A stretch of DNA of 64,000 nt. It comes from an uncultured Bacteroidia bacterium. Lineage in GTDB: Bacteria > Bacteroidota > Bacteroidia > J057 > CALAJH01. The position numbers and the translations under genes are program-made. Positions within the stretch are counted from its first letter, which is position 1. The number at the start of each line of letters is the position of its first letter. The stretch lies in assembly GCA_937922655.1 (NCBI GenBank), contig CALAJH010000016.1, positions 30,326-94,325 of the forward strand, written 5' to 3'. A model generated the notes under the pieces. It searched no databases, was not told where the DNA came from, and was given only the letters and a program-made list of their open reading frames with translations. Shown in pieces: positions 1 through 64,000 of the stretch.

Positions 1-1319
1 CGATTGAGCGCTTCTTTGTCGGTGTTGTGAACGAGGCGGTCGAAAAAACGTTGGAGTTTTCTTTTTTGCGCGGCGACGTTGACGGCCTGCGATGGAGAAA
101 GTACGCCCGAGGTGGTCTGCAGTCGCTCGAAGGTTTGAAAAACGTGGTCGAAGTAAGGTTGAAAGGTGTCGCGCTTCCAGAGTCGTTCGGCACAAAGGCG
201 TTTTAATGCGTTTTCGGATTTGAGGACGTCTTGAAGCTCGAAGCGCATTTGTTTAAGTTTTTCGGCGTCGTTGTGGGAAACGAGCGTGGCGCCGGGCCGG
301 CGCAAGACGGCGGGAAAAGGGACGTCGAAGGCGGCGAACGTTTCTTTGAGTTGCAACCAATAGGCCAATTCGCCGGGGCCGGCCAAATACGCGAGCGAAG
401 GAAGTATCGTTTCCTGATAAACGGGTCGCAAAACGACGTTGGGACTGAAAAATACGGGCGGTTTGTCGAGCAGTTGGGACAGGGACATTTTACGGTCGGA
501 ACCTTTGAGCAAAAATTCGTCGCCGTCGCGTTCGAGGCGGTAGCGTCCCGAGTCGTCGAGGTAAAAAAGATTGGGGTTGCGGATGCGGGCTTGGGGGGCG
601 TAACCGAGGGCGGAAAGTTTGCGTGTGGTTTCGATGGCGGCCAACGCCCCGACGCCCTCGGTTAATTCCCGTTCGACGACGGGAAAAAACAAAGCTTTGA
701 GTTCGTCGTCGTCGCCGTCGACGACGACGAGTCCGTACGGACCGAAAAGTTTGTCGAGCCAAGCGCGAAAGGCGTCGTTCCAATTGATTCCGGGTCGGTA
801 GAAGGGGCGGGCGTGCGCCGGTACGCGCGACAAACCCGGAGCGACGACGTTGCGCCCCACCGCGCCCCACAACGCCCCCGGATAAACGACTTTTTGGTCG
901 TAACTCAAATAAGTGTGATTAACCTCTTGCGCGTCGTGGTCTTCGCCCGCCATCCAAAAAACGGGCACGACCTTGCGCCCGGGTAGGATTTTTTCCCATG
1001 CCTGCGCCCATTTTATGGCGCCGACGGCTTTGTAAATAATGTACAACGGGCCGCCGAAAAGCACGGGCTGTTGGCCGGTCGTTATACAGAACGTCGTTTT
1101 TTCTCCCAACGCGGCGATGGCCGCCTGCACCGGTTTGCGCCGGGGAAGATTTTGATACTGCCTTTGCAGGACGGCGGTCAAAACGGCGCGACGTTCGACG
1201 GGAAAACGGCGTTCGCGAACGATGCACTCGGGTTCGGGGCGTACGGGCGACCAACGATAAAACGGCCTCAGGGCTTCGGCTTCGCGGAGATAATCCTCTA
1301 CGGGTGATTTCACGGGCAT
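1..1319 (-). CDS. bshC: Bacillithiol biosynthesis cysteine-adding enzyme BshC (3' end truncated by window start)
   Basis: Reverse-strand translation from ATG at 1319: MPVKSPVEDYLREAEALRPFYRW...TTGQQPVLFGGPLYIIYKAVGAI...VPVFWMAGEDHDAQEVNHTYL; typical BshC motifs. Not in the ORF track because it runs off the window. Confidence 0.92.
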   Translation of the reverse strand, partial: MPVKSPVEDYLREAEALRPFYRWSPVRPEPECIVRERRFPVERRAVLTAVLQRQYQNLPRRKPVQAAIAALGEKTTFCITTGQQPVLFGGPLYIIYKAVGAIKWAQAWEKILPGRKVVPVFWMAGEDHDAQEVNHTYLSYDQKVVYPGALWGAVGRNVVAPGLSRVPAHARPFYRPGINWNDAFRAWLDKLFGPYGLVVVDGDDDELKALFFPVVERELTEGVGALAAIETTRKLSALGYAPQARIRNPNLFYLDDSGRYRLERDGDEFLLKGSDRKMSLSQLLDKPPVFFSPNVVLRPVYQETILPSLAYLAGPGELAYWLQLKETFAAFDVPFPAVLRRPGATLVSHNDAEKLKQMRFELQDVLKSENALKRLCAERLWKRDTFQPYFDHVFQTFERLQTTSGVLSPSQAVNVAAQKRKLQRFFDRLVHNTDKEALN

Positions 1320-1350
1320 ATTGGGACGCGTAAAATTACGCAATAATCCA

Positions 1351-2268
1351 TCAACCTTTCCACGCCCTCCACAAACGCAAGGCACGGTTCGGGGTATGCG
1401 ACACCGCCAAATACGCTACGCTTTGCGCCCCCATGCCCCGATGCGCCGCCTCCACGCCTTTGAGCATACTGCCCAAATAATCCAAACGCTTCAAACCCAG
1501 CTCTCGGCCCTTTTCCATGGCCAGCCAATCCATACGCTCGTTAACGACGCGCGAACGATACGCGGGGTCTTGGCCGCTCAAAAGCGCGTACAACGTTCGC
1601 TCGTCGTATACAAACCAACGTATTTTAAAAGGATGGTCGTTTTCGTCCCGGGCAACGACACAAAAACTCGAACGCGCCGCCGGCGACAAAAACACGTTCT
1701 CGAACCATGGGCGCGAAAACGGCGGTTTCAAGCCCTGACGCGCGAAAGTCAGACGCATCAATCGATAAAGATTTTCGGCGCACGCGGCGTCGGGCGGCTC
1801 AACGGAAAAACGGGCGCCAACGTCGGTTTGACGAAGGTTTTGCCGTCCGTCTTTGGAAAAATTTTTCAGTAAAACTTCGGGGTCGGAAATATCGTCAATG
1901 ACTTGCGAATAGCGGGTAAGCAACGTCATGCCTTTCCAGTAAAAGGGCAAACCGTCTTTAAGGTCTTCGTGGAATTGCAAACTTAATCCGTCGTAAGCGG
2001 GCAAACGCGCAAGGAGTTCGGACAAAATTCTTTGGCGTTTGCCTATGGAGAAGGGATGACGAAAATAAACGGACACGCGAGGGGTCAGCGGCGGCTGTTC
2101 AATGAAGGTCATGCCCCATTTTTTTCGGACGGCGTACGGAAAGGCGGCCAGCAAACCGTGGTCGTCGAAAAGGGTGGCGCAATGCCAGTCTCCGGCGGCG
2201 GCGTCCCACCAGTCCGCACGGGCGAAAAAGCCGGCCGGGGCTAACTTTCGATAGGCGTCGGTTCCCAA
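1351..2268 (-). CDS. GNAT/FemAB-like acetyltransferase family protein
   Basis: 305 aa ORF with FemAB-like layout (RYSQVIDD..LLKNFSKDGRQNLRQ..); probable TTG start; overlaps the end of the upstream bestrophin gene. Confidence 0.55.
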   Translation of the reverse strand: MGTDAYRKLAPAGFFARADWWDAAAGDWHCATLFDDHGLLAAFPYAVRKKWGMTFIEQPPLTPRVSVYFRHPFSIGKRQRILSELLARLPAYDGLSLQFHEDLKDGLPFYWKGMTLLTRYSQVIDDISDPEVLLKNFSKDGRQNLRQTDVGARFSVEPPDAACAENLYRLMRLTFARQGLKPPFSRPWFENVFLSPAARSSFCVVARDENDHPFKIRWFVYDERTLYALLSGQDPAYRSRVVNERMDWLAMEKGRELGLKRLDYLGSMLKGVEAAHRGMGAQSVAYLAVSHTPNRALRLWRAWKG

Positions 2269-3197
2269 CGGGATTCGGCGGGGTTGAGCAGTATTTCGTA
2301 GACGTTGCGATGAATGGTGTTGACGATGGTATCCATAGGGATGTCGTTGAGGTCGGTGCCAAAGGGGTCTTCGATTTCCTCGCCGATGATTTCAAGGCCC
2401 GCCATGGCGTAAAATATCAACATCACCGCCGGAATCGTCCAATAATGGAGTTCGTGGTAAATGCCGAAGGGAAGGGTGAGAATGTAAATGAGAATAAAAA
2501 ATTTAAGGTGCAGGGTATAAGAACCGGGGAGCGGGGTTTTTTTGATGCGCTCGCAACCGCCGATGTAGTTGGTGAATTCGGTGAGGAGGTTGGAAAAAAC
2601 CAAAACGTACGCGTTTCCGTTGGGGCATGCGGCCAAATACGCCATGACCCGCGAATACAAGGTGGACATGAGAAAATTGGGAACGTGTTCGCAGTCGCGC
2701 GCGCGGGCCAAAACTTCGGGCGAAAGGTCTTTCATTTCGGAAAAATCCACGCCTTTTCGCAAATGCTCTTTAAACGCAAAACAATAACTGCTCAGCAAAC
2801 CGGCGTAGCGGCGGCGCAGTTCTATATCGTGGTACGGCAGGATTTGTGAAAGACTGATGGCCATGTTGCGACTGGTATTGACGAGGCCGCCGACGATTTT
2901 GCGTCCCTCCCACCAACGGTCGTAAGCCGAGTTCGAACGCATGGCCAAAAGAAAACCCAACGTCAAACCCAAGACTTGATGCGTCGTCGTCGAAATTTTT
3001 TCGTCTTTTTTCAACACCTCCAAATGAAAATAAACGAAAAACCAACCGTACAGCCCTACCAATATCGTGCTAAACAAGAGTTGGTAAATGGTTGAGGTTT
3101 GGTGCAGGCGTTTAAGAAAGCCAAACCAGTTTTTTTGTTCGCGGGCCGCCTTAAACGCGATAGAGTCCGTCAGGCCTCGTTTTTTGTATTCGGACAT
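2241..3197 (-). CDS. Bestrophin family (UPF0187) ion channel-like protein
   Basis: TTTHQVLGLTLGFLLAMRSNSAYDRWWEGRKIVGGLVNTSRNMA is characteristic of bacterial bestrophins; ATG at 3197 (MSEYKKRG), the ORF-track start at 3218 is TTG. Confidence 0.85.
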   Translation of the reverse strand: MSEYKKRGLTDSIAFKAAREQKNWFGFLKRLHQTSTIYQLLFSTILVGLYGWFFVYFHLEVLKKDEKISTTTHQVLGLTLGFLLAMRSNSAYDRWWEGRKIVGGLVNTSRNMAISLSQILPYHDIELRRRYAGLLSSYCFAFKEHLRKGVDFSEMKDLSPEVLARARDCEHVPNFLMSTLYSRVMAYLAACPNGNAYVLVFSNLLTEFTNYIGGCERIKKTPLPGSYTLHLKFFILIYILTLPFGIYHELHYWTIPAVMLIFYAMAGLEIIGEEIEDPFGTDLNDIPMDTIVNTIHRNVYEILLNPAESRWEPTPIES

Positions 3198-3457
3198 CGT
3201 TCGCAGTGCATTTAGCAAGCGAAATTAATAAAATAATTATGCCGATTCGCCGCTTTTTCGACGAACCGACTCCGGAGTGGTAACAACCAACGAGAACGGC
3301 GAAGGCCGTTCTCAACATCTTAACATTAAAGGGGATTGTTTTGATGTTTCATCCTTACCCGTTTGCCCTCGTTATGGGTTTAACGCTAGCCAAGCATGGC
3401 TTGGCGTTTCGTTTTTTGCGATAACATCCCTTTTGGGTATGATGCGATTTCGCGATG

Positions 3458-3465
3458 CAAATGTA
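3458..3465 (-). promoter_or_regulatory. Putative Bacteroidota -7 box TACATTTG upstream of bestrophin gene
   Basis: Reverse complement of caaatgta matches TAnnTTTG; no convincing -33 element. Confidence 0.35.
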
Positions 3466-3544
3466 ACGCTTTTAAGCCCGTGGATATTTTTTTTCATCGT
3501 TGCCCACGGTACACCGGCGCCTACGTCGGATTTTGGCGCTAAAA

Positions 3545-3567
3545 TTGTCATACCAACGGTATGACAA
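3545..3567 (+). promoter_or_regulatory. Perfect 10-bp inverted repeat TTGTCATACC-aac-GGTATGACAA containing a start codon
   Basis: Read directly; the right arm contains ATG at 3561-3563 of the downstream CDS. Confidence 0.7.
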
Positions 3568-4301
3568 AGCTTTTATTTTTATTGTTGGCGCCGGCTTCGG
3601 CGTGGGCGCAAGGAGGATTGGGGTATTTTTACATGGGTACGGGTGCGGCCGACTTGGGCAAGTATCAATCGGCGCTGCAAACAAGCCTCGGCGACGATCT
3701 TCAAATCGTGGGACCGGGCATACACTTCGGCGGGCGCGGCATGGGAAGTTTCGGCAATCGCGTGTTTATCGGCGGCAACGGTTTTAGCGGAACGTTTGCT
3801 TCCGGCGAAACCGCCAACGGCGCGGCGGAAGTCAATTTGGCAATGGGATTTTTCAACATCGGGGTCGCCGCCGTTGCCCGCAACCGCGTTCTCTTCGTCC
3901 CTTTTATCGGCATCGGGGCAGGAGGCACGGGGGTGAGCCTCAAAAACGAAAACCCCGCCCGTTCCGTCTATTTCGACCAAACCGCCGCCGTCGCTTACGA
4001 ACGCACCCGAAAATACTCAAACAGCGGCTTTGGGGCCGAAGCGGGCGTAAGTCTGCAATTTATTGTAACGGGCAAACGCGAAAATCCCGCCGGCTTGGCG
4101 CTCGGCCTTGAAGCCGGCGGACTTTTGCGTGCCCCGGGACGGTGGAGGGACTCCGACGGCAACGTCATTCGCGGCCCGGAACGCATGGGTTTTCAAGGCG
4201 CATACCTACGCCTGACCATCGGCGGCGGCGGTTTCAGCATTAAAAACAATCGCCGAAAAAAACAAAACTCCGACTTTTCCTTCCCCCCCTCCGAAAATTA
4301 A
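3561..4301 (+). CDS. Secreted hypothetical protein, glycine-rich, possible outer-membrane beta-barrel
   Basis: 246 aa, N-terminal signal peptide MTKLLFLLLAPASAWAQ, alternating Gly-rich segments. Confidence 0.6.
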   Translation: MTKLLFLLLAPASAWAQGGLGYFYMGTGAADLGKYQSALQTSLGDDLQIVGPGIHFGGRGMGSFGNRVFIGGNGFSGTFASGETANGAAEVNLAMGFFNIGVAAVARNRVLFVPFIGIGAGGTGVSLKNENPARSVYFDQTAAVAYERTRKYSNSGFGAEAGVSLQFIVTGKRENPAGLALGLEAGGLLRAPGRWRDSDGNVIRGPERMGFQGAYLRLTIGGGGFSIKNNRRKKQNSDFSFPPSEN

Positions 4302-4323
4302 CCGTCGTTAAAAAAACACATTC

Positions 4324-4353
4324 GGCCCTTGCGCGTTTCCAACCACGGCGGTG
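4324..4353. terminator. Stem-loop between convergent genes
   Basis: GGCCCTTGCGC (4324-4334) pairs with GCGTAAGGGCC (4343-4353), one G-U; lies between the + CDS ending 4301 and the - CDS ending 4376. Confidence 0.6.
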
Positions 4354-4375
4354 CGTAAGGGCCTCAAATTATAAA

Positions 4376-5503
4376 TTAGGCGCGATTAACCATCAGGGGA
4401 ACGATTTCTTGGGCGACGGCTCCCGCCAACGCCACGCCCATGCCGCCCATACGCACGGCGCAAAAGAGTTTTGGACGGATTTCGCCGACGACGGGCCGTT
4501 TGTCCGACAAACCGAAAGCCATCGTTCCCGCCCAACGATATTCGATTTCGACGCCGGGCGCGTACGGCAATATCGTTTCACGGAGCCGGCGTTCGAGTTC
4601 GGCGAATATGCGTGGATTGCCTTCAAGCGACAGGGTGCGCTCCTCGTCAAAATCCAAGTTTCTGCCGCCGCCCAACAATACGCGTCCGTCCAAGTCCCGA
4701 AAGTAATAAAAACCCTCGTCCCAGTGGAAGCTTCCGTGTAAGCGCAGTCCGGCGACGGGCGCGGTTACCAACACCAATCCTCGCGCGGGAACGACCTCCA
4801 ATTCGGGCAAAAGTTCGGCGGCGTAAGCGTTGGTGCACACGCACACCGCCCGAAAACGAAAAACATGCTCGCGCAGATTGCCCGGGCCGAGCACATGAAC
4901 CGTTACGCCGTCGCCGTCGGATTCGACGGTCTTGACCACGCAACCGGTCAGTATCGCCCCCCCGTTTTCGGTAACGCAACGACTCAAAGCTTTGGCCGTT
5001 TTTCCCGAATGCAACGTTCCTTCGTGAACGTTTTTGGCCATCGCCCGAACCCCCGCCATGCCCGATTCGGCAATTTTTTCGTCGGCGGGAAAAAAAACGT
5101 CGGCGCCGACGACGGGTCGTAAAAAATCGTTGAGTTCGTCGAGGCGGTCGAGGACGGCAGGGTCGTCAAGGAGTTCGTAGCCGCCGCAAGGAACGTAACC
5201 CGTGGCGGCGTCGGACAAGCGCCGGCGTAAAATCTTCAAACCGCGATAACGCCGTTCAACCAAATCGAGCGTTGCCGCGTCGCCCATCGTGCGACGGTCG
5301 GAAAGAATTTCGGTCGGCGAACCAAAACACGCGAAACCGGCGTTGCGCAGCGTCGCGCCCGTAGCCAACACCCCGCGCTCCATAACCAACACCGAACGTC
5401 CCGCCTCGGCCAACTCCGCCGCCACCGACAAACCGACGATTCCGCCTCCCACCACCCCAAATTCAAACCCCTCCTCGATTTCCCGTTCCCAATACGTTCG
5501 CAT
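4376..5503 (-). CDS. FAD-dependent oxidoreductase (DAO/glycine oxidase-like)
   Basis: GVVGGGIVGLSVAAELAEAGRSVLVMERG FAD-binding motif; C-terminal AGTMAFGLSDKRPVVGEI. Confidence 0.85.
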   Translation of the reverse strand: MRTYWEREIEEGFEFGVVGGGIVGLSVAAELAEAGRSVLVMERGVLATGATLRNAGFACFGSPTEILSDRRTMGDAATLDLVERRYRGLKILRRRLSDAATGYVPCGGYELLDDPAVLDRLDELNDFLRPVVGADVFFPADEKIAESGMAGVRAMAKNVHEGTLHSGKTAKALSRCVTENGGAILTGCVVKTVESDGDGVTVHVLGPGNLREHVFRFRAVCVCTNAYAAELLPELEVVPARGLVLVTAPVAGLRLHGSFHWDEGFYYFRDLDGRVLLGGGRNLDFDEERTLSLEGNPRIFAELERRLRETILPYAPGVEIEYRWAGTMAFGLSDKRPVVGEIRPKLFCAVRMGGMGVALAGAVAQEIVPLMVNRA

Positions 5504-5514
5504 GGCGAAATTTG

Positions 5515-5522
5515 CAAATATA
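5515..5522 (-). promoter_or_regulatory. Putative -7 box TATATTTG 11 nt upstream of the oxidoreductase ATG
   Basis: caaatata on + strand; start codon at 5503. Confidence 0.5.
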
Positions 5523-5708
5523 AATTTTTCCGGTTTGATTCAAAAATTTGACGGTATGCAACGGCCGCCTCAAAAGAGTTTGTCCATCGGTATTCAAAAA
5601 ATCCCGTTAAAAACAACCGTTCCCATGGGAGGTGTCGGGTATAATCGCCGTTGGCTTAGCGACGTTGAAAACGTAAATTGAATTCAAGTATTGTTTATTG
5701 AAATTTAT

Positions 5709-5716
5709 TATCTTTG
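5709..5716 (+). promoter_or_regulatory. Putative -7 box TATCTTTG with upstream TTG (5691-5693)
   Basis: ttgtttattgaaatttattatctttgcgg fits the -33/-7 Bacteroidota pattern. Confidence 0.6.
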
Positions 5717-5752
5717 CGGTAAGAGCATATTGAGCAAACATTATATTCATTT

Positions 5753-7774
5753 ATGAAAAAAATTTTTCGATTTGCCGTCTTTTTTCTGGTTTTTCCACTG
5801 TCGGTCGTAGGTCAGAATGCGCGTCGCATCGTGGCGGCGGGGGAAAAATTGTCGGTTTACAACCCTTTGACCCAAACTTATAAAGAGGTCGGGGATTATG
5901 GACGGGTGGTGGACATGGCCGTGCGCGACTCGACGGCTTTTTTATTAACGCCCACGTCCTTACGGACGCTCAACTTGGAAACGGGAGCGACGATGGATTT
6001 ACGCGAATCGTTGTCGGACGCGCGTCGTTTGGCTCTCGACACCGACGGGGGCGTTTGGGTTACGCATTCGGGCGGCAAAATCCGCGACTATCACGGCGTT
6101 TTCGTTGTTTCGGGCGGCGTTTTCGGCGACGAAACCGACAACGCCACCGTCGGTTTTTTCGACGGGCAGGAATATACCGTCTGGGGCGGTATTGACGAAG
6201 AGTCGATACAGGACGCCGTCTTTGAAGCGCCGTATTTGTACGTTACGGCGCAAAACCGGGTCTTAAAATACGACGTAAACCTTAAAAAGGGGGTGGCCGA
6301 GGCGGCCTTGCCCGGGTGCCGACGCTTGGCGATTGCGGGCGATTACCTTTTTTGCGGCAAATGGTTCGGCGCAACGGGCGGATACCTGACCGTCCTCGAT
6401 AAATCCGACCTGAGCATCGTTCACGAATTTGCCGACGTCGACGACGAAACCAACGGTTTGGCGTATGCTTCGGGCAAAATGTTCGTAACCGTTCCGGGAG
6501 GGTGGATGTCCACTATGGGCAAAATACTGGAAATCGATTTGTCTTCGATGGCCGTCTCATGGACCTTGCCGCTGGGCGAAGAAGGCGCGGGCGTTGGCAA
6601 TTTTGTGCGTTTTGGAAACGACTTGTGGACTTTGTGCGGTGCGGCGGGCAATTTCCTGCGCCTCAACCCCCTTACCCGCGAATACGAACTCATCCCCGTT
6701 CAGCTCGAAATCAATTCCTATTCGCCGACTTGGTACGTAAACGACAGCCTCTTGGCCGTTTCGACGGGACCGGGGACGGCCTTGTTCAACGTCCGTTCTC
6801 GAAATTGGGAAAATACGCAATTTTTGGACTTTTCTCCCGCCGCCTTTTTGTCCTTGCCCGAACATTCGACGATATACGCCACCGTTACCGACTATTTTTC
6901 TTACGGAAAAACATACGTATTGGATGCAACGGGCGCGAAAGTGGATTCGTTCTCGGTAGGGATTTCTCCGGAAGCCCTTGCTTACGACCCTCGTCCCGTT
7001 CGCGAATACCTTACCAAATTCAGCGAAAAACTTATGCCTTTGCAATCCACGGCGGCCATACCCGAACCTCCGACGGGAGTGGCCGTCGCCGGCGGAAAGG
7101 TGTATGCGTCGTTTCCGGGCTATATTTGGACGGGAATCGGGACGTTTCGGTGGATTGACGATTCGGGCCGTTTGTTTACCGACGGGGTGCGCGTTGCGGG
7201 TGCGGGTGCGGGAAAATTGGCCGTCTTCGACGGCACAACGCCCATGGTATTCGAATCGGGCGCAGGACTTTCCCACGGGCTTTTCATACGCGAAGGTACG
7301 CTTTTCGCCGCCGGCCCCGTCGTCGCCAATTACAGCCTCAATACCGGCGAAACCATTGCCGGAAACTGGGCGGATTTTGCACCCGTCGCCGGCGCATCGG
7401 TCGACCCCAACGGCGATTATTATCTCGTCAAACCCGATGGCGAATGCATACGCTTTTCCAACAACGGCACGGCCTTGGACGCCTTTGGAGAGGCAATTGA
7501 ATTGATTGCCGTACAATACGGCGAAGCTTACGACGACACCACCGTCGTTTCGCGGCCCAAGTCGGGGCTTGCCGTACAACCTCTCTATCCCAACCCCTGC
7601 CGAGACCAAATTATACTTCCGATGGTAACGACGGGCGAAATCTACGACGTTTCGGGCAGAAAAATGGCGACGTTCGAAGCGACCAGCGTCTTGGACACGT
7701 CAAAATTACTTCCCGGAACCTACGCCCTTCGCACCCCGCAGGGACGCTTTGTTTTTCAAAAAGCCGGAGAGTAA
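5753..7774 (+). CDS. Secreted beta-propeller-like protein with T9SS C-terminal sorting domain
   Basis: Signal peptide MKKIFRFAVFFLVFPLSVVGQ; YncE-like repeats; C-terminal LYPNPCRDQIILP..GEIYDVSGRKMATFE..LLPGTYALRT. Confidence 0.8.
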   Translation: MKKIFRFAVFFLVFPLSVVGQNARRIVAAGEKLSVYNPLTQTYKEVGDYGRVVDMAVRDSTAFLLTPTSLRTLNLETGATMDLRESLSDARRLALDTDGGVWVTHSGGKIRDYHGVFVVSGGVFGDETDNATVGFFDGQEYTVWGGIDEESIQDAVFEAPYLYVTAQNRVLKYDVNLKKGVAEAALPGCRRLAIAGDYLFCGKWFGATGGYLTVLDKSDLSIVHEFADVDDETNGLAYASGKMFVTVPGGWMSTMGKILEIDLSSMAVSWTLPLGEEGAGVGNFVRFGNDLWTLCGAAGNFLRLNPLTREYELIPVQLEINSYSPTWYVNDSLLAVSTGPGTALFNVRSRNWENTQFLDFSPAAFLSLPEHSTIYATVTDYFSYGKTYVLDATGAKVDSFSVGISPEALAYDPRPVREYLTKFSEKLMPLQSTAAIPEPPTGVAVAGGKVYASFPGYIWTGIGTFRWIDDSGRLFTDGVRVAGAGAGKLAVFDGTTPMVFESGAGLSHGLFIREGTLFAAGPVVANYSLNTGETIAGNWADFAPVAGASVDPNGDYYLVKPDGECIRFSNNGTALDAFGEAIELIAVQYGEAYDDTTVVSRPKSGLAVQPLYPNPCRDQIILPMVTTGEIYDVSGRKMATFEATSVLDTSKLLPGTYALRTPQGRFVFQKAGE

Positions 7775-7777
7775 GAA

Positions 7778-7855
7778 GATGAAAATTCGGGTGGCGCCAA
7801 ACCGATAATCACGAAAAATCGACGATTATTTGTTTGGCGTCACCGTTTTTTCATC
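7778..7855. terminator. Long imperfect hairpin between convergent genes (repeat copy 1)
   Basis: GATGAAAA...GGCGCCAAACCGATAATC pairs with GATTATTTGTTTGGCGTCACCG..TTTTCATC; starts right after the stop of the 5753-7774 gene. Confidence 0.6.
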
Positions 7856-7934
7856 ATTGCTTGTTTAATCGTTCCGCAATGCAAAACAATCCCCCAAAAC
7901 AAAACTAATTGTAAAAAATTTTTGTTTTTAAAAT

Positions 7935-8339
7935 TTAAGTAGTAGAGGGGAGGGGGATAAGTTTTTTGACGACGTCCGTAAGATGATTTTTATTCCATGG
8001 TTTGGACATAAACTCGTTCAGCCCGCCGTTGTCGCGTGCATTTTGCACGGCTCTGGGGTCGGCCTGCCCCGAAAGCATAATTTTGGCCACGTGGGGGAAC
8101 CTTTTGTGTACCTCAACCAAGAACTTGTCGCCTCGCGTAACGGGCATAAGCCAGTCGGAGATGACGACGGCAAGGTTGTATTGGTCGGAGTACTCCTCAA
8201 TAAGTTCCCACGCTTCTTCGGCTCCTTCCGCTATTTCGACGACCACTTCGTTCCCCAAAGCTTGGGATAGCTGCCGAAGGAGCGTGTCAAGGATGGCTTT
8301 TTCGTCGTCCACACAAAGGATGTAGTAAGGCTTTTTCAT
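7935..8339 (-). CDS. Response regulator receiver-domain protein (stand-alone)
   Basis: YYILCVDDEKAILDTL...LAVVISDWLMPVTRGDKF...KIMLSGQAD...MSKPWN. Confidence 0.85.
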   Translation of the reverse strand: MKKPYYILCVDDEKAILDTLLRQLSQALGNEVVVEIAEGAEEAWELIEEYSDQYNLAVVISDWLMPVTRGDKFLVEVHKRFPHVAKIMLSGQADPRAVQNARDNGGLNEFMSKPWNKNHLTDVVKKLIPLPSTT

Positions 8340-8526
8340 ATTCTTAACTATTTAGGTACTTAAATAATTTATTTCGGCTTTTCAAGGGAAATTTTAATTT
8401 CCACAAGAAATGTCTTTTATGAACTTATACGATCGTTACATGTGTTATGTTTCGTTAAAAGCATATTTTTTAAATTCTCTATGCCGTTTAGGATAGGTTA
8501 ATGAAAAATGAAAAAGTTTTTCTTTG

Positions 8527-8534
8527 CAAATATA
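8527..8534 (-). promoter_or_regulatory. Putative -7 box TATATTTG for the response regulator
   Basis: gcaaatata on + strand; implies a leader of about 190 nt. Confidence 0.45.
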
Positions 8535-8619
8535 GGAATGAATTTTTGAAAAAAAAAATGTCTCTATGGACTTAAATTCGGCAATAATCTCGGTTTTTGT
8601 TCGTTAGGCCGGTGCGGGG

Positions 8620-8627
8620 TATTTTTG
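8620..8627 (+). promoter_or_regulatory. Putative -7 box TATTTTTG for the nitroreductase
   Basis: ggggtatttttgcaaa upstream of ATG 8639. Confidence 0.4.
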
Positions 8628-8638
8628 CAAATTGGAAA

Positions 8639-9229
8639 ATGCTTATGAAGTCGAAACCCGCCGAAACCCGGCATCCGATACACGAACTGATGCGCGAACG
8701 TTGGAGTCCGCGTGCCTTTGGCTTACAACCCGTTTCCGAAGCCGAACTGGTTTCGATTTTGGAGGCCGGACGTTGGGCGCCGTCCTGTTTCAACGAACAG
8801 CCGTGGCGCTTTTTGGTGGGAATACATCCCGACCCCGTTTGGCAAAAGATATTCGATTCGCTGGACGAATTTAACCGCCAATGGTGTTCGCGCGTTTCGG
8901 CGCTTGTCGTCGTTTGCGCCAAAAAGACCTTTTCCCATAACGGCAAAGAGAATTTTCACGGCGTTTACGATTGCGGACAAGCGGCCATGAGCATGGTTTT
9001 GCAGGCGCATTCGCTCGGGTGGATTAGCCATCAAATGGCCGGTTTTTCGTGGCAAAAAATCAAAGAGGGTTTTGAATTAAGCGACGACTTTCATCCGACG
9101 ACCGTTATAGCCTTGGGCAAGACGGGTTCCGACGATTATTTGCCCGAGGATTTGCGGCAAAGCGAGGAGAAAGTCCGTGTGCGAAAACCGCTTTCCGAAA
9201 TTGTTTTGGCGTCTAGGCTTTCATGGTAA
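8639..9229 (+). CDS. Nitroreductase family protein
   Basis: HPIHELMRERWSPRAF...LEAGRWAPSCFNEQPWRFLVG; the 8597 track start is upstream of the putative promoter. Confidence 0.85.
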   Translation: MLMKSKPAETRHPIHELMRERWSPRAFGLQPVSEAELVSILEAGRWAPSCFNEQPWRFLVGIHPDPVWQKIFDSLDEFNRQWCSRVSALVVVCAKKTFSHNGKENFHGVYDCGQAAMSMVLQAHSLGWISHQMAGFSWQKIKEGFELSDDFHPTTVIALGKTGSDDYLPEDLRQSEEKVRVRKPLSEIVLASRLSW

Positions 9230-12200
9230 CGATGCTGCCTTTGACGGGGTCGTTTTCTACGTAAAGCGCCGCACCGATTTCTTCGCGCAGGCGTTCGACG
9301 TGCGAAATTAGTCCGACGGTGCAATTTTCGTTTCTTAGGCCGCGCAGCGCTTCAATGACCGTCGAAAGAGAATCGCCGTCGAGGGTGCCGAAACCTTCGT
9401 CCAAAAAGAAAAATTCGCGTCGTCCGCCCGCCGTCATCGTGGTAAGCGCGAGCGCCAAACAGAGCGCCGCCTGAAACGTTTGTCCTCCGGAAAGCGTCTT
9501 TATCGAGCGAATTTTGCCCGAATGCAAATAGTCCCGAATGAATAGTTCCCCCGACTCTTCTTGATAAATGATTTCGTAGCGGTTTTGAGTGAAAAGTCGG
9601 AAGCGTTCGTTGGCCAAGCGGCAAAGTTCGTGCATGTAATAAGCGGCAACGAATTGAACGAAACCGTTGGCGCGAAAGAGCGCCTCCAACTTTTTGAGCC
9701 TGTCTTCGACGAGGGTGGCGGCTTTTTTTTCTTCTTCGAGCTTTCGCTTGACGATGATTTTTTCTTGGAGGTCGTTGAGGGTTTGTTGGAGGGCGCCGAC
9801 TTTTTTTGCGGCGGCGTCGTAGGTTTGGGCGGCGTGGTCGCGGCGTTGTTGGGCGGCGTGCAGGGCGGCGGGGTCGAAAGGAGGTAGGTTTTCGACGGCC
9901 GATTTTGCCGAGAGGTATTTTTCCGCCGCGACGACGGCCGTTTTTTCAAACGCCGCGACTTCGGCCTCGATTTTTGCGACGTCGGGCTTGTCGGAAAGCA
10001 GTCGGCGGATTTCGATTTCGGTTTCGCCGGCTTGGTGCAAAAGGGTTTCGAGTTGCCGTTGGGCGGCTTGATGGGCGGCTAGGGCGGTTTGATGGGCGCT
10101 TTGGGCGGCTTGATGGGCGGCTAGGGCTCCCGCACGGCGCGATTCCGCTTCTTGCACCGCTTTTTGCGCTTTTTCGTACGCCGCTTCGGCACTTTTGCGT
10201 TTACCGTCGATTTCGTCGGCACGGATGGCAAGCGCCTCGGGCGTTTGATTTTTCCATTGTTCAAATTCCGCGTCGCTCACTTTGGCACGGTTCGCCTCGT
10301 ACCGGCCCATTGCTTTGGCTTTGTTTGCGTCAAGGTCGGCCAACCTCGCTTTGGCTTTTTCCAACGTCGTGTTTAAAGTGCGAAGTTCTTGTTCGTAGGT
10401 TTCCGATTCGGCTTCGGCTTGTTTGATTTCCGTTTCTATGCGTCGAATTTTTTCTTTTTCTTCTTGAATTTGGGCGGGGGTGAACGGCGCTTGCGACAGG
10501 CTTTGTCGGATTTTTTCGAGCGCTTCGGTCTTTTGCGCCAACGCGGTTTTTTTTTCGTTGTACTCCCGGAGGCCGGACCCGCGTTCGATTTCGGCCTTGT
10601 GAACGCTCATTTGCAATTTTTGGACGGTGTTTTGGGCTTGTCCGAGTTCGTCCAAACGTTTTTTTACGGCTGCGATTTCGGGTTCGTGGGAGGGGGCAAG
10701 CGGTTGGGGGTGGTGCGTCGAGCCGCACAAAGGACAGGGTTGGTCTTCGTGCAAGAGTTCGCGAAAGGCGCCCAAGCCGCTCTTTTTTTCCAGAAGGTGT
10801 AATTTTTCGCGTTCCGTGGCGACGACGACTTCCAATGCCTCGTTGGGAGGGACGGCGCCGTCGTAGTTGTCGCCGACGACACGGCGAATTTCGTCGTCGA
10901 GCGTTTTTTGGGATGTTTGCAAGGCTTGCTCGGCGGCGGCGAGTTGTTTTTCCGCGGCCGCAAGGAGGGTTAGCGCGTCGTTGTGGGCCTGTTCTGCCGC
11001 CGACGCCTCCTTGTAATGGCTTTCCCATTCGTAAACGGTTTGTGCGTTGGGCAGCGAGGCTTTAAGGTCTTTAAGGCGTTGAAGGATTTGGGTACGCCGG
11101 GTTTCGACGGATTGGTGTTTTTTTAAGACGTCTTCGACGTACAGCCTGCCTTTTTCAATGGATTCGTCGCATTTTTGGATTTCGGCCAAGGCGAGAAGGG
11201 CGTTGGCGGCGTCGCGGAGGGCGGCGACAAGGCGCAGGTCTTCGTCGCGTCTGCGGTGGTCGGGCAAAAGGGTTTCGAGCGTGGCGCGGGCTTGTTCGAA
11301 GGCGTGGTTTTGCCGTGTGAGTTCGGCGTTGGCGGCGGACAACCGGGATTGGGCGGCGTCGTGTTCTTTTTTGCGCACGTCGGCGATTTCGACGGGACCT
11401 TTGAATGTTTCAACCGCCGTTCGGTAGCGGTTGAGTTCGTATTTTTTCTTTTCGATTTCGGGACGTTGTTTTTCGATGCGCTCGCGCTCGGCGGCGGCGG
11501 TTTCGAGCCGTAGGTAAAGTTCGCGCACCGCATTCAAAGCTTGCACTTCGTTGTGAGCGGCGTCGAGAACGAGTCGGGCGGCGGATTGTTCTTGGACGGC
11601 GGTTTCAAGTTCGGTTTGGGTTTCGGCGATTTTTTCCTCGCCGACGGCCTCGTATTCGCGCAGACTTCCGTTTAACGTACCGAGGTGCGTTTTGTTTTCG
11701 ACGACCAAGGTTTTAAGGGGTTCGGCAAGGTCGTAACGTTCGAGGGAAAAAAGGTCTTTCATCATTTCGGTGCGGTCTTTGCCCCCCAAATCGATGAAGT
11801 CCCGAAATTTACCTTGTGGAATGACGACGGCGCGAAGAAAATGGTCTTGGTCGAGGCCGATGACGCTTTGGGCGTCGATGTTTTTGGGGACCCATGCATG
11901 GTTTTCCCAAACGTAACGTCCGTATTCGAACGTTCCGAGGGCGGCGGGGTCTTTTTTCTTACGTTTGATTTCCGCGGAAAAGCGATAGTCTTTGTCTTTG
12001 ACCCGAAATTCAAAAACGACCTTGAGTTCGTCGGAGTCGAGGTTCATCATGTTTGGGCCGCGTTCTTTTGTGAGGAGTCGGGGAGAATCCTTATAGAGGG
12101 CCAAAAGCATGGCTTCGACAATGGTCGATTTTCCCGAGCCTACGGGACCAAAGATGCCAAAAAGCCCGGCCTTTGTCAGCGGTGCAAAATCGATGACCGT

Positions 12201-12251
12201 TTCTTGGCGATAGGAATAAATTCCTTTAAGGGTCAAACGAACGGGAAGCAT
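9213..12251 (-). CDS. sbcC: SbcC/Rad50-like AAA exonuclease subunit
   Basis: MLPVRLTLKGIYSYRQETVIDFAPL..GLFGIFGPVGSGKST Walker A, CPLCGSTHHP zinc hook, long coiled coils, C-terminal LSGGQTFQAALCLALAL..FFLDEGFGTLD. Confidence 0.92.
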   Translation of the reverse strand: MLPVRLTLKGIYSYRQETVIDFAPLTKAGLFGIFGPVGSGKSTIVEAMLLALYKDSPRLLTKERGPNMMNLDSDELKVVFEFRVKDKDYRFSAEIKRKKKDPAALGTFEYGRYVWENHAWVPKNIDAQSVIGLDQDHFLRAVVIPQGKFRDFIDLGGKDRTEMMKDLFSLERYDLAEPLKTLVVENKTHLGTLNGSLREYEAVGEEKIAETQTELETAVQEQSAARLVLDAAHNEVQALNAVRELYLRLETAAAERERIEKQRPEIEKKKYELNRYRTAVETFKGPVEIADVRKKEHDAAQSRLSAANAELTRQNHAFEQARATLETLLPDHRRRDEDLRLVAALRDAANALLALAEIQKCDESIEKGRLYVEDVLKKHQSVETRRTQILQRLKDLKASLPNAQTVYEWESHYKEASAAEQAHNDALTLLAAAEKQLAAAEQALQTSQKTLDDEIRRVVGDNYDGAVPPNEALEVVVATEREKLHLLEKKSGLGAFRELLHEDQPCPLCGSTHHPQPLAPSHEPEIAAVKKRLDELGQAQNTVQKLQMSVHKAEIERGSGLREYNEKKTALAQKTEALEKIRQSLSQAPFTPAQIQEEKEKIRRIETEIKQAEAESETYEQELRTLNTTLEKAKARLADLDANKAKAMGRYEANRAKVSDAEFEQWKNQTPEALAIRADEIDGKRKSAEAAYEKAQKAVQEAESRRAGALAAHQAAQSAHQTALAAHQAAQRQLETLLHQAGETEIEIRRLLSDKPDVAKIEAEVAAFEKTAVVAAEKYLSAKSAVENLPPFDPAALHAAQQRRDHAAQTYDAAAKKVGALQQTLNDLQEKIIVKRKLEEEKKAATLVEDRLKKLEALFRANGFVQFVAAYYMHELCRLANERFRLFTQNRYEIIYQEESGELFIRDYLHSGKIRSIKTLSGGQTFQAALCLALALTTMTAGGRREFFFLDEGFGTLDGDSLSTVIEALRGLRNENCTVGLISHVERLREEIGAALYVENDPVKGSIVTMKA

Positions 12252-12255
12252 GGTT

Positions 12256-12951
12256 TTATTTTCCGCCCGCTTGTACGAGCAGATTTTTGGTTTGTTGGCA
12301 ATACTGAGTGGTTACGCAACCGACGCGGGCAAGGGGCGTTTTTCCCTGTGCGTCGAGGGCGTTGACGGCCGCGCCTTTGGACAAAAGAAATTTTATCGCC
12401 TCGACGTCCTCCATTTGCGCGGCCAGATGAAGCGGGGTGCCGCCTTCGGCGTCGACGGCGTTGATTTTGGCGCCGAATTGCAAGAGTAGCCGAGCCTCTT
12501 CGAGATGTTTGTTGTATATCGCGCAGTGCAGCGGGGTTTTGCCGGCGTATTTGCCGTCGGCGGCGGGGGCGTTGACGTCGGCTCCCGCGGTCAAAAGCTT
12601 TTTCAGGCCCGTGTCGTCGCCGTTTTCGATAAGTTCGAAGATGTTTGCGGTCGGCAAACCGTCTTCGGGCGCCGTACGCGTTTCGTAGCCCTCGAACGTG
12701 ATAAAAATGATGTTTTGCCCCATTTCCAACTGCTCCTGATGTTTCCACACCTTGCCGTCGGGAGTGCGGGCCTCCATCCAGTGGGCGCCGACCTTGGAAA
12801 CGACTTTTTGACTTTCATTCGCTTTTAGCGTTGCCACCGAGTCTCCGTCTATTTTTAGTATACAGTCGGCATCGGCTTTTATCGTTACGTAGGCTTTGGG
12901 TTGGGCCCAAGTCGCCGTGGGCAAAACGGCGAAAATTATCCATTTCCACAT
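12256..12951 (-). CDS. Secreted ankyrin-repeat protein
   Basis: Signal peptide MWKWIIFAVLPTATWAQ; ankyrin repeats KTPLHCAIYNKHLEEARLLLQFGAKINAVDAEGGTPLHLAAQ. Confidence 0.8.
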   Translation of the reverse strand: MWKWIIFAVLPTATWAQPKAYVTIKADADCILKIDGDSVATLKANESQKVVSKVGAHWMEARTPDGKVWKHQEQLEMGQNIIFITFEGYETRTAPEDGLPTANIFELIENGDDTGLKKLLTAGADVNAPAADGKYAGKTPLHCAIYNKHLEEARLLLQFGAKINAVDAEGGTPLHLAAQMEDVEAIKFLLSKGAAVNALDAQGKTPLARVGCVTTQYCQQTKNLLVQAGGK

Positions 12952-13377
12952 CGCTAACAAAATTAAATGCGAAATTAAGAATTTTTAGGCAAAATTTCGC
13001 CTTCAATGCACCGTTTGTCCGGCTTTGGGGTAAAATTCTTTGTTCAAAAACACGCCGACAAACCCCGAACCCGACAGGAAATTCCGCGTTGCGAAAAAAG
13101 TCGGATTAAAACAAAAGTTAATCTTTCGCATTTAGACAAAAACGTATGGAACGGTCAGAGTACGGCGTTGGCGAATTCAAGGCTGTTCATGCCAAGAAAA
13201 ATCGGTGCGGATTGGAACGATTAGGATATTGAGGTATCGTTTTCACCGTTTCGGGTTTAACGACGCCGATGTATGTTCCGCTAATTTTAACTTTTGGCAT
13301 GGGTGCGGAAACAAAGGCGGTAAGCGGTTTGCGTTGTTTTTTATAATTTGCCAATCCAAATATCTCCCGTTTCAACC

Positions 13378-14895
13378 ATGCCGAATTCGACGCGAATAAT
13401 CATTATAATATTGACAACGGCGTTTGTTGCGTACCCGCTTTGCGCCCAAATGGACTCATTGGAAAAGGTTGTTGCTTTTTCGGCGGTGGATACGTCGAAG
13501 GCGCGAAGCCTGTGTCGGCTGTGCGGCCTCAAAAGCGAAAGCGGGCTTTACGACGAGGCGTTGAAAATCGGGAACGAGGGTTTGCGGCTGTCGCGTATTT
13601 TGAGGGACGACCGGGCGACGGCGGAATGTCACAATCGCCTCGGCAACGTCCATGAAAGTCAGGGAAACTACGCCCAAGCCCTTGAACACTACCAAAACGC
13701 TTTGACCCTGCGACAACAACTTCACGACCGCAAAGGCGTCGCCACGGGCTACAACAATCTCGGCGTAGTTTACGACAAACAAGGCGATTACGCCCGGGCG
13801 GCGGAATATTACCTCAAAGCCCTAAAAATTGCCGAAAGCCTCGACGACGCCGGAGCCATCGGCTACGGTTACAACAATCTTGGCCTCCTCTACCGCCAAC
13901 AGGGCGATTATCTACGGGCCGTCGAATGTTTTTCAAAAAGTTTGACGACGCTCGAGCGTGCCGGCGACTGGCAGGGCGTGGCTTACGGCTACAACAACCT
14001 TGGCGCGACCTACGAAGTGCAGGGCGACTATCTCCAAGCCGCCGAACATTTCCAAAAAAGTCTGTCGCTTTGCGAACAAATCGCCGACTCCCACGGCGTG
14101 GCCTATTCAAGATTCAATTTGGCGTTGATCTATCAACATTTGTCCCAACCCGAACGCGCCGAGGAATACTACCTCAAAAGTTTGGAAATATTCGAGCGCG
14201 GAGGCGACAAGGACGGAGTGGCTTCGGTGTGGGGCGGTTTGGCCGAAGTCCACCTTGCCGCAGGACGCATCGTTTCGGCACGCCGCTACGCCCAAAAAGG
14301 CCTTGAACTTGCACGGCAAGTCGGCAATATGCAAACCCTGCGCGACAACGCCCTCACCCTCGCCAAAACCGACTCCGCCGCCGGAGACTTTCGCGCCGCC
14401 CTCGAACACTACAAACTTTTCCATGCTTTCTCCGATTCCATGCGCAACGACGAACAAACCAAAAACATCGCCCGACTCGAATCCCGATTTCAATTTGAAA
14501 AAGAACTCGAAGAGAAAAAGCGTCAAGAAGAGGTCGCCGCCAAAGCCGAAGCCGAAAAAAAAGAACGTATTTACATGTTTCAATCCCTTGGCATTTTTGC
14601 GTTCTTGGCGCTCATGATTTTTTCGCTCTTCTTTTTGGGACGGCTCAATTTGCCGCGGTGGACGATAAAAGGTTTGCTTTACATTTCGCTGATGATGACC
14701 ATCGAATTTGCCATGATGCTCTTCGACCCACTCAACGAAAAATACTCCGAGGGTTTGCCCGTCTACAAAATGGGGTTCAATACGGCGTTGGCTTTGGCCA
14801 TTGGGCCGATGCACCATCTGGCCGAAAAAACATTGACCACCCGGCTGATGAAAACCGCCGCCGAACGCGGCATCGAAAAATTTCCCGCCGGATAA
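13378..14895 (+). CDS. TPR-repeat protein with C-terminal membrane segments
   Basis: Signal-like N-terminus, at least five TPRs (GYNNLGVVYDKQGDYARAAEYYLKAL), hydrophobic C-terminal helices; no histidine kinase domain. Confidence 0.8.
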   Translation: MPNSTRIIIIILTTAFVAYPLCAQMDSLEKVVAFSAVDTSKARSLCRLCGLKSESGLYDEALKIGNEGLRLSRILRDDRATAECHNRLGNVHESQGNYAQALEHYQNALTLRQQLHDRKGVATGYNNLGVVYDKQGDYARAAEYYLKALKIAESLDDAGAIGYGYNNLGLLYRQQGDYLRAVECFSKSLTTLERAGDWQGVAYGYNNLGATYEVQGDYLQAAEHFQKSLSLCEQIADSHGVAYSRFNLALIYQHLSQPERAEEYYLKSLEIFERGGDKDGVASVWGGLAEVHLAAGRIVSARRYAQKGLELARQVGNMQTLRDNALTLAKTDSAAGDFRAALEHYKLFHAFSDSMRNDEQTKNIARLESRFQFEKELEEKKRQEEVAAKAEAEKKERIYMFQSLGIFAFLALMIFSLFFLGRLNLPRWTIKGLLYISLMMTIEFAMMLFDPLNEKYSEGLPVYKMGFNTALALAIGPMHHLAEKTLTTRLMKTAAERGIEKFPAG

Positions 14896-15010
14896 ACAAA
14901 ATTTTTCCGACGACGTCTCAACAAAACGACGCCGTAGCCGCTTGCGTAACGCATTTTCTTCTCGCAACGCATTCCCTAAAAACGTGGACTCGCGCCAAAC
15001 GATGCCGGCA

Positions 15011-15124
15011 GCCCCAAACCGATAACGACGACGATAACAATCGCTCCTCGGGGTAAAATTGTTTACCAATAACCAACCGTTTTCCTTAATCGACGCCGAT
15101 TTTATCGTTATTTGTTTGACACCG
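15011..15124. repeat. Inverted-repeat pair related to the 7778-7855 element (copy 2)
   Basis: CCAAACCGATAACGA (left) versus TCGTTATTTGTTTGACACCG (right); same CG/AA mismatch between arms as copy 1. Confidence 0.45.
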
Positions 15125-15271
15125 AAAAAAACATGGTCTTGTGTTTTGTTTTTTTACTAAATTTGAAGCTTCGCAGGCCCGGTATGACTATGATGCGGAC
15201 TTCTTAATTCAAATCTATACTTTTAAGCCTGTGAAATTTTTTACGATTGTCGTTAACGCCAACCACCGTTT

Positions 15272-17128
15272 ATGAACGAAATAACCTACGAACAATTCAA
15301 AGAAGCGTGGCTCGAAGACGTAAAAAAAGACGCGTCCTCGAACGTCGAACTGGGATTGCGTTTTGCGCACAAACTCGTTTGCGACTGGCTCGACGTCGAC
15401 CCCGATTCGGGCGACGTAATCATGACCGACGGCAGCGGCGACGGCGGCATCGACGCCGCCATCCTTCAACGCTATGCGGAAATCGGCGAAACGGAAAGCG
15501 AAGACGTCTGGTATTTGGTGCAATCCAAATACGGAAGCTCGTTCGCCGGGTCCTCGACCGTTTACGACGAAGGCGTCAAACTCATAGAAACGCTCACCAA
15601 CCCCAACGTCAAACTCAACGAAAACGCGGCCCAAGTCGTCGAACGCATCCAATTTTTTCTAAAAAAACGCGGTCCCAAAGACAAATTGTGTTTTGTGATT
15701 GCCACCGTGGACGATATCGGCGACGAAGAAAAAGAAGCCCTTGAAAACGTCAAAATCATTGGCAAAGCCAAAATCGGCTCGTTTTTCGAGGTGGCCGGCG
15801 TTTCTATCAACACCGTCTACAACCGCCTCCAAGAGCTCAACGTCGTCGCCCACAAGAAAACCTTTGTTTTGGACATCAACGCTTATGGGAGCGACGAACT
15901 CATTTTCGGAGCCGTTGGCTTGTTGGAGTTGTATCGTTTTCTTAAACATTATAAAAACGTTACCAACGACCTCAATCTTCTTTATGAAAAAAACGTCCGC
16001 CAATATCTTGGGTTGAAAAAAGTGGCCAAAGGTATCAGAGACACGCTGCTCAAAGAGCCGGAACGTTTCGGCCTTTACAACAACGGTATCACGATAGTCG
16101 TCGAAGAATGCGAAAAAGTGGAAAACGGTTGGAAACTTACCGCACCTTACATCGTCAACGGCTGTCAAACGACGCGAACGATTTACGACGTGCTTTCGAC
16201 GATACTCGAATCGGGCGGCACGAGCAAAAACGAAGATTTTTCTAATTGGCAAGAACGACTGCAAAAAGGATTCGTGGTTATAAAAATTGTCAAGGTTGGC
16301 CCCGGCGGCGAAGAATTGTTGGAAAAAACCACCCGGTTCACCAACAGCCAAAACGCCGTCAGCGAAAAAGACTTCATTTCCTTGAGCAACGATTTTCGCC
16401 GTTTTAAGGAGGAGATGCAGAAAAAATACGGTATATTTTTGGAAATTCAGCGCGGAGCCAAGGCCGCGCAAGAAGCCCGTCAAAAGAGTTATCCTTATAT
16501 CCACCCTTATTACCACGAGTTTGCCAACGCCTTCGACCTGATAAAAACCTACAGCGCGGGTTGGTTGTCCATGCCCGGCCCCGCCTTTGCCCATACCCCG
16601 CCTTTTTCGCCCGGCGGTTCGGTATTTAAGAGACTTACCGAGCCGGGGTCGGATTTCGGCGTCGACGACCTCTATGCCGCTTATCGAATTATGAAATACG
16701 CCATGGAAAATCATTTCGGCAGGCAAAAAGCCGGCGGACGCGGAAGCACCCGTTTCCTTTTTGTGTTCGTTGTCATCGAACTTTTTAAGGAGGTAATGCG
16801 ACGCTCGGGAATGAAAACGGAAAACAAGGCAATCACCCAAGCAATGATTAAACTTCTCAAAGACGAGGAGTTGACCCATCATTTTTTTCGCTTTTGTGCC
16901 GAACTCATCGACCAATACACCACCAAAAGCGACAGCGAAATGGACAACTCTTTGTTCAGCGAGCCGCGCTATCTCGAACACGGCGACCTCAACTCTTATC
17001 TCAAGTCCGAATCTTTGGGCAGAGACCGCGATTACACTCCGGGGCTTTTCAATCTCATCGCCGCATTTAAAACCCAACTTTCGCTGACCGGTTTGTTAAA
17101 CCAAATGAAAATGCATTTGTTGTCCTAA
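15272..17128 (+). CDS. AIPR-family (abortive infection phage resistance) protein with N-terminal Mrr-like nuclease motif
   Basis: NVRQYLGLKKVAKGIRDTLLKEPERFGLYNNGITIVV...PYIVNGCQTTRTIYDVL is AIPR-like; N-terminus has GDGGIDAAIL...WYLVQSKYG resembling PD-(D/E)XK. Confidence 0.8.
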   Translation: MNEITYEQFKEAWLEDVKKDASSNVELGLRFAHKLVCDWLDVDPDSGDVIMTDGSGDGGIDAAILQRYAEIGETESEDVWYLVQSKYGSSFAGSSTVYDEGVKLIETLTNPNVKLNENAAQVVERIQFFLKKRGPKDKLCFVIATVDDIGDEEKEALENVKIIGKAKIGSFFEVAGVSINTVYNRLQELNVVAHKKTFVLDINAYGSDELIFGAVGLLELYRFLKHYKNVTNDLNLLYEKNVRQYLGLKKVAKGIRDTLLKEPERFGLYNNGITIVVEECEKVENGWKLTAPYIVNGCQTTRTIYDVLSTILESGGTSKNEDFSNWQERLQKGFVVIKIVKVGPGGEELLEKTTRFTNSQNAVSEKDFISLSNDFRRFKEEMQKKYGIFLEIQRGAKAAQEARQKSYPYIHPYYHEFANAFDLIKTYSAGWLSMPGPAFAHTPPFSPGGSVFKRLTEPGSDFGVDDLYAAYRIMKYAMENHFGRQKAGGRGSTRFLFVFVVIELFKEVMRRSGMKTENKAITQAMIKLLKDEELTHHFFRFCAELIDQYTTKSDSEMDNSLFSEPRYLEHGDLNSYLKSESLGRDRDYTPGLFNLIAAFKTQLSLTGLLNQMKMHLLS

Positions 17129-17281
17129 GCCAATTCCACTCCCCAAAAATAATCGTGCGTAACGTGCAAAGCTCTGCCCGTTTGCGGTCGGCTTGCGTTT
17201 GAGCATTGGGCTTCGGCGGCGGAAAAAACAATTATTTTTTAAAAAAGTTTGAAATTTATTTTTGGATTGTCGAATAAAAAG

Positions 17282-17289
17282 TATATTTG
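17282..17289 (+). promoter_or_regulatory. Putative -7 box TATATTTG with TTTGG about 21 nt upstream
   Basis: tttggattgtcgaataaaaagtatatttgccgcc. Confidence 0.6.
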
Positions 17290-17318
17290 CCGCCGGTAAT
17301 ACGCCTATAACAACGACG

Positions 17319-18446
17319 ATGAAAGTAGAACAGTTGGTTTGGGAAGAGGGCTGGAAGCATGTGGCGGGTGAAGAGTTGGGTTCGGACGCGGATTTGGTAC
17401 TGCTTTTCGCACAGCGGGAACTGCTCGAAGACCCCAAATATTACGAAGACCTGCGCGGGCGCTACCCCTCCGCCCACATCGCGTCAATTTCGACTTCGGG
17501 CGAAATCGCGTTGACCGAAGTGAACGTGGGTACGCTCACGGTTACGGCCATCAAATTTGCGGCTACGCCCATCCAAACGGCGGACGTGGTCTTTTCCGAT
17601 TACCCCAACAGCTTTGAGGCGGGCAAGGCGCTGGCGGCAAAAATTCCTCACGAGGGCTTACGCCATGTTTGTATTTTTTCCGACGGCCAGCACGTCAACG
17701 GTTCCGAACTTATCAAAGGCATCAACGAGGCGATAGGTCGGCAGGTGTCGGCTTCGGGCGGCTTGGCCGGCGACGGCGCCCAATTCACGCGTACGCTTGT
17801 GGGCCTCAACGCGCCGCCCGACGAAGGCAAAATCGTCATCATCGGCTTTTACGGCGACAAAATCAAGGTCGGCTACGGTTCCAAAGGCGGCTGGGAACCC
17901 TTCGGACCCGTACGTAAAATCACCAAGGCCGAAGCCAACGTCCTTTACGAATTGGACGGCAAGCCCGCCCTCGACCTTTATAAAACCTACCTCGGCGAAA
18001 AAGCCGCCGAACTGCCCGCCTCCGCCCTGCTTTTCCCCATCCTCATCAACACCAATGGCGTTACCCTCGTGCGAACGGTCTTGAACGTCGACCCCGAAGC
18101 CAATTCGATTACTTTCGCGGGCGATATGCCCGTCGGCTCGACGGCCCAGCTCATGAAAACCAACTACAACGACCTCGTCGAGGCCGCAGGCGAAGCCGCA
18201 CAAGAAGCCAAAGCCCAACTCGGCGGCGACGAACCCCGGTTTGCGCTTTTGGTCAGTTGCGTCGGACGGCGTTTGGTACTCAACCAACGCGTGGACGAGG
18301 AAGTCGAAGAGGTACGCAACATTTTTGGGGACAACACCGTCATGGCCGGTTTTTATTCCTACGGCGAACTTGCGCCCGGTACGGCCATGGCCCCGTGCGA
18401 ACTCCACAACCAAACCATGACCATCACCGCCTTTTCCGAAAATTAA
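17319..18446 (+). CDS. FIST N/C domain sensory protein
   Basis: YPSAHIASISTSGEIALTEVN...ASGGLAGDGAQFTRTLVG...GGWEPFGPVRKITKAEANVLYELDGKPALDLYKTYLGEKA...VGRRLVLNQRVDEEVEEVRNIFGDNTVMAGFYSYGELAP. Confidence 0.9.
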   Translation: MKVEQLVWEEGWKHVAGEELGSDADLVLLFAQRELLEDPKYYEDLRGRYPSAHIASISTSGEIALTEVNVGTLTVTAIKFAATPIQTADVVFSDYPNSFEAGKALAAKIPHEGLRHVCIFSDGQHVNGSELIKGINEAIGRQVSASGGLAGDGAQFTRTLVGLNAPPDEGKIVIIGFYGDKIKVGYGSKGGWEPFGPVRKITKAEANVLYELDGKPALDLYKTYLGEKAAELPASALLFPILINTNGVTLVRTVLNVDPEANSITFAGDMPVGSTAQLMKTNYNDLVEAAGEAAQEAKAQLGGDEPRFALLVSCVGRRLVLNQRVDEEVEEVRNIFGDNTVMAGFYSYGELAPGTAMAPCELHNQTMTITAFSEN

Positions 18447-18462
18447 CCCTTTCAACCCGGTT

Positions 18463-18488
18463 GCGCCGCCGCCGACGGGCGGCGTTTT
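18463..18488 (+). terminator. GC-rich hairpin plus T-run after the FIST gene
   Basis: CGCCGCC-gccgacg-GGCGGCG followed by TTTT. Confidence 0.55.
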
Positions 18489-18490
18489 GC

Positions 18491-19594
18491 ATGAACGACG
18501 GAAGCTTCAACGGCGCGAAAAACCGGTTTGTCGGCTTGGGCATGATGTCCGGCACGTCGCTCGACGGTCTTGACTTGGCGGCGGTCGAATTTGTTTTCGA
18601 CGACCGTCGATGGACGGCCCGGATTTTGGCGGCCGAAACCGTCGAATACGACGCGTCGTGGCGACGGCGTCTGAGTTCGCCTCCCGCGAGCGCCGAAGAG
18701 TACGCCAAACTCAACGTGGACTACGGCCATTGGCAAGGAATGCAGGCGCGAAGTTTTATTTTGCTCAACGACTTAAAGCCTGATTTTGCCGCCTCGCACG
18801 GCCACACCGTTTTTCATCAACCGCACCGCCATTTCACCGCCCAAATCGGCGACGGCGAAACGACGGCCACCCATTTGCCCTGCGTTTTCGTTACCGGTTT
18901 TCGCAACAAGGACGTGGCGCTTGGCGGGGAAGGGGCGCCGCTCGTACCTTTCGGCGAAACGGCGCTTTTTCCCGAATATTCGGCGTTTTTGAACTTGGGA
19001 GGCATCGCCAACCTGACGCTCGTCGGCGTCGAGGGCACGGCCAACCGCCGCAACCTCGTCGCTTTCGACGTCTGTGCTTGCAACCTCGTTCTCAACGTAC
19101 TCGCACGCCGCATCAACACCGACTACGACCGCGACGGCAACGCGGCCGCAAACGGAAAACTTTTGCCCGAAGTGTTGGAAAATTTGGAGCGTTTGGCGTT
19201 TTACCGCTTGCCCGCGCCGCGTTCGCTGGGACGCGAATGGGTCGAAGCCGAAATATTGCCGCTCTTGTCCGAAAATTATCGGCCCCAAGACCTCATGCAC
19301 ACCTACTGTGTTCACGTCGCCGAACGCGTCGCCGACGAATATCAACGCTACAACCGGCCGGGAAACGGAATCATGACCACGGGCGGCGGTGCGTTCCACA
19401 AGTTTTTGACGGAGCGGCTATCGGAAAAAATACCCGTTGTTTTGCCCGACCCGTTGTGGATTTCGTATAAAGAGGCGGCGATATTCGCGTTTTTGGGATT
19501 GATGCGCCTTTTGGGGCACGCGAACGTTTTAAACGCCGGTACCGGGGCGCGCAAAGCCGCCGTTTCGGGCAGCGTCCATTTTCCCGAGGCTTAG
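18491..19594 (+). CDS. anmK: Anhydro-N-acetylmuramic acid kinase
   Basis: GLGMMSGTSLDGLDLA...SHGHTVFHQP...LNLGGIANLTL...FDVCACNLVLN...TTGGGAFHKFL; ATG at 18491. Confidence 0.94.
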   Translation: MNDGSFNGAKNRFVGLGMMSGTSLDGLDLAAVEFVFDDRRWTARILAAETVEYDASWRRRLSSPPASAEEYAKLNVDYGHWQGMQARSFILLNDLKPDFAASHGHTVFHQPHRHFTAQIGDGETTATHLPCVFVTGFRNKDVALGGEGAPLVPFGETALFPEYSAFLNLGGIANLTLVGVEGTANRRNLVAFDVCACNLVLNVLARRINTDYDRDGNAAANGKLLPEVLENLERLAFYRLPAPRSLGREWVEAEILPLLSENYRPQDLMHTYCVHVAERVADEYQRYNRPGNGIMTTGGGAFHKFLTERLSEKIPVVLPDPLWISYKEAAIFAFLGLMRLLGHANVLNAGTGARKAAVSGSVHFPEA

Positions 19595-20400
19595 GCGCGC
19601 TTCTTTTTTAACGAACGCAACCATATCCACAGCCCAAACGCAATCACCGGAATACTTAGTATCTGTCCGGTATTGATAGGCAGGCCGAGCGTGTAGCTTT
19701 CTTGGTTTTCCTTGAAAAATTCGATGATGAAACGGGCGGTGAAAAGCAGGGTTACGCACATTCCCGCCATGCGGCCCTCGATGTTTTTGAGGTCGGTTTT
19801 GAAATAAACGTACATCAAAAAAACAAAAAGTACGATGTAACTCAGGCCTTCGTAAAGTTGGGTGGGGTGTCGGGGAGGGCCTGAACAGTCGGAACCCCGG
19901 GCGTTGACGTACTCGAAGGCCCACGGAAGGTCGGTAGGCACGCCGCAGATTTCCGAGTTCATGAGGTTGCCCATGCGCACGAAAAACGCCCCCAAGGCCA
20001 CGACGATCACGAAACGGTCGGCCAACCATAAAAATCGCATGCCCGGCGTCGATTTGACGTAATACGTCATATACGCGACGATGCCGATGGTTGCGCCGTG
20101 GCTTGCCAATCCCCCTTCCCATATGCGTAAAATCGCGGCAGGGTTGTCTACAAAATAGTACCGGGGGTCGTAAAACAGGCAATGGCCCAAGCGTGCGCCC
20201 ACGACGATGGAAACTATCATGCCGACGACCAACTTGTCGAGTTCTTTGGCCGTTTTGCCTTCGATTTGAAAAATTTTCAACATGATATAGTGGCCGAGCA
20301 TGAAGGTCATGGCAAAAAATACGCCGTACCAACGCAAGGCCCATCCGCCAAAATCAAAAATGACCGGCGATGCATCCCAAACGATGTGGTTGAACAACAT
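19591..20400 (-). CDS. lgt: Prolipoprotein diacylglyceryl transferase
   Basis: RWYGVFFAMTFMLG..VVGARLGHCLFYDP..GGLASHGATIGIV..FVRMGNLMNSEICGVPTDLPWAF..RHPTQLYE. Confidence 0.95.
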   Translation of the reverse strand: MLFNHIVWDASPVIFDFGGWALRWYGVFFAMTFMLGHYIMLKIFQIEGKTAKELDKLVVGMIVSIVVGARLGHCLFYDPRYYFVDNPAAILRIWEGGLASHGATIGIVAYMTYYVKSTPGMRFLWLADRFVIVVALGAFFVRMGNLMNSEICGVPTDLPWAFEYVNARGSDCSGPPRHPTQLYEGLSYIVLFVFLMYVYFKTDLKNIEGRMAGMCVTLLFTARFIIEFFKENQESYTLGLPINTGQILSIPVIAFGLWIWLRSLKKKRA

Positions 20401-20588
20401 GGATAGGTTTTTTGCCGCAAGATACGACAAAAGTATCAACGTCGGCCGGTCTAGGGCGTAAAGTTGTTGTTGGCATAGCGTTCTTTTTTATTTTCATGGA
20501 TCGTCGGGTTTGGCCAATTTTTTTATTGATATTGTGCGTTGTGCTTATGTTTTGCTTACCGGCACGTTTCCGGTAGACAAAAAATACG

Positions 20589-20596
20589 TAAATTTG
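20589..20596 (+). promoter_or_regulatory. Putative -7 box TAAATTTG, 6 nt before ATG
   Basis: tacgtaaatttgcaaatcATG. Confidence 0.5.
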
Positions 20597-20602
20597 CAAA
20601 TC

Positions 20603-21310
20603 ATGCGGACGTTAAAGTTCATGGTATTGGGGGCGGCGGCCCTGTGGGCGACGGCTTGCGGCCCGACGAAAAAATTGGCCCGCGCCCCGGAATCGACGTT
20701 CAATTTTTCATCCGAAGCCTATACGCTTGTCGGCAAGGGCGCCTTGTGGCAGAACGGCGAACGCTCGTCGTTCAACGTAACGCTCAAACTTTACAAAGAC
20801 TCCTTGATATGGGCGAACTTCAGCCTTTTGGGCATTGAAGGGGCGCGTTTGGTCGTCCAGCCCGATTCCGTACACATCCTCAACCGTCTGGACCGCAAAC
20901 ACGTCGCTTACGGCCATGTTTCCGAACTGGTGCGTCACCGTTATCCCGTCGGACTCTTGTCCCGGCTGTTGGTCGGTCGGCTGACGGCCGACGAAATGCG
21001 CCGTTTCAAAAACGACAACGACCGCATCGACCAAACGGAAATTTTGTACGAAGCGACCGACGACTTCGTAAACGCTTTTTCGCTGAAAAACGCAACGGGC
21101 TCGCTTTCTTTTCGCACCGAAGAGCGCTTGCAGGTCAACGGCTTGAGCGTGCCGAAGCGTTGCCGTTTTGCCGTAGAAGGCACGAAAAACGTACGCGTCG
21201 AAGTCGAATTTAGCGACGTGCGCAGGGAGCCCGTCCCTGTTCGTCCCGGTTTTTCCATCCCCAAAGATTATGCGCACGAATCGGTTTCGGTGGCCGGTAT
21301 GTTTCATTAG
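20603..21310 (+). CDS. DUF4292-like lipoprotein
   Basis: Lipobox MRTLKFMVLGAAALWATACGPTKK; next gene is EnvC-like, as commonly seen in Bacteroidota. Confidence 0.75.
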   Translation: MRTLKFMVLGAAALWATACGPTKKLARAPESTFNFSSEAYTLVGKGALWQNGERSSFNVTLKLYKDSLIWANFSLLGIEGARLVVQPDSVHILNRLDRKHVAYGHVSELVRHRYPVGLLSRLLVGRLTADEMRRFKNDNDRIDQTEILYEATDDFVNAFSLKNATGSLSFRTEERLQVNGLSVPKRCRFAVEGTKNVRVEVEFSDVRREPVPVRPGFSIPKDYAHESVSVAGMFH

Positions 21311-22463
21311 TCTGAGCTTTGGGGTGCTTTTCGCCCAAGACGCGCCCAAAGAAATCCGTAAACTTGAACTCGTCGAGCAGCAGCTCGAGTCCGAAGTCCA
21401 AAAAACCGAACGCCTGCTCAACGCCACCAAACAAAACAAACGCAAATCGTTCAACGAAATTGCGCTTTTAAACAAACAAATCCGGCTTCGTTCCCGGCTG
21501 TTGGGAAGCATCAATCGACAAATCGAAACGCTCGAAGGGGAAATCGCGCAAATCGAAACGCTTGTCGGCTCGATAGAGGCGGACATCGAGCGCTATGCCG
21601 CCAGTCACGACGTGGCCGTGCGCCGGGCCTACGTTTATTCTTACGACCTCGGCCCCCTGCTCTGGATTTTTTGCGCCTCGGGCTTTGAAGAGCTGTTCAA
21701 CCGTTTGCTGTACTACAAAGAAATCGCCAAGTTCCGCAACAACCAAATCCACGTCGTTTCCCGAACGAAAAAACTGCTTTTGCAGAAAAAAGACCGCAAA
21801 CAGCGCATGAAAGCCGAAAAAGAAGCGCTGCTCAACAAACGCATCGACGAAAAGAAAAAACTCGACGCCGCCAAAGACGATAAAGACAAACTTTACCGCG
21901 ACCTCAAGCGTTCGGAAAAGGAATACACCCTTCAGGTCGAAAATTATCGTAAAGAACTGCGCCAAATTCGAGAAAACATCAAAAAACTCATCGCCGAATC
22001 CCGTAAAACGGGCCTGACCGATGCGGAAAACAAACTTTCCGCGGGTTTTGCGGGCAACAAAGGCAAACTGCCGTGGCCCGTGGCCATGGGCGAAAGCGTT
22101 GTTTCGGAGGGTTTTGGAAAAACGCTCAACGCCGCCGGCAACGAGGTCATCAACGACGGCATCTATTTCACGACCAAACCCGGACAAAAAGTCAGGTCCG
22201 TTTTTGCGGGAAAGGTAACGATGATTTCCAAAGTGCCGGCCTACGGCAACGTCGTCATCGTCCAACACGGCAAATACCGCACCGTCTACGCCAACGTCGA
22301 AAACGTCAAGGTACAAAAAGACCAAGAAATCGAAATCTTGCAAGAAATCGGCACGGTCAAAAACGACCCTTTCACCGGCGACGCAAGGCTCTATTTTCAA
22401 ATCTATCGCGACTTCAACCCCGTCAATCCGTCGGTTTGGGTCCAAAACGGCATGCCGAATTGA
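21270..22463 (+). CDS. EnvC-like murein hydrolase activator, M23 peptidase fold
   Basis: Signal peptide, long coiled coil, C-terminal M23-like LPWPVAMGESVVSEGFG..VRSVFAGKVTMISKVPAYGNVVIVQHGKYRTVYANVE. Confidence 0.85.
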   Translation: MRTNRFRWPVCFISLSFGVLFAQDAPKEIRKLELVEQQLESEVQKTERLLNATKQNKRKSFNEIALLNKQIRLRSRLLGSINRQIETLEGEIAQIETLVGSIEADIERYAASHDVAVRRAYVYSYDLGPLLWIFCASGFEELFNRLLYYKEIAKFRNNQIHVVSRTKKLLLQKKDRKQRMKAEKEALLNKRIDEKKKLDAAKDDKDKLYRDLKRSEKEYTLQVENYRKELRQIRENIKKLIAESRKTGLTDAENKLSAGFAGNKGKLPWPVAMGESVVSEGFGKTLNAAGNEVINDGIYFTTKPGQKVRSVFAGKVTMISKVPAYGNVVIVQHGKYRTVYANVENVKVQKDQEIEILQEIGTVKNDPFTGDARLYFQIYRDFNPVNPSVWVQNGMPN

Positions 22464-22564
22464 CGCGCCTTGAACGTCAAGCGTGTTTGTAAATTAAGAT
22501 TCGAAAAGCCCGGACCGGAAGTTCTCAACCCTCCGGGTTTCCCAACGGCGGTTATTAAAGGCAC

Positions 22565-22593
22565 AAAAAAAGCCGGCGTGTTTGCGCCGGCTT
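22565..22593 (-). terminator. Rho-independent terminator of the M43 protease gene
   Basis: Minus strand AAGCCGGCG-caaaca-CGCCGGCTT followed by a T-run; perfect 9-bp stem. Confidence 0.9.
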
Positions 22594-22618
22594 CGAGGTT
22601 AGGTTGAGGACTTGAAAG

Positions 22619-24886
22619 CTAATATTTTATCAATTTGTGGCCGTTTAAGGCGTGTCCGTCCAACGTTCCGCGAACAAAGTAAATGCCCGCCGGGCGGCCC
22701 GCAAGGTCGATTTCGACTTCACCCGAAACGGCGGCGGCGTTCTCGTGGCTCCAAACCTTTTTGCCCGCAACGTCGAAAACTTCCAAGCGCAACGCCGCCG
22801 GACGCGAAAGGGTCAGGTATGCGGCGGTGGACGTCGAAAACGGATTGGGGGCAAAACGCAGGGAATGGTTTGTGGTCGTGGATACGGTGCGCGAAGTACA
22901 CAACGCCGGATTGACCACACAGGAGTCCGGGCAATTGGGAATGCCCGCACAGGTGTCGGCCGTAGCCGTGATGGATACCTCGTCGATAAACAGGTCGTTG
23001 CCAAAACCGCAGATCGTTTCAAACTTGACCTTGACGCGTTCGGCTCCGACAAACGACGCCGGAAAATTAAGCACGACTTCCTTCCATTGACCGGCGTTGG
23101 CGGGGTTGGTGCGTTGGGTGCCGGGGTCGGAGGTGGCGTTCGGCGTTCCCGAAACGGTACTGAGTTCTTGTCCGCCTTTACGAAACAGTTGCGTCCATGT
23201 GTTGCCGCAATCTTTTGAGGCCCAAACGATAAGCGTGTCCGTGTAGGTAAAATCGTAAGCGGGAAGGGCGCCCTCGGGTTTGGCGTAACGAAGCGGGCGA
23301 TAGGCGTAAGCGAACGAAAGTTTGGGGTCGATTTGGTCTTTGAGGGAAACAAAGGGGGTGATGAGTCCGTCACGGGCGGCGTAATCGCTGTAATTGAAAA
23401 GGTTTATGAGCGCCGAGCCGTTGTTGGCCGTTCCGAAGGCGCCCGTCGTCGAACGGTCCCATGTGTAGGTGTAAAAAAACGGGTGTGCGTCGCGGTTGTC
23501 CACCTGCCAATCGTCCGGAGGAAATTTGTTGCTTTCAAAACCTTCGAAGAACGGAAGCGGATAGGTTTGCTCCTCGGGCAATACGGTGATGAAATCTTCG
23601 AGGGTTGTCGTCGATTCAACGCCCGAATAGTTGTTTACCGTTAGGGTAACGCTGTATTTGCCCGCTTGGGCATAAGTAACGACGGGGCGATAATCGGTGG
23701 AAGTCGAGGGGGTGCCGCCGGGGAACGACCATTGGAAGGTGGTGGGGGCGTTGCGGGAGTAATCCAAAAAAGTAACGGGGGTATTGGGACAAACGGTGCG
23801 TCGGTCGGCCCAAAAGTTGGCTGTTGGCGGTCCCCACGGCCCGGTACCCGTGCCTTCGAGGTTGTCCTGCTGCCACAAATGAAAGCGCCGCCAATAGTTT
23901 TCGTTTTCGAGGGCGTTTTGGGAGCGAAGGGTTTGTCCGCGAGTAATGAGGTTGCAACGCGAGTCGTCGGAGGTGTAGTCCATGATGTTGCGCGGATTGT
24001 CGGGAAGGTCGCCGGCGCCTTCGTTGCAGGTGTTGAGGCGGTCGTTGGTGTTTTTGAAGTCCGAGCTGATAACCGGCGGGGTGTCGAGCACTTGGTCGCC
24101 GTGCTGCCCTAATGCGCAACCAAAATTAAAAGGATGAAAGAGGTTGAGGAAATGGCCGATTTCATGGTCTACGGTACGGCTGTAACCTTGCGGACTTCTC
24201 ACTCCGACGTCGGAAGCAATGACGACGACGCCGTCGGTTTCGGCGCTCGGCGTCCATGGAAATTGTGCGTAGCCCGCCAACGGGCCGTTGTCGCTGTCGA
24301 TTTTATTCACCACCCAAATATTTAAGTATCGGGTGGGGTCCCATTGACGGGTGGCTTTGAGTTCGAAGTCGTTGTTTTTGTGGTGGTTGCTGACGGCGGC
24401 GTTGGCTTCGCGGGTAATGCCCGTGGTGGGGTTGCCGTCGGGGTCGAGGGTGGCCAAAGCGAATTCGATGCGGGTGTCGGGCGCCAAATCCGAGTACCCC
24501 GGCGTGTTGGGAAGGTTGCGGTAGTTCTCGAAGAGCATTTGAATCATATTGTTCACCCGCTGGTCGGAGATATTGCTCGACGGCCCCGAAGAAATAATGT
24601 GAACCACCACGGGAATGATGTAGCGCGAACGGGTGTCGTTGTCGCCGGCGGTTTTCGCCGCGTCAAACCCCGGATTGTGAAAACGCAAACCGCCTTTGGG
24701 CAATGCGCTTCGGAAATACGCTTCGCTTTCTTCGAAAAGCCGACGAAATTCGGGGTCGGTCTCAATCCTTCGTTCCGTTTCCTCGACCCCGCATCGCAAT
24801 CGACGGGGTTCTTGGGCCTGTGCGGACGCGGCCGTGATTAGCAACGTCGCCGCGAACAGTACCTTTTGCCTCGTTTTTTTTGTCAT
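22619..24886 (-). CDS. Secreted M43-type metalloprotease with PKD domain and T9SS sorting domain
   Basis: Zinc motif HEIGHFLNLFH, PKD-like FLDYSRNAPTTFQWSFPGGTPSTS, C-terminal LRFAPNPFSTSTAAYLTL...LEVFDVAGKKVW...PAGIYFVRG. Confidence 0.9.
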   Translation of the reverse strand: MTKKTRQKVLFAATLLITAASAQAQEPRRLRCGVEETERRIETDPEFRRLFEESEAYFRSALPKGGLRFHNPGFDAAKTAGDNDTRSRYIIPVVVHIISSGPSSNISDQRVNNMIQMLFENYRNLPNTPGYSDLAPDTRIEFALATLDPDGNPTTGITREANAAVSNHHKNNDFELKATRQWDPTRYLNIWVVNKIDSDNGPLAGYAQFPWTPSAETDGVVVIASDVGVRSPQGYSRTVDHEIGHFLNLFHPFNFGCALGQHGDQVLDTPPVISSDFKNTNDRLNTCNEGAGDLPDNPRNIMDYTSDDSRCNLITRGQTLRSQNALENENYWRRFHLWQQDNLEGTGTGPWGPPTANFWADRRTVCPNTPVTFLDYSRNAPTTFQWSFPGGTPSTSTDYRPVVTYAQAGKYSVTLTVNNYSGVESTTTLEDFITVLPEEQTYPLPFFEGFESNKFPPDDWQVDNRDAHPFFYTYTWDRSTTGAFGTANNGSALINLFNYSDYAARDGLITPFVSLKDQIDPKLSFAYAYRPLRYAKPEGALPAYDFTYTDTLIVWASKDCGNTWTQLFRKGGQELSTVSGTPNATSDPGTQRTNPANAGQWKEVVLNFPASFVGAERVKVKFETICGFGNDLFIDEVSITATADTCAGIPNCPDSCVVNPALCTSRTVSTTTNHSLRFAPNPFSTSTAAYLTLSRPAALRLEVFDVAGKKVWSHENAAAVSGEVEIDLAGRPAGIYFVRGTLDGHALNGHKLIKY

Positions 24887-24941
24887 TTTTTTCAATAAAG
24901 TACAAAAAATAAGTTAGGGTAGATAAGAACGTTGGAGTTTT

Positions 24942-25853
24942 TTACTTGGCAACGAATTTATACTTCGATTCCAATTCTTTTTTCGTCGTTTGGATGACCT
25001 TGACCTGCATGGTAATGTTTTCGTTGGGCCGGTCGCGGTTGTTTTTCGGTTGTTCGGCGATTTTGTCCACCACGTCCATACCCGAAATCACTTCTCCGAA
25101 TACGGTGTAAGCGTTGTCCAGAAAGGCGGCGCCGCCGATTTCGATGTAATCTTTTTTTGCTTGTTCGCTAAACGAAAATTCTTTGTTGCCGTCGGCTTTG
25201 TAGGCCTCCATGACCTGACCGATGAGTCGTTGTTGCAAGCGCATCATGGAGTCGAGGTCGGTTTGTTGAAGCGTTTGCCAATCGACTTTTTGAATCCATT
25301 CGTTCTCGGGGCGGGACATATACGTGGGCATATAGCTTTGCAAGGCTTGCTGGTTGATTTGGTCTTCCATCATTTCAAGTTCTTGTTCGCCGAACTTTTT
25401 GCCCTGAACGATGTAAAATTGGCATCCCGACGAGGCGCGAAGCGGATTGACGTTGTCGCCGAGGCGGGCCGCCGCCACCGCGCCGCGTTTGTGGTAATAG
25501 CCCTCGACGATTTCGGCGGGGATGGTGTAACCGTTTTCGCCTTGTCCGTCGTCGTCGGGGTTGTCGTTTTTAGAGTTCGGGTCGCCGCCTTGAATCATGA
25601 ATTCCTTGATAATTCGATGAAAGGTGGTGCCGTTGTAAAAGCCGCTTTCCGCCAATTTGATAAAGTTTTCACGGTGTTTGACGGTCTTTTCATAGGGATA
25701 AATCAATATATCCCCGAATTTAGTCGTGATTTGTACCAATTTGACCTTGTCCGGCGCCTCTTTGGCGCCCGATTGGGCGCAACCGACGGCGGCAACTCCG
25801 ACCATAAGCAAGACGGTCCATGCGCAAGCGGCGTGTTTCATGGGTTTTTTCAT
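24942..25853 (-). CDS. Cyclophilin-type peptidyl-prolyl isomerase lipoprotein
   Basis: NFIKLAESGFYNGTTFHRIIKEFMIQGGDPNS...FYIVQGKK...YTVFGEVISGMDVVDKIA; lipobox VGC. Confidence 0.92.
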   Translation of the reverse strand: MKKPMKHAACAWTVLLMVGVAAVGCAQSGAKEAPDKVKLVQITTKFGDILIYPYEKTVKHRENFIKLAESGFYNGTTFHRIIKEFMIQGGDPNSKNDNPDDDGQGENGYTIPAEIVEGYYHKRGAVAAARLGDNVNPLRASSGCQFYIVQGKKFGEQELEMMEDQINQQALQSYMPTYMSRPENEWIQKVDWQTLQQTDLDSMMRLQQRLIGQVMEAYKADGNKEFSFSEQAKKDYIEIGGAAFLDNAYTVFGEVISGMDVVDKIAEQPKNNRDRPNENITMQVKVIQTTKKELESKYKFVAK

Positions 25854-26179
25854 TATTTTTTCCAACGCTTTGGTGTACGTTTACGTTACGAAATTACGAA
25901 CTTTTTTCACAACCGACAAACATTTCATCCCCAAAGTTGTTTTTGCCCGAAAAATTCATTCTCGACGGTCTTTGTTTTCTTGCGCCGAATGAAAAACGTT
26001 CGTGGAAACGAAAACACAAATTGATGGATTACGCGCTTTCTTTTTTGGTACGTTGAAACGTCGCGGTGAGGGCAGACGTCGTTGCTTGCGGGTCGAAGAG
26101 AACGACGCGTCGAGTTTTCAAAAACATTCGGCGTTTTCATCGCCCCGAACCGACGTCCGTCGTTTCAAGCCCTTCGGCT

Positions 26180-27181
26180 TTAATGCGGCAACTTGATTTT
26201 TTGGCCGATTTGCAAAACCGAATTGGGTTTCAAGCCGTTGATTTTGCACAGTTCGGAAACGGTGGTGTTGTATCTTACGGCCAAAGAACCGAGCAAATCC
26301 CCCGATTTGACGACGTGAAAACGGAGGTTTTCCGACGTTTCGGTCAGCTCTTCGTCCTCGTCGCTTTCGTTTTTGAGGTGGTTCTTGCCTTCGTGCGAAC
26401 AGCCGGCCTTGTATTGGCAGAACCACGACTTGTCTACGGCGGCTTGGGCAAGTTTGACCTTTTGGGTTTTGAAGTCGATGATTCGTGCGGGGTCGAAGGT
26501 CATGCCGAAAAGCCGAAACTCGAAATGGAGGTGGGGGCCGGTCGAGCGGCCCGTGCTTCCGCCCAAACCCAGCGTTTGTCCGGCGCGAATGCGTATTCCC
26601 GGTTCGACCAATATTTGCGACAAATGGCCGTAAAGCGTTTCGAGTCCGCCTTCGTGGGCCACGACGACGAAATTGCCGTAGCCGTAACGGTCGTTTTTGG
26701 CGATGCGCACCGTGCCGTCCATTGCCGCCCGCACCGAGTCGCCCGTATGCAGGCCCATGTCCATGCCGTGGTGAAAATGAGAGCCGAAAAGGTTGCGCGG
26801 CCCGTAACCCGACGTGATTTGTCCTTTGACCGGAAAGGCGAAGCGTTCCAACGAAAGATGAAAGGTGTCGGGGCTGGTGGTTAGGTCGTAACCGTAGATG
26901 TTGATTTTGGGGTTGGAAAAATCCGACGCCGGAAACGACAACGGCACAAAGTATTCGGTTTTACGTACGATTTCGAAGTCAAAAACGGGTTTGCCGTTGC
27001 GTACCGTGTAGGGCGGTGCGTCGACGATTTCGGTGGACAAAGGATTGAAGACCGCTTTGGCGTGGGCGGTTTTGTTGGAGTCGGCGGGCGCTTCGGCCTT
27101 CGCCCACAGCATTCCCACGACCCAAAGCAGCAGTAGCGCCAACAGCAACCGTCTGACCGTCGTTTTCAACCGCGCGTTCAT
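26180..27181 (-). CDS. M23 peptidase with C-terminal LysM domain
   Basis: GQITSGYGPRNLFGSHFHHGMDMGLHTGDSV...GSTGRSTGPHLHFEFR; LysM HVVKSGDLLGSLAVRYNTTVSELCKINGLKPNSVLQIGQKIKLP. Confidence 0.92.
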   Translation of the reverse strand: MNARLKTTVRRLLLALLLLWVVGMLWAKAEAPADSNKTAHAKAVFNPLSTEIVDAPPYTVRNGKPVFDFEIVRKTEYFVPLSFPASDFSNPKINIYGYDLTTSPDTFHLSLERFAFPVKGQITSGYGPRNLFGSHFHHGMDMGLHTGDSVRAAMDGTVRIAKNDRYGYGNFVVVAHEGGLETLYGHLSQILVEPGIRIRAGQTLGLGGSTGRSTGPHLHFEFRLFGMTFDPARIIDFKTQKVKLAQAAVDKSWFCQYKAGCSHEGKNHLKNESDEDEELTETSENLRFHVVKSGDLLGSLAVRYNTTVSELCKINGLKPNSVLQIGQKIKLPH

Positions 27182-27190
27182 AATTAATGC

Positions 27191-27223
27191 ATGAAGTAAA
27201 TGCGACTTAATGAAGTAAATACG
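27191..27223 (-). repeat. Two direct repeats ATGAAGTAAATnCG in the M23 gene leader
   Basis: atgaagtaaatgcg (27191-27204) and atgaagtaaatacg (27210-27223), 19 nt spacing. Confidence 0.6.
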
Positions 27224-27226
27224 GCG

Positions 27227-27234
27227 CAAAATTA
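27227..27234 (-). promoter_or_regulatory. Putative -7 box TAATTTTG for the M23 peptidase gene
   Basis: caaaatta on + strand, flanked by GGCG/CGCC. Confidence 0.45.
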
Positions 27235-27388
27235 CGCCTTCGCCTTTCGTTACGCAACTTTAATTCCGTTCAAATTATCCCAAATGTGAACGGAAAACCG
27301 GTGAATTGGAAAAACAATCCCCTAAAAGTTCGTCGGTCGTGGACGCAATGTGGATGCATGTGCGGGCGTTTGGCGCCAAATTGCGGCC

Positions 27389-28306
27389 ATGAAAGCGTGG
27401 GAAGAATTTATTGCTTACTGTAGACACGAAAAGAACGCCTCGGCGCACACCTGCGCCGCCTACGAGCGCGACTTGCGGCAAATGAACGATTTTTTCGGTC
27501 GGGAATACCATCTTTTTCCCGGCGACGACGCCCGGGACGCGGAAAAGATGGCCTTGTCCGGGGTTCGGCGTTGGCTGACCGAAGCCGGTCATCGACCCCG
27601 CACCCGCCGTCGAAAAGCCGCCGCCCTGCGTTCGTTTTTCAAGTTTTTGGTCAAAAGAAAGGGGGTCAAACCGCCCGATATTTCTCCGCTTGTCGCCCCC
27701 AAAATTCCCAAGCGTTTACCCGTCGCCGTCCCGTACGCCGAAATTTCCCGTATTCTCGACCACGCGCCCGACGACGGTTTCGAGGCCGTACGCGACAAGT
27801 GCATGCTGGAAATACTTTATGGTTGTGGATTGCGGCGCGGGGAGTTGGTCGGGCTTTTGAATAAAAACGTCGGTTCCGACCGCCTCAAAGTCTTGGGAAA
27901 AGGCAACAAAGAACGTATCGTGCCGTTCGGAAAAGCGGTGGCCGCGGCCGTCGAACGTTATCGCGCCGTACGAAAGCAAGCCGGTTTTGCGGCAACGGAA
28001 CCGTTTTTTTTGACGCAAAAAGGCAAACCCGTGTATGCCGGTTTGGTGCATCGGGTGGTTGTTCGCGCCTTGGCCGGCGTACCCGATTTGTCGCGGCGCA
28101 GTCCCCACGTTTTGAGGCATACTTTTGCCACGCATTTGACCGATTCGGGTTGCGACCTCAACGCCGTCAAGGAACTTTTGGGCCACGCCTCTTTGGTCGC
28201 CACGCAAATTTACACCCACAACACCCCTGCGCGATTGCAGGCCGTACATCGGCGTGCGCATCCGCGCGGCGACCAAACCGATTCACCCGTGGTGGGAAAA
28301 GAATAG
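27389..28306 (+). CDS. Tyrosine recombinase XerC/XerD family
   Basis: LEILYGCGLRRGELVGL..PHVLRHTFATHLTDSGCDLNAVKELLGHASLVATQIYTHNT; housekeeping Xer-like layout. Confidence 0.88.
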   Translation: MKAWEEFIAYCRHEKNASAHTCAAYERDLRQMNDFFGREYHLFPGDDARDAEKMALSGVRRWLTEAGHRPRTRRRKAAALRSFFKFLVKRKGVKPPDISPLVAPKIPKRLPVAVPYAEISRILDHAPDDGFEAVRDKCMLEILYGCGLRRGELVGLLNKNVGSDRLKVLGKGNKERIVPFGKAVAAAVERYRAVRKQAGFAATEPFFLTQKGKPVYAGLVHRVVVRALAGVPDLSRRSPHVLRHTFATHLTDSGCDLNAVKELLGHASLVATQIYTHNTPARLQAVHRRAHPRGDQTDSPVVGKE

Positions 28307-28960
28307 ATGCGGCACGGCGGCGGCGACCAATCCCGCCGCCAACCAACCGTAAGGACGGATGCTTTTTCGCAAGCGAAACAGGACAAACAAAAAATTGGCG
28401 ACAAGCAGGCCGTTAATGGCGGCCTCGGGCAATTTGTTTTCCGGCGGCAAGGCGTACAAAACGATGCCCGCGCCCGCGAACGCCGTCAGCGACGCCGCCG
28501 CGTTCCAAAGCAAGATTTTTCCGGGGCGGAAGCCCGCGTGCATGAGCAGGCCCCATTCGGCCCACTCCTGACTAAGTTCATGGGCGAAAACGGCGGCGGC
28601 CAACCACGCCCCATGCGCCGGCGATTCTCCGAACGCCACGGCCAAGGCCCCACCGTCCAGAAAATTATGCAACGCGTCGCCGACAAGGTACGTTTTGGCC
28701 GTCGCTTTGGCGCCCGTTTTGTGATGAAAGACACGCTCGAAAACAAACCACAGCGCCAACCCGACAACTGCGAAAACGGCGGAGCCCGGTCCGGCGGCGA
28801 CGGCGCTCGGAACAAGGTGAAAAATCAATGCGCCCGCTACACCCCCGGCGGCAAACGCCGGCGCCCATGCCGTCGCGCGTATACGCAACGCCGGCATCAA
28901 CGCCCCCGTCGCCGATACCACGGTTAAGCCCGTCAGCGTCGCCCATAAGCCCCATTCCAA
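28283..28960 (-). CDS. ZIP-family metal transporter
   Basis: DALHNFLDGGALAVAFGESPAHGAWLAAAVFAHELSQEWAEWGLLMHAG; likely TTG start just after a TATATTTG box. Confidence 0.8.
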   Translation of the reverse strand: MEWGLWATLTGLTVVSATGALMPALRIRATAWAPAFAAGGVAGALIFHLVPSAVAAGPGSAVFAVVGLALWFVFERVFHHKTGAKATAKTYLVGDALHNFLDGGALAVAFGESPAHGAWLAAAVFAHELSQEWAEWGLLMHAGFRPGKILLWNAAASLTAFAGAGIVLYALPPENKLPEAAINGLLVANFLFVLFRLRKSIRPYGWLAAGLVAAAVPHLFFSHHG

Positions 28961-28978
28961 GTTCTTGCAACAAAGTCG

Positions 28979-28986
28979 CAAATATA
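28979..28986 (-). promoter_or_regulatory. Putative -7 box TATATTTG for the ZIP gene
   Basis: caaatata on + strand. Confidence 0.5.
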
Positions 28987-29323
28987 CGCGACTTTCCCGT
29001 TTTGTCCAATTCTTCCCCGCTTTGCAGGCTCAAAACAATAATCGTCGCGAGCGTGTTCTTTTGCGCGTCAAACATCGTTTCTTGTCGCCGAAGGCAAACA
29101 TAAACAAGGAACGGCTAATTATGCCCCTCCCGCCGATTTTTATTTTTAGCCCCAAGCCCGTTTGTTTTGACGGTGTACGACCGGTAACGAAAGATTGTTT
29201 CTCGTATATTCTCAACGTTTAAGGACAAGGGGTTGTTGTTTAATCCGTTCCGATTTTTTGTCGTTGTCCGCGCTGTACGTTATCGACATGCGAATGCCGT
29301 TCGGCGGCTTGTCGAAAAATCCT

Positions 29324-29331
29324 TATCTTTG
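29324..29331 (+). promoter_or_regulatory. Putative -7 box TATCTTTG for the ceramidase gene
   Basis: cttgtcgaaaaatccttatctttgccgcc, ATG 17 nt downstream. Confidence 0.55.
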
Positions 29332-29348
29332 CCGCCGACAAACGAACC

Positions 29349-31010
29349 ATGAGCGAATATTTGGAAATCGGCGCCGCAAAAACCGATATCACCTGTACCG
29401 TCAACGGGGTGGGGATGATGGGTTGGGCGACGCCGGGCAACGTCGTTAAAAACGCTTCGACGCCGCTTTACGCCCGCGCCTTTTGTTTTTTCGACCCGAA
29501 AACGGGCAAACGCTTGGTTTACGTCAATGCCGAAATTTGTTTTGTTTCGGTGTTTTTGCATTCGGCGATTATTCAAAAACTCAAAGACGAACACCCGGAA
29601 TTGGGTTTGGACGAGACCAACGTCATGCTTACGGCCCAACATACGCACAGCGCGCCGTCGGGGTTTACGCCCTACGTTATTTACAGCATGCCCGCCCCGG
29701 GCTTTGTGCCGCGCGTTTTCAACACTTACCGCGACGGAATTGTCGAGGCGATAGTCCAAGCGTGGAAAAACAAACGCCCGGCCACGATGCGCATGGCCGT
29801 CGGCGAATTTGCGCCCGACGTTCCCGTGGCCTTCAACCGCTCGATTTCCGCCTATAACCAAAACAAGGACGTCGAACCCTTGCCCGCCGAACTTTGGCAC
29901 ATGGCCGTCGACCGGGATATGACCCTTTTGCGTTTCGACGCCCCCGACGGTACGCCCATCGGTTCCATCAACTGGTTCGCCGTCCACACCACGACCATTC
30001 ATTCGGACAAAACCACCGTTCATTCGGACAACAAGGGGGTGGCGGCGGCGCTCATGGAGGAGCGTTTCGGCGGGGTGGCGGTCTTTGCGCAAAGCAACGC
30101 CGGCGACGTTACGCCCAACTATATGCGTCACAAGCGCGACAAACTTACCCGCGGCCCCACCCCCGACGACTACGAAAACGCCCGCATCCACGGCCGTTTT
30201 CAATTTGAAATGGCCGAGCGTTTATATCGCGAGGCGGCTTCGGCTCCCGAACAAACGCCACGCGTCGATGCGACAAGCGGATATTTTGATTTGTCGGCCA
30301 CGGTGTGCGAACCCGAATTTACCGACGGATTGACGGGTTGTCGTACGGGGCCGGGCGTGTTCGGACTGCCGTTTTTTGCCGGTACGGCGGAAGGGGGCGG
30401 CGTTTCGCGAACCACTTTTGAAATCGCAAAAAGTTTGGCGATGTTGGCCGTTCCGCGCGACCCCGACGTACAAGGTAAAAAAATCGCTTTTATTGAAACG
30501 GTCAATCATAAAATTCTCGGCACCCAAAACTACGCTACACTTTTGGGCGTAGCCGCCGGCGTTCATCCCTACATCAAGCTCCTTAAACAGTGGTCGGACA
30601 AAGGAATATTGGGCAACAAGCCTTTTGCGCCGCAGGTTTTGCCCGTACAGTTGGCGTTGTTGGGGGGCGTGGCGCTTACGGCAATTCCCGGCGAACCGAC
30701 GACCGTCGCCGGCCGAAGGATACGCAAGGCGTTGTTGCCCCGCTTGGCGTCGTTGGGCGTGGAGCGCGTCGTCGCCGGCGGTTACGCCAACGGCTACGGC
30801 GGCTACGTCACCACCAAAGAAGAGTTCGAGGTTCAACGTTACGAAGGCGGCCACACCCTTTTCGGAAAATGGACTTGCGCGGCGTTTCAAACCATCCTTT
30901 GCCGTTTGGCCGAGGCCCTGCATTCCGACGAACGTCCCCCGCTTACCCCTTACCGCCCCGACTCCTTTACCCAAGAAGAACTCGATGCAAGAACGGTGTT
31001 TAAGTTTTGA
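29349..31010 (+). CDS. Neutral/alkaline non-lysosomal ceramidase-like protein
   Basis: IGAAKTDITCTVNGVGMMGWATPGN...LTAQHTHSAPSG...WFAVHTTTIHSDKT...NAGDVTPN. Confidence 0.88.
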   Translation: MSEYLEIGAAKTDITCTVNGVGMMGWATPGNVVKNASTPLYARAFCFFDPKTGKRLVYVNAEICFVSVFLHSAIIQKLKDEHPELGLDETNVMLTAQHTHSAPSGFTPYVIYSMPAPGFVPRVFNTYRDGIVEAIVQAWKNKRPATMRMAVGEFAPDVPVAFNRSISAYNQNKDVEPLPAELWHMAVDRDMTLLRFDAPDGTPIGSINWFAVHTTTIHSDKTTVHSDNKGVAAALMEERFGGVAVFAQSNAGDVTPNYMRHKRDKLTRGPTPDDYENARIHGRFQFEMAERLYREAASAPEQTPRVDATSGYFDLSATVCEPEFTDGLTGCRTGPGVFGLPFFAGTAEGGGVSRTTFEIAKSLAMLAVPRDPDVQGKKIAFIETVNHKILGTQNYATLLGVAAGVHPYIKLLKQWSDKGILGNKPFAPQVLPVQLALLGGVALTAIPGEPTTVAGRRIRKALLPRLASLGVERVVAGGYANGYGGYVTTKEEFEVQRYEGGHTLFGKWTCAAFQTILCRLAEALHSDERPPLTPYRPDSFTQEELDARTVFKF

Positions 31011-31063
31011 ACGGCGGACGGACAAAACGCCGTCGGCCCGTGATTGATTCCCGTTTGCCCGTC

Positions 31064-31507
31064 ATGCTTCCCGAATATCGCGGTGAATTGAAAATTACTT
31101 CCGACGGTTCGCGGATCTGGGACCGTTGGCGCAAAAAGTTCGTGGCCCTTACGCCCGAGGAGTGGGTGCGGCAGCGTTTGGCGCTTTTTTTGACGCAAGA
31201 GCGTGGGTTTCCGGCAGGGCTTTTGGCCCTTGAACGCGGCTTTACCCTCAACGGCGCCGCCAAACGCTTCGACGTGCTCGCCTTCGACAGACGCGCCCAA
31301 CCCTTGCTTTTGGCCGAATGCAAAACGCCGTTGGAAAAACTCGACTCCGCCGCTTTTCGCCAATCGCTCGCCTACAACCGCGAACTTTGCGCCCGATATA
31401 TTGTTGTTACCAACGGAACGGAGGGCGGTTGGTTTCCCATGGACGCGTCCGACCTTTGCATCGTTCAACCTTTGAATACTTTGCCGTTTTATGAATATTT
31501 GGATTAA
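31064..31507 (+). CDS. Stand-alone HsdR_N-like (PD-(D/E)XK) protein
   Basis: PEEWVRQRLALFLTQERGFP...RFDVLAFDRRAQPLLLAECKTPLEKLDSAAFRQSLAYNRELCARYIVVTNG. Confidence 0.8.
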   Translation: MLPEYRGELKITSDGSRIWDRWRKKFVALTPEEWVRQRLALFLTQERGFPAGLLALERGFTLNGAAKRFDVLAFDRRAQPLLLAECKTPLEKLDSAAFRQSLAYNRELCARYIVVTNGTEGGWFPMDASDLCIVQPLNTLPFYEYLD

Positions 31508-33080
31508 AATTTTCGTCGTTTGGCTTCTTGCCTTTTCCGCGGCTTTCGGCCAAAACGAACGTCGTTGGATATTTTTTTCCGACAAAGGCCCGGATTATGC
31601 GGCCGTGCCGCCCGAAACGTTTTTGAGTCCCGCAAGCTTACAGCGTCGCGCCGTACAAGGCATTTCGTTGGATTTTTCCGATTACCCCGTTTACAAAAAT
31701 TATTTGCGCGAATTGAGCGACCGGGGCGTGAAAATCAAGCGTGTTTCGCGGTGGTTGAACGCCGTCTCCGCTTGGGCCGAAGATTGGTCGGCGGTGGAAA
31801 GTTTGCCGTTCGTTGCGGGAACGGAGCCCGTGGGCGTTTTGCAAATTGCCCGTTCGGAATCGGCGGGGGAAAGTTATGGAAGCGCCGCCACGCAAATCGA
31901 AATGTTGGAACTCGACGTTTTACACTCGGCCGGTTTGACGGGCAAGGGCGTGTTGGCCGCCGTTTTCGACGATGGTTTTCGGAACGTGAACGCTTTGCCC
32001 GGCTTTGCGCATCTGTTCAAACGCGGCGCGATAAAAGGCGTTTACGACTACGTCGGCAACGACGACGACCATTATTCCGAGGGTGGCCACGGCACGAATT
32101 GTTTTTCCATTATGGCGGCTTACGAGCCGGGAAAACTCGTCGGTTCCGGTTACGGCGCCGACTATTGGCTGTTTCGCACCGAGGATACGGGTTCGGAAAC
32201 TTTGCGCGAAGAGGACAATTGGATAGCGGCGGCGGAAAAAGCCGACAGCGCCGGCGCACAAGTTTTCCAAACCTCTCTGGGCTATCACAAATTCGACAAC
32301 AACGTCGGCAACCATCAATATTCGGATTTAAACGGCAAAACCACGCCCATATCGAAGGCGGCGAACGCGGCGGGCGCCAAAGGCATCGTCGTCGTCAACA
32401 GCGCGGGCAACGAAGGGGCGGGCGCGTGGCGTTACATCACTCCTCCCGCCGACGGTGAAAACGTTTTGGCCGTCGGTTCGGTGGACGAAAATCGAAAAAT
32501 CAGTTCGTTTTCCGGGCGCGGCCCTACGTCCGACGGACGCATCAAACCCGATGTTTGCGCCATGGGCGGCATGACCGCCCACCTCAACGCCGCCGGTCAA
32601 TACACCCGCGGCTTTGGAACGTCCTACGCCGCGCCGCTTGTCGCCGGCATGGTCGTTTGCCTGCGTCAGGCTTTTCCTTCCGCCAAAGCCCAAGACGTTT
32701 TCAATGCCGTCAAAGCCTCCGGCGACCGCACGCAAAATCCCGACAACGACTACGGCCACGGCGTGGCCAACGCTCCCAAAGCCTTTCTCCTCCTCGCCAT
32801 GCAATATCCCCAAGACGTTGCCAAGACCGTGGCGGGCGTCGAAATCGTTCCCAACCCCGAAACGGGAAAACTAACCTTGAACGCCAAGGGAAAAGTTAAA
32901 ATTCTTTTTGCGTCGGGTAAAGTCAAACAAAAAACAACGTTCGAAAACCAAACGGAAATCAACTTAAACGACCTTTTGGGCAAAGAAAAAGCGGCGACGT
33001 ATAAAATTTCGGTCAAATCTTCGGCGGGCAAAGGCGAATCGGTTTTTGTTTTCGTGCCGTCGTCGTATCTTGCGCGTTGA
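31491..33080 (+). CDS. S8 (subtilisin-like) serine peptidase
   Basis: Catalytic motifs AVFDDGF, GGHGTNCFS, GTSYAAPLVAGM; signal peptide. Confidence 0.92.
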   Translation: MNIWIKIFVVWLLAFSAAFGQNERRWIFFSDKGPDYAAVPPETFLSPASLQRRAVQGISLDFSDYPVYKNYLRELSDRGVKIKRVSRWLNAVSAWAEDWSAVESLPFVAGTEPVGVLQIARSESAGESYGSAATQIEMLELDVLHSAGLTGKGVLAAVFDDGFRNVNALPGFAHLFKRGAIKGVYDYVGNDDDHYSEGGHGTNCFSIMAAYEPGKLVGSGYGADYWLFRTEDTGSETLREEDNWIAAAEKADSAGAQVFQTSLGYHKFDNNVGNHQYSDLNGKTTPISKAANAAGAKGIVVVNSAGNEGAGAWRYITPPADGENVLAVGSVDENRKISSFSGRGPTSDGRIKPDVCAMGGMTAHLNAAGQYTRGFGTSYAAPLVAGMVVCLRQAFPSAKAQDVFNAVKASGDRTQNPDNDYGHGVANAPKAFLLLAMQYPQDVAKTVAGVEIVPNPETGKLTLNAKGKVKILFASGKVKQKTTFENQTEINLNDLLGKEKAATYKISVKSSAGKGESVFVFVPSSYLAR

Positions 33081-33081
33081 A

Positions 33082-34313
<1,232 letters not shown>

Positions 34314-34317
<4 letters not shown>

Positions 34318-35225
34318 AACCGGAATATCGGGCGATGATTGAGGCGGGATTGCAAACGCCCGACGCGCCGGAAAGCCTTTACGCGCCGGCAAAATATTTT
34401 CTTGCCTTGCCCGCCAAACGGATTCGTCCCGTTTTGACTCTGGCCGTCTACGAGGCTTTGACGGGAAAAGCGCCCTTGCCCGCTTTGAACGCCGCCCTTG
34501 CCGTCGAAATGTTCCATAATTTTACGCTCGTTCACGACGACGTCATGGACAACGCCGACTTGCGACGCGGCCAAGCGACGGTGCATCGGCGCCACGGCCT
34601 CAACACCGCCATTCTCTGCGGCGACGCGATGCACGTTTTGGCTTATCGCTTTTTGAAATCCTACGACGACCCCGTACGTTCGCAATTGACGTTTATGCTC
34701 TTGGACACGGCCTTGGAGGTGTGCGAAGGCCAAGCCCGCGACCTTTGCGCGCCGCCCGACGTCGAAGGCTACATGGCCATGCTCGAACAAAAAACAGGGG
34801 CCCTTTTGGGAACGGCCGCCGCCATGGGCGCCGTCGTCGCCCGAGCCGATGAAGCCACCGTCCAAAAAATCAACGTCTTCGCCCGACATTGGGGTACGGC
34901 CTTTCAAATCATTGACGACGTACTCGATATGTACGGCGGGGCTGAATTCGGCAAACAACCCGGCGGCGACGTCGTCGAAGGAAAAAAAACCGTGCTTTGG
35001 TATGCCGCTTATGAAAACTTGTCTTTGCGCAACGCCCTCGACGAGGCTTGGTCCCGCAGGAACGTCGAAGAAATGCGAAAACTATTCGACGCCGCCAACG
35101 CTCCGACGGTTGCACGGCATTGGGCCGCCCGACGGTTTGAATTCGCCCGCCAAGCCGTTGCCGACGTTCCCGAGGTTGGAAGCGTCGTTCGTTGGCTCGA
35201 TTCGCTTGCCGAACGCACCGTATAA
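34314..35225 (+). CDS. Polyprenyl synthetase
   Basis: HNFTLVHDDVMDNADLRRGQ and FQIIDDVLDMYG; GTG start at 34314 overlapping the stop of the ABC gene (GTGA). Confidence 0.92.
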
Positions 35226-35379
35226 GTACAAACTATTTTGAACTCGACAATAATAACCCGCCAAACCGTGCGCGTACCGGTCGGGGCATTTGTTTCCAAG
35301 AGTTATTAAGAACGTTTTCCATTTGTATCCATGGACCGCAAAAACGTATGTACCCGTTTGCGTTGAATTCCCGTCGTTG

Positions 35380-36873
35380 TTAGGTTGGAGGCGACCACTC
35401 GTCGCAGAGTTCGAGCAGGGGATTGAGGTATTGACGGTCGTTGGAAAGGCGCGGTACTTTGTTTTGTCCGCCGAGCTTTCCTCGTCGTCGTAGCCACTCT
35501 TCGAACAAACCCGGCGGCGCAAAGTGAATTTTAGGCGCGTCGAGGGCGAGTTCGCGTTTGGCATCGTAATCGGAATTGATTTTTCTTAGGGTCCGGTCGA
35601 GGATGCTACGGAAGAGGTCGGGGTCGTCGGGCGGACGTTTAAATTCGACAATCCATTCGTGTCGGCCTTTTTCGCCGCGGTCGAAATAAACGGGGCCTGC
35701 GGTGTAATCGGCGACGACGGCGTTTGTGGCTTGGGCGGCTTGGGCGAGGGCGGCGTCGGCGTTTTCGACGACGACCTCTTCGCCAAAAGCGTTGATAAAA
35801 TGCTTGGTTCTGCCGACGACGACGATGCGTTGGCGGTCGATAAATTTGACGACGTCGCCAAGGGCATAACGCCACAATCCTCCCGAAGTGGTAATGACCA
35901 CGGCATAAGGCGTACCGATTTGAGCGTCGTGTACGCGTACGGCTTCGCCGCCGCTCGTCGGCACGAATTCAAAAAACACGTCTCGGTCTAAAAGCAGTTT
36001 CATGCCGCGTTCGGGCCGGTCTTGGAAGGCAAAGAATCCTTCGGAGGCATTGTACACTTCGCGATAGCTCATGCGCGGCGAGGATATCAGCTCTCGAAAC
36101 AGGTTTTCGTAAGGCGTAAAACTGACGCCGCCGTGAAAAAACACTTCCAAATTCGGCCAAATGCGGGACAAATCGCGCGGGGCGCTTTGTTTGTCTCGTT
36201 TTTCGAGCTCGAAGATTTTTTCGATAAGCACGACCGTCCATGTGGGAACGCCGACGATGGCGGTAATGTTTTGTTTGTAAACGTCTCGGGCCATGGCCTC
36301 GATTTTTTCCTCCCAACGGCCCATGAGGGCGATGCGACGTTTGGGGGCGCGCCGCCATTCGTAAAAGAAGGGGAGGTTTTGAAGGAGAACGGCGGAAACG
36401 TCGCCGACACGCACGGCGGAGTTGAGTCGGGAAATTTCGTGGGAACCGCCGATACTCAACGTTTTTCCGTCGAAGACCCGGGAGTCGGGACGGGAACGAA
36501 GGTAAGCCGCGATCATGTCTTTGCCCGCGGCATAGTGGTTGCGGTGCAAATTTTCGTAGGGGATGGGAATGAACTTGGAGCGGTCGTTGGTGGTTCCGGA
36601 CGATTTCGAAAACCATTTTACGCTTGCGGGTGCAAGCACGTCTTTTTCGCCGCGCATGACGCGTTCGATGTAGGGAAAAAGCTCTTCGTAAGAACGTATG
36701 GGAACGCGCTTGCAGAAATCGGCGTAACTTTTGACGTCCGTCAAACCATGGTCGCGCCCAAAAGCGGTGCGTTTACCGCGTTCGAGGAGGCGCAAAAAAG
36801 TGGGAGTGTCGTCGTCGACGTTCGTACGCCGACGACGTAGAAACCACGCCGCCGCCTCGTGTAGCACCCCCAT
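35380..36873 (-). CDS. GH3 auxin-responsive promoter family protein
   Basis: WFSKSSGTTNDRSKFIPIPYENL...YNASEGFFAFQ...GGLWRYALGDVVKF. Confidence 0.88.
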   Translation of the reverse strand: MGVLHEAAAWFLRRRRTNVDDDTPTFLRLLERGKRTAFGRDHGLTDVKSYADFCKRVPIRSYEELFPYIERVMRGEKDVLAPASVKWFSKSSGTTNDRSKFIPIPYENLHRNHYAAGKDMIAAYLRSRPDSRVFDGKTLSIGGSHEISRLNSAVRVGDVSAVLLQNLPFFYEWRRAPKRRIALMGRWEEKIEAMARDVYKQNITAIVGVPTWTVVLIEKIFELEKRDKQSAPRDLSRIWPNLEVFFHGGVSFTPYENLFRELISSPRMSYREVYNASEGFFAFQDRPERGMKLLLDRDVFFEFVPTSGGEAVRVHDAQIGTPYAVVITTSGGLWRYALGDVVKFIDRQRIVVVGRTKHFINAFGEEVVVENADAALAQAAQATNAVVADYTAGPVYFDRGEKGRHEWIVEFKRPPDDPDLFRSILDRTLRKINSDYDAKRELALDAPKIHFAPPGLFEEWLRRRGKLGGQNKVPRLSNDRQYLNPLLELCDEWSPPT

Positions 36874-36879
36874 CGCCGA

Positions 36880-38652
36880 CTATTCGTTGTTGTAATACTG
36901 CGCCTCGCGCTTGCCAATCAAATCGTACTCGGGGTCTTCGGGATAGACGTATTTAAGTTGAATGGCGTTGATTTCGATGCAGCGGCGAACGATGTAATTG
37001 TCGGCGCACAAAAGGTAATGAAGTATGCGGGTGTTGCCTTCGTCTTGTTGCCATAGTTTATCGGCGGTGATGTTGAGGTAAGCCCATTCTTCGGGCGTGA
37101 AAATGGCGCGAATGCGTCGAAAACCTTCGGTAAAAATCAAAGCCTCGTCGATTTCTTGTTCGGTGGGTTCGTCGAAGGCGGGATAGTTTTGACTGCGCAG
37201 CAGGCGGTCGATTTCGCGCAGGTCGTTTTTACCTTTAAGCGTACTTTTCATCATCCCCAAAAGCAAGGGAACGCGGGCAATGCGGTCGGGGATTTGCCAG
37301 TCCTTTCCCTGCATGGCAAAGAACAGTTTGTGTATCGTTTGTTGGTGCGACGAATGCATATGGTTTTCAAACATCTTTTGAAACTCGACTTCGTTTTTGG
37401 GGCGCGGATAGTTTTTGGGGTCGATTTTCATCAGTTGCCGCAGAGATTCCGCCACCATCCAGTAGTTGAAGCGAACGGGCGTGTACTGTTTGAGCAAATC
37501 ATAGACCACGCGGTGGAGGTACTCCTGCATATCCAATTCGATGGACGACATGTAAAGAACCTTGATGATTTCGCGGTACTCGTCAACGGATATTTGGCGC
37601 GAAAGCTTGATGCGGCGATTGACGAGTTTTTCGTCAATGGGCGTCGGGGTAACTTTTTTGGAATTGTAGCGAATGGCCAAAAGGTCTACGTTTTGCTCGA
37701 TATAATCGAAGATTTTTGAAGACGTCAGGTGGGTTTCGATAAAAAAATAGCGTTCGAAACCTTCGGGGAAAAGTTCGCCCAATTTGACGGGATGCCACTC
37801 GTAAGGGGGCAGCGCCTGCATCCGGGATACGGCCGTGGGATGCAAAGGCGAAAAATAAGTATGTTTTTTTTCGTAAAAAGTATTGGCCAAGTACGAATTG
37901 ACGATGGTCTTGCGCTTTTCTTCGTCCAATTCGACGGTTGCCGCCTTGACGTTTTCCGGGACTTCGTCAAGCATGGGCAGTTCGAAGGGCGCGAGCGCCG
38001 AAAAATATTCTTCGGGGGTGTATTCGGAAGTGTTGAGCGCATCATCGATACGGTCTTCTTCGGGGGCTTCGTATTTTTCTCCGGGCGTGGGGACTTGCTT
38101 GAAGTTTTCGACGGCGTTAAAACAGACGTCTATAAAATATTCGCATCCTTCGACGGGCGGTTCGTTGGGGTCGGCCTCGACGGTCTCGCCGTGTGAACAA
38201 GCCATGAGCAGCAGGTCGCGGTCGACGGTGGACTCCAAGGGGTCGATGGGCGCGCGAATGGCTATCACTTCGCCGACGGGCAAATTGAGTGTTTGCGCGT
38301 CGCAAATGTTCATCCATGCTTTGAAGGTGTGGTTGCCTTCAAGGATTTTGAAATCGGGTTGTTCGTAAACCAGCGGGTTGGACAAGGCCAAATAACGGGA
38401 GCCGAAGTAAAGCGAGGCCACCTCTTGGTTGAGGGCTTCCATGAGCATTTCGCGCAACAATTCCTTGCCGATGCGCGCTTTGACCATATGCATCGGTATG
38501 GTGCCGGGTCGAAATCCCGGAACCGACATTTTCTTACGGTATTCCTTGCATTTGGCCTCGAAAGCCTCAATGTAGTCTTCGGGTTCAAAGGTATATTCGA
38601 CTTCCAAGACGACGGAGTAGTTGTCGGTCGTTTCGGGGTCAACCTCCTGCAC
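36880..38652 (-). CDS. Trigger-factor-like protein with divergent long C-terminus
   Basis: VQEVDPETTDNYSVVLEVEYTFEPEDYIEAFEAKCKEYRKKMSVPGFRPGTIPMHMVKARIGKELL resembles the TF ribosome-binding domain; probable GTG start at 38652 downstream of a -7 box at 38723-38730. Confidence 0.7.
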   Translation of the reverse strand: MQEVDPETTDNYSVVLEVEYTFEPEDYIEAFEAKCKEYRKKMSVPGFRPGTIPMHMVKARIGKELLREMLMEALNQEVASLYFGSRYLALSNPLVYEQPDFKILEGNHTFKAWMNICDAQTLNLPVGEVIAIRAPIDPLESTVDRDLLLMACSHGETVEADPNEPPVEGCEYFIDVCFNAVENFKQVPTPGEKYEAPEEDRIDDALNTSEYTPEEYFSALAPFELPMLDEVPENVKAATVELDEEKRKTIVNSYLANTFYEKKHTYFSPLHPTAVSRMQALPPYEWHPVKLGELFPEGFERYFFIETHLTSSKIFDYIEQNVDLLAIRYNSKKVTPTPIDEKLVNRRIKLSRQISVDEYREIIKVLYMSSIELDMQEYLHRVVYDLLKQYTPVRFNYWMVAESLRQLMKIDPKNYPRPKNEVEFQKMFENHMHSSHQQTIHKLFFAMQGKDWQIPDRIARVPLLLGMMKSTLKGKNDLREIDRLLRSQNYPAFDEPTEQEIDEALIFTEGFRRIRAIFTPEEWAYLNITADKLWQQDEGNTRILHYLLCADNYIVRRCIEINAIQLKYVYPEDPEYDLIGKREAQYYNNE

Positions 38653-38722
38653 GCCGTCGGGCCGGAAGTATCGTTTTTTTTCGTGGATAATCAAAGCCTT
38701 GTAAAAATAAGGGTTGAAACCG

Positions 38723-38730
38723 CAAAGATA
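38723..38730 (-). promoter_or_regulatory. Putative -7 box TATCTTTG for the trigger-factor-like gene
   Basis: cgcaaagata on + strand. Confidence 0.55.
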
Positions 38731-38740
38731 GCAATAAAAA

Positions 38741-39757
38741 TTAGGCGAAAAGTTTGACGTGCGGAACGTGGTCTTGGTGGCCGTGCGCCGGGAGGTCGGG
38801 CGCTTGGAGAAGACCGTGTTTGACCATCCATTCGTCGTCAAAAATTTTGGAAAGGTATTTTGAGCCGTGGTCGGCACACAAAACCACGGCCACGTCGCCG
38901 GGGGCGAGGGGGAGGTGCATGGCGGCAAAGGTCGCGGCGCCGCTTGTCCATCCGACGAATATCCCCTCTTCGCGGGCGAGGCGACGGGCGGTCATGGCGC
39001 CGTCGTAGTCGCCGACTTTGACGACCGCGTCGATGACCTCGGGTTTGTAGTTGCCGGGGCGGTTGTCGCGGCCCATGCCCTCGGTGAGGTAGGGCCGAAC
39101 TTCGTCGGGGTCGATTTCGCCGGTTTCGTGCAGTTTTTTGAGAATCGAGCCGGCGCCGTCCACACCTACCACTTTGATTTTCGGATTTTGACTTTTAAGA
39201 AACGCCGCCGCGCCGCACAACGTGCCGCAACTGCCCATCGCCGCCACAAACGTCGTAATTTTTCCCTCGGTCTGCTCCCAAATTTCGGGCCCCAAGCTTT
39301 CAAAATGTGCCTCGCCGTTGATAGGGTTGTCGTATTGGTTGAGCAGAACGGAGTTGGGCGTTCGGGCGTGAATCGCTTTGGCGACCGACTGGTACGACTC
39401 GGGGTGGGCCGCCGGCACGTCCGAACGGCACAATACCACCTCGGCGCCCAAGGCACGCATCGCCGCCACTTTTTCTTTCGCTTGTTTGTCTTTGGTCGTC
39501 AAAATGCACCGGTAGCCCCGTTTGGCCGCGACCATCGCCACCGAAAAGCCCGTGTTTCCCGAAGTGCATTCGACTATCGTGCCGCCCGGGCGAAGCTTGC
39601 CGCTCTTTTCCGCTTCCGCAATCATTCGCACGGCGATTCTGTCTTTGACGCTTAAACCGGGGTTGAAACTTTCAAGTTTCAGGTATATCGGACGTGTGCC
39701 CAAGCGGACGAGCGGCGTTTCGCCTATAGTCTCCAATATCGAACCAAAATATCGCAT
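38741..39757 (-). CDS. PLP-dependent cysteine synthase family protein
   Basis: LETIGETPLVRL..LKLESFNPGLSVKDRIAVRMI..TSGNTGFSVAMVAAKRGYRC..GSCGTLCGAAAFLK. Confidence 0.92.
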   Translation of the reverse strand: MRYFGSILETIGETPLVRLGTRPIYLKLESFNPGLSVKDRIAVRMIAEAEKSGKLRPGGTIVECTSGNTGFSVAMVAAKRGYRCILTTKDKQAKEKVAAMRALGAEVVLCRSDVPAAHPESYQSVAKAIHARTPNSVLLNQYDNPINGEAHFESLGPEIWEQTEGKITTFVAAMGSCGTLCGAAAFLKSQNPKIKVVGVDGAGSILKKLHETGEIDPDEVRPYLTEGMGRDNRPGNYKPEVIDAVVKVGDYDGAMTARRLAREEGIFVGWTSGAATFAAMHLPLAPGDVAVVLCADHGSKYLSKIFDDEWMVKHGLLQAPDLPAHGHQDHVPHVKLFA

Positions 39758-40096
39758 TATTTAATAGGGCCGACGCTTCGCGTCGTCCGTCAAATCACAA
39801 AATTACAAAAAACGAACCAATTACGCCCAACTCAAACGGCCGCAACGGTCTGAACCGTAAAAAAATCATAAAATTTGGCGCTTGCCACCCCCCCGTTTTT
39901 GCAATGCGTATAGCCCGACGGTGAAAACAAAATTCACAAAACAATCCCGCTCAAAAAAAATTTTTTTTTGATATTTGCAACTACATTAAGATATTTATCA
40001 AAAATCGAATTTCAAGTCATGCACAAACAATAGATTTATGGTTGGGAAAATACACTTTTTGGGAGACAACATCTTCGTGCAATTAAGAATAATCAA

Positions 40097-41224
40097 GTGA
40101 ATTCGTCGAATCTCATGAACGATAATTTTATTGTCATCGCGGTCGTATTGATATTGTTGATTTTAGGCTATTTGATGGGGCGAGAGTTCTTTTTTTATCT
40201 AAAAGAGAGAAAAAGCAAGTTACCCAAGGGAACCGAGGAAAAAAAGACGCCTTTGGAGAACGTTGCTTTCAAAAAAGAATCCAAAAATCAAGGCGACAAT
40301 GTACTTCCTGCCAAATCCCCGGACACTTCCAACGACCTTTTGGAATTGAAGACAAAGGCCGAGGAACGCATTCAAAAATTGGAACTGGAAAACAAAAAAC
40401 TCTACGACGAACTTTATGCGCTAAAAAACAATTTGGAGTGGCAAGAAAGGAAAATCGGACAACTAAACCAACAATTGGAACGGGAAAAAAACAAACCAAT
40501 TACCGTTGCCGATGACGAACAAAAAAAACAAAGAATAGAAATTCGCGAACTTAAACACAAGAACGATGAATTGCAGACGAAGTTGGCAAATACCGAAGAA
40601 ATACTGCATAAACTCCAAGAAAAAAACGACGATTTCAATATCATTTTCGCACTTTACGAACGACTTAGAAACCGAAGAAAAATAAACGAACTTCAATTTC
40701 AGGAGTTCATCAAAGCTAAAAACATATTTCGTTTGTTTCACGTTACGGAACGCGCAAACCTTGGTACCATCAAAAAATACGGCTTGCTTTCTTGGCATTT
40801 TATCGAAGAACAACGCTTGTTTACACCCGAATATGTTACCGATAGGACCTCAAAGGAATTGGACTATCGTTACAACCTTCAAGATTATGTAAGGTTGAGT
40901 TTTACGGAAAACATCCCCATGATGCACGTCAAACTCAGGGAAGGGGTCGCAAAGGATTTGGTTGTATTGTACATAGACAAGGTGGTGATGCTTTGGCAGG
41001 ATACCTTGTTTTGCGATAGAAACGCCACCGCAAACGATGCAAAATTTGGCGAAGCCTTCGATGACTTAACAAATATTCGCTTTAACATCGTATTGGGAAA
41101 AACCCCTTACTACGAGCTAAGCGAAGTCGATAAAGCGTATTATCAAGCCGAGGTAATGGTCAAAACACACATTCCTAGAAAATACATTCTTAATCTAGAA
41201 AGTCCAAAGGATTTCAAAAGATGA
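40097..41224 (+). CDS. Membrane-anchored coiled-coil protein with C-terminal DarT-like (DUF4433) ADP-ribosyltransferase domain
   Basis: N-terminal TM NFIVIAVVLILLILGYLMG; coiled coil; C-terminal IFRLFHVTERANLGTIKKYGLLSWH...LQDYVRLSFTENIPMMHV...DLVVLYIDK...LFCDRNATANDAKFGEAFDDLTNIRFNIV...YYQAEVMVKTHIPRKYI matches DarT motif order. GTG 40097 or ATG 40115. Confidence 0.75.
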   Translation: MNSSNLMNDNFIVIAVVLILLILGYLMGREFFFYLKERKSKLPKGTEEKKTPLENVAFKKESKNQGDNVLPAKSPDTSNDLLELKTKAEERIQKLELENKKLYDELYALKNNLEWQERKIGQLNQQLEREKNKPITVADDEQKKQRIEIRELKHKNDELQTKLANTEEILHKLQEKNDDFNIIFALYERLRNRRKINELQFQEFIKAKNIFRLFHVTERANLGTIKKYGLLSWHFIEEQRLFTPEYVTDRTSKELDYRYNLQDYVRLSFTENIPMMHVKLREGVAKDLVVLYIDKVVMLWQDTLFCDRNATANDAKFGEAFDDLTNIRFNIVLGKTPYYELSEVDKAYYQAEVMVKTHIPRKYILNLESPKDFKR

Positions 41225-43272
41225 CGCGTGTTTTTTGGGAAAAGTATGCCGGGTGGATTTTGGGATTGTCGGCGTTTTTGGCGTATGCCAACACCATTCC
41301 CAACGACTTTGCCGTCGACGACGGGATGGTTGTCACTCAAAACAAATACACCCAAAAAGGGTTTGCAGGTATTGGGGATTTGCTTATGCGCGAAAGCACC
41401 CACGGCTGGCGCGGCGACAACAACAAAGGATTTTTGGGTTATTATCGTCCGTTGTCCCTTGTAACTTTTGCCGTCGAATGGCAATTCTTTAAAGGCAATC
41501 CACACGTCGGGCATTTTGTGAACGTCCTGCTTTTCGGATTGACCGTCGTTTTGTTGTTCGATATTTTATATAAACACGTCTTTAAAAATCACGCGCTTTC
41601 CGCCGCCGTTGCACTGCTCTTTGCGGTGCATCCCATACATACGGAAGTGGTGGCGAATATTAAAAGCCGCGATGAAATTATGGCCCTGCTTTTTTCTTTG
41701 TCGTCGTTAAAATTGTTGTTTTCCGCTTTTGAAACGAACAAAAAAAGTCGAATATATTTTGCGGGCATGGTTTATTTTTTGGCGTTGATGTCCAAAGAAA
41801 ACTCGATAACGATGTTGGCCGTATTTCCGATGGGATTGTATCTGTTTGCCTCGACGAAAAAAAACAAAACCGAACTCCCGATAAATCTTAAAACAATATT
41901 TCAAAGTCTCATCCCTGTTTTTGTGGCGGCGGCGTTGTTTTTGGTTTTAAGGTTTGTCATAACCCAAGGGGGATTGACCAATCCTTCCGGCGACTTACTG
42001 CTCAATCGATTCGGAGATTCCAATTTTAATCAAAAGTACGCAACCATCGGCGTAATTTTACTAAAATATTTGCAACTTCTTTTCTTTCCCCATCCCTTGT
42101 CTTGGGATTATTCTTATGCACAGATACCTTTTTATACGTTTAAGGACGGACTTCCATGGCTGGGATACGGATTGTATTCGGCGATACTTCTTGCGGGTTT
42201 ATGGGCCTTGAAAAAGAAAAGTTCTTGGGCTTTTCCGGCGTTGTATTTTCTTGCTACGTTAAGTTTGGCGTCGGGAATATTCGTGGACATCGGCGGATTT
42301 GTGGGTGAAAGATTTTTGTATGCCCCGTCGTTGGCATGGTGTATGGCGGCGGGAATGGCCATGTTTTTATTGCCGAAACCCGCATTGTCTTGGACGGTTT
42401 GCGTCGTCGTTTGTCTGCCGTTTGTGGCCAAAACCGTTCATCGAAACTCGCAATGGAAGGACAGCGAAACGCTTTTTCGCGCGGACTTGAATTCGGCGCC
42501 GAACAGTGCGGTCGTCAATGCGTCGGCCGCCAGCGGATACATCAAACTCGCCCGCCAAACCCAAGACCCAAAACTCAAAAAACAATATTTCGACAAGGCC
42601 GTCGAACTCAACCTCAAAGCCCATGCCATTTACGACAATTACGCCAATCCCTTGATTGACATTGGTTTTGTTTACATCCTTCAAAACGACTACGAAAAAG
42701 CCAAAGAATATCTTTTGCGGGCCAAAAAAATTCATTATCTGCATCCCACGTTGAATCAACAGTTTGCGACTTTGGCCAACAAACATTTGGAGTTTGCCAA
42801 CCAAGCCTATGCCTCGGAAAAGTGGGAAGAGTACGTTAAACATTCGGACGAGGCGGCCAAATTCGCGGCGTATACGCGCGAGGGAAGATTGGACCCGCCC
42901 TATACTCCCACCGACGCCGAAATTTATATGAAAATGGCGGTTTGGTTCGTTTCGCAAGGTCGATACGACGAGGCTTTCGACCGCATCGACCGTTCTTTGG
43001 CCGTCCTTCCCGTCGCAAACAATTACTTTTACGCGGGGGAATTAAAGCTCAAACGGGCCGATTATTCGGGGGCGGAAAAGTATTTTAAATCCGGATTGGC
43101 GTTGAACGGAGGCGTTGCCGAAGCGTGGTATATGTACGGTTTCGCGCTTTTTCAGCAGCAAAAATGGAATGAATCCATTTTTGCTTGGAAACGCGCTTTG
43201 CAACTCAAACCCGGCATGACCGAAGCCCAAAAAGCTTTGGAAAACGCCGAAAAACAAGCCTTAAAGCCTTGA
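41221..43272 (+). CDS. TMTC/GT39-like multipass membrane protein with C-terminal TPRs
   Basis: NTIPNDFAVDDGMVVTQNKYTQKG...ALLFAVHPIHTEVVANIKSRDEIMALLF...LALMSKENSITMLAVFP; C-terminal TPRs. ATGA overlap with the upstream gene. Confidence 0.82.
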   Translation: MTRVFWEKYAGWILGLSAFLAYANTIPNDFAVDDGMVVTQNKYTQKGFAGIGDLLMRESTHGWRGDNNKGFLGYYRPLSLVTFAVEWQFFKGNPHVGHFVNVLLFGLTVVLLFDILYKHVFKNHALSAAVALLFAVHPIHTEVVANIKSRDEIMALLFSLSSLKLLFSAFETNKKSRIYFAGMVYFLALMSKENSITMLAVFPMGLYLFASTKKNKTELPINLKTIFQSLIPVFVAAALFLVLRFVITQGGLTNPSGDLLLNRFGDSNFNQKYATIGVILLKYLQLLFFPHPLSWDYSYAQIPFYTFKDGLPWLGYGLYSAILLAGLWALKKKSSWAFPALYFLATLSLASGIFVDIGGFVGERFLYAPSLAWCMAAGMAMFLLPKPALSWTVCVVVCLPFVAKTVHRNSQWKDSETLFRADLNSAPNSAVVNASAASGYIKLARQTQDPKLKKQYFDKAVELNLKAHAIYDNYANPLIDIGFVYILQNDYEKAKEYLLRAKKIHYLHPTLNQQFATLANKHLEFANQAYASEKWEEYVKHSDEAAKFAAYTREGRLDPPYTPTDAEIYMKMAVWFVSQGRYDEAFDRIDRSLAVLPVANNYFYAGELKLKRADYSGAEKYFKSGLALNGGVAEAWYMYGFALFQQQKWNESIFAWKRALQLKPGMTEAQKALENAEKQALKP

Positions 43273-44025
43273 AAAATATCGGCGGTAAAATTCGTATGCA
43301 ACGATCGCTCCCGCCGTGGCCACGTTTAAAGATTCCAAATTTCCCGCCATCGGAATCGAAATTTCCATGTCGGTCAATTTACGAACCGCCGGCGTGTATC
43401 CTTCCCTCTCCCCGCCCAAAACCCAAACAACGCGTGCGGGAATAGGCGAATGAAATAAATCGTTTTTTGCACGCGCGCTCAATCCCAGCACGGAAAAACC
43501 GGCGTTTTTCGCGGCCGCAACGCCGTTTTCCGCGCGGTCGCAATGCAGTATTCTTGCGTCGAAAACCGTTCCCGCCGACGACTTTACAACCAAAGGATTG
43601 AGGTCGGAAACACCGAATCGCGGTAAAATAAAACCCGAAACCCCCGCTCCGATGCCTGCGCGAATGCACATTCCCAAGTTGGCGGGGGTGGTTAGGCGGT
43701 CGAAAGCCATGTACATCGCCGGCGATTCCCAACCTTCCAAAGACACAAAATAACTTTCCGCCGAATCAAAAAGCGGGGGCAATACATCCAACGCAACGCC
43801 TTGGTCTTGTTTGCCGTTGCGCGAAATTTGAGAAACCTTTTGGGCGCTTGCACGCTCGATTTCGACGTTTGATTTTTTTGCCAGACGAATGATTTTCTCA
43901 ATGATTGCCCCCTGTACATTCTCTGCAATCCAAACTTTGACCACGGTAAGTTTCTTCGATTCCAGCGCTTCAACGGCGGGTTTTCTTCCGTAAATCGTAA
44001 GCAGTTTGTCGCGTTTGTGCGTCAT
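43261..44025 (-). CDS. TrmH/SpoU family RNA 2'-O-methyltransferase
   Basis: IYGRKPAVEALESKKLTVVKVWIAENVQG...FDRLTTPANLGMCIRAGIGAGVSGFILPR...WVLGGEREGYTPAVRKLTDMEISIPMAGNLESLNVATAGAIVAYE. Confidence 0.9.
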   Translation of the reverse strand: MTHKRDKLLTIYGRKPAVEALESKKLTVVKVWIAENVQGAIIEKIIRLAKKSNVEIERASAQKVSQISRNGKQDQGVALDVLPPLFDSAESYFVSLEGWESPAMYMAFDRLTTPANLGMCIRAGIGAGVSGFILPRFGVSDLNPLVVKSSAGTVFDARILHCDRAENGVAAAKNAGFSVLGLSARAKNDLFHSPIPARVVWVLGGEREGYTPAVRKLTDMEISIPMAGNLESLNVATAGAIVAYEFYRRYFSRL

Positions 44026-44897
44026 ATCGGCAACGAAAGCAAACAAATCAAACCCAAGGCCATCATGAATTTTAAAAGTTTGCTTTGACGCTTGTAATCC
44101 GCGGGTTTAATCGCAAAAATCAACTCTTTTAAGCATATTCCCCAAATCGGAACAACCAACACCGTCGTCAAAATTAAATAGGAAACGACCGTGACCCCGT
44201 CCCAATAATAGTAAAAAAACGCCGGAAAAGACAAGTGAACAAACAATATGAAGTAGTTGACGAATAAAAACGTTTTTGTTGAGCGCAAGCCGATTTTAAT
44301 GGGCAAGGTTTGCAAGCCATGGGTTAAATCTCCACGTACATCCTCGACATCCTTGACGATTTCACGTATAAAGTTGACCCAGAAGGCCAAAACCGCCGCC
44401 CATAAATGTACGGGTTTAAAGTGATAAAGCATGGCTCCCGTTATCACGGGAAGCGCCGTCAAGACCGCTATCGTCAAATTTCCCCAGACCGCGTAACGCT
44501 TCAAATAGGCGGCATAAACAAAGAGTGCGGCCATCGTTCCAAAATTTATCATCCAAAATTTAACCGGCAAAAACACCGTTAAAACCGTCGCAAAAATATT
44601 GACCGCCCAATAGCCCGTGAGGGTCTTTTTCGTGGAAATATGCCTGCCGACAATCGTTTTTTCGGGTTTGTTGATACGGTCGATTTTATGGTCGAAAACG
44701 TCGTTTATCCAATAGCCGCCGGCCATGATTGCGGCCATAGTTAACGCCTGTAAATAAAATCTTCGGTCTTCGATGAATTTGAACGTTCCCAATCCCGAAA
44801 CGTACGACGCGAACGCAAAAACCGCCAACGCAATGACAATATTCCTCGGACGAGAAATCACATAAAATCGAAACAGGTCTTTGCGTGAAAGAAACAT
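44022..44897 (-). CDS. UbiA-family prenyltransferase
   Basis: GGYWINDVFDHKIDRINKPEKTIVGRHISTKKTL...FIREIVKDVEDVRGDLTHGLQTLPIKIGLRSTK. Confidence 0.9.
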   Translation of the reverse strand: MFLSRKDLFRFYVISRPRNIVIALAVFAFASYVSGLGTFKFIEDRRFYLQALTMAAIMAGGYWINDVFDHKIDRINKPEKTIVGRHISTKKTLTGYWAVNIFATVLTVFLPVKFWMINFGTMAALFVYAAYLKRYAVWGNLTIAVLTALPVITGAMLYHFKPVHLWAAVLAFWVNFIREIVKDVEDVRGDLTHGLQTLPIKIGLRSTKTFLFVNYFILFVHLSFPAFFYYYWDGVTVVSYLILTTVLVVPIWGICLKELIFAIKPADYKRQSKLLKFMMALGLICLLSLPI

Positions 44898-44908
44898 AAC
44901 GGGTGCAA

Positions 44909-47464
44909 TTATTCGGAATCAATACAGTCGATTAATTCTCTAAATTTTGTTTCGTTGCCACTGAAAATCGAATCCTTTACCAACGATTTCCAAGCGTCGA
45001 ATCCGATAACTTGGTCAAGAATGGTAAGCGCTTTTCCCGCTTCGTATACTTGGACGAGTTTAAGTTTATCGATGAAGGGCATAAGCGTTTCTTTTTCTTC
45101 CAATGTCAGTTTTATAAGAATCGCCTCGGGTTTGACATATTTTCCGTTTACCCCTTTTACGGCCAAGGATTGGGGAAGGGTAAAGATAAATTTAGTACCA
45201 ACATTAAGTTCGGATTCGACGGTAATTTTTCCGCCGTGCGCTTCGGCGACGACCTTGCAAAAATACAAACCCATGCCCGTGGAGCGGGTTATCCCTAAAT
45301 TTTTTGCATTCGCTTGTCCGTAAAGCTCAAAAATGTGTTCGAGTTTGTCTTTGGGGATTCCTTCGCCGCTGTCTTGCACGGAAAGGGCCAACATATTTCC
45401 TTCAATTTTCTGAATTTCAATACGGATGTTTCCATTTACGGGCGTATATTTAACGGCGTTGGTAAGCAAATTGACGAGCACTCTTACAGTCAGTTCGTAA
45501 TCGGCATGGAGTAAAAATTCGCACGAGTCTTCTACAGAAAAAGAGATGTGTTTGGTTTCGAGCAGATAGGCGACTTGCGAATGTGCATCCTCTATGGCGT
45601 CCGTTATATCGAAGTCTTTTGTGATGATTTTCAGTCCCGTGGCTTCGTGTTTTTGCACGTCGAGCATGGTCAAAATCAAATTGAGCATCCGACGGCTGGA
45701 GGTTTGGATAATTTTCTTGGTTTGGGGGGAGTCGATGTATTCGGAAATGACGAGCATGGCGTTGAGCGGGTTTTTGAGGTCGTGTGCCGCCATGCCTATC
45801 ATGCTTTCTTTAAAGTGGTTCAGGGCTTGCAATGAATTCAAGGTTGTTTGAAGTTCGTCGCTTTTTTCTTTAAGCGAAACGGCCTGAACCTCGATTTGCA
45901 ACTTTTGCCGACTAATTTCGTCGTTTTGTTCTTGGAGTTTTTGATTGATTTGACGCTGCCGGTTTCTTGCGCGATAAAGCACAAACGCGGTCAATGCCGT
46001 CATAGCCAAAACGGCGGCGACGGCGACGGTAAACCATCGTTGTCTTTTGAGTCGTTCTTCGTTGAGCGAGTTTTCCAAACGGGCGGCCTCGGCGCGTTCG
46101 CGGTGTATGTCGACGTCGTATTTGGCATTTATTTCAATGAGGTTTCGTTGTTTGCTTTCGTCGTAAAGCGTGTCTTTGAGCGACGAATACATCTTATAAA
46201 AGTTTAGGGCCGTGGCGGCAAGTCCCAATTGCGCGTAAGCATCCGAAAGCGCTTCGTAGAAATCCTTTTCTTGGTCCCGTTCCTTTCTCTTCTTTGCGAT
46301 TTCCAACCCCTTTTTTAGCAAAACTATTGCCGAATCCGCTTTGCCGATTTGCACATAAAACTTTCCGATTACGTGTAAGGGATAGAGCCAAGCCCCCTCG
46401 TCTTCGACCTCTTTTAACAGTGCGAAAGCCGCGTCAAACTGTGCCTGTGCCGCCGATGGATTGTTGCCGGCGGCATGGCACTTGCCAATACTCGTCAACG
46501 AACGAACCAACAAGTGCTTGTAACCCAACCCCTTCCGTATTTCCAGACCCTTTTTGAAATAAAACAAGGCGCTGTCGATTTGATTAAGTTTGTAATATTC
46601 GTTTCCTATGTTGCTTAGATAAACGGATTTCCCTTCCAAAATAACAGGCGATTCGGAATTTTCTTTTTTGATATCCTCTAAAGCAAACTTGAAGTACATA
46701 ATTGCTTCCTTGGGCAATTCCATTTTTCCATAAAGCAGGCCGATGTCGTTGTGAAGCACGCGAACCATCCATTGGTATTCGCTCTTTTTGGCAAACTCCA
46801 ACGCCTTGGTGTAATACGTCAATGCCGAATGGTATTCCCCCAAATAATAAAATCCTTCTCCGATTCGCTTGAAATGTTCCACGGAAGTTTTTTCCATACC
46901 CTTAATCTTTTCGTGAGCCGCCATGCTGAGAAAATAGTAATTTATGGCTTGGGAAAATTTCCCCGCGTTGTAGAGTATGTTTGCGTAGACGCTATAAATA
47001 TCACCCAATAAAACATCGTCGTCTAGGGAATTTTTTTCATAAAATTTTAGCGTGGAGTCGGCCAACTGCATCGCTTTTTCTTTTTTCGTTGCGTCGACGT
47101 TGGAAACATTCGAGTAATACGCGGTCCACATCCACAACACATAACCTTGGTAATAAGGGTCGTTTAGCTTGTTTGAAATACTTTCCGCCTCGGCCAAATA
47201 CTTCAAACTTAATTCGGTTGAAAGAAAAGTTACGAGTTGGGTTGCACGCGAAAGAGCGATGATTTTCTTTTCGTCTTTGAGTCTTGGCAGAATCGTGTAA
47301 ATGCTGTCGTATTCCCTTTGTGCTTCTTCGCTCATTCCGGGCAACTTCGAGGATTGAGCGTACACGCCGATGCAAAACAAGAACGTTCCTAGAAATATTG
47401 CCCACTTTGCAAACCCATGTTTGTAAGTAAAAGACGCCGTTTTTTGTGCGATGGATAAAGGCAT
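44909..47464 (-). CDS. TPR-containing sensor histidine kinase
   Basis: TPR repeats, TM segment, H-box AAHDLKNPLNAMLVISEY, N-box NLLTNAVKYTPVNG, DSGEGIPKDKLEHIFELYGQ, STGMGLYFCK. Confidence 0.92.
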   Translation of the reverse strand: MPLSIAQKTASFTYKHGFAKWAIFLGTFLFCIGVYAQSSKLPGMSEEAQREYDSIYTILPRLKDEKKIIALSRATQLVTFLSTELSLKYLAEAESISNKLNDPYYQGYVLWMWTAYYSNVSNVDATKKEKAMQLADSTLKFYEKNSLDDDVLLGDIYSVYANILYNAGKFSQAINYYFLSMAAHEKIKGMEKTSVEHFKRIGEGFYYLGEYHSALTYYTKALEFAKKSEYQWMVRVLHNDIGLLYGKMELPKEAIMYFKFALEDIKKENSESPVILEGKSVYLSNIGNEYYKLNQIDSALFYFKKGLEIRKGLGYKHLLVRSLTSIGKCHAAGNNPSAAQAQFDAAFALLKEVEDEGAWLYPLHVIGKFYVQIGKADSAIVLLKKGLEIAKKRKERDQEKDFYEALSDAYAQLGLAATALNFYKMYSSLKDTLYDESKQRNLIEINAKYDVDIHRERAEAARLENSLNEERLKRQRWFTVAVAAVLAMTALTAFVLYRARNRQRQINQKLQEQNDEISRQKLQIEVQAVSLKEKSDELQTTLNSLQALNHFKESMIGMAAHDLKNPLNAMLVISEYIDSPQTKKIIQTSSRRMLNLILTMLDVQKHEATGLKIITKDFDITDAIEDAHSQVAYLLETKHISFSVEDSCEFLLHADYELTVRVLVNLLTNAVKYTPVNGNIRIEIQKIEGNMLALSVQDSGEGIPKDKLEHIFELYGQANAKNLGITRSTGMGLYFCKVVAEAHGGKITVESELNVGTKFIFTLPQSLAVKGVNGKYVKPEAILIKLTLEEKETLMPFIDKLKLVQVYEAGKALTILDQVIGFDAWKSLVKDSIFSGNETKFRELIDCIDSE

Positions 47465-47477
47465 GGCGGCGTTTTCG

Positions 47478-47978
47478 CTAAGGCGATGTAACAATCAAAT
47501 AGTCGTCGTTCATGCGCAATCGCCTAAGGCGTTCCACGACTTCGGTGTCCATTCCGCCGCCAAGCGATTTTTCCCGACAAACGACCCCTTTTTCGTCCGA
47601 CGAAGCGTATTCGTAGTCAATCGACGGGTGAAGGAGGACGTCTCGTGCCGCCCAGCGTTGTTCGTTGCCGCGAAAAGCGGCGACGGCCTTGCGCAACGAA
47701 CGCCCGGTTTTGACCTCAAAGAACGCCAACAATTCTTTTTTGCCGTCGGAATCCAAATCGGCTTCGACGAAAAAAGGAGAATTTTCGCTCCAAAGCACGT
47801 CGAAGTCGGGCGAACGACGGTGGGCCAAATCGGGGTAGCGTTCGGCGAACTTTGCGGCAAGCGATTCGTTGGCAAAGGCTATCGAGCCGTTTTCGGAACG
47901 GACAAGCTCCAAGAACGCCTCTTCTTGCGGCGTTTGAGCGAAAATCAGTGCGGACAAAAGCAGAATCCAAATCGTCAT
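47478..47978 (-). CDS. Secreted hypothetical protein
   Basis: Signal peptide MTIWILLLSALIFAQ; start overlaps the murQ stop. Confidence 0.6.
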   Translation of the reverse strand: MTIWILLLSALIFAQTPQEEAFLELVRSENGSIAFANESLAAKFAERYPDLAHRRSPDFDVLWSENSPFFVEADLDSDGKKELLAFFEVKTGRSLRKAVAAFRGNEQRWAARDVLLHPSIDYEYASSDEKGVVCREKSLGGGMDTEVVERLRRLRMNDDYLIVTSP

Positions 47979-48814
47979 GACGTTTCGGATAAATTAAAGG
48001 CGGCGAGGGCGGCACGCACCGAGCCGTGTTGAACGAGCAGGGCTTTGGCCTCGGCTTGGGACAGACCCGTGGCGCGGGCGACGTAGCGCGCGCCGCGGGC
48101 GATAAGTTTGTTGTTGGCCAAGAGCATATCGGCCATTTTGTTGCCCATGACCCGTCCCAAGCGTATCATCGTCGCGGTGGAAATCATATTGAGCGCCATT
48201 TTTTGGGCGGTGCCGGATTTTAATCGAGTACTGCCGGTAACGAATTCGGGGCCGACGACGATTTCGACGGGAAATTCGGCGGCGGCGGCGACGGGCGTGC
48301 CGGGGTTGCAAACGACGGCGCCGGTAAGCAGACCCGCGTTGCGGGCCGAGCGCAAGGCCCCCAACACGTAAGGCGTGTGGCCGCTCGCCGAAATGCCGAC
48401 CAAACAGTCTTGGGCGCCGGCGCCGTGGTTTTGGAGGTCTTTCCAACCTTGTAAGGGGTCGTCTTCGGCAAATTCGACGGCTTTGCGGATGGCGCCGTCG
48501 CCGCCGGCGATGAGTCCCACAACCATGCCCGGCGGTACGCCGAAGGTCGGCGGGCATTCGGAGGCGTCCACGACGCCCAAACGACCCGCCGTCCCCGCCC
48601 CGAGGTAAAACAGCCGCCCGCCGGCCCGCATTCGTTCGACGACGCCTTCTATCAGTCGTTCGAGTGCGGGCAAGGCCGCGGCTACCGCCGTCGCCACTTT
48701 TGCGTCCTCGGCGTTCATTTTTTGAAGTATTTCTTTTACCGAAAGGGTTTCGAGTCCGTCGTACAACGAATCGGCCTCGGTGATGCGGCGATCTTCGTCT
48801 TTTACATTTTGCAT
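47975..48814 (-). CDS. murQ: N-acetylmuramic acid 6-phosphate etherase
   Basis: RLFYLGAGTAGRLGVVDASECPPTFGVPPGMVVGLIAGGDGAIRKAVEFAEDD..GISASGHTPYV..KSGTAQKMALNMISTATMIRLG. Confidence 0.96.
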   Translation of the reverse strand: MQNVKDEDRRITEADSLYDGLETLSVKEILQKMNAEDAKVATAVAAALPALERLIEGVVERMRAGGRLFYLGAGTAGRLGVVDASECPPTFGVPPGMVVGLIAGGDGAIRKAVEFAEDDPLQGWKDLQNHGAGAQDCLVGISASGHTPYVLGALRSARNAGLLTGAVVCNPGTPVAAAAEFPVEIVVGPEFVTGSTRLKSGTAQKMALNMISTATMIRLGRVMGNKMADMLLANNKLIARGARYVARATGLSQAEAKALLVQHGSVRAALAAFNLSETS

Positions 48815-48969
48815 AAAACGGGATTAAGTTTGATGAATGCGGCTCCATGGGTTGTAAAGCATGGCGCGAGGGGCGAAAAAGGGCGGCCGTGGAAAAACCG
48901 TCTCCATTTGCACGCCCCATCGCCGCACCTTCCGTTCGACCTTCAAAAGCCGGTTTTTCTAGTTTAGCG

Positions 48970-48977
48970 CAAAGATA
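48970..48977 (-). promoter_or_regulatory. Putative -7 box TATCTTTG upstream of murQ
   Basis: caaagata on + strand; about 150 nt upstream of the ATG. Confidence 0.45.
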
Positions 48978-49156
48978 ATCATTTTTTGCGTCGGCGGCAA
49001 AAAAAATCGACCGCGGGCGGCATTCAACGGTCAAAACGGGGTTTGGCGTTTCTTTTTCCATCCAAAACGGGAGGCAAGGGACGGGCGTGCGTTAGGCGTT
49101 TGCTTATGCCGCGACGATTGTCGTACGGGGCAAGGGCGGATTGGAAAAGGCGGCGG

Positions 49157-49597
49157 CTACGCTTTGACCACGAGCGTGCGTGCGATTTTGTCGTGCAGCC
49201 CTTGGTTTTTGGCGTCAAAAAGAATCATCAAATAGCCGACAAAGAGCAGCAGCGCGCTCAGGTACTTGGCGAAAAAACGATTGGTGGCCACGAAAAACGA
49301 CACGCGCCGCCCGTAAAGGTCGACGACTTTAATGTCCATGAGGATTTTTCCGACCGTGCCTTGTTTTGCCGAACTTTCCATGCCCGCCGAATAGAACCAG
49401 TTGAATACGACGCTAACCAAAAACATTTGAAGCCACGCCGTTTCCGATTCTTCAATCAACAAAACGGTGGCGACAAAAACGACGACCTGAGTGAAGATGT
49501 AATCGATAACGCCCGCAAAGAATCTTTTGCCCAAGTCGGCGCCTTCGAGCGATTGTTCGAGCAGGTCGTCGAGACCGCGATACCTTTGAGGATGCAT
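49157..49597 (-). CDS. RDD-family membrane protein
   Basis: GKRFFAGVIDYIFTQVVVFV...KQGTVGKILMDIKVVDLYGRRVSFFVATNRFFAKYLS. Confidence 0.85.
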   Translation of the reverse strand: MHPQRYRGLDDLLEQSLEGADLGKRFFAGVIDYIFTQVVVFVATVLLIEESETAWLQMFLVSVVFNWFYSAGMESSAKQGTVGKILMDIKVVDLYGRRVSFFVATNRFFAKYLSALLLFVGYLMILFDAKNQGLHDKIARTLVVKA

Positions 49598-49614
49598 GAC
49601 GATATTGTTTGGAG

Positions 49615-51549
49615 TTATTTTTTCAAAACGGCCTCGGCTTGTTTGCGATAGTTTTCGGCTTCGGCGGCGTTGCCCGCGCTTTCGTAAAACTTGGACAGGG
49701 TGGTCAGGGCGGTGGCATAGGCCGGGTGGTCGGCGCCGAGTTGGGCTTTGTGGATGTCGACGGACTGTTTGAGGAGCGGTTCGCCTTTGTTGAACTGTTT
49801 GGTTTCTTGATAAAGTTTGGCCAAACGCGTGGCGGCGCCCGCGTAATTGAGATGCGTTTCGCCAAAGGTTTGTTTGCGTATGTCCAAGGCTTCTTGATAA
49901 AGTTTTTCGGCTTCGGGGAAGCGTTGGAGGCGCTTGTAGAGGCCCGCAAGGTGGTAGTAACTTTCGATGTAATCGGGGTGCCGGGGGTCGAGTTGGGTTT
50001 TGCGGATTTCGAGGGCTTGTTTGTACAAGGGTTCGGCGGCCTCGGGTTTGTTCATGGACTTATAGAGCGCGGCAAGGTTGGAAAGGCTCGTGGCGTAATC
50101 GGGGTGGTCGGCGCCGAAGTGGTCTTTGCGGATTTCGAGCGCTTCTTTGTAAAGCGGTTCGGCCTCTTTGAATTTGCCCATTTTTTCGTAGAGGGCGGCG
50201 AGGTTGTTGAGGCTGGTCGCGTAGCTGAAGTGGTTGTCGCCTTGATGTTTTTTCGTGATTTCGAGGTCTTTTTTGTAGAGGGATTCGGCTTCGGCGTAAC
50301 GTTTCATCGTTTCGTAGAGGCCCGCGAGGTTGTTGAGGCTGATAGCGTAATCGGGGTGGTTTTCGCCGACGACTTCTTTGGTGATTTCGAGGTCTTTTTT
50401 GTAGAGGGATTCGGCCTCGGCGTACCTGCCCGTGGTTTCGTAGAGGGCGGCGAGGTTGTTGAGCGTCGCCGAATAATACAAGTGGTCTTCGCCCAACTGT
50501 GTTTTGGTGATTTGCAGGTCTTCTTTGTACAGCGCTTCGGCTTCGGGGTAGCGGCCTTGGGCTTCGGCGGCGCGGGCCAAGTTGTTTAAACACAGCGCGT
50601 AATACGGGTGTTTGGTACCCAAAAGCTGTTTGACGATGTTGCGCGCCTGCGAAAACAGTGTTTCCGCTTCGGCGTAACGGCCCATCGAAAGTTCGACGTT
50701 GCCCAAGGCGTTGAGCGACTTGGCGTATTCGGGGCTGTCTTTGCCGAGGTATTTTCTGCGCACCTCTTTGGCGACGGTGAAAAGACTTTCGGCTTCGACG
50801 TAATGACCCATTTTTTCATAAAGTTCGGCCAAATAAATGAGGGTTTTGGCGTAATCGGGGTGGTCTTCGCCGACTTGATTGCGTTTGGCGTCGAGTACCG
50901 AGCGCATGAGCGAGTCGGAACGCAGGAAGTTGCCCAAATCTTCTTGGTTGATGGCCAGATTTTCGGCGGCGCGGACTTGCCGTGGGTCGTCGGCTTTTTT
51001 GTAGACGTTGTGGGCTTCGACGTAAAGCGGTTCGGCTTCTTTGGCGCGTCCCGTTTTTTCGTAGACCAGCGCCAAGTCGCTCATGATGTTCGCGTATTGG
51101 GGGTTGTTTTTGCCCATGTATTTCATCGAAATTTCGAGGTCTTTTTTGAGCAGGGGTTCGGCTTCTTTGTAACGTTCGAGTTCGATGTAGAGTTTGGCGA
51201 GGTTGTTGAGCGTGGTGGCGTAGGCCGGGTGGTTTTCCCCGTGGATTTGCTTGCGGTTGTCCATCGCCATTTTGTAGTATTTTTCCGCCTCGGCGTATTT
51301 GCCGAGTTTGTAATTCAAGAACGCGACGTTGTTGATGCTCGTGGCGTAATTGGAATGTTTGACCCCGAACGCCGCCTCGGCCGTTTTGATGTTTTTTTTC
51401 GCGATTTCGAGGGCCTCGGCCTGTTTTCCGTCGCGGTACAATTGAACGATGGTTTCGTTCTGTTTTTTCCAGTCCGCCTTAGGGTTTTGGGCGTAAACAC
51501 ATGCCGTCGCCCCTACTGTCCACACGAGCCAAGTCGTTATTGTCGCCAT
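49615..51549 (-). CDS. Secreted TPR-array protein (kinesin-light-chain-like 42-aa repeats)
   Basis: Signal peptide then many repeats HPDYATSLNNLAALYE..GRYAEAESLYKKDLEITK; DNA repeats of about 126 bp. Confidence 0.92.
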   Translation of the reverse strand: MATITTWLVWTVGATACVYAQNPKADWKKQNETIVQLYRDGKQAEALEIAKKNIKTAEAAFGVKHSNYATSINNVAFLNYKLGKYAEAEKYYKMAMDNRKQIHGENHPAYATTLNNLAKLYIELERYKEAEPLLKKDLEISMKYMGKNNPQYANIMSDLALVYEKTGRAKEAEPLYVEAHNVYKKADDPRQVRAAENLAINQEDLGNFLRSDSLMRSVLDAKRNQVGEDHPDYAKTLIYLAELYEKMGHYVEAESLFTVAKEVRRKYLGKDSPEYAKSLNALGNVELSMGRYAEAETLFSQARNIVKQLLGTKHPYYALCLNNLARAAEAQGRYPEAEALYKEDLQITKTQLGEDHLYYSATLNNLAALYETTGRYAEAESLYKKDLEITKEVVGENHPDYAISLNNLAGLYETMKRYAEAESLYKKDLEITKKHQGDNHFSYATSLNNLAALYEKMGKFKEAEPLYKEALEIRKDHFGADHPDYATSLSNLAALYKSMNKPEAAEPLYKQALEIRKTQLDPRHPDYIESYYHLAGLYKRLQRFPEAEKLYQEALDIRKQTFGETHLNYAGAATRLAKLYQETKQFNKGEPLLKQSVDIHKAQLGADHPAYATALTTLSKFYESAGNAAEAENYRKQAEAVLKK

Positions 51550-51583
51550 ACGTTGCCGTTGAATAAACCTTTGTTTCGCCGGG

Positions 51584-51591
51584 CAAATATA
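51584..51591 (-). promoter_or_regulatory. Putative -7 box TATATTTG for the TPR-array gene
   Basis: caaatata on + strand. Confidence 0.5.
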
Positions 51592-51672
51592 CTAATCTTT
51601 GGCGTAGATTCCGGCACACCCCATGCAAATTCAACAAACATCCCCCGCAATTTTTTCTTTTGGCGCCGCCGC

Positions 51673-53232
51673 GTGTTTTTTCTCTTGCTTTTTTCCGTCG
51701 CGTTCGGCTTTTTGGTTTATTTTTACGTCGTGAATTTATCCGAACTTCGTCGTCGTTGGGAGTGCGATCCTTTGCCGTGGATAATGCTTTTGGCGCTGCT
51801 CGTTCGCTTGCCGGCCATGTTTTTTTCCCGGGGTTACGGCATGTACGACGACCATTTTCTTGTCGTCGAACCCGCCCAGCATTGGCTCGACGGCATTCCC
51901 ATGTGGCTTACCGGCCCCGAACCCGAAAAGAAAAGTCTGGTGTACCCCGGTTTTTTTTATCTGCTTTACGGCCTGCTTGAGCGCCTCGGCGTCTTCGACC
52001 CCGAGGTTAAGTCGTTGGTCGGAAGAATCGTTCACGGCCTTTTTTCGCTTTTGACCGTCTTTTATTCTTATAAAATCGCCCGACGCTTGGGTTCGCAAAA
52101 AGCGGCGACTTTGGCCGGACTCCTCGTCGCCGTTTTGTGGTTTATGCCGTTCATGAGCGTGCGCTTTTTGGTCGAGGCCGTCGCTTTGCCGTTTGTTTTG
52201 GCCGGAACATGGTACGCCCGCAAAGCCCAAGACGACGACCGGCCCCAACTTTGGATGCTTGCCGGATTCTTGATGGGCCTGTCCTTTGCCGTACGTTACC
52301 AGACCGTTTTAATTATCGCGGGAACGGGGTTGGCCTTGCTGTTTTTGAAGCGTCGGCGCGGCGCTTTTTTTTTCGGACTGGGCGCCCTCTTGGGCATTTT
52401 TCTTTTGCAGGGATTGGTCGATGTTTACTTCTGGAAAATTCCTTTCGCCCCGCTTTATTACTATTACAAATACAACGTCGAGCATGCGGCCGATTATCCC
52501 GTTTTGCCGTGGTACAATTATCTTTTGTTGTTTGCGGGCGTATTTATTCCCCCGTTGAGCTTGTTTTTAATGTTCGGAACGCTCGTGGATTGGAGAAAAA
52601 ATTTGTTGTTGTTTTTGCCCACGATGATATTTTTCGCTTTTCATTCCTACCACGTCAACAAACAGGAACGTTTTGTTTTGACGGTCGTGCCGCAGGTATT
52701 GATTTTGGGCGCCGTCGGATGGGAAAAATTCCGTGAAGGCTCCGACTTTTGGAACGCCCGGCCCAAGCTTTTTCCTAGAATCATGGCCGTCGTTTGGACG
52801 CTCAACTTTATCGTCCTTCTGCCTTTGAGTTTTTCCTCCTCCAAACTGCAAGCCGTCGATACCATGCGTTTTTTGGGAACCAAGCCCGAAAACGAGCGTT
52901 ACGCCGTTGTTTTCGACAGCTACAAAAAAAATCGTATTTTCGTCCCCGACTTTTATATGGGCAAAAACAAGCGTTTGCCCGTCCAAATCGAATTCCGGGA
53001 CCACGAAACGCCCGAGGAATTGAAACAACGCCTCGGAACCCTGGCCGATTCCATTTATTACGTCCTTGTTTTTCAGGACGTGGACGTGCCGTTGCGCGAA
53101 GAGCGTTTGAAAAAAATTTTTCCCGCCCTAAGGCGTGAAACCGTCGTCGAACCCGCACTCCTCGACAAGGTCATGTATTTTCTCAACCCCGTCAATCTCA
53201 ATCAAACCGTTTATATTTATCGGACACGTTAG
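51673..53232 (+). CDS. GT39/ArnT-like multipass membrane glycosyltransferase
   Basis: LLALLVRLPAMFFSRGYGMYDDHFLVVEPAQHWLDG...YPGFFYLLYGLLERLG; putative GTG start at 51673. The 50608 track start lies antisense to the TPR gene. Confidence 0.75.
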   Translation: MFFLLLFSVAFGFLVYFYVVNLSELRRRWECDPLPWIMLLALLVRLPAMFFSRGYGMYDDHFLVVEPAQHWLDGIPMWLTGPEPEKKSLVYPGFFYLLYGLLERLGVFDPEVKSLVGRIVHGLFSLLTVFYSYKIARRLGSQKAATLAGLLVAVLWFMPFMSVRFLVEAVALPFVLAGTWYARKAQDDDRPQLWMLAGFLMGLSFAVRYQTVLIIAGTGLALLFLKRRRGAFFFGLGALLGIFLLQGLVDVYFWKIPFAPLYYYYKYNVEHAADYPVLPWYNYLLLFAGVFIPPLSLFLMFGTLVDWRKNLLLFLPTMIFFAFHSYHVNKQERFVLTVVPQVLILGAVGWEKFREGSDFWNARPKLFPRIMAVVWTLNFIVLLPLSFSSSKLQAVDTMRFLGTKPENERYAVVFDSYKKNRIFVPDFYMGKNKRLPVQIEFRDHETPEELKQRLGTLADSIYYVLVFQDVDVPLREERLKKIFPALRRETVVEPALLDKVMYFLNPVNLNQTVYIYRTR

Positions 53233-53467
53233 GGTGTTTTCCCGCAAAAGCCGTTGTTCGGCGTTTGAAACGGCGTTTTCGTCGTACGGTTTTGGCGTTT
53301 GTCATTGACAATGCATTTGTACATAGTCTGTATTAAGCTGCCAAATTTGTTCAACGCCGCCTAAAATCGACCGAAAAATTTTGTTGTTTGTTGGACGCTT
53401 TTTTGATTGCGCGGTTGAACGGCGAGGAAATCCGGGGCTCGTGGTGTTGCGGTTTTTCAACGCCAAA

Positions 53468-53491
53468 CGCCCGCGTACAAAGACGCGGGCG
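53468..53491 (-). terminator. Hairpin downstream of ccoP
   Basis: CGCCCGCGT-acaaag-ACGCGGGCG, perfect 9-bp stem, about 30 nt past the ccoP stop. Confidence 0.55.
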
Positions 53492-53519
53492 CAGGCCAAA
53501 GCGAGGGACGTGTGAAAAA

Positions 53520-54398
53520 TTAATTGACGACCGAAGTCGAATCGCCGGCGGCGCTTGCGGCCTCGACGTACTTTTCGCCTTCGGGGGCTTTGGGATTGGG
53601 CGGGTTGGTGCCGGCCAACGACTTGACGTAGCCCGACACGTCTTGGATTTGCTTGGCGTTGAGCTGGCTTTTCCACGGAATCATGCCTTTGGAAGGCACA
53701 CCGTACTTGATGGTCTTGAATACGTCGTGAAAACTGCCGCCGTGAATCCAGTATTCGTCGGTGAGATTGGGGCCGACTTTACCCTCGCCGGCGTTGCCGT
53801 GGCAGGCGGCGCAGTTGGCGGTATAAATGTCTTTACCGACGCTTAGGTCGGCGTCGGCCATACGGGCCGTCGTTTCGTTGAGCGTTTCGACCTCCTCGCC
53901 CGAGCCTTTACGCAATTCCGCTTGCGCAATCTCCTGTTTGTACTCCTCAATCATCAACGGACGAAGGTCAAAAACGTGATAAACCAACAGATAAACGATG
54001 GAAAAGACAATCGTGCCGTAAAAAATAAAGTTGAAGATGGGGGGCGCGGCGTTGTCCAATTCGATGATGCCGTCGTAGTTGTGGTCGAGGGGCGTGTCGA
54101 TGGCGGCGAGCTTTTTGGCGGGGCGCATGCCGACAAACCGTTCCCAAACGCCGCCGAGCGATACCTCGGGCAGGGACAAATCGATTTGCAGGCCTCGGGC
54201 TTTGAGCAGTTTGAGAATAAGGACGGTCGTTCCGACGAGCGCCGCCGACATCGCCAAAAAGACGACCACCGATGCGACGACGACGGTAACAACCAAAGAG
54301 TTTAACCCGGGCGGAGGGGAAGACTGGGCCATGACCGCCCCAACGCCGCCAAAACTTAGCGTGGCCGTCGCCAATAATTTTTTATGCTTTGCTTTCAT
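53520..54398 (-). CDS. ccoP: cbb3-type cytochrome c oxidase subunit III, single c-heme motif
   Basis: NCAACHGNAGEGKVGPNLTDEYWIHGGSFHDVFKTIKYGVPSKGMIPWKSQL; N-terminal TM segments. Confidence 0.9.
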   Translation of the reverse strand: MKAKHKKLLATATLSFGGVGAVMAQSSPPPGLNSLVVTVVVASVVVFLAMSAALVGTTVLILKLLKARGLQIDLSLPEVSLGGVWERFVGMRPAKKLAAIDTPLDHNYDGIIELDNAAPPIFNFIFYGTIVFSIVYLLVYHVFDLRPLMIEEYKQEIAQAELRKGSGEEVETLNETTARMADADLSVGKDIYTANCAACHGNAGEGKVGPNLTDEYWIHGGSFHDVFKTIKYGVPSKGMIPWKSQLNAKQIQDVSGYVKSLAGTNPPNPKAPEGEKYVEAASAAGDSTSVVN

Positions 54399-54558
54399 GG
54401 TTCGATTCAAGTAAAGGAATTTGACTCATTTCGGCGACTTCCCGTCGGGAACGCGTTGCCACGCGCAGCGTTACCCAAACGAAAAAGACAATAAAAATTA
54501 CAAAGGAAATCAAGGGATAAATTTCGAGTCCCGTGACGTTTTCCAAAAAGTGTCTCAT
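54382..54558 (-). CDS. ccoQ: cbb3 oxidase CcoQ-like small subunit
   Basis: MRHFLENVTGLEIYPLISFVIFIVFFVWVTLRVATRSRREVAEMSQIPL, between ccoNO and ccoP. Confidence 0.75.
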   Translation of the reverse strand: MRHFLENVTGLEIYPLISFVIFIVFFVWVTLRVATRSRREVAEMSQIPLLESNHESKA

Positions 54559-54697
54559 GGTTGTAAAAAGTAATGGCTTAAAAAATTCGTCGGGGAACGC
54601 GTTGGGGCCGGGCGGGCTTTCGCCCGCCCGCCACACGCGCCTTCATCATAGTTTACCGACGATAATCATGGTGGGTTTAGATAGGCGATTGATTCCT

Positions 54698-56893
54698 TTA
54701 ATTTTGTGTTTGTTGGGCAAGTTTGACGTCCGTGCCCAAGCGTTGGAGGTAAGCGATGAGGGCGATGATTTCTTTGTTGGCCGGGGTTTGGATACCGTCT
54801 TTTTGAAGCCGGGCTTGAATTTCAGCCGCTTGTTTGTTGAGGTCTTCGAGGGCGCGGTTTTCGTAACCCTCGGCATAAGGTACGCCCAATTTGCGCATGG
54901 CTTTGATTTTTTCGGCCGTCATCGAAACGTCCAAGTCTTTTTCCAACAGCCACGGATACGGCGGCATTATCGAACCCGGCGACATCGAAACGGGGTTTTC
55001 CATGTGGTTGTAGTGCCAAGAATCGGAGTATTTGCCGCCGACGCGGTGCAAATCCGGCCCCGTGCGCTTCGAACCCCATAAAAACGGGTGGTCGTAGACG
55101 TATTCGCCCGCCTTGGAGTATTCGCCGTAGCGTTCGGTTTCGCTTCTAAACGGACGCACCATTTGCGAATGGCAGGCCAAACATCCCTCGCCGATGTAGA
55201 TGTCCCGGCCTTCGAGTTCCAAAGGCGTGTAAGGTTTGACGGAGGCAATCGTCGGTACGTTGGACTTAATCAAGAACGTCGGCGTTAATTCAATCAAGCC
55301 GCCGATGAGGATGACGACGGTCGTCAGCAGTCCGAAAACGACGGGTTTGCGTTCGAGAACGCGGTGCCACGCGTATTTGCCGTCGTGGTAGGCGTCGGGA
55401 ACGAGTGCGGGGTGGCTGTCGGCTTCGTCGGCGACGAGTTTGCCCGATTTGACGGTCATGTACAGGTTGTAGGCGCCGACGACGAATCCGCTTAGATAGA
55501 TGGCGCCGCCGATAGCCCGAATCGCGTACATCGGTACGACCTGCAAAAGCGTTTGGAGAAAGTTGGGATAACGCAAAACGCCGTCCGCCGTGAACTCTTT
55601 AAGCATCAGGCCTTGCGTAAAGCCGGCAAAATACATCGGCACGGCCCAAAACACTATGCCTAAAACCCCCATCCAAAAGTGCGCATTGGCCAAGCGCGTC
55701 GAATACAACTTCGTACCGAAAATCCGGGGAAACATCCAATAAAATATGCCGAAGGTAAGAAAACCGTTCCAGCCCAAGGCGCCCACATGGACGTGTGCCG
55801 GAATCCAGTCCGTGTAGTGGGCGATGGCGTTGACGTTTTTCAACGAAAGCATCGGGCCTTCGAACGTGGCCATGCCGTAGCACGTTACCCCGACGACGAA
55901 AAACTTCAAGACGGGGTCCTGACGAACACGGTCCCATGCGCCCCGAAGCGTCAAAAGACCGTTTATCATTCCGCCCCACGACGGCGCGATGAGCATCACC
56001 GAAAACACCGTTCCCAACGATTGCGCCCAGTCCGGAAGCGCCGTATACAACAAATGGTGCGGCCCCGCCCAAATGTAGAGGAATATCAACGACCAAAAGT
56101 GGACTATCGACAAACGATACGAGTAAACGGGGCGGTTGGCCGCCTTGACCAAAAAGTAGTACATCAAGCCGAGGTAGGGCGTGGTCAAAAAGAAGGCCAC
56201 GGCGTTGTGGCCGTACCACCATTGCACCAGCGCGTCCTGCACTCCCGAATACACGTAATAGCTTTTCAAAAACGAAATGGGCAGCTCTATCGAATTGACG
56301 ATGTGCAGCACGGCTACGGTCACGAACGTCGCCAAATAAAACCATATGGCCACGTACATGTGGTGCACGCGTCGGCGCAATATCGTGCCTATCATATTGA
56401 CCCCGAAAATCACCCAAACAACGGTGATGGCGATGTCTATCGGCCATTCGAGTTCGGCGTATTCGTGGCTTGTGGTGATGCCCGCCAAAAGCGTTACCGC
56501 CGCCGCGACGATGATGCCCTGCCAAAGGAAAAAGTGAAGTTTGGAAAGCAGGTCGGAAAACATGCGCGTTTTGAGCAGGCGCTGCATCGAGTAGTAAACG
56601 CCCGCAAATATCGCGTTGCCGACGAAGGCGAAAATCACCGCGTTGGTGTGGAGCGGGCGCGTACGGCCAAAGGTCGTAAACTCCGTGCCAAGATTCATCT
56701 CGGGAATGAAAATCTGTAAGGCCACCAACAAGCCCACCAACATCCCGACCAGTCCCCAAAATATGCTTGCCGCCGCAAACCAGTAGACCGTTCGGTTGTC
56801 GTAATTAAAGTTTTCGTAATTCACCCCGGATTTCCCCGGAGCAATGCCCTCGATACGCTGCGTTTGTCGTTCGAGTTGGATTGTATCGTTCAT
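54698..56893 (-). CDS. ccoNO: Fused cbb3-type cytochrome c oxidase subunits I and II (CcoNO)
   Basis: CcoN region WYGHNAVAFFLTTPYLGLMYYF..; CcoO region GRDIYIGEGCLACHSQMVRPFRSETERYGEYSKAGEYVYDHPFLWGSKRTGPDLHRVGGKYSD. Confidence 0.95.
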   Translation of the reverse strand: MNDTIQLERQTQRIEGIAPGKSGVNYENFNYDNRTVYWFAAASIFWGLVGMLVGLLVALQIFIPEMNLGTEFTTFGRTRPLHTNAVIFAFVGNAIFAGVYYSMQRLLKTRMFSDLLSKLHFFLWQGIIVAAAVTLLAGITTSHEYAELEWPIDIAITVVWVIFGVNMIGTILRRRVHHMYVAIWFYLATFVTVAVLHIVNSIELPISFLKSYYVYSGVQDALVQWWYGHNAVAFFLTTPYLGLMYYFLVKAANRPVYSYRLSIVHFWSLIFLYIWAGPHHLLYTALPDWAQSLGTVFSVMLIAPSWGGMINGLLTLRGAWDRVRQDPVLKFFVVGVTCYGMATFEGPMLSLKNVNAIAHYTDWIPAHVHVGALGWNGFLTFGIFYWMFPRIFGTKLYSTRLANAHFWMGVLGIVFWAVPMYFAGFTQGLMLKEFTADGVLRYPNFLQTLLQVVPMYAIRAIGGAIYLSGFVVGAYNLYMTVKSGKLVADEADSHPALVPDAYHDGKYAWHRVLERKPVVFGLLTTVVILIGGLIELTPTFLIKSNVPTIASVKPYTPLELEGRDIYIGEGCLACHSQMVRPFRSETERYGEYSKAGEYVYDHPFLWGSKRTGPDLHRVGGKYSDSWHYNHMENPVSMSPGSIMPPYPWLLEKDLDVSMTAEKIKAMRKLGVPYAEGYENRALEDLNKQAAEIQARLQKDGIQTPANKEIIALIAYLQRLGTDVKLAQQTQN

Positions 56894-56905
56894 GGATTCG
56901 GTAAA

Positions 56906-57067
56906 TTATTGTCGTTTATTGTCATGGTCGTTTTCATCGGTTAAGACCCGAAGCGCGGGGGTAACCACGTCGTCGAACTGACGTCCGCGCACCGCCCAAA
57001 AAAAGGCGGTTAAAAAAGCGACGGCCACCGTCAGACTGCATCCCAGCAAAAAGTATATGATCCACAT
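56906..57067 (-). CDS. ccoS: cbb3 oxidase assembly protein CcoS (53 aa, absent from the ORF track)
   Basis: Manual translation: MWIIYFLLGCSLTVAVAFLTAFFWAVRGRQFDDVVTPALRVLTDENDHDNKRQ*. Confidence 0.88.
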   Translation of the reverse strand: MWIIYFLLGCSLTVAVAFLTAFFWAVRGRQFDDVVTPALRVLTDENDHDNKRQ

Positions 57068-57092
57068 AGAGATTTCGATAAGCTTGACGATG

Positions 57093-57100
57093 CAAAGTTA
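57093..57100 (-). promoter_or_regulatory. Putative -7 box TAACTTTG for the ccoS-NO-Q-P operon
   Basis: caaagtta on + strand, 25 nt upstream of the ccoS ATG. Confidence 0.55.
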
Positions 57101-57190
57101 GAACGGCGCCCCGTCTTGGGACAATGACGCAAACCGGACTTTTGAATGATTCTCGTCTTGTTTTTATCCCGCCGTCGTCAGTAAAAAAAC

Positions 57191-57202
57191 TGATTTAAAT
57201 CA
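57191..57202. promoter_or_regulatory. FNR/CRP-like palindrome TGATTTAAATCA upstream of the cbb3 operon
   Basis: cTGAT-TTAA-ATCAt matches 4/5 of each half of TTGAT-N4-ATCAA. Confidence 0.45.
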
Positions 57203-57443
57203 TAAAAATTGACCGGTATGGCGAAACAAGCTTAAATCGTGAGGCCGAAACGAAGCTACGCCGCCGAAAAAACACCGTGGAAAATCAACGTATCCAACAA
57301 GCTCGCCAAACCGGCAAGCGCAACATCGTGACGCAAAGCGTAAACCGTTGGCGTTTTGCCCCGTATTCGCGTCGTTTTTGCAAGCGGTTTGTCGGTTTTG
57401 GGCCCGGCAACGTTTCGTATCAACGTATTAAAAACAAGAAGCC

Positions 57444-57918
57444 GTGAAACGAACGCCGACGTTGACTTTTGCCGTGTTTTTTGCGTGGTCTTGCGCTTGG
57501 GCGTAGGACGAGCCCAACGCACGCAAAAGTAAATACGACGACCCCCGGTTGAACACCCCCGTGCCGTTCACGCTCGGCGACCGCGACCGTTTGCACACCA
57601 TCGAAATCAACCTCGAGGCAACCAACCGCCGCATCGACGACCTTCATCGTTCGCTCGAAGCGACCAACCGGCGAATGCTTTGGATTTTCGGCATTCTCAT
57701 TGCCCTTGGGGGCAGTGTTTTCGCTTATCTAAAACGCCAAATTCGACAAACGCTTCGAGCAGATTGAGCGTCGCTTCGAACCGATGGAAAAGAAATTCGA
57801 CGCTATCGTCGAACGACTCAACCGTATTGAAGTCAAGTTGGAAAGGTTCGTCGTCAAGGTCGGAGAATTGGAAAAGCGGCAGGACAAAATCGAAAGCGAA
57901 CCGTTTTCCCCGCGGTGA
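57444..57918 (+). pseudogene. Decayed signal-peptide / coiled-coil protein gene (in-frame TAG and a frameshift)
   Basis: GTG at 57444: VKRTPTLTFAVFFAWSCAWA, TAG 57504-57506, DEPNARKSKYDDPRLNTPVPFTLGDRDRLHTIEINLEATNRRIDDLHRSLEATNRRMLWIFGILIALGGSVFAYLKRQ, then in another frame KFDKRFEQIERRFEPMEKKFDAIVERLNRIEVKLERFVVKVGELEKRQDKIESEPFSPR*. Confidence 0.8.
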
Positions 57919-58246
57919 ATCCTTGAAACGAACAAGCCGCGCCAAACCGGCAACCACGACAACGCCCTTCGAACCATTTAAGAAACAATGGTCGTCCGAT
58001 TGACGAACTGTATTCGCGCCGCCGAAAAATATATTCAAACGTATATTTTTTTTCAAACGAACGTCCGAAAGCATCCACCGTGAAAATACCGCAAACTATC
58101 ACCCCATACAAAGCCGCGACGGCGCCGAAACCCGGCCGTTTTTTACGCTTTTTTGTTCGGCCGCGGATAAAATTGTCGTAAAACCCAAACCAAACACAAC
58201 GACTTCGCGTCGGACAAACTTTACGCCCGTTTTGATTGTTTGTCAA

Positions 58247-59308
58247 ATGAATATGAATTCCATCACGCACACGGCGGTATTGGCCGCTTTGAGCCAAGTC
58301 CAAGACCCCGACCTGAAAAAAGATTTGGTCACGCTGAACATGATTCGCAACCTGACGGTGGACGGACGCAAGGTATCGTTCACGTTGGTATTGACAACCC
58401 CCGCCTGTCCGCTCAAAGACGCGATAAAAAACGCTTGCGTTACGGCGATAAAGACGTTGGTGTCGGCGGACGCGGAGGTGGACGTTGTGGTCACGGCCGA
58501 AACGCGCGGTGCAAGCGACGGTCGCTTTACGGGCGTGAAAAACGTCGTCGCCGTCGCATCGGGCAAGGGAGGGGTGGGAAAAAGCACCGTCGCCGCCAAC
58601 CTTGCCGTTGCTTTGGCCCACGCCGGCGCCCAAGTCGGCCTGCTCGACGCCGACCTTTACGGCCCCTCCATGCCCTTGATGTTCAATTTACGGGGCCAAC
58701 AGCCGTTGATACGCTCGGACAACGGCAAAGACCGTATGGTTCCCTTTACCCGTTACGGCGTGCGCGTCATGTCCATTGGTTTTTTGGTGCCCGAAGAACA
58801 GGCCGTGGTTTGGCGCGGCCCCATGATTTCCAAAGCCCTACAACAATTGGCCTTCGACACCGACTGGGGGACGCTCGACTATCTCGTCGTCGATTTGCCG
58901 CCCGGCACGGGGGATATACACATCACTTTGGCCCAACAATTTCAGCCGCGCGGGGTGATTGTCGTTACCACGCCCCAACCCGTGGCCTTGGCCGACGCCC
59001 GAAAAGCCGCCGCCATGTTTCGTATGCCCGGCGTAACCGCGCCGATATTGGGCGTGGTCGAAAACATGGCTTATTTCGTGCCGCCCGATATGCCCGAAAA
59101 AAAATATCATATTTTCGGCGCCGGCGGCGGCAAAGCTTTGGCCGAAGAACTCGGCGTACCGCTTTTGGCTCAAATACCGATGGTCGAAACGGTGCGTACC
59201 GGCGGCGATACGGGCAAACCCGTCGCTTTGGCCGCCAAAAGTCCCGAGGGCGCGGCTTTCGGCGAATTGGCCGGCAACGTCGCACGCGCCCTTGCCGTTT
59301 TGGATTGA
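58247..59308 (+). CDS. Mrp/ApbC/NBP35-family iron-sulfur carrier ATPase
   Basis: VASGKGGVGKSTVAANLAVALAHAGAQVGLLDADLYGPSMPLMF..DYLVVDLPPGTGDIHITLAQ; N-terminal DUF59-like domain. Confidence 0.95.
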   Translation: MNMNSITHTAVLAALSQVQDPDLKKDLVTLNMIRNLTVDGRKVSFTLVLTTPACPLKDAIKNACVTAIKTLVSADAEVDVVVTAETRGASDGRFTGVKNVVAVASGKGGVGKSTVAANLAVALAHAGAQVGLLDADLYGPSMPLMFNLRGQQPLIRSDNGKDRMVPFTRYGVRVMSIGFLVPEEQAVVWRGPMISKALQQLAFDTDWGTLDYLVVDLPPGTGDIHITLAQQFQPRGVIVVTTPQPVALADARKAAAMFRMPGVTAPILGVVENMAYFVPPDMPEKKYHIFGAGGGKALAEELGVPLLAQIPMVETVRTGGDTGKPVALAAKSPEGAAFGELAGNVARALAVLD

Positions 59309-59324
59309 CGGGCGTGGCGGCGGC

Positions 59325-61184
59325 TTAACGCCCAATGTAGACCATCAGTACCGAGATGTCCGCCGGACGAATGCCCGAAATCCGCGCCGCCTGACCAAGG
59401 CTTCGCGGTTTGATTTGCGTCAATTTTTGTTTGGCCTCGTTGGAAAGCGAACCGACGGCGTGGTAGTTGAAGTTTTCGGGTAGGGCGACGTCTTCGAGAC
59501 GTTTGATTTTTGCGGCCATTTCCGCCTCCTTTTCGACGTAGCCCGCGTACTTGACGGCGATTTCGACGGATTCGGCGACGTCTTGCCGGCGGCAATACTC
59601 GTCGAGCGTTGCCGAAAGCGTGCGAAGCTTTTCGAGCGAAACGTTGGGGCGGACCAGCAGACGGTCGGCGCTTGTTTTTTCGCGCACCGGACTTTCGCCC
59701 CATGATTCGAGTAGGGGATTGATTTCTTCGGGGGTGAAAAAAACGGTTTTGAGCCGGTTTTCGAGTCGTTGGCACTCGCGTTTTTTTTCTTCCAACGCTT
59801 GATAGCGTGTTTCGTCGGCCAAACCCAGACGGTAACTCAGTTCGGTCAGGCGCATATCGGCGTTGTCTTGGCGGAGCATGATGCGGTATTCGGCCCGGGA
59901 GGTGAACATGCGATACGGTTCGTCGGTGCTTTTGTGGATGAGGTCGTCGATAAGCACGCCGATGTAGGCTTGGTCGCGCCCGAGAACGAGCGGGGGCCGG
60001 TCTTGGACTTTGAGCGCCGCATTGATTCCGGCAACGATTCCTTGTGCCGCCGCCTCTTCGTAACCCGTCGTGCCGTTGATTTGCCCGGCGAAAAAAAGGT
60101 TTTCCACCCGCCGGGTTTCAAGGCTTAGATGCAATTGGTGGGGGGGAAAATAGTCGTATTCGATGGCGTAACCGGGCCGGAAAAGTTTGGCGTTTTCAAA
60201 GCCTTCGATTTTCCGAAGGGCGCGTTCCTGTACGTCCTCCGGCAACGACGACGAAAAACCGTTGAGGTACACCTCGATGGTGTTTCGACCCTCGGGTTCG
60301 ACGAAAAGCTGATGGCGGTCTTTGTCGGCAAAACGCACGATTTTGTCTTCGATGGACGGGCAATAGCGCGGCCCCGCGCCTTGAATCCGGCCCGAGAACA
60401 TCGGCGAAGCCTCAAAACCTTCCTCCAATATCGCGTGGACGGCGGCGTTGGTGTAAGCGATGTGGCAGGGAATTTGGTGGGTGAGCGGCGGCGTGTCGGT
60501 GAACGAGAATTTGCCCGGCGGCTCCTCGCCCGCTTGCACCTCCAGACGCGAATAGTCAATCGAACGGCCGTCGATGCGCGGCGGCGTGCCCGTTTTCATG
60601 CGTCCCGAAACGAATCCCGCCTCGACCAGTTGTTCGGTTAGGCCGTGGGCGGCTTTTTCGCCCGAGCGTCCGCCCGAAAAGTTTTTTTCCCCCACGTGGA
60701 TTTTTCCGTTGAGAAACGTACCGTTGGTCAATATCACCGTTCGGGCTTCGATTTTCCGGCCCAACCCCGTGTAGACGCCGGTTACCCGCCGTCGTCCCCC
60801 GTCGTTGACGATGCAAAGGCCCGTAACCGTTTCCTGTCGAAAATCGAGTTTGGGCAGGCGTTCGAGCAATAGGCGCCACGTTTCGGCGAAACGCAAACGG
60901 TCGGATTGTGCCCGAGGCGACCACATCGCGGGGCCTTTTTTTCGGTTGAGCATCCGAAATTGAATCATCGTATGGTCGGTAACGATGCCCGAAAGGCCCC
61001 CTAGCGCGTCGATTTCGCGAACGATTTGGCCTTTGGCCACGCCCCCCATGGCGGGATTGCAGGACATTTGGGCCGTGGCCGCCAAATTCATGGTGATAAG
61101 AAGCGTCGAACGACCCATTTGCGCCGCCGCCGCCGCCGCCTCGCATCCCGCGTGGCCCGCGCCCACCACGATAACGTCGTACAT
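59325..61184 (-). CDS. mnmG: tRNA uridine-5-carboxymethylaminomethyl(34) synthesis enzyme MnmG
   Basis: MYDVIVVGAGHAGCEAAAAAAQMGRSTLLITMN..MSCNPAMGGVAKGQIVREIDALGG..FSGRIQGAGPRYCPSIEDKIVRF. Confidence 0.98.
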   Translation of the reverse strand: MYDVIVVGAGHAGCEAAAAAAQMGRSTLLITMNLAATAQMSCNPAMGGVAKGQIVREIDALGGLSGIVTDHTMIQFRMLNRKKGPAMWSPRAQSDRLRFAETWRLLLERLPKLDFRQETVTGLCIVNDGGRRRVTGVYTGLGRKIEARTVILTNGTFLNGKIHVGEKNFSGGRSGEKAAHGLTEQLVEAGFVSGRMKTGTPPRIDGRSIDYSRLEVQAGEEPPGKFSFTDTPPLTHQIPCHIAYTNAAVHAILEEGFEASPMFSGRIQGAGPRYCPSIEDKIVRFADKDRHQLFVEPEGRNTIEVYLNGFSSSLPEDVQERALRKIEGFENAKLFRPGYAIEYDYFPPHQLHLSLETRRVENLFFAGQINGTTGYEEAAAQGIVAGINAALKVQDRPPLVLGRDQAYIGVLIDDLIHKSTDEPYRMFTSRAEYRIMLRQDNADMRLTELSYRLGLADETRYQALEEKKRECQRLENRLKTVFFTPEEINPLLESWGESPVREKTSADRLLVRPNVSLEKLRTLSATLDEYCRRQDVAESVEIAVKYAGYVEKEAEMAAKIKRLEDVALPENFNYHAVGSLSNEAKQKLTQIKPRSLGQAARISGIRPADISVLMVYIGR

Positions 61185-61422
61185 AAAAATATGGATTTCT
61201 TGGCGTCCGCGTTTTCGATTAGGCGGACGAACACCGTATTTACAATCTTTTTTTACCGTTTTTTAGAGAAAAAAGTTGCAAAAAAACGACGCGCGCCGCA
61301 AAAAAACGAATCGGTCTTTTCGACGCTACCCCACGGACGGCGAAGAAAATGGAAAACCAACGCTTTGAGGCGACAAAGCTTTGTAGGCGAACTTTGACGC
61401 GCCCGTTGCCGATGCGTTTGCC

Positions 61423-62850
61423 TTAGCCCATCATTTTTTTGAGCAACGAAAGACGGTTTTTGTAGGGCGCGTAGCGCAGTTTGACGTCGGGGAAGTTGGC
61501 TTTTTTCAAGACGCTTCGTTTGTGGGAAAAGGTCTCGAAACCGAACTTGCCGTGATAGCTTCCCATGCCGCTTTGACCGATGCCACCGAAGGGCAATTCG
61601 GGGGTACTTAGGTGGACGAGCGTGTCGTTTACGCATCCGCCGCCCGAAAGCGTGCGTTCCAACACTTGTTTTTCCACCGCGTTTTTTTGAGTAAAGACGT
61701 AGAGCGCCAACGGTCGCGGGCGCGAATTGACGAAGGCGATGGCGTCGTCGAGGTTGCGGTAGGTGATTGTCGGCAGAATCGGACCGAAAATTTCCTCCTG
61801 CATGACGGGCGTGTCGACGGGCGTTTCGTCGAGGACGGTCGGTTCGATGTAGCGCGAAGCCGGGTCGGTTTTGCCGCCGCAATAAATCGGCGCGTCTTGG
61901 AGGTAAGCTTGCAGGCGTTGGAAGTGCCGGTCGTTGATGATGCGGCCGTAGTCGGGGCTGGTTTTGGGGTCGTCGCCGTAGTATTCTTTAATTTTTGCCG
62001 CAAGGGCTTTGAGCAACGGTTCTTTGACCGCTTGGTCGACGAGCAGGTAGTCGGGGGCGATGCACGTTTGTCCGCAATTGACGAACTTTCCCCAAACGAT
62101 TCTTGCGGCGGCGACGGGGATGTTGGCCGTTTTGTCGACGATGCACGGGCTTTTTCCGCCGAGTTCGAGCGTGACGGGGGTCAGGTGTTCGGCGGCGGCA
62201 CGCATGACGATTTTGCCGACCTGCGGACTGCCCGTGAAAAAGATGTGGTCCCAGTGGAGTTGGAGAAGGGCGGCGTTGGTTTCTATGCCGCCTTCGACGA
62301 CGGCGACGTAGTCGCGTTCAAAGTTTTGTTCGACGATTTTGGCGATGAGCGCGCCCGTGTGAGGGGCATGTTCGGACGGTTTGTAGACCACGCAGTTGCC
62401 CGCGCTCATGGCCTGCATCATCGGTACGATCGCCAGTTGAAAGGGGTAGTTCCACGGGCCGATGACCAACACGTTGCCAAAGGGTTCGTAATAGATGTTG
62501 GCCCACGACAAAAACTGGGTCATGGGCGTGGGTACGGGCGTGGGTTCGGCCCAAACGCGCAAATTGCGCAGCGTAAAGCCGATTTCTTCGAGCGTCAGGC
62601 CGATTTCCGTCGCGTACGCCTCGAACGGCGGTTTGCCCAAATCTTTTTTCAGCGCGTCGAATATCGCCGCCTCGTTGTCTTTGACGGCCTTTTTCAACTT
62701 TTTGAGTTGGGCCAAGCGAAAATCGACGTTCCGCGTTTTTCCCGTGGCGAAAAAGGCCCGTTGTCTGTCCAAGAGTTCGACGAGTTTGGGGTCGACGCCC
62801 GCCGGCGCCGCGTCGTAAGCCCTCGAAACGATGTTTGCCGTCGTTATCAT
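61423..62850 (-). CDS. Aldehyde dehydrogenase family protein
   Basis: LELGGKSPCIVDKTANIPVAAARIVWGKFVNCGQTCIAPDYLLV; FFTGSPQVGKIV. Confidence 0.95.
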   Translation of the reverse strand: MITTANIVSRAYDAAPAGVDPKLVELLDRQRAFFATGKTRNVDFRLAQLKKLKKAVKDNEAAIFDALKKDLGKPPFEAYATEIGLTLEEIGFTLRNLRVWAEPTPVPTPMTQFLSWANIYYEPFGNVLVIGPWNYPFQLAIVPMMQAMSAGNCVVYKPSEHAPHTGALIAKIVEQNFERDYVAVVEGGIETNAALLQLHWDHIFFTGSPQVGKIVMRAAAEHLTPVTLELGGKSPCIVDKTANIPVAAARIVWGKFVNCGQTCIAPDYLLVDQAVKEPLLKALAAKIKEYYGDDPKTSPDYGRIINDRHFQRLQAYLQDAPIYCGGKTDPASRYIEPTVLDETPVDTPVMQEEIFGPILPTITYRNLDDAIAFVNSRPRPLALYVFTQKNAVEKQVLERTLSGGGCVNDTLVHLSTPELPFGGIGQSGMGSYHGKFGFETFSHKRSVLKKANFPDVKLRYAPYKNRLSLLKKMMG

Positions 62851-62859
62851 AATTTTAAT

Positions 62860-63387
62860 TTATTGTTTGGTCATTATCATTTCAAATTCCCGAAGCGTGT
62901 TGCCCGTCGATAGCGACGCATAGCTCAAGTCGAATATCACCTGAGAACCCGTACGGGTTTGGGAAAAGGTCGAAATTTCGACGTTGTGTTTGACGCCGTC
63001 GTCGGTGGTGATGAAATAAGTCGCTTTGCCCGGCGTCAGTCGATCTTGATTAACGGTCATGGTCAGCGTTTGGTTCGCTTCGCCCAAAAAATTGGGAATC
63101 ACGAACCGGTCGTTGGCCGCGTCCTCGTAAGCCGAAACAACGGTTGTGCGGTCTATACGGTATTTTTCGGGCGCCGAAAAAATATTGTCGGTCAAAAATC
63201 CGCGATAAACGATTTGCCAACGCCCCAAATGCCGTTCCCGCTCCAAATTCAGGCATTTGTCTCCCGTGTAGGGGCCGGTGCATTCGCATTTGCCGTCGTT
63301 GCACGTGCCGCCGTTGTAGCAGTTGCACCGTTTGCATCCCCCGCCAAGCATGCCCGCCGCCAACGCCAAAGCAAGTATTCGTTTCAC
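62860..63387 (-). CDS. Lipoprotein with N-terminal EGF-like cysteine motif
   Basis: Lipobox AAGMLGGGC then KRCNCYNGGTCNDGKCECTGPYTGDKCLN. Confidence 0.7.
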   Translation of the reverse strand: MKRILALALAAGMLGGGCKRCNCYNGGTCNDGKCECTGPYTGDKCLNLERERHLGRWQIVYRGFLTDNIFSAPEKYRIDRTTVVSAYEDAANDRFVIPNFLGEANQTLTMTVNQDRLTPGKATYFITTDDGVKHNVEISTFSQTRTGSQVIFDLSYASLSTGNTLREFEMIMTKQ

Positions 63388-63615
63388 GTCGCCAAATTAA
63401 GCATTTTTTTTTATATCTCGTGCAGGGAAAAAAGTATACCGTCGTTGTCGTGCCGAAAACCGACGACGCACGCAACGAATACGGCCTTCAAACCGTTCGG
63501 TTTTAACAACAACAAAACTTTTCCGTCCTTCGAATCGTTGTCGAAGGGATAAAAAACATCCGCCGGATTTTTTACGGCAAAAAACGACAAATTACCTCAC
63601 AGGGATTTTCAAATT

Positions 63616-64000
63616 TTACGGAGGCGTTTCTTTTGCGTTTGAAACGCTTGTTTTTTCGGGGGAATTCGGTTCCAAGCTTATGTTTTCCGATTCAACGCCC
63701 GTAGTTTTCGGAATCGAACGCCGGACGGGCGGCGATTGGGCGAAATCTTCCGAATTTTTGTTCTCGTTGGGGGGCGGGGAAATCGAATCGTCGTTTTGCG
63801 CCGCGGCTCTTTTGGCGGCGTGGGCGGCTTTGATTTCCATGACCTCGATGGTCGTTTGGCCGAAAAGCCCGCGTTTTTTGTAGGGCAAATCCAAATCCCT
63901 TATCCACGCCTCGACTTGCTTCAAAGGAACGGGTGCGTTGGGGTTGGGGCCGCGTTCGGGTTTGTCGGGGCCGTATTTGAGTTTGATGAGCCAACGGGCC
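63616..64000 (-). CDS. Hypothetical protein, 5' end beyond window
   Basis: Open frame to the window edge: ARWLIKLKYGPDKPERGPNPNAPVPLKQVEAWIRDLDLPYKKRGLFGQTTIEVMEIKAAHAAKRAAAQ... Confidence 0.55.
   Translation of the reverse strand, partial: ARWLIKLKYGPDKPERGPNPNAPVPLKQVEAWIRDLDLPYKKRGLFGQTTIEVMEIKAAHAAKRAAAQNDDSISPPPNENKNSEDFAQSPPVRRSIPKTTGVESENISLEPNSPEKTSVSNAKETPP

Follow-up and report, generated by a model that had tools for sequence, protein, structure and literature searches.

Two DarT-based systems are the closest described relatives of the locus analysed here. In DarTG1 of E. coli C7, the toxin DarT1 is paired with a NADAR protein; H17 of DarT1 contacts the NAD+ ribose, D54 and E152 are catalytic, N104 coordinates the base and R52 abstracts a proton, while NADAR catalysis requires E88, K95 and D171 (C7 numbering), and non-cognate NADARs rescue DarT1 toxicity (PMC11543638). 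In DarTG2, represented in Thermus, Thermosipho and M. tuberculosis, DarT2 is paired with the macrodomain protein DarG. DarT, the NADAR fold and transmembrane (TM) anchors are each already known or visible in databases. We analysed a stretch of 64,000 nucleotides from an uncultured Bacteroidia bacterium (the window), in which a preliminary description had noted a membrane-anchored, coiled-coil DarT-like protein. Our preferred reading, to which we give a probability of roughly 0.58, is that this protein is a membrane-tethered DarT1-like DNA (probably guanine) ADP-ribosyltransferase of the phage-defence type, restrained in trans by an unlinked DUF6939 protein. The features of the locus, in window positions, are:

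38741..39757, minus strand: presumed cysteine-synthase-like (cysK-like) gene, divergent, upstream of DarT (translation; context only)
40097..41224, plus strand: ORF with TM helix, coiled coil and DarT domain (translation; PF14487, E=3.5e-23; GTG at 40097, likelier ATG at 40115)
40124..40180, plus strand: predicted N-terminal TM helix, aa 10-28 (hydropathy; helix 4-41 in the AlphaFold model)
40325..40663, plus strand: coiled coil, aa 77-189, about 110 aa in two long helices (heptad test; model)
40736..41194, plus strand: DarT ADP-ribosyltransferase domain, about aa 214-366 (PF14487; Foldseek; family profile to 8baq)
40739..40741, plus strand: His215, equivalent to C7 DarT1 H17 (alignment; roles from PMC11543638)
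40853..40864, plus strand: Lys253 to Asp256, at the positions of C7 DarT1 R52 and D54 (alignment; Asp invariant)
41021..41023, plus strand: Asn309, equivalent to C7 DarT1 N104 (alignment; PMC11543638)
41150..41152, plus strand: codon of the putative catalytic Glu352, equivalent to C7 DarT1 E152 and to E160 in T. aquaticus (alignment)
41221..43272, plus strand: PMT/TMTC-like membrane glycosyltransferase with TPRs, downstream of DarT (context only)

The DarT frame is intact and encodes 375 aa counted from the GTG; we favour the in-frame ATG (369 aa) as the start, since the TM helix then opens the protein, as in a relative from Fibrella rubiginis. Upstream, the divergent gene that we take from its sequence to be cysteine-synthase-like begins at 39757, leaving an intergenic stretch of about 340 nt where a leader of about 120 nt had been described; promoter-like sites upstream of DarT were no more frequent than in shuffled sequence. 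The flanks are AT-rich, as first noted: GC content is 36-40% around 39.6-41.1 kb, compared with 52.6% over the whole window, and the DarT gene itself (38.8% GC) lies in this local patch. Downstream, the PMT/TMTC-like gene overlaps the DarT stop by 4 bp, so that DarT seems to lead a pair of overlapping genes. This downstream gene encodes a membrane glycosyltransferase with TPRs and is not an antitoxin, and its many paralogues across the order made its synteny unusable for finding an empty site. No hydrolase gene was found among the neighbours of DarT, and a search beside it for a hidden small antitoxin ORF or RNA returned just tiny or antisense ORFs and no Rfam match.

Residues 10-28 form the sole strongly hydrophobic segment of the DarT ORF (mean hydropathy 2.66), in agreement with the single TM helix first proposed. 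Directly after this helix comes the basic sequence KERKSK, so by the positive-inside rule everything C-terminal to the helix is predicted to be cytoplasmic. The coiled coil, previously put at about 100 aa, was likewise recovered: none of 500 shuffled sequences reached the heptad score of residues 77-189, and the AlphaFold model places helices at 77-131 and 135-189 within this region.

The C-terminal domain matches the Pfam DarT family PF14487 with 82.8 bits (E=3.5e-23; curated cut-off 22.5), and all of the DarT motifs listed in the preliminary description are present. In the DarT region the AlphaFold model includes confident blocks, and a Foldseek search of this model against the PDB gave seven significant matches, all of them solved DarTs of the DarT1 and DarT2 types, with an E-value of about 1e-6 to the DarT2 fold. 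By family profile, the best PDB match is the C7 DarT1 structure 8baq (9.7e-12), ahead of the DarT2 structures 7omu (8.7e-8) and 7omv (0.013). The NCBIfam equivalog NF048013 (toxin_DarT) scored 41.1 bits and missed its required cut-off of 150; the protein is therefore a divergent relative rather than the same protein as characterised DarT.

We aligned the domain with its relatives (16 rows) and transferred residue roles from C7 DarT1. H17, T19, D54, M71, N104 and E152 of C7 DarT1 correspond to H215, T217, D256, M275, N309 and E352 of the window protein, and all six are invariant in the alignment, including the glutamate whose codon had been marked as a candidate catalytic position. The position of R52 holds K253, and K or R occurs there in most relatives; this assignment is doubtful by one residue. 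The protein thus has the DarT1-type extra Asp (D256) and base-coordinating Asn (N309). An Asn at the latter position also occurs in macrodomain-paired DarTs (L007, L009, 7omu), so we did not accept N309 alone as proof of guanine specificity, which would rest mainly on D256 and a NADAR-like partner. The window protein is a member of a Bacteroidota DarT1-like subfamily and not a macrodomain (DarG)-type DarT. Within the tree its branch is long (1.84 against a median of 0.27), and it differs at 12 of 59 well conserved columns; the window DarT may therefore be altered or decaying.

A single-sequence pattern search found no close relatives in viral or genome contigs, while an alignment query recovered the subfamily at 21 Bacteroidota loci in a scan of a genome collection. 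In all 21 a DUF6939 (PF22075) gene is the immediate neighbour of DarT, whether upstream or downstream, and often overlaps it; because near-identical copies of one element recur (L016-L018; L020, L023 and L024), the independent cases are fewer, about 15. DUF6939 likewise adjoins DarT at two further loci (L063 and L068). The relative at L077 has no DUF6939, and an ADP-ribosylglycohydrolase (PF03747, 8e-44) stands in its cluster instead. This enzyme family takes the place of a macrodomain, NADAR or DUF6939 as the local DarT partner at both L077:7520-13599 and L072:1504-3404. At another locus (L022:1-3595), about 0.9 kb separates two different DarT domains of the window's subfamily, and a single DUF6939 follows the second.

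Several comparisons bear on what DUF6939 is. A model of the Fibrella DUF6939 gave one convincing PDB match, the DarT1-associated NADAR of G. lovleyi (8bat; probability 1.00, E 1.2e-3), and the P. distasonis DUF6939 matched the NADAR-DarT1 profile at 1e-5 with 25.6 bits, just below the cut-off of 27. DUF6939 residues E82, K89 and D178 are invariant, with a Glu-Lys spacing of seven residues, and match NADAR E88, K95 and D171; hhalign aligns the two families at the E and K positions. We therefore interpret DUF6939 as most probably a NADAR-superfamily antitoxin. We found no paper on DUF6939 in the literature searched; nor did we find there a description of its partnership with DarT, of membrane-linked DarT contexts or of an unlinked pair.

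The window locus is the one exception, a subfamily DarT with no adjacent hydrolase. The absence of DarG from the window, stated earlier, extends to the whole 3.58-Mb draft genome (84 contigs, estimated 100% complete): it gave no match to the macrodomain PF01661, which control genomes did contain, and none to canonical NADAR (PF08719). The genome carries one DarT (PF14487) and exactly one DUF6939 (4.5e-60), the latter on a different contig. This DUF6939 is 43-50% identical to DarT-paired copies and keeps E82, K89 and D178; against the NADAR-DarT1 profile it scored 11.1 bits, below the cut-off of 27. It is flanked by what we take to be a gene for a fur-like regulator on one side and one for a secreted protein on the other. 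DarT lies at 70.4 of 94.3 kb on its contig (C16) and DUF6939 at 93.6 of 195 kb on the other (C11), both amid housekeeping-like flanks, and the two contigs share the same tetranucleotide signature. With both genes this far from contig ends and with matching signatures, the separation does not reflect a contig break. Of 396 Bacteroidota genomes, four (about 1%) have a DarT match and four a DUF6939 match, so finding both in one genome is unlikely by chance, which suggests that the two form a working pair. In a co-phylogeny both proteins have long branches and this DUF6939 shows no clear grouping with DarT-paired copies. DUF6939 genes also occur without DarT, so this copy may serve something other than DarT.

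The preliminary description had combined the anchor with the lack of DarG to propose a different control mode or a non-toxic role. The DarT domain, the anchor and the absence of DarG all hold, but they do not support the conclusion as it was drawn, since the expected partner of this subfamily is DUF6939 rather than DarG and the genome has an unlinked DUF6939 of its own. Moreover, some TM-anchored DarTs have an ordinary antitoxin gene next to them: DUF6939 in Fibrella (L015, TM helix and coiled coil) and Rikenellaceae (L028, TM helix), and a macrodomain on a Klebsiella plasmid (L009) and at L071. A DarT can thus be anchored without having lost its antitoxin: the two traits are separate, and membrane anchoring is a recurrent one. 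The full TM, coiled-coil and DarT architecture recurs in Fibrella rubiginis (L015), whose DarT domain is 45% identical to the window's and whose DUF6939 gene overlaps the toxin gene. Many relatives have no hydrophobic segment.

Coiled-coil DarTs that lack a TM helix of their own share operons with genes for membrane proteins resembling ZorA/MotA and ZorB/MotB-OmpA (ZorB models to 1.4e-17, ZorA weak), and are apparently tied to the membrane through these partners. At L016:5299-9421, four genes encode a coiled-coil DarT, an adjacent DUF6939, a ZorA/MotA-like multi-TM protein and a ZorB/MotB-OmpA-like protein; the cluster also occurs at L004, L018, L019, L021, L031, L033, L034 and L063. Its composition suggests a membrane system of the Zorya kind in which DarT is the effector, and we found no paper on it in the literature searched. 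A further arrangement, at L035:3447-8231, comprises a kinase with STK and LRR domains, DUF6939, a DarT fused to a TerY/vWA domain and a PP2C-like protein, and the DarT-TerY fusion with DUF6939 is also present at L020, L023-L027, L029, L030, L032 and L068. We read this cluster as a putative TerY-type triad whose effector is DarT. The proteins of the window and Fibrella may represent the form in which the membrane tether is built into the toxin itself.

Compared with DarTG1, then, the window system shares the DarT fold, the active-site set with the extra Asp, the best PDB match of the family profile and a family partner that is a NADAR-fold hydrolase with catalytic E, K and D; it differs in the added TM helix and coiled coil, and in a partner that belongs to DUF6939 and is not adjacent. 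With DarTG2 it shares the DarT fold, and TM-anchored examples exist there too (L009, L071), but the window genome has no macrodomain and the profile similarity is lower than to DarT1.

In the reading we prefer, the N-terminal helix would anchor the protein in the inner membrane and the coiled coil would oligomerise it or space the DarT domain off the membrane. Facing the cytoplasm, the DarT domain would use NAD+ to ADP-ribosylate a base of exposed DNA, probably guanine. When triggered, it would stop phage DNA replication or the growth of the cell itself, by analogy with characterised DarTG, and the stand-alone DUF6939 on the other contig would probably reverse the modification in trans. Such neutralisation is plausible because non-cognate NADARs rescue DarT1 (PMC11543638). 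A more specific form of this proposal is possible but tentative: a DarT without a cis antitoxin, licensed by an unlinked member of a new NADAR-superfamily antitoxin family, would act mainly near the membrane, for example on phage DNA entering the cell, with the chromosome protected by the diffusible hydrolase.

Other readings take the missing cis antitoxin, the remaining oddity of the locus, as their starting point. A solitary DarT that is non-toxic or weakly active, perhaps regulatory (for example marking DNA at the membrane), would need no antitoxin, which fits the absence of an adjacent hydrolase and of Macro and NADAR matches in the genome, the long branch with its 12 departures from conserved columns, and the K at the R52 position. 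We consider it unlikely: every invariant active-site position is kept, E352 included, a K at the R52 position also occurs in paired and presumably toxic relatives (Fibrella L015 and L025-L030), and a candidate hydrolase exists in trans. The long branch, the column departures and the low GC content are also compatible with a decaying or weakened orphan, recently acquired, stripped of its antitoxin and poorly expressed, with no current function. The unusual lack of a cis antitoxin and the absence of any relative found in the other 21 genomes of the order point the same way, yet the frame is intact with its TM helix, coiled coil and all invariant active-site residues, and DarT heads an apparent overlapping gene pair; on balance this seems quite improbable.

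If the hydrophobic N-terminal segment were a signal, the protein might be an exported or cell-surface ADP-ribosyltransferase effector. The basic residues right after the helix predict a cytoplasmic remainder, the NADAR-like hydrolase that partners the family has no signal, and the segment is missing from many relatives, so that we regard export as very improbable. Hardly any weight falls on an assembly or binning artefact, in which toxin and DUF6939 are truly adjacent or one of the contigs does not belong to this genome: although the assembly is an 84-contig draft, both genes lie deep inside long contigs with housekeeping-like flanks and the same tetranucleotide signature.

If the preferred reading is right, DarT defence extends beyond two-gene cytoplasmic modules: DarT may be held at the membrane by a helix of its own or be associated with ZorA/ZorB-like or TerY-type partners, and the reversing enzyme would be exchangeable (NADAR-like DUF6939, macrodomain or ADP-ribosylglycohydrolase) and, here, genetically separated. 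DUF6939 would also gain a testable role, as a guanine-ADP-ribose hydrolase antitoxin.

The stand-alone layout of the window genome's DUF6939 has counterparts elsewhere, in DUF6939 genes with no DarT next to them (L036, L037, L061, L062, L064 and L074-L076). At L036:1-3501 and L037, DUF6939 lies beside genes for a canonical NADAR, a sirtuin-like protein and a phosphatase, with an ADP-ribosylglycohydrolase also present at L036; this neighbourhood is possibly an ADP-ribose repair cluster, and neither of the two genomes yielded a DarT of the window's subfamily. No DarT match was found in INPHARED phage genomes, and four viral contigs (L061, L062, L064 and L065) carry a stand-alone DUF6939 with no DarT. 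These viral DUF6939s are candidate phage-borne antitoxin mimics against DarT-DUF6939 defence. DUF6939 also occurs without DarT on plasmids (L074-L076); on one of these, a Bartonella plasmid (L076:428-3995), it lies two genes downstream of a gene for an RHS-repeat protein and may confer immunity to an ADP-ribosylating RHS tip.
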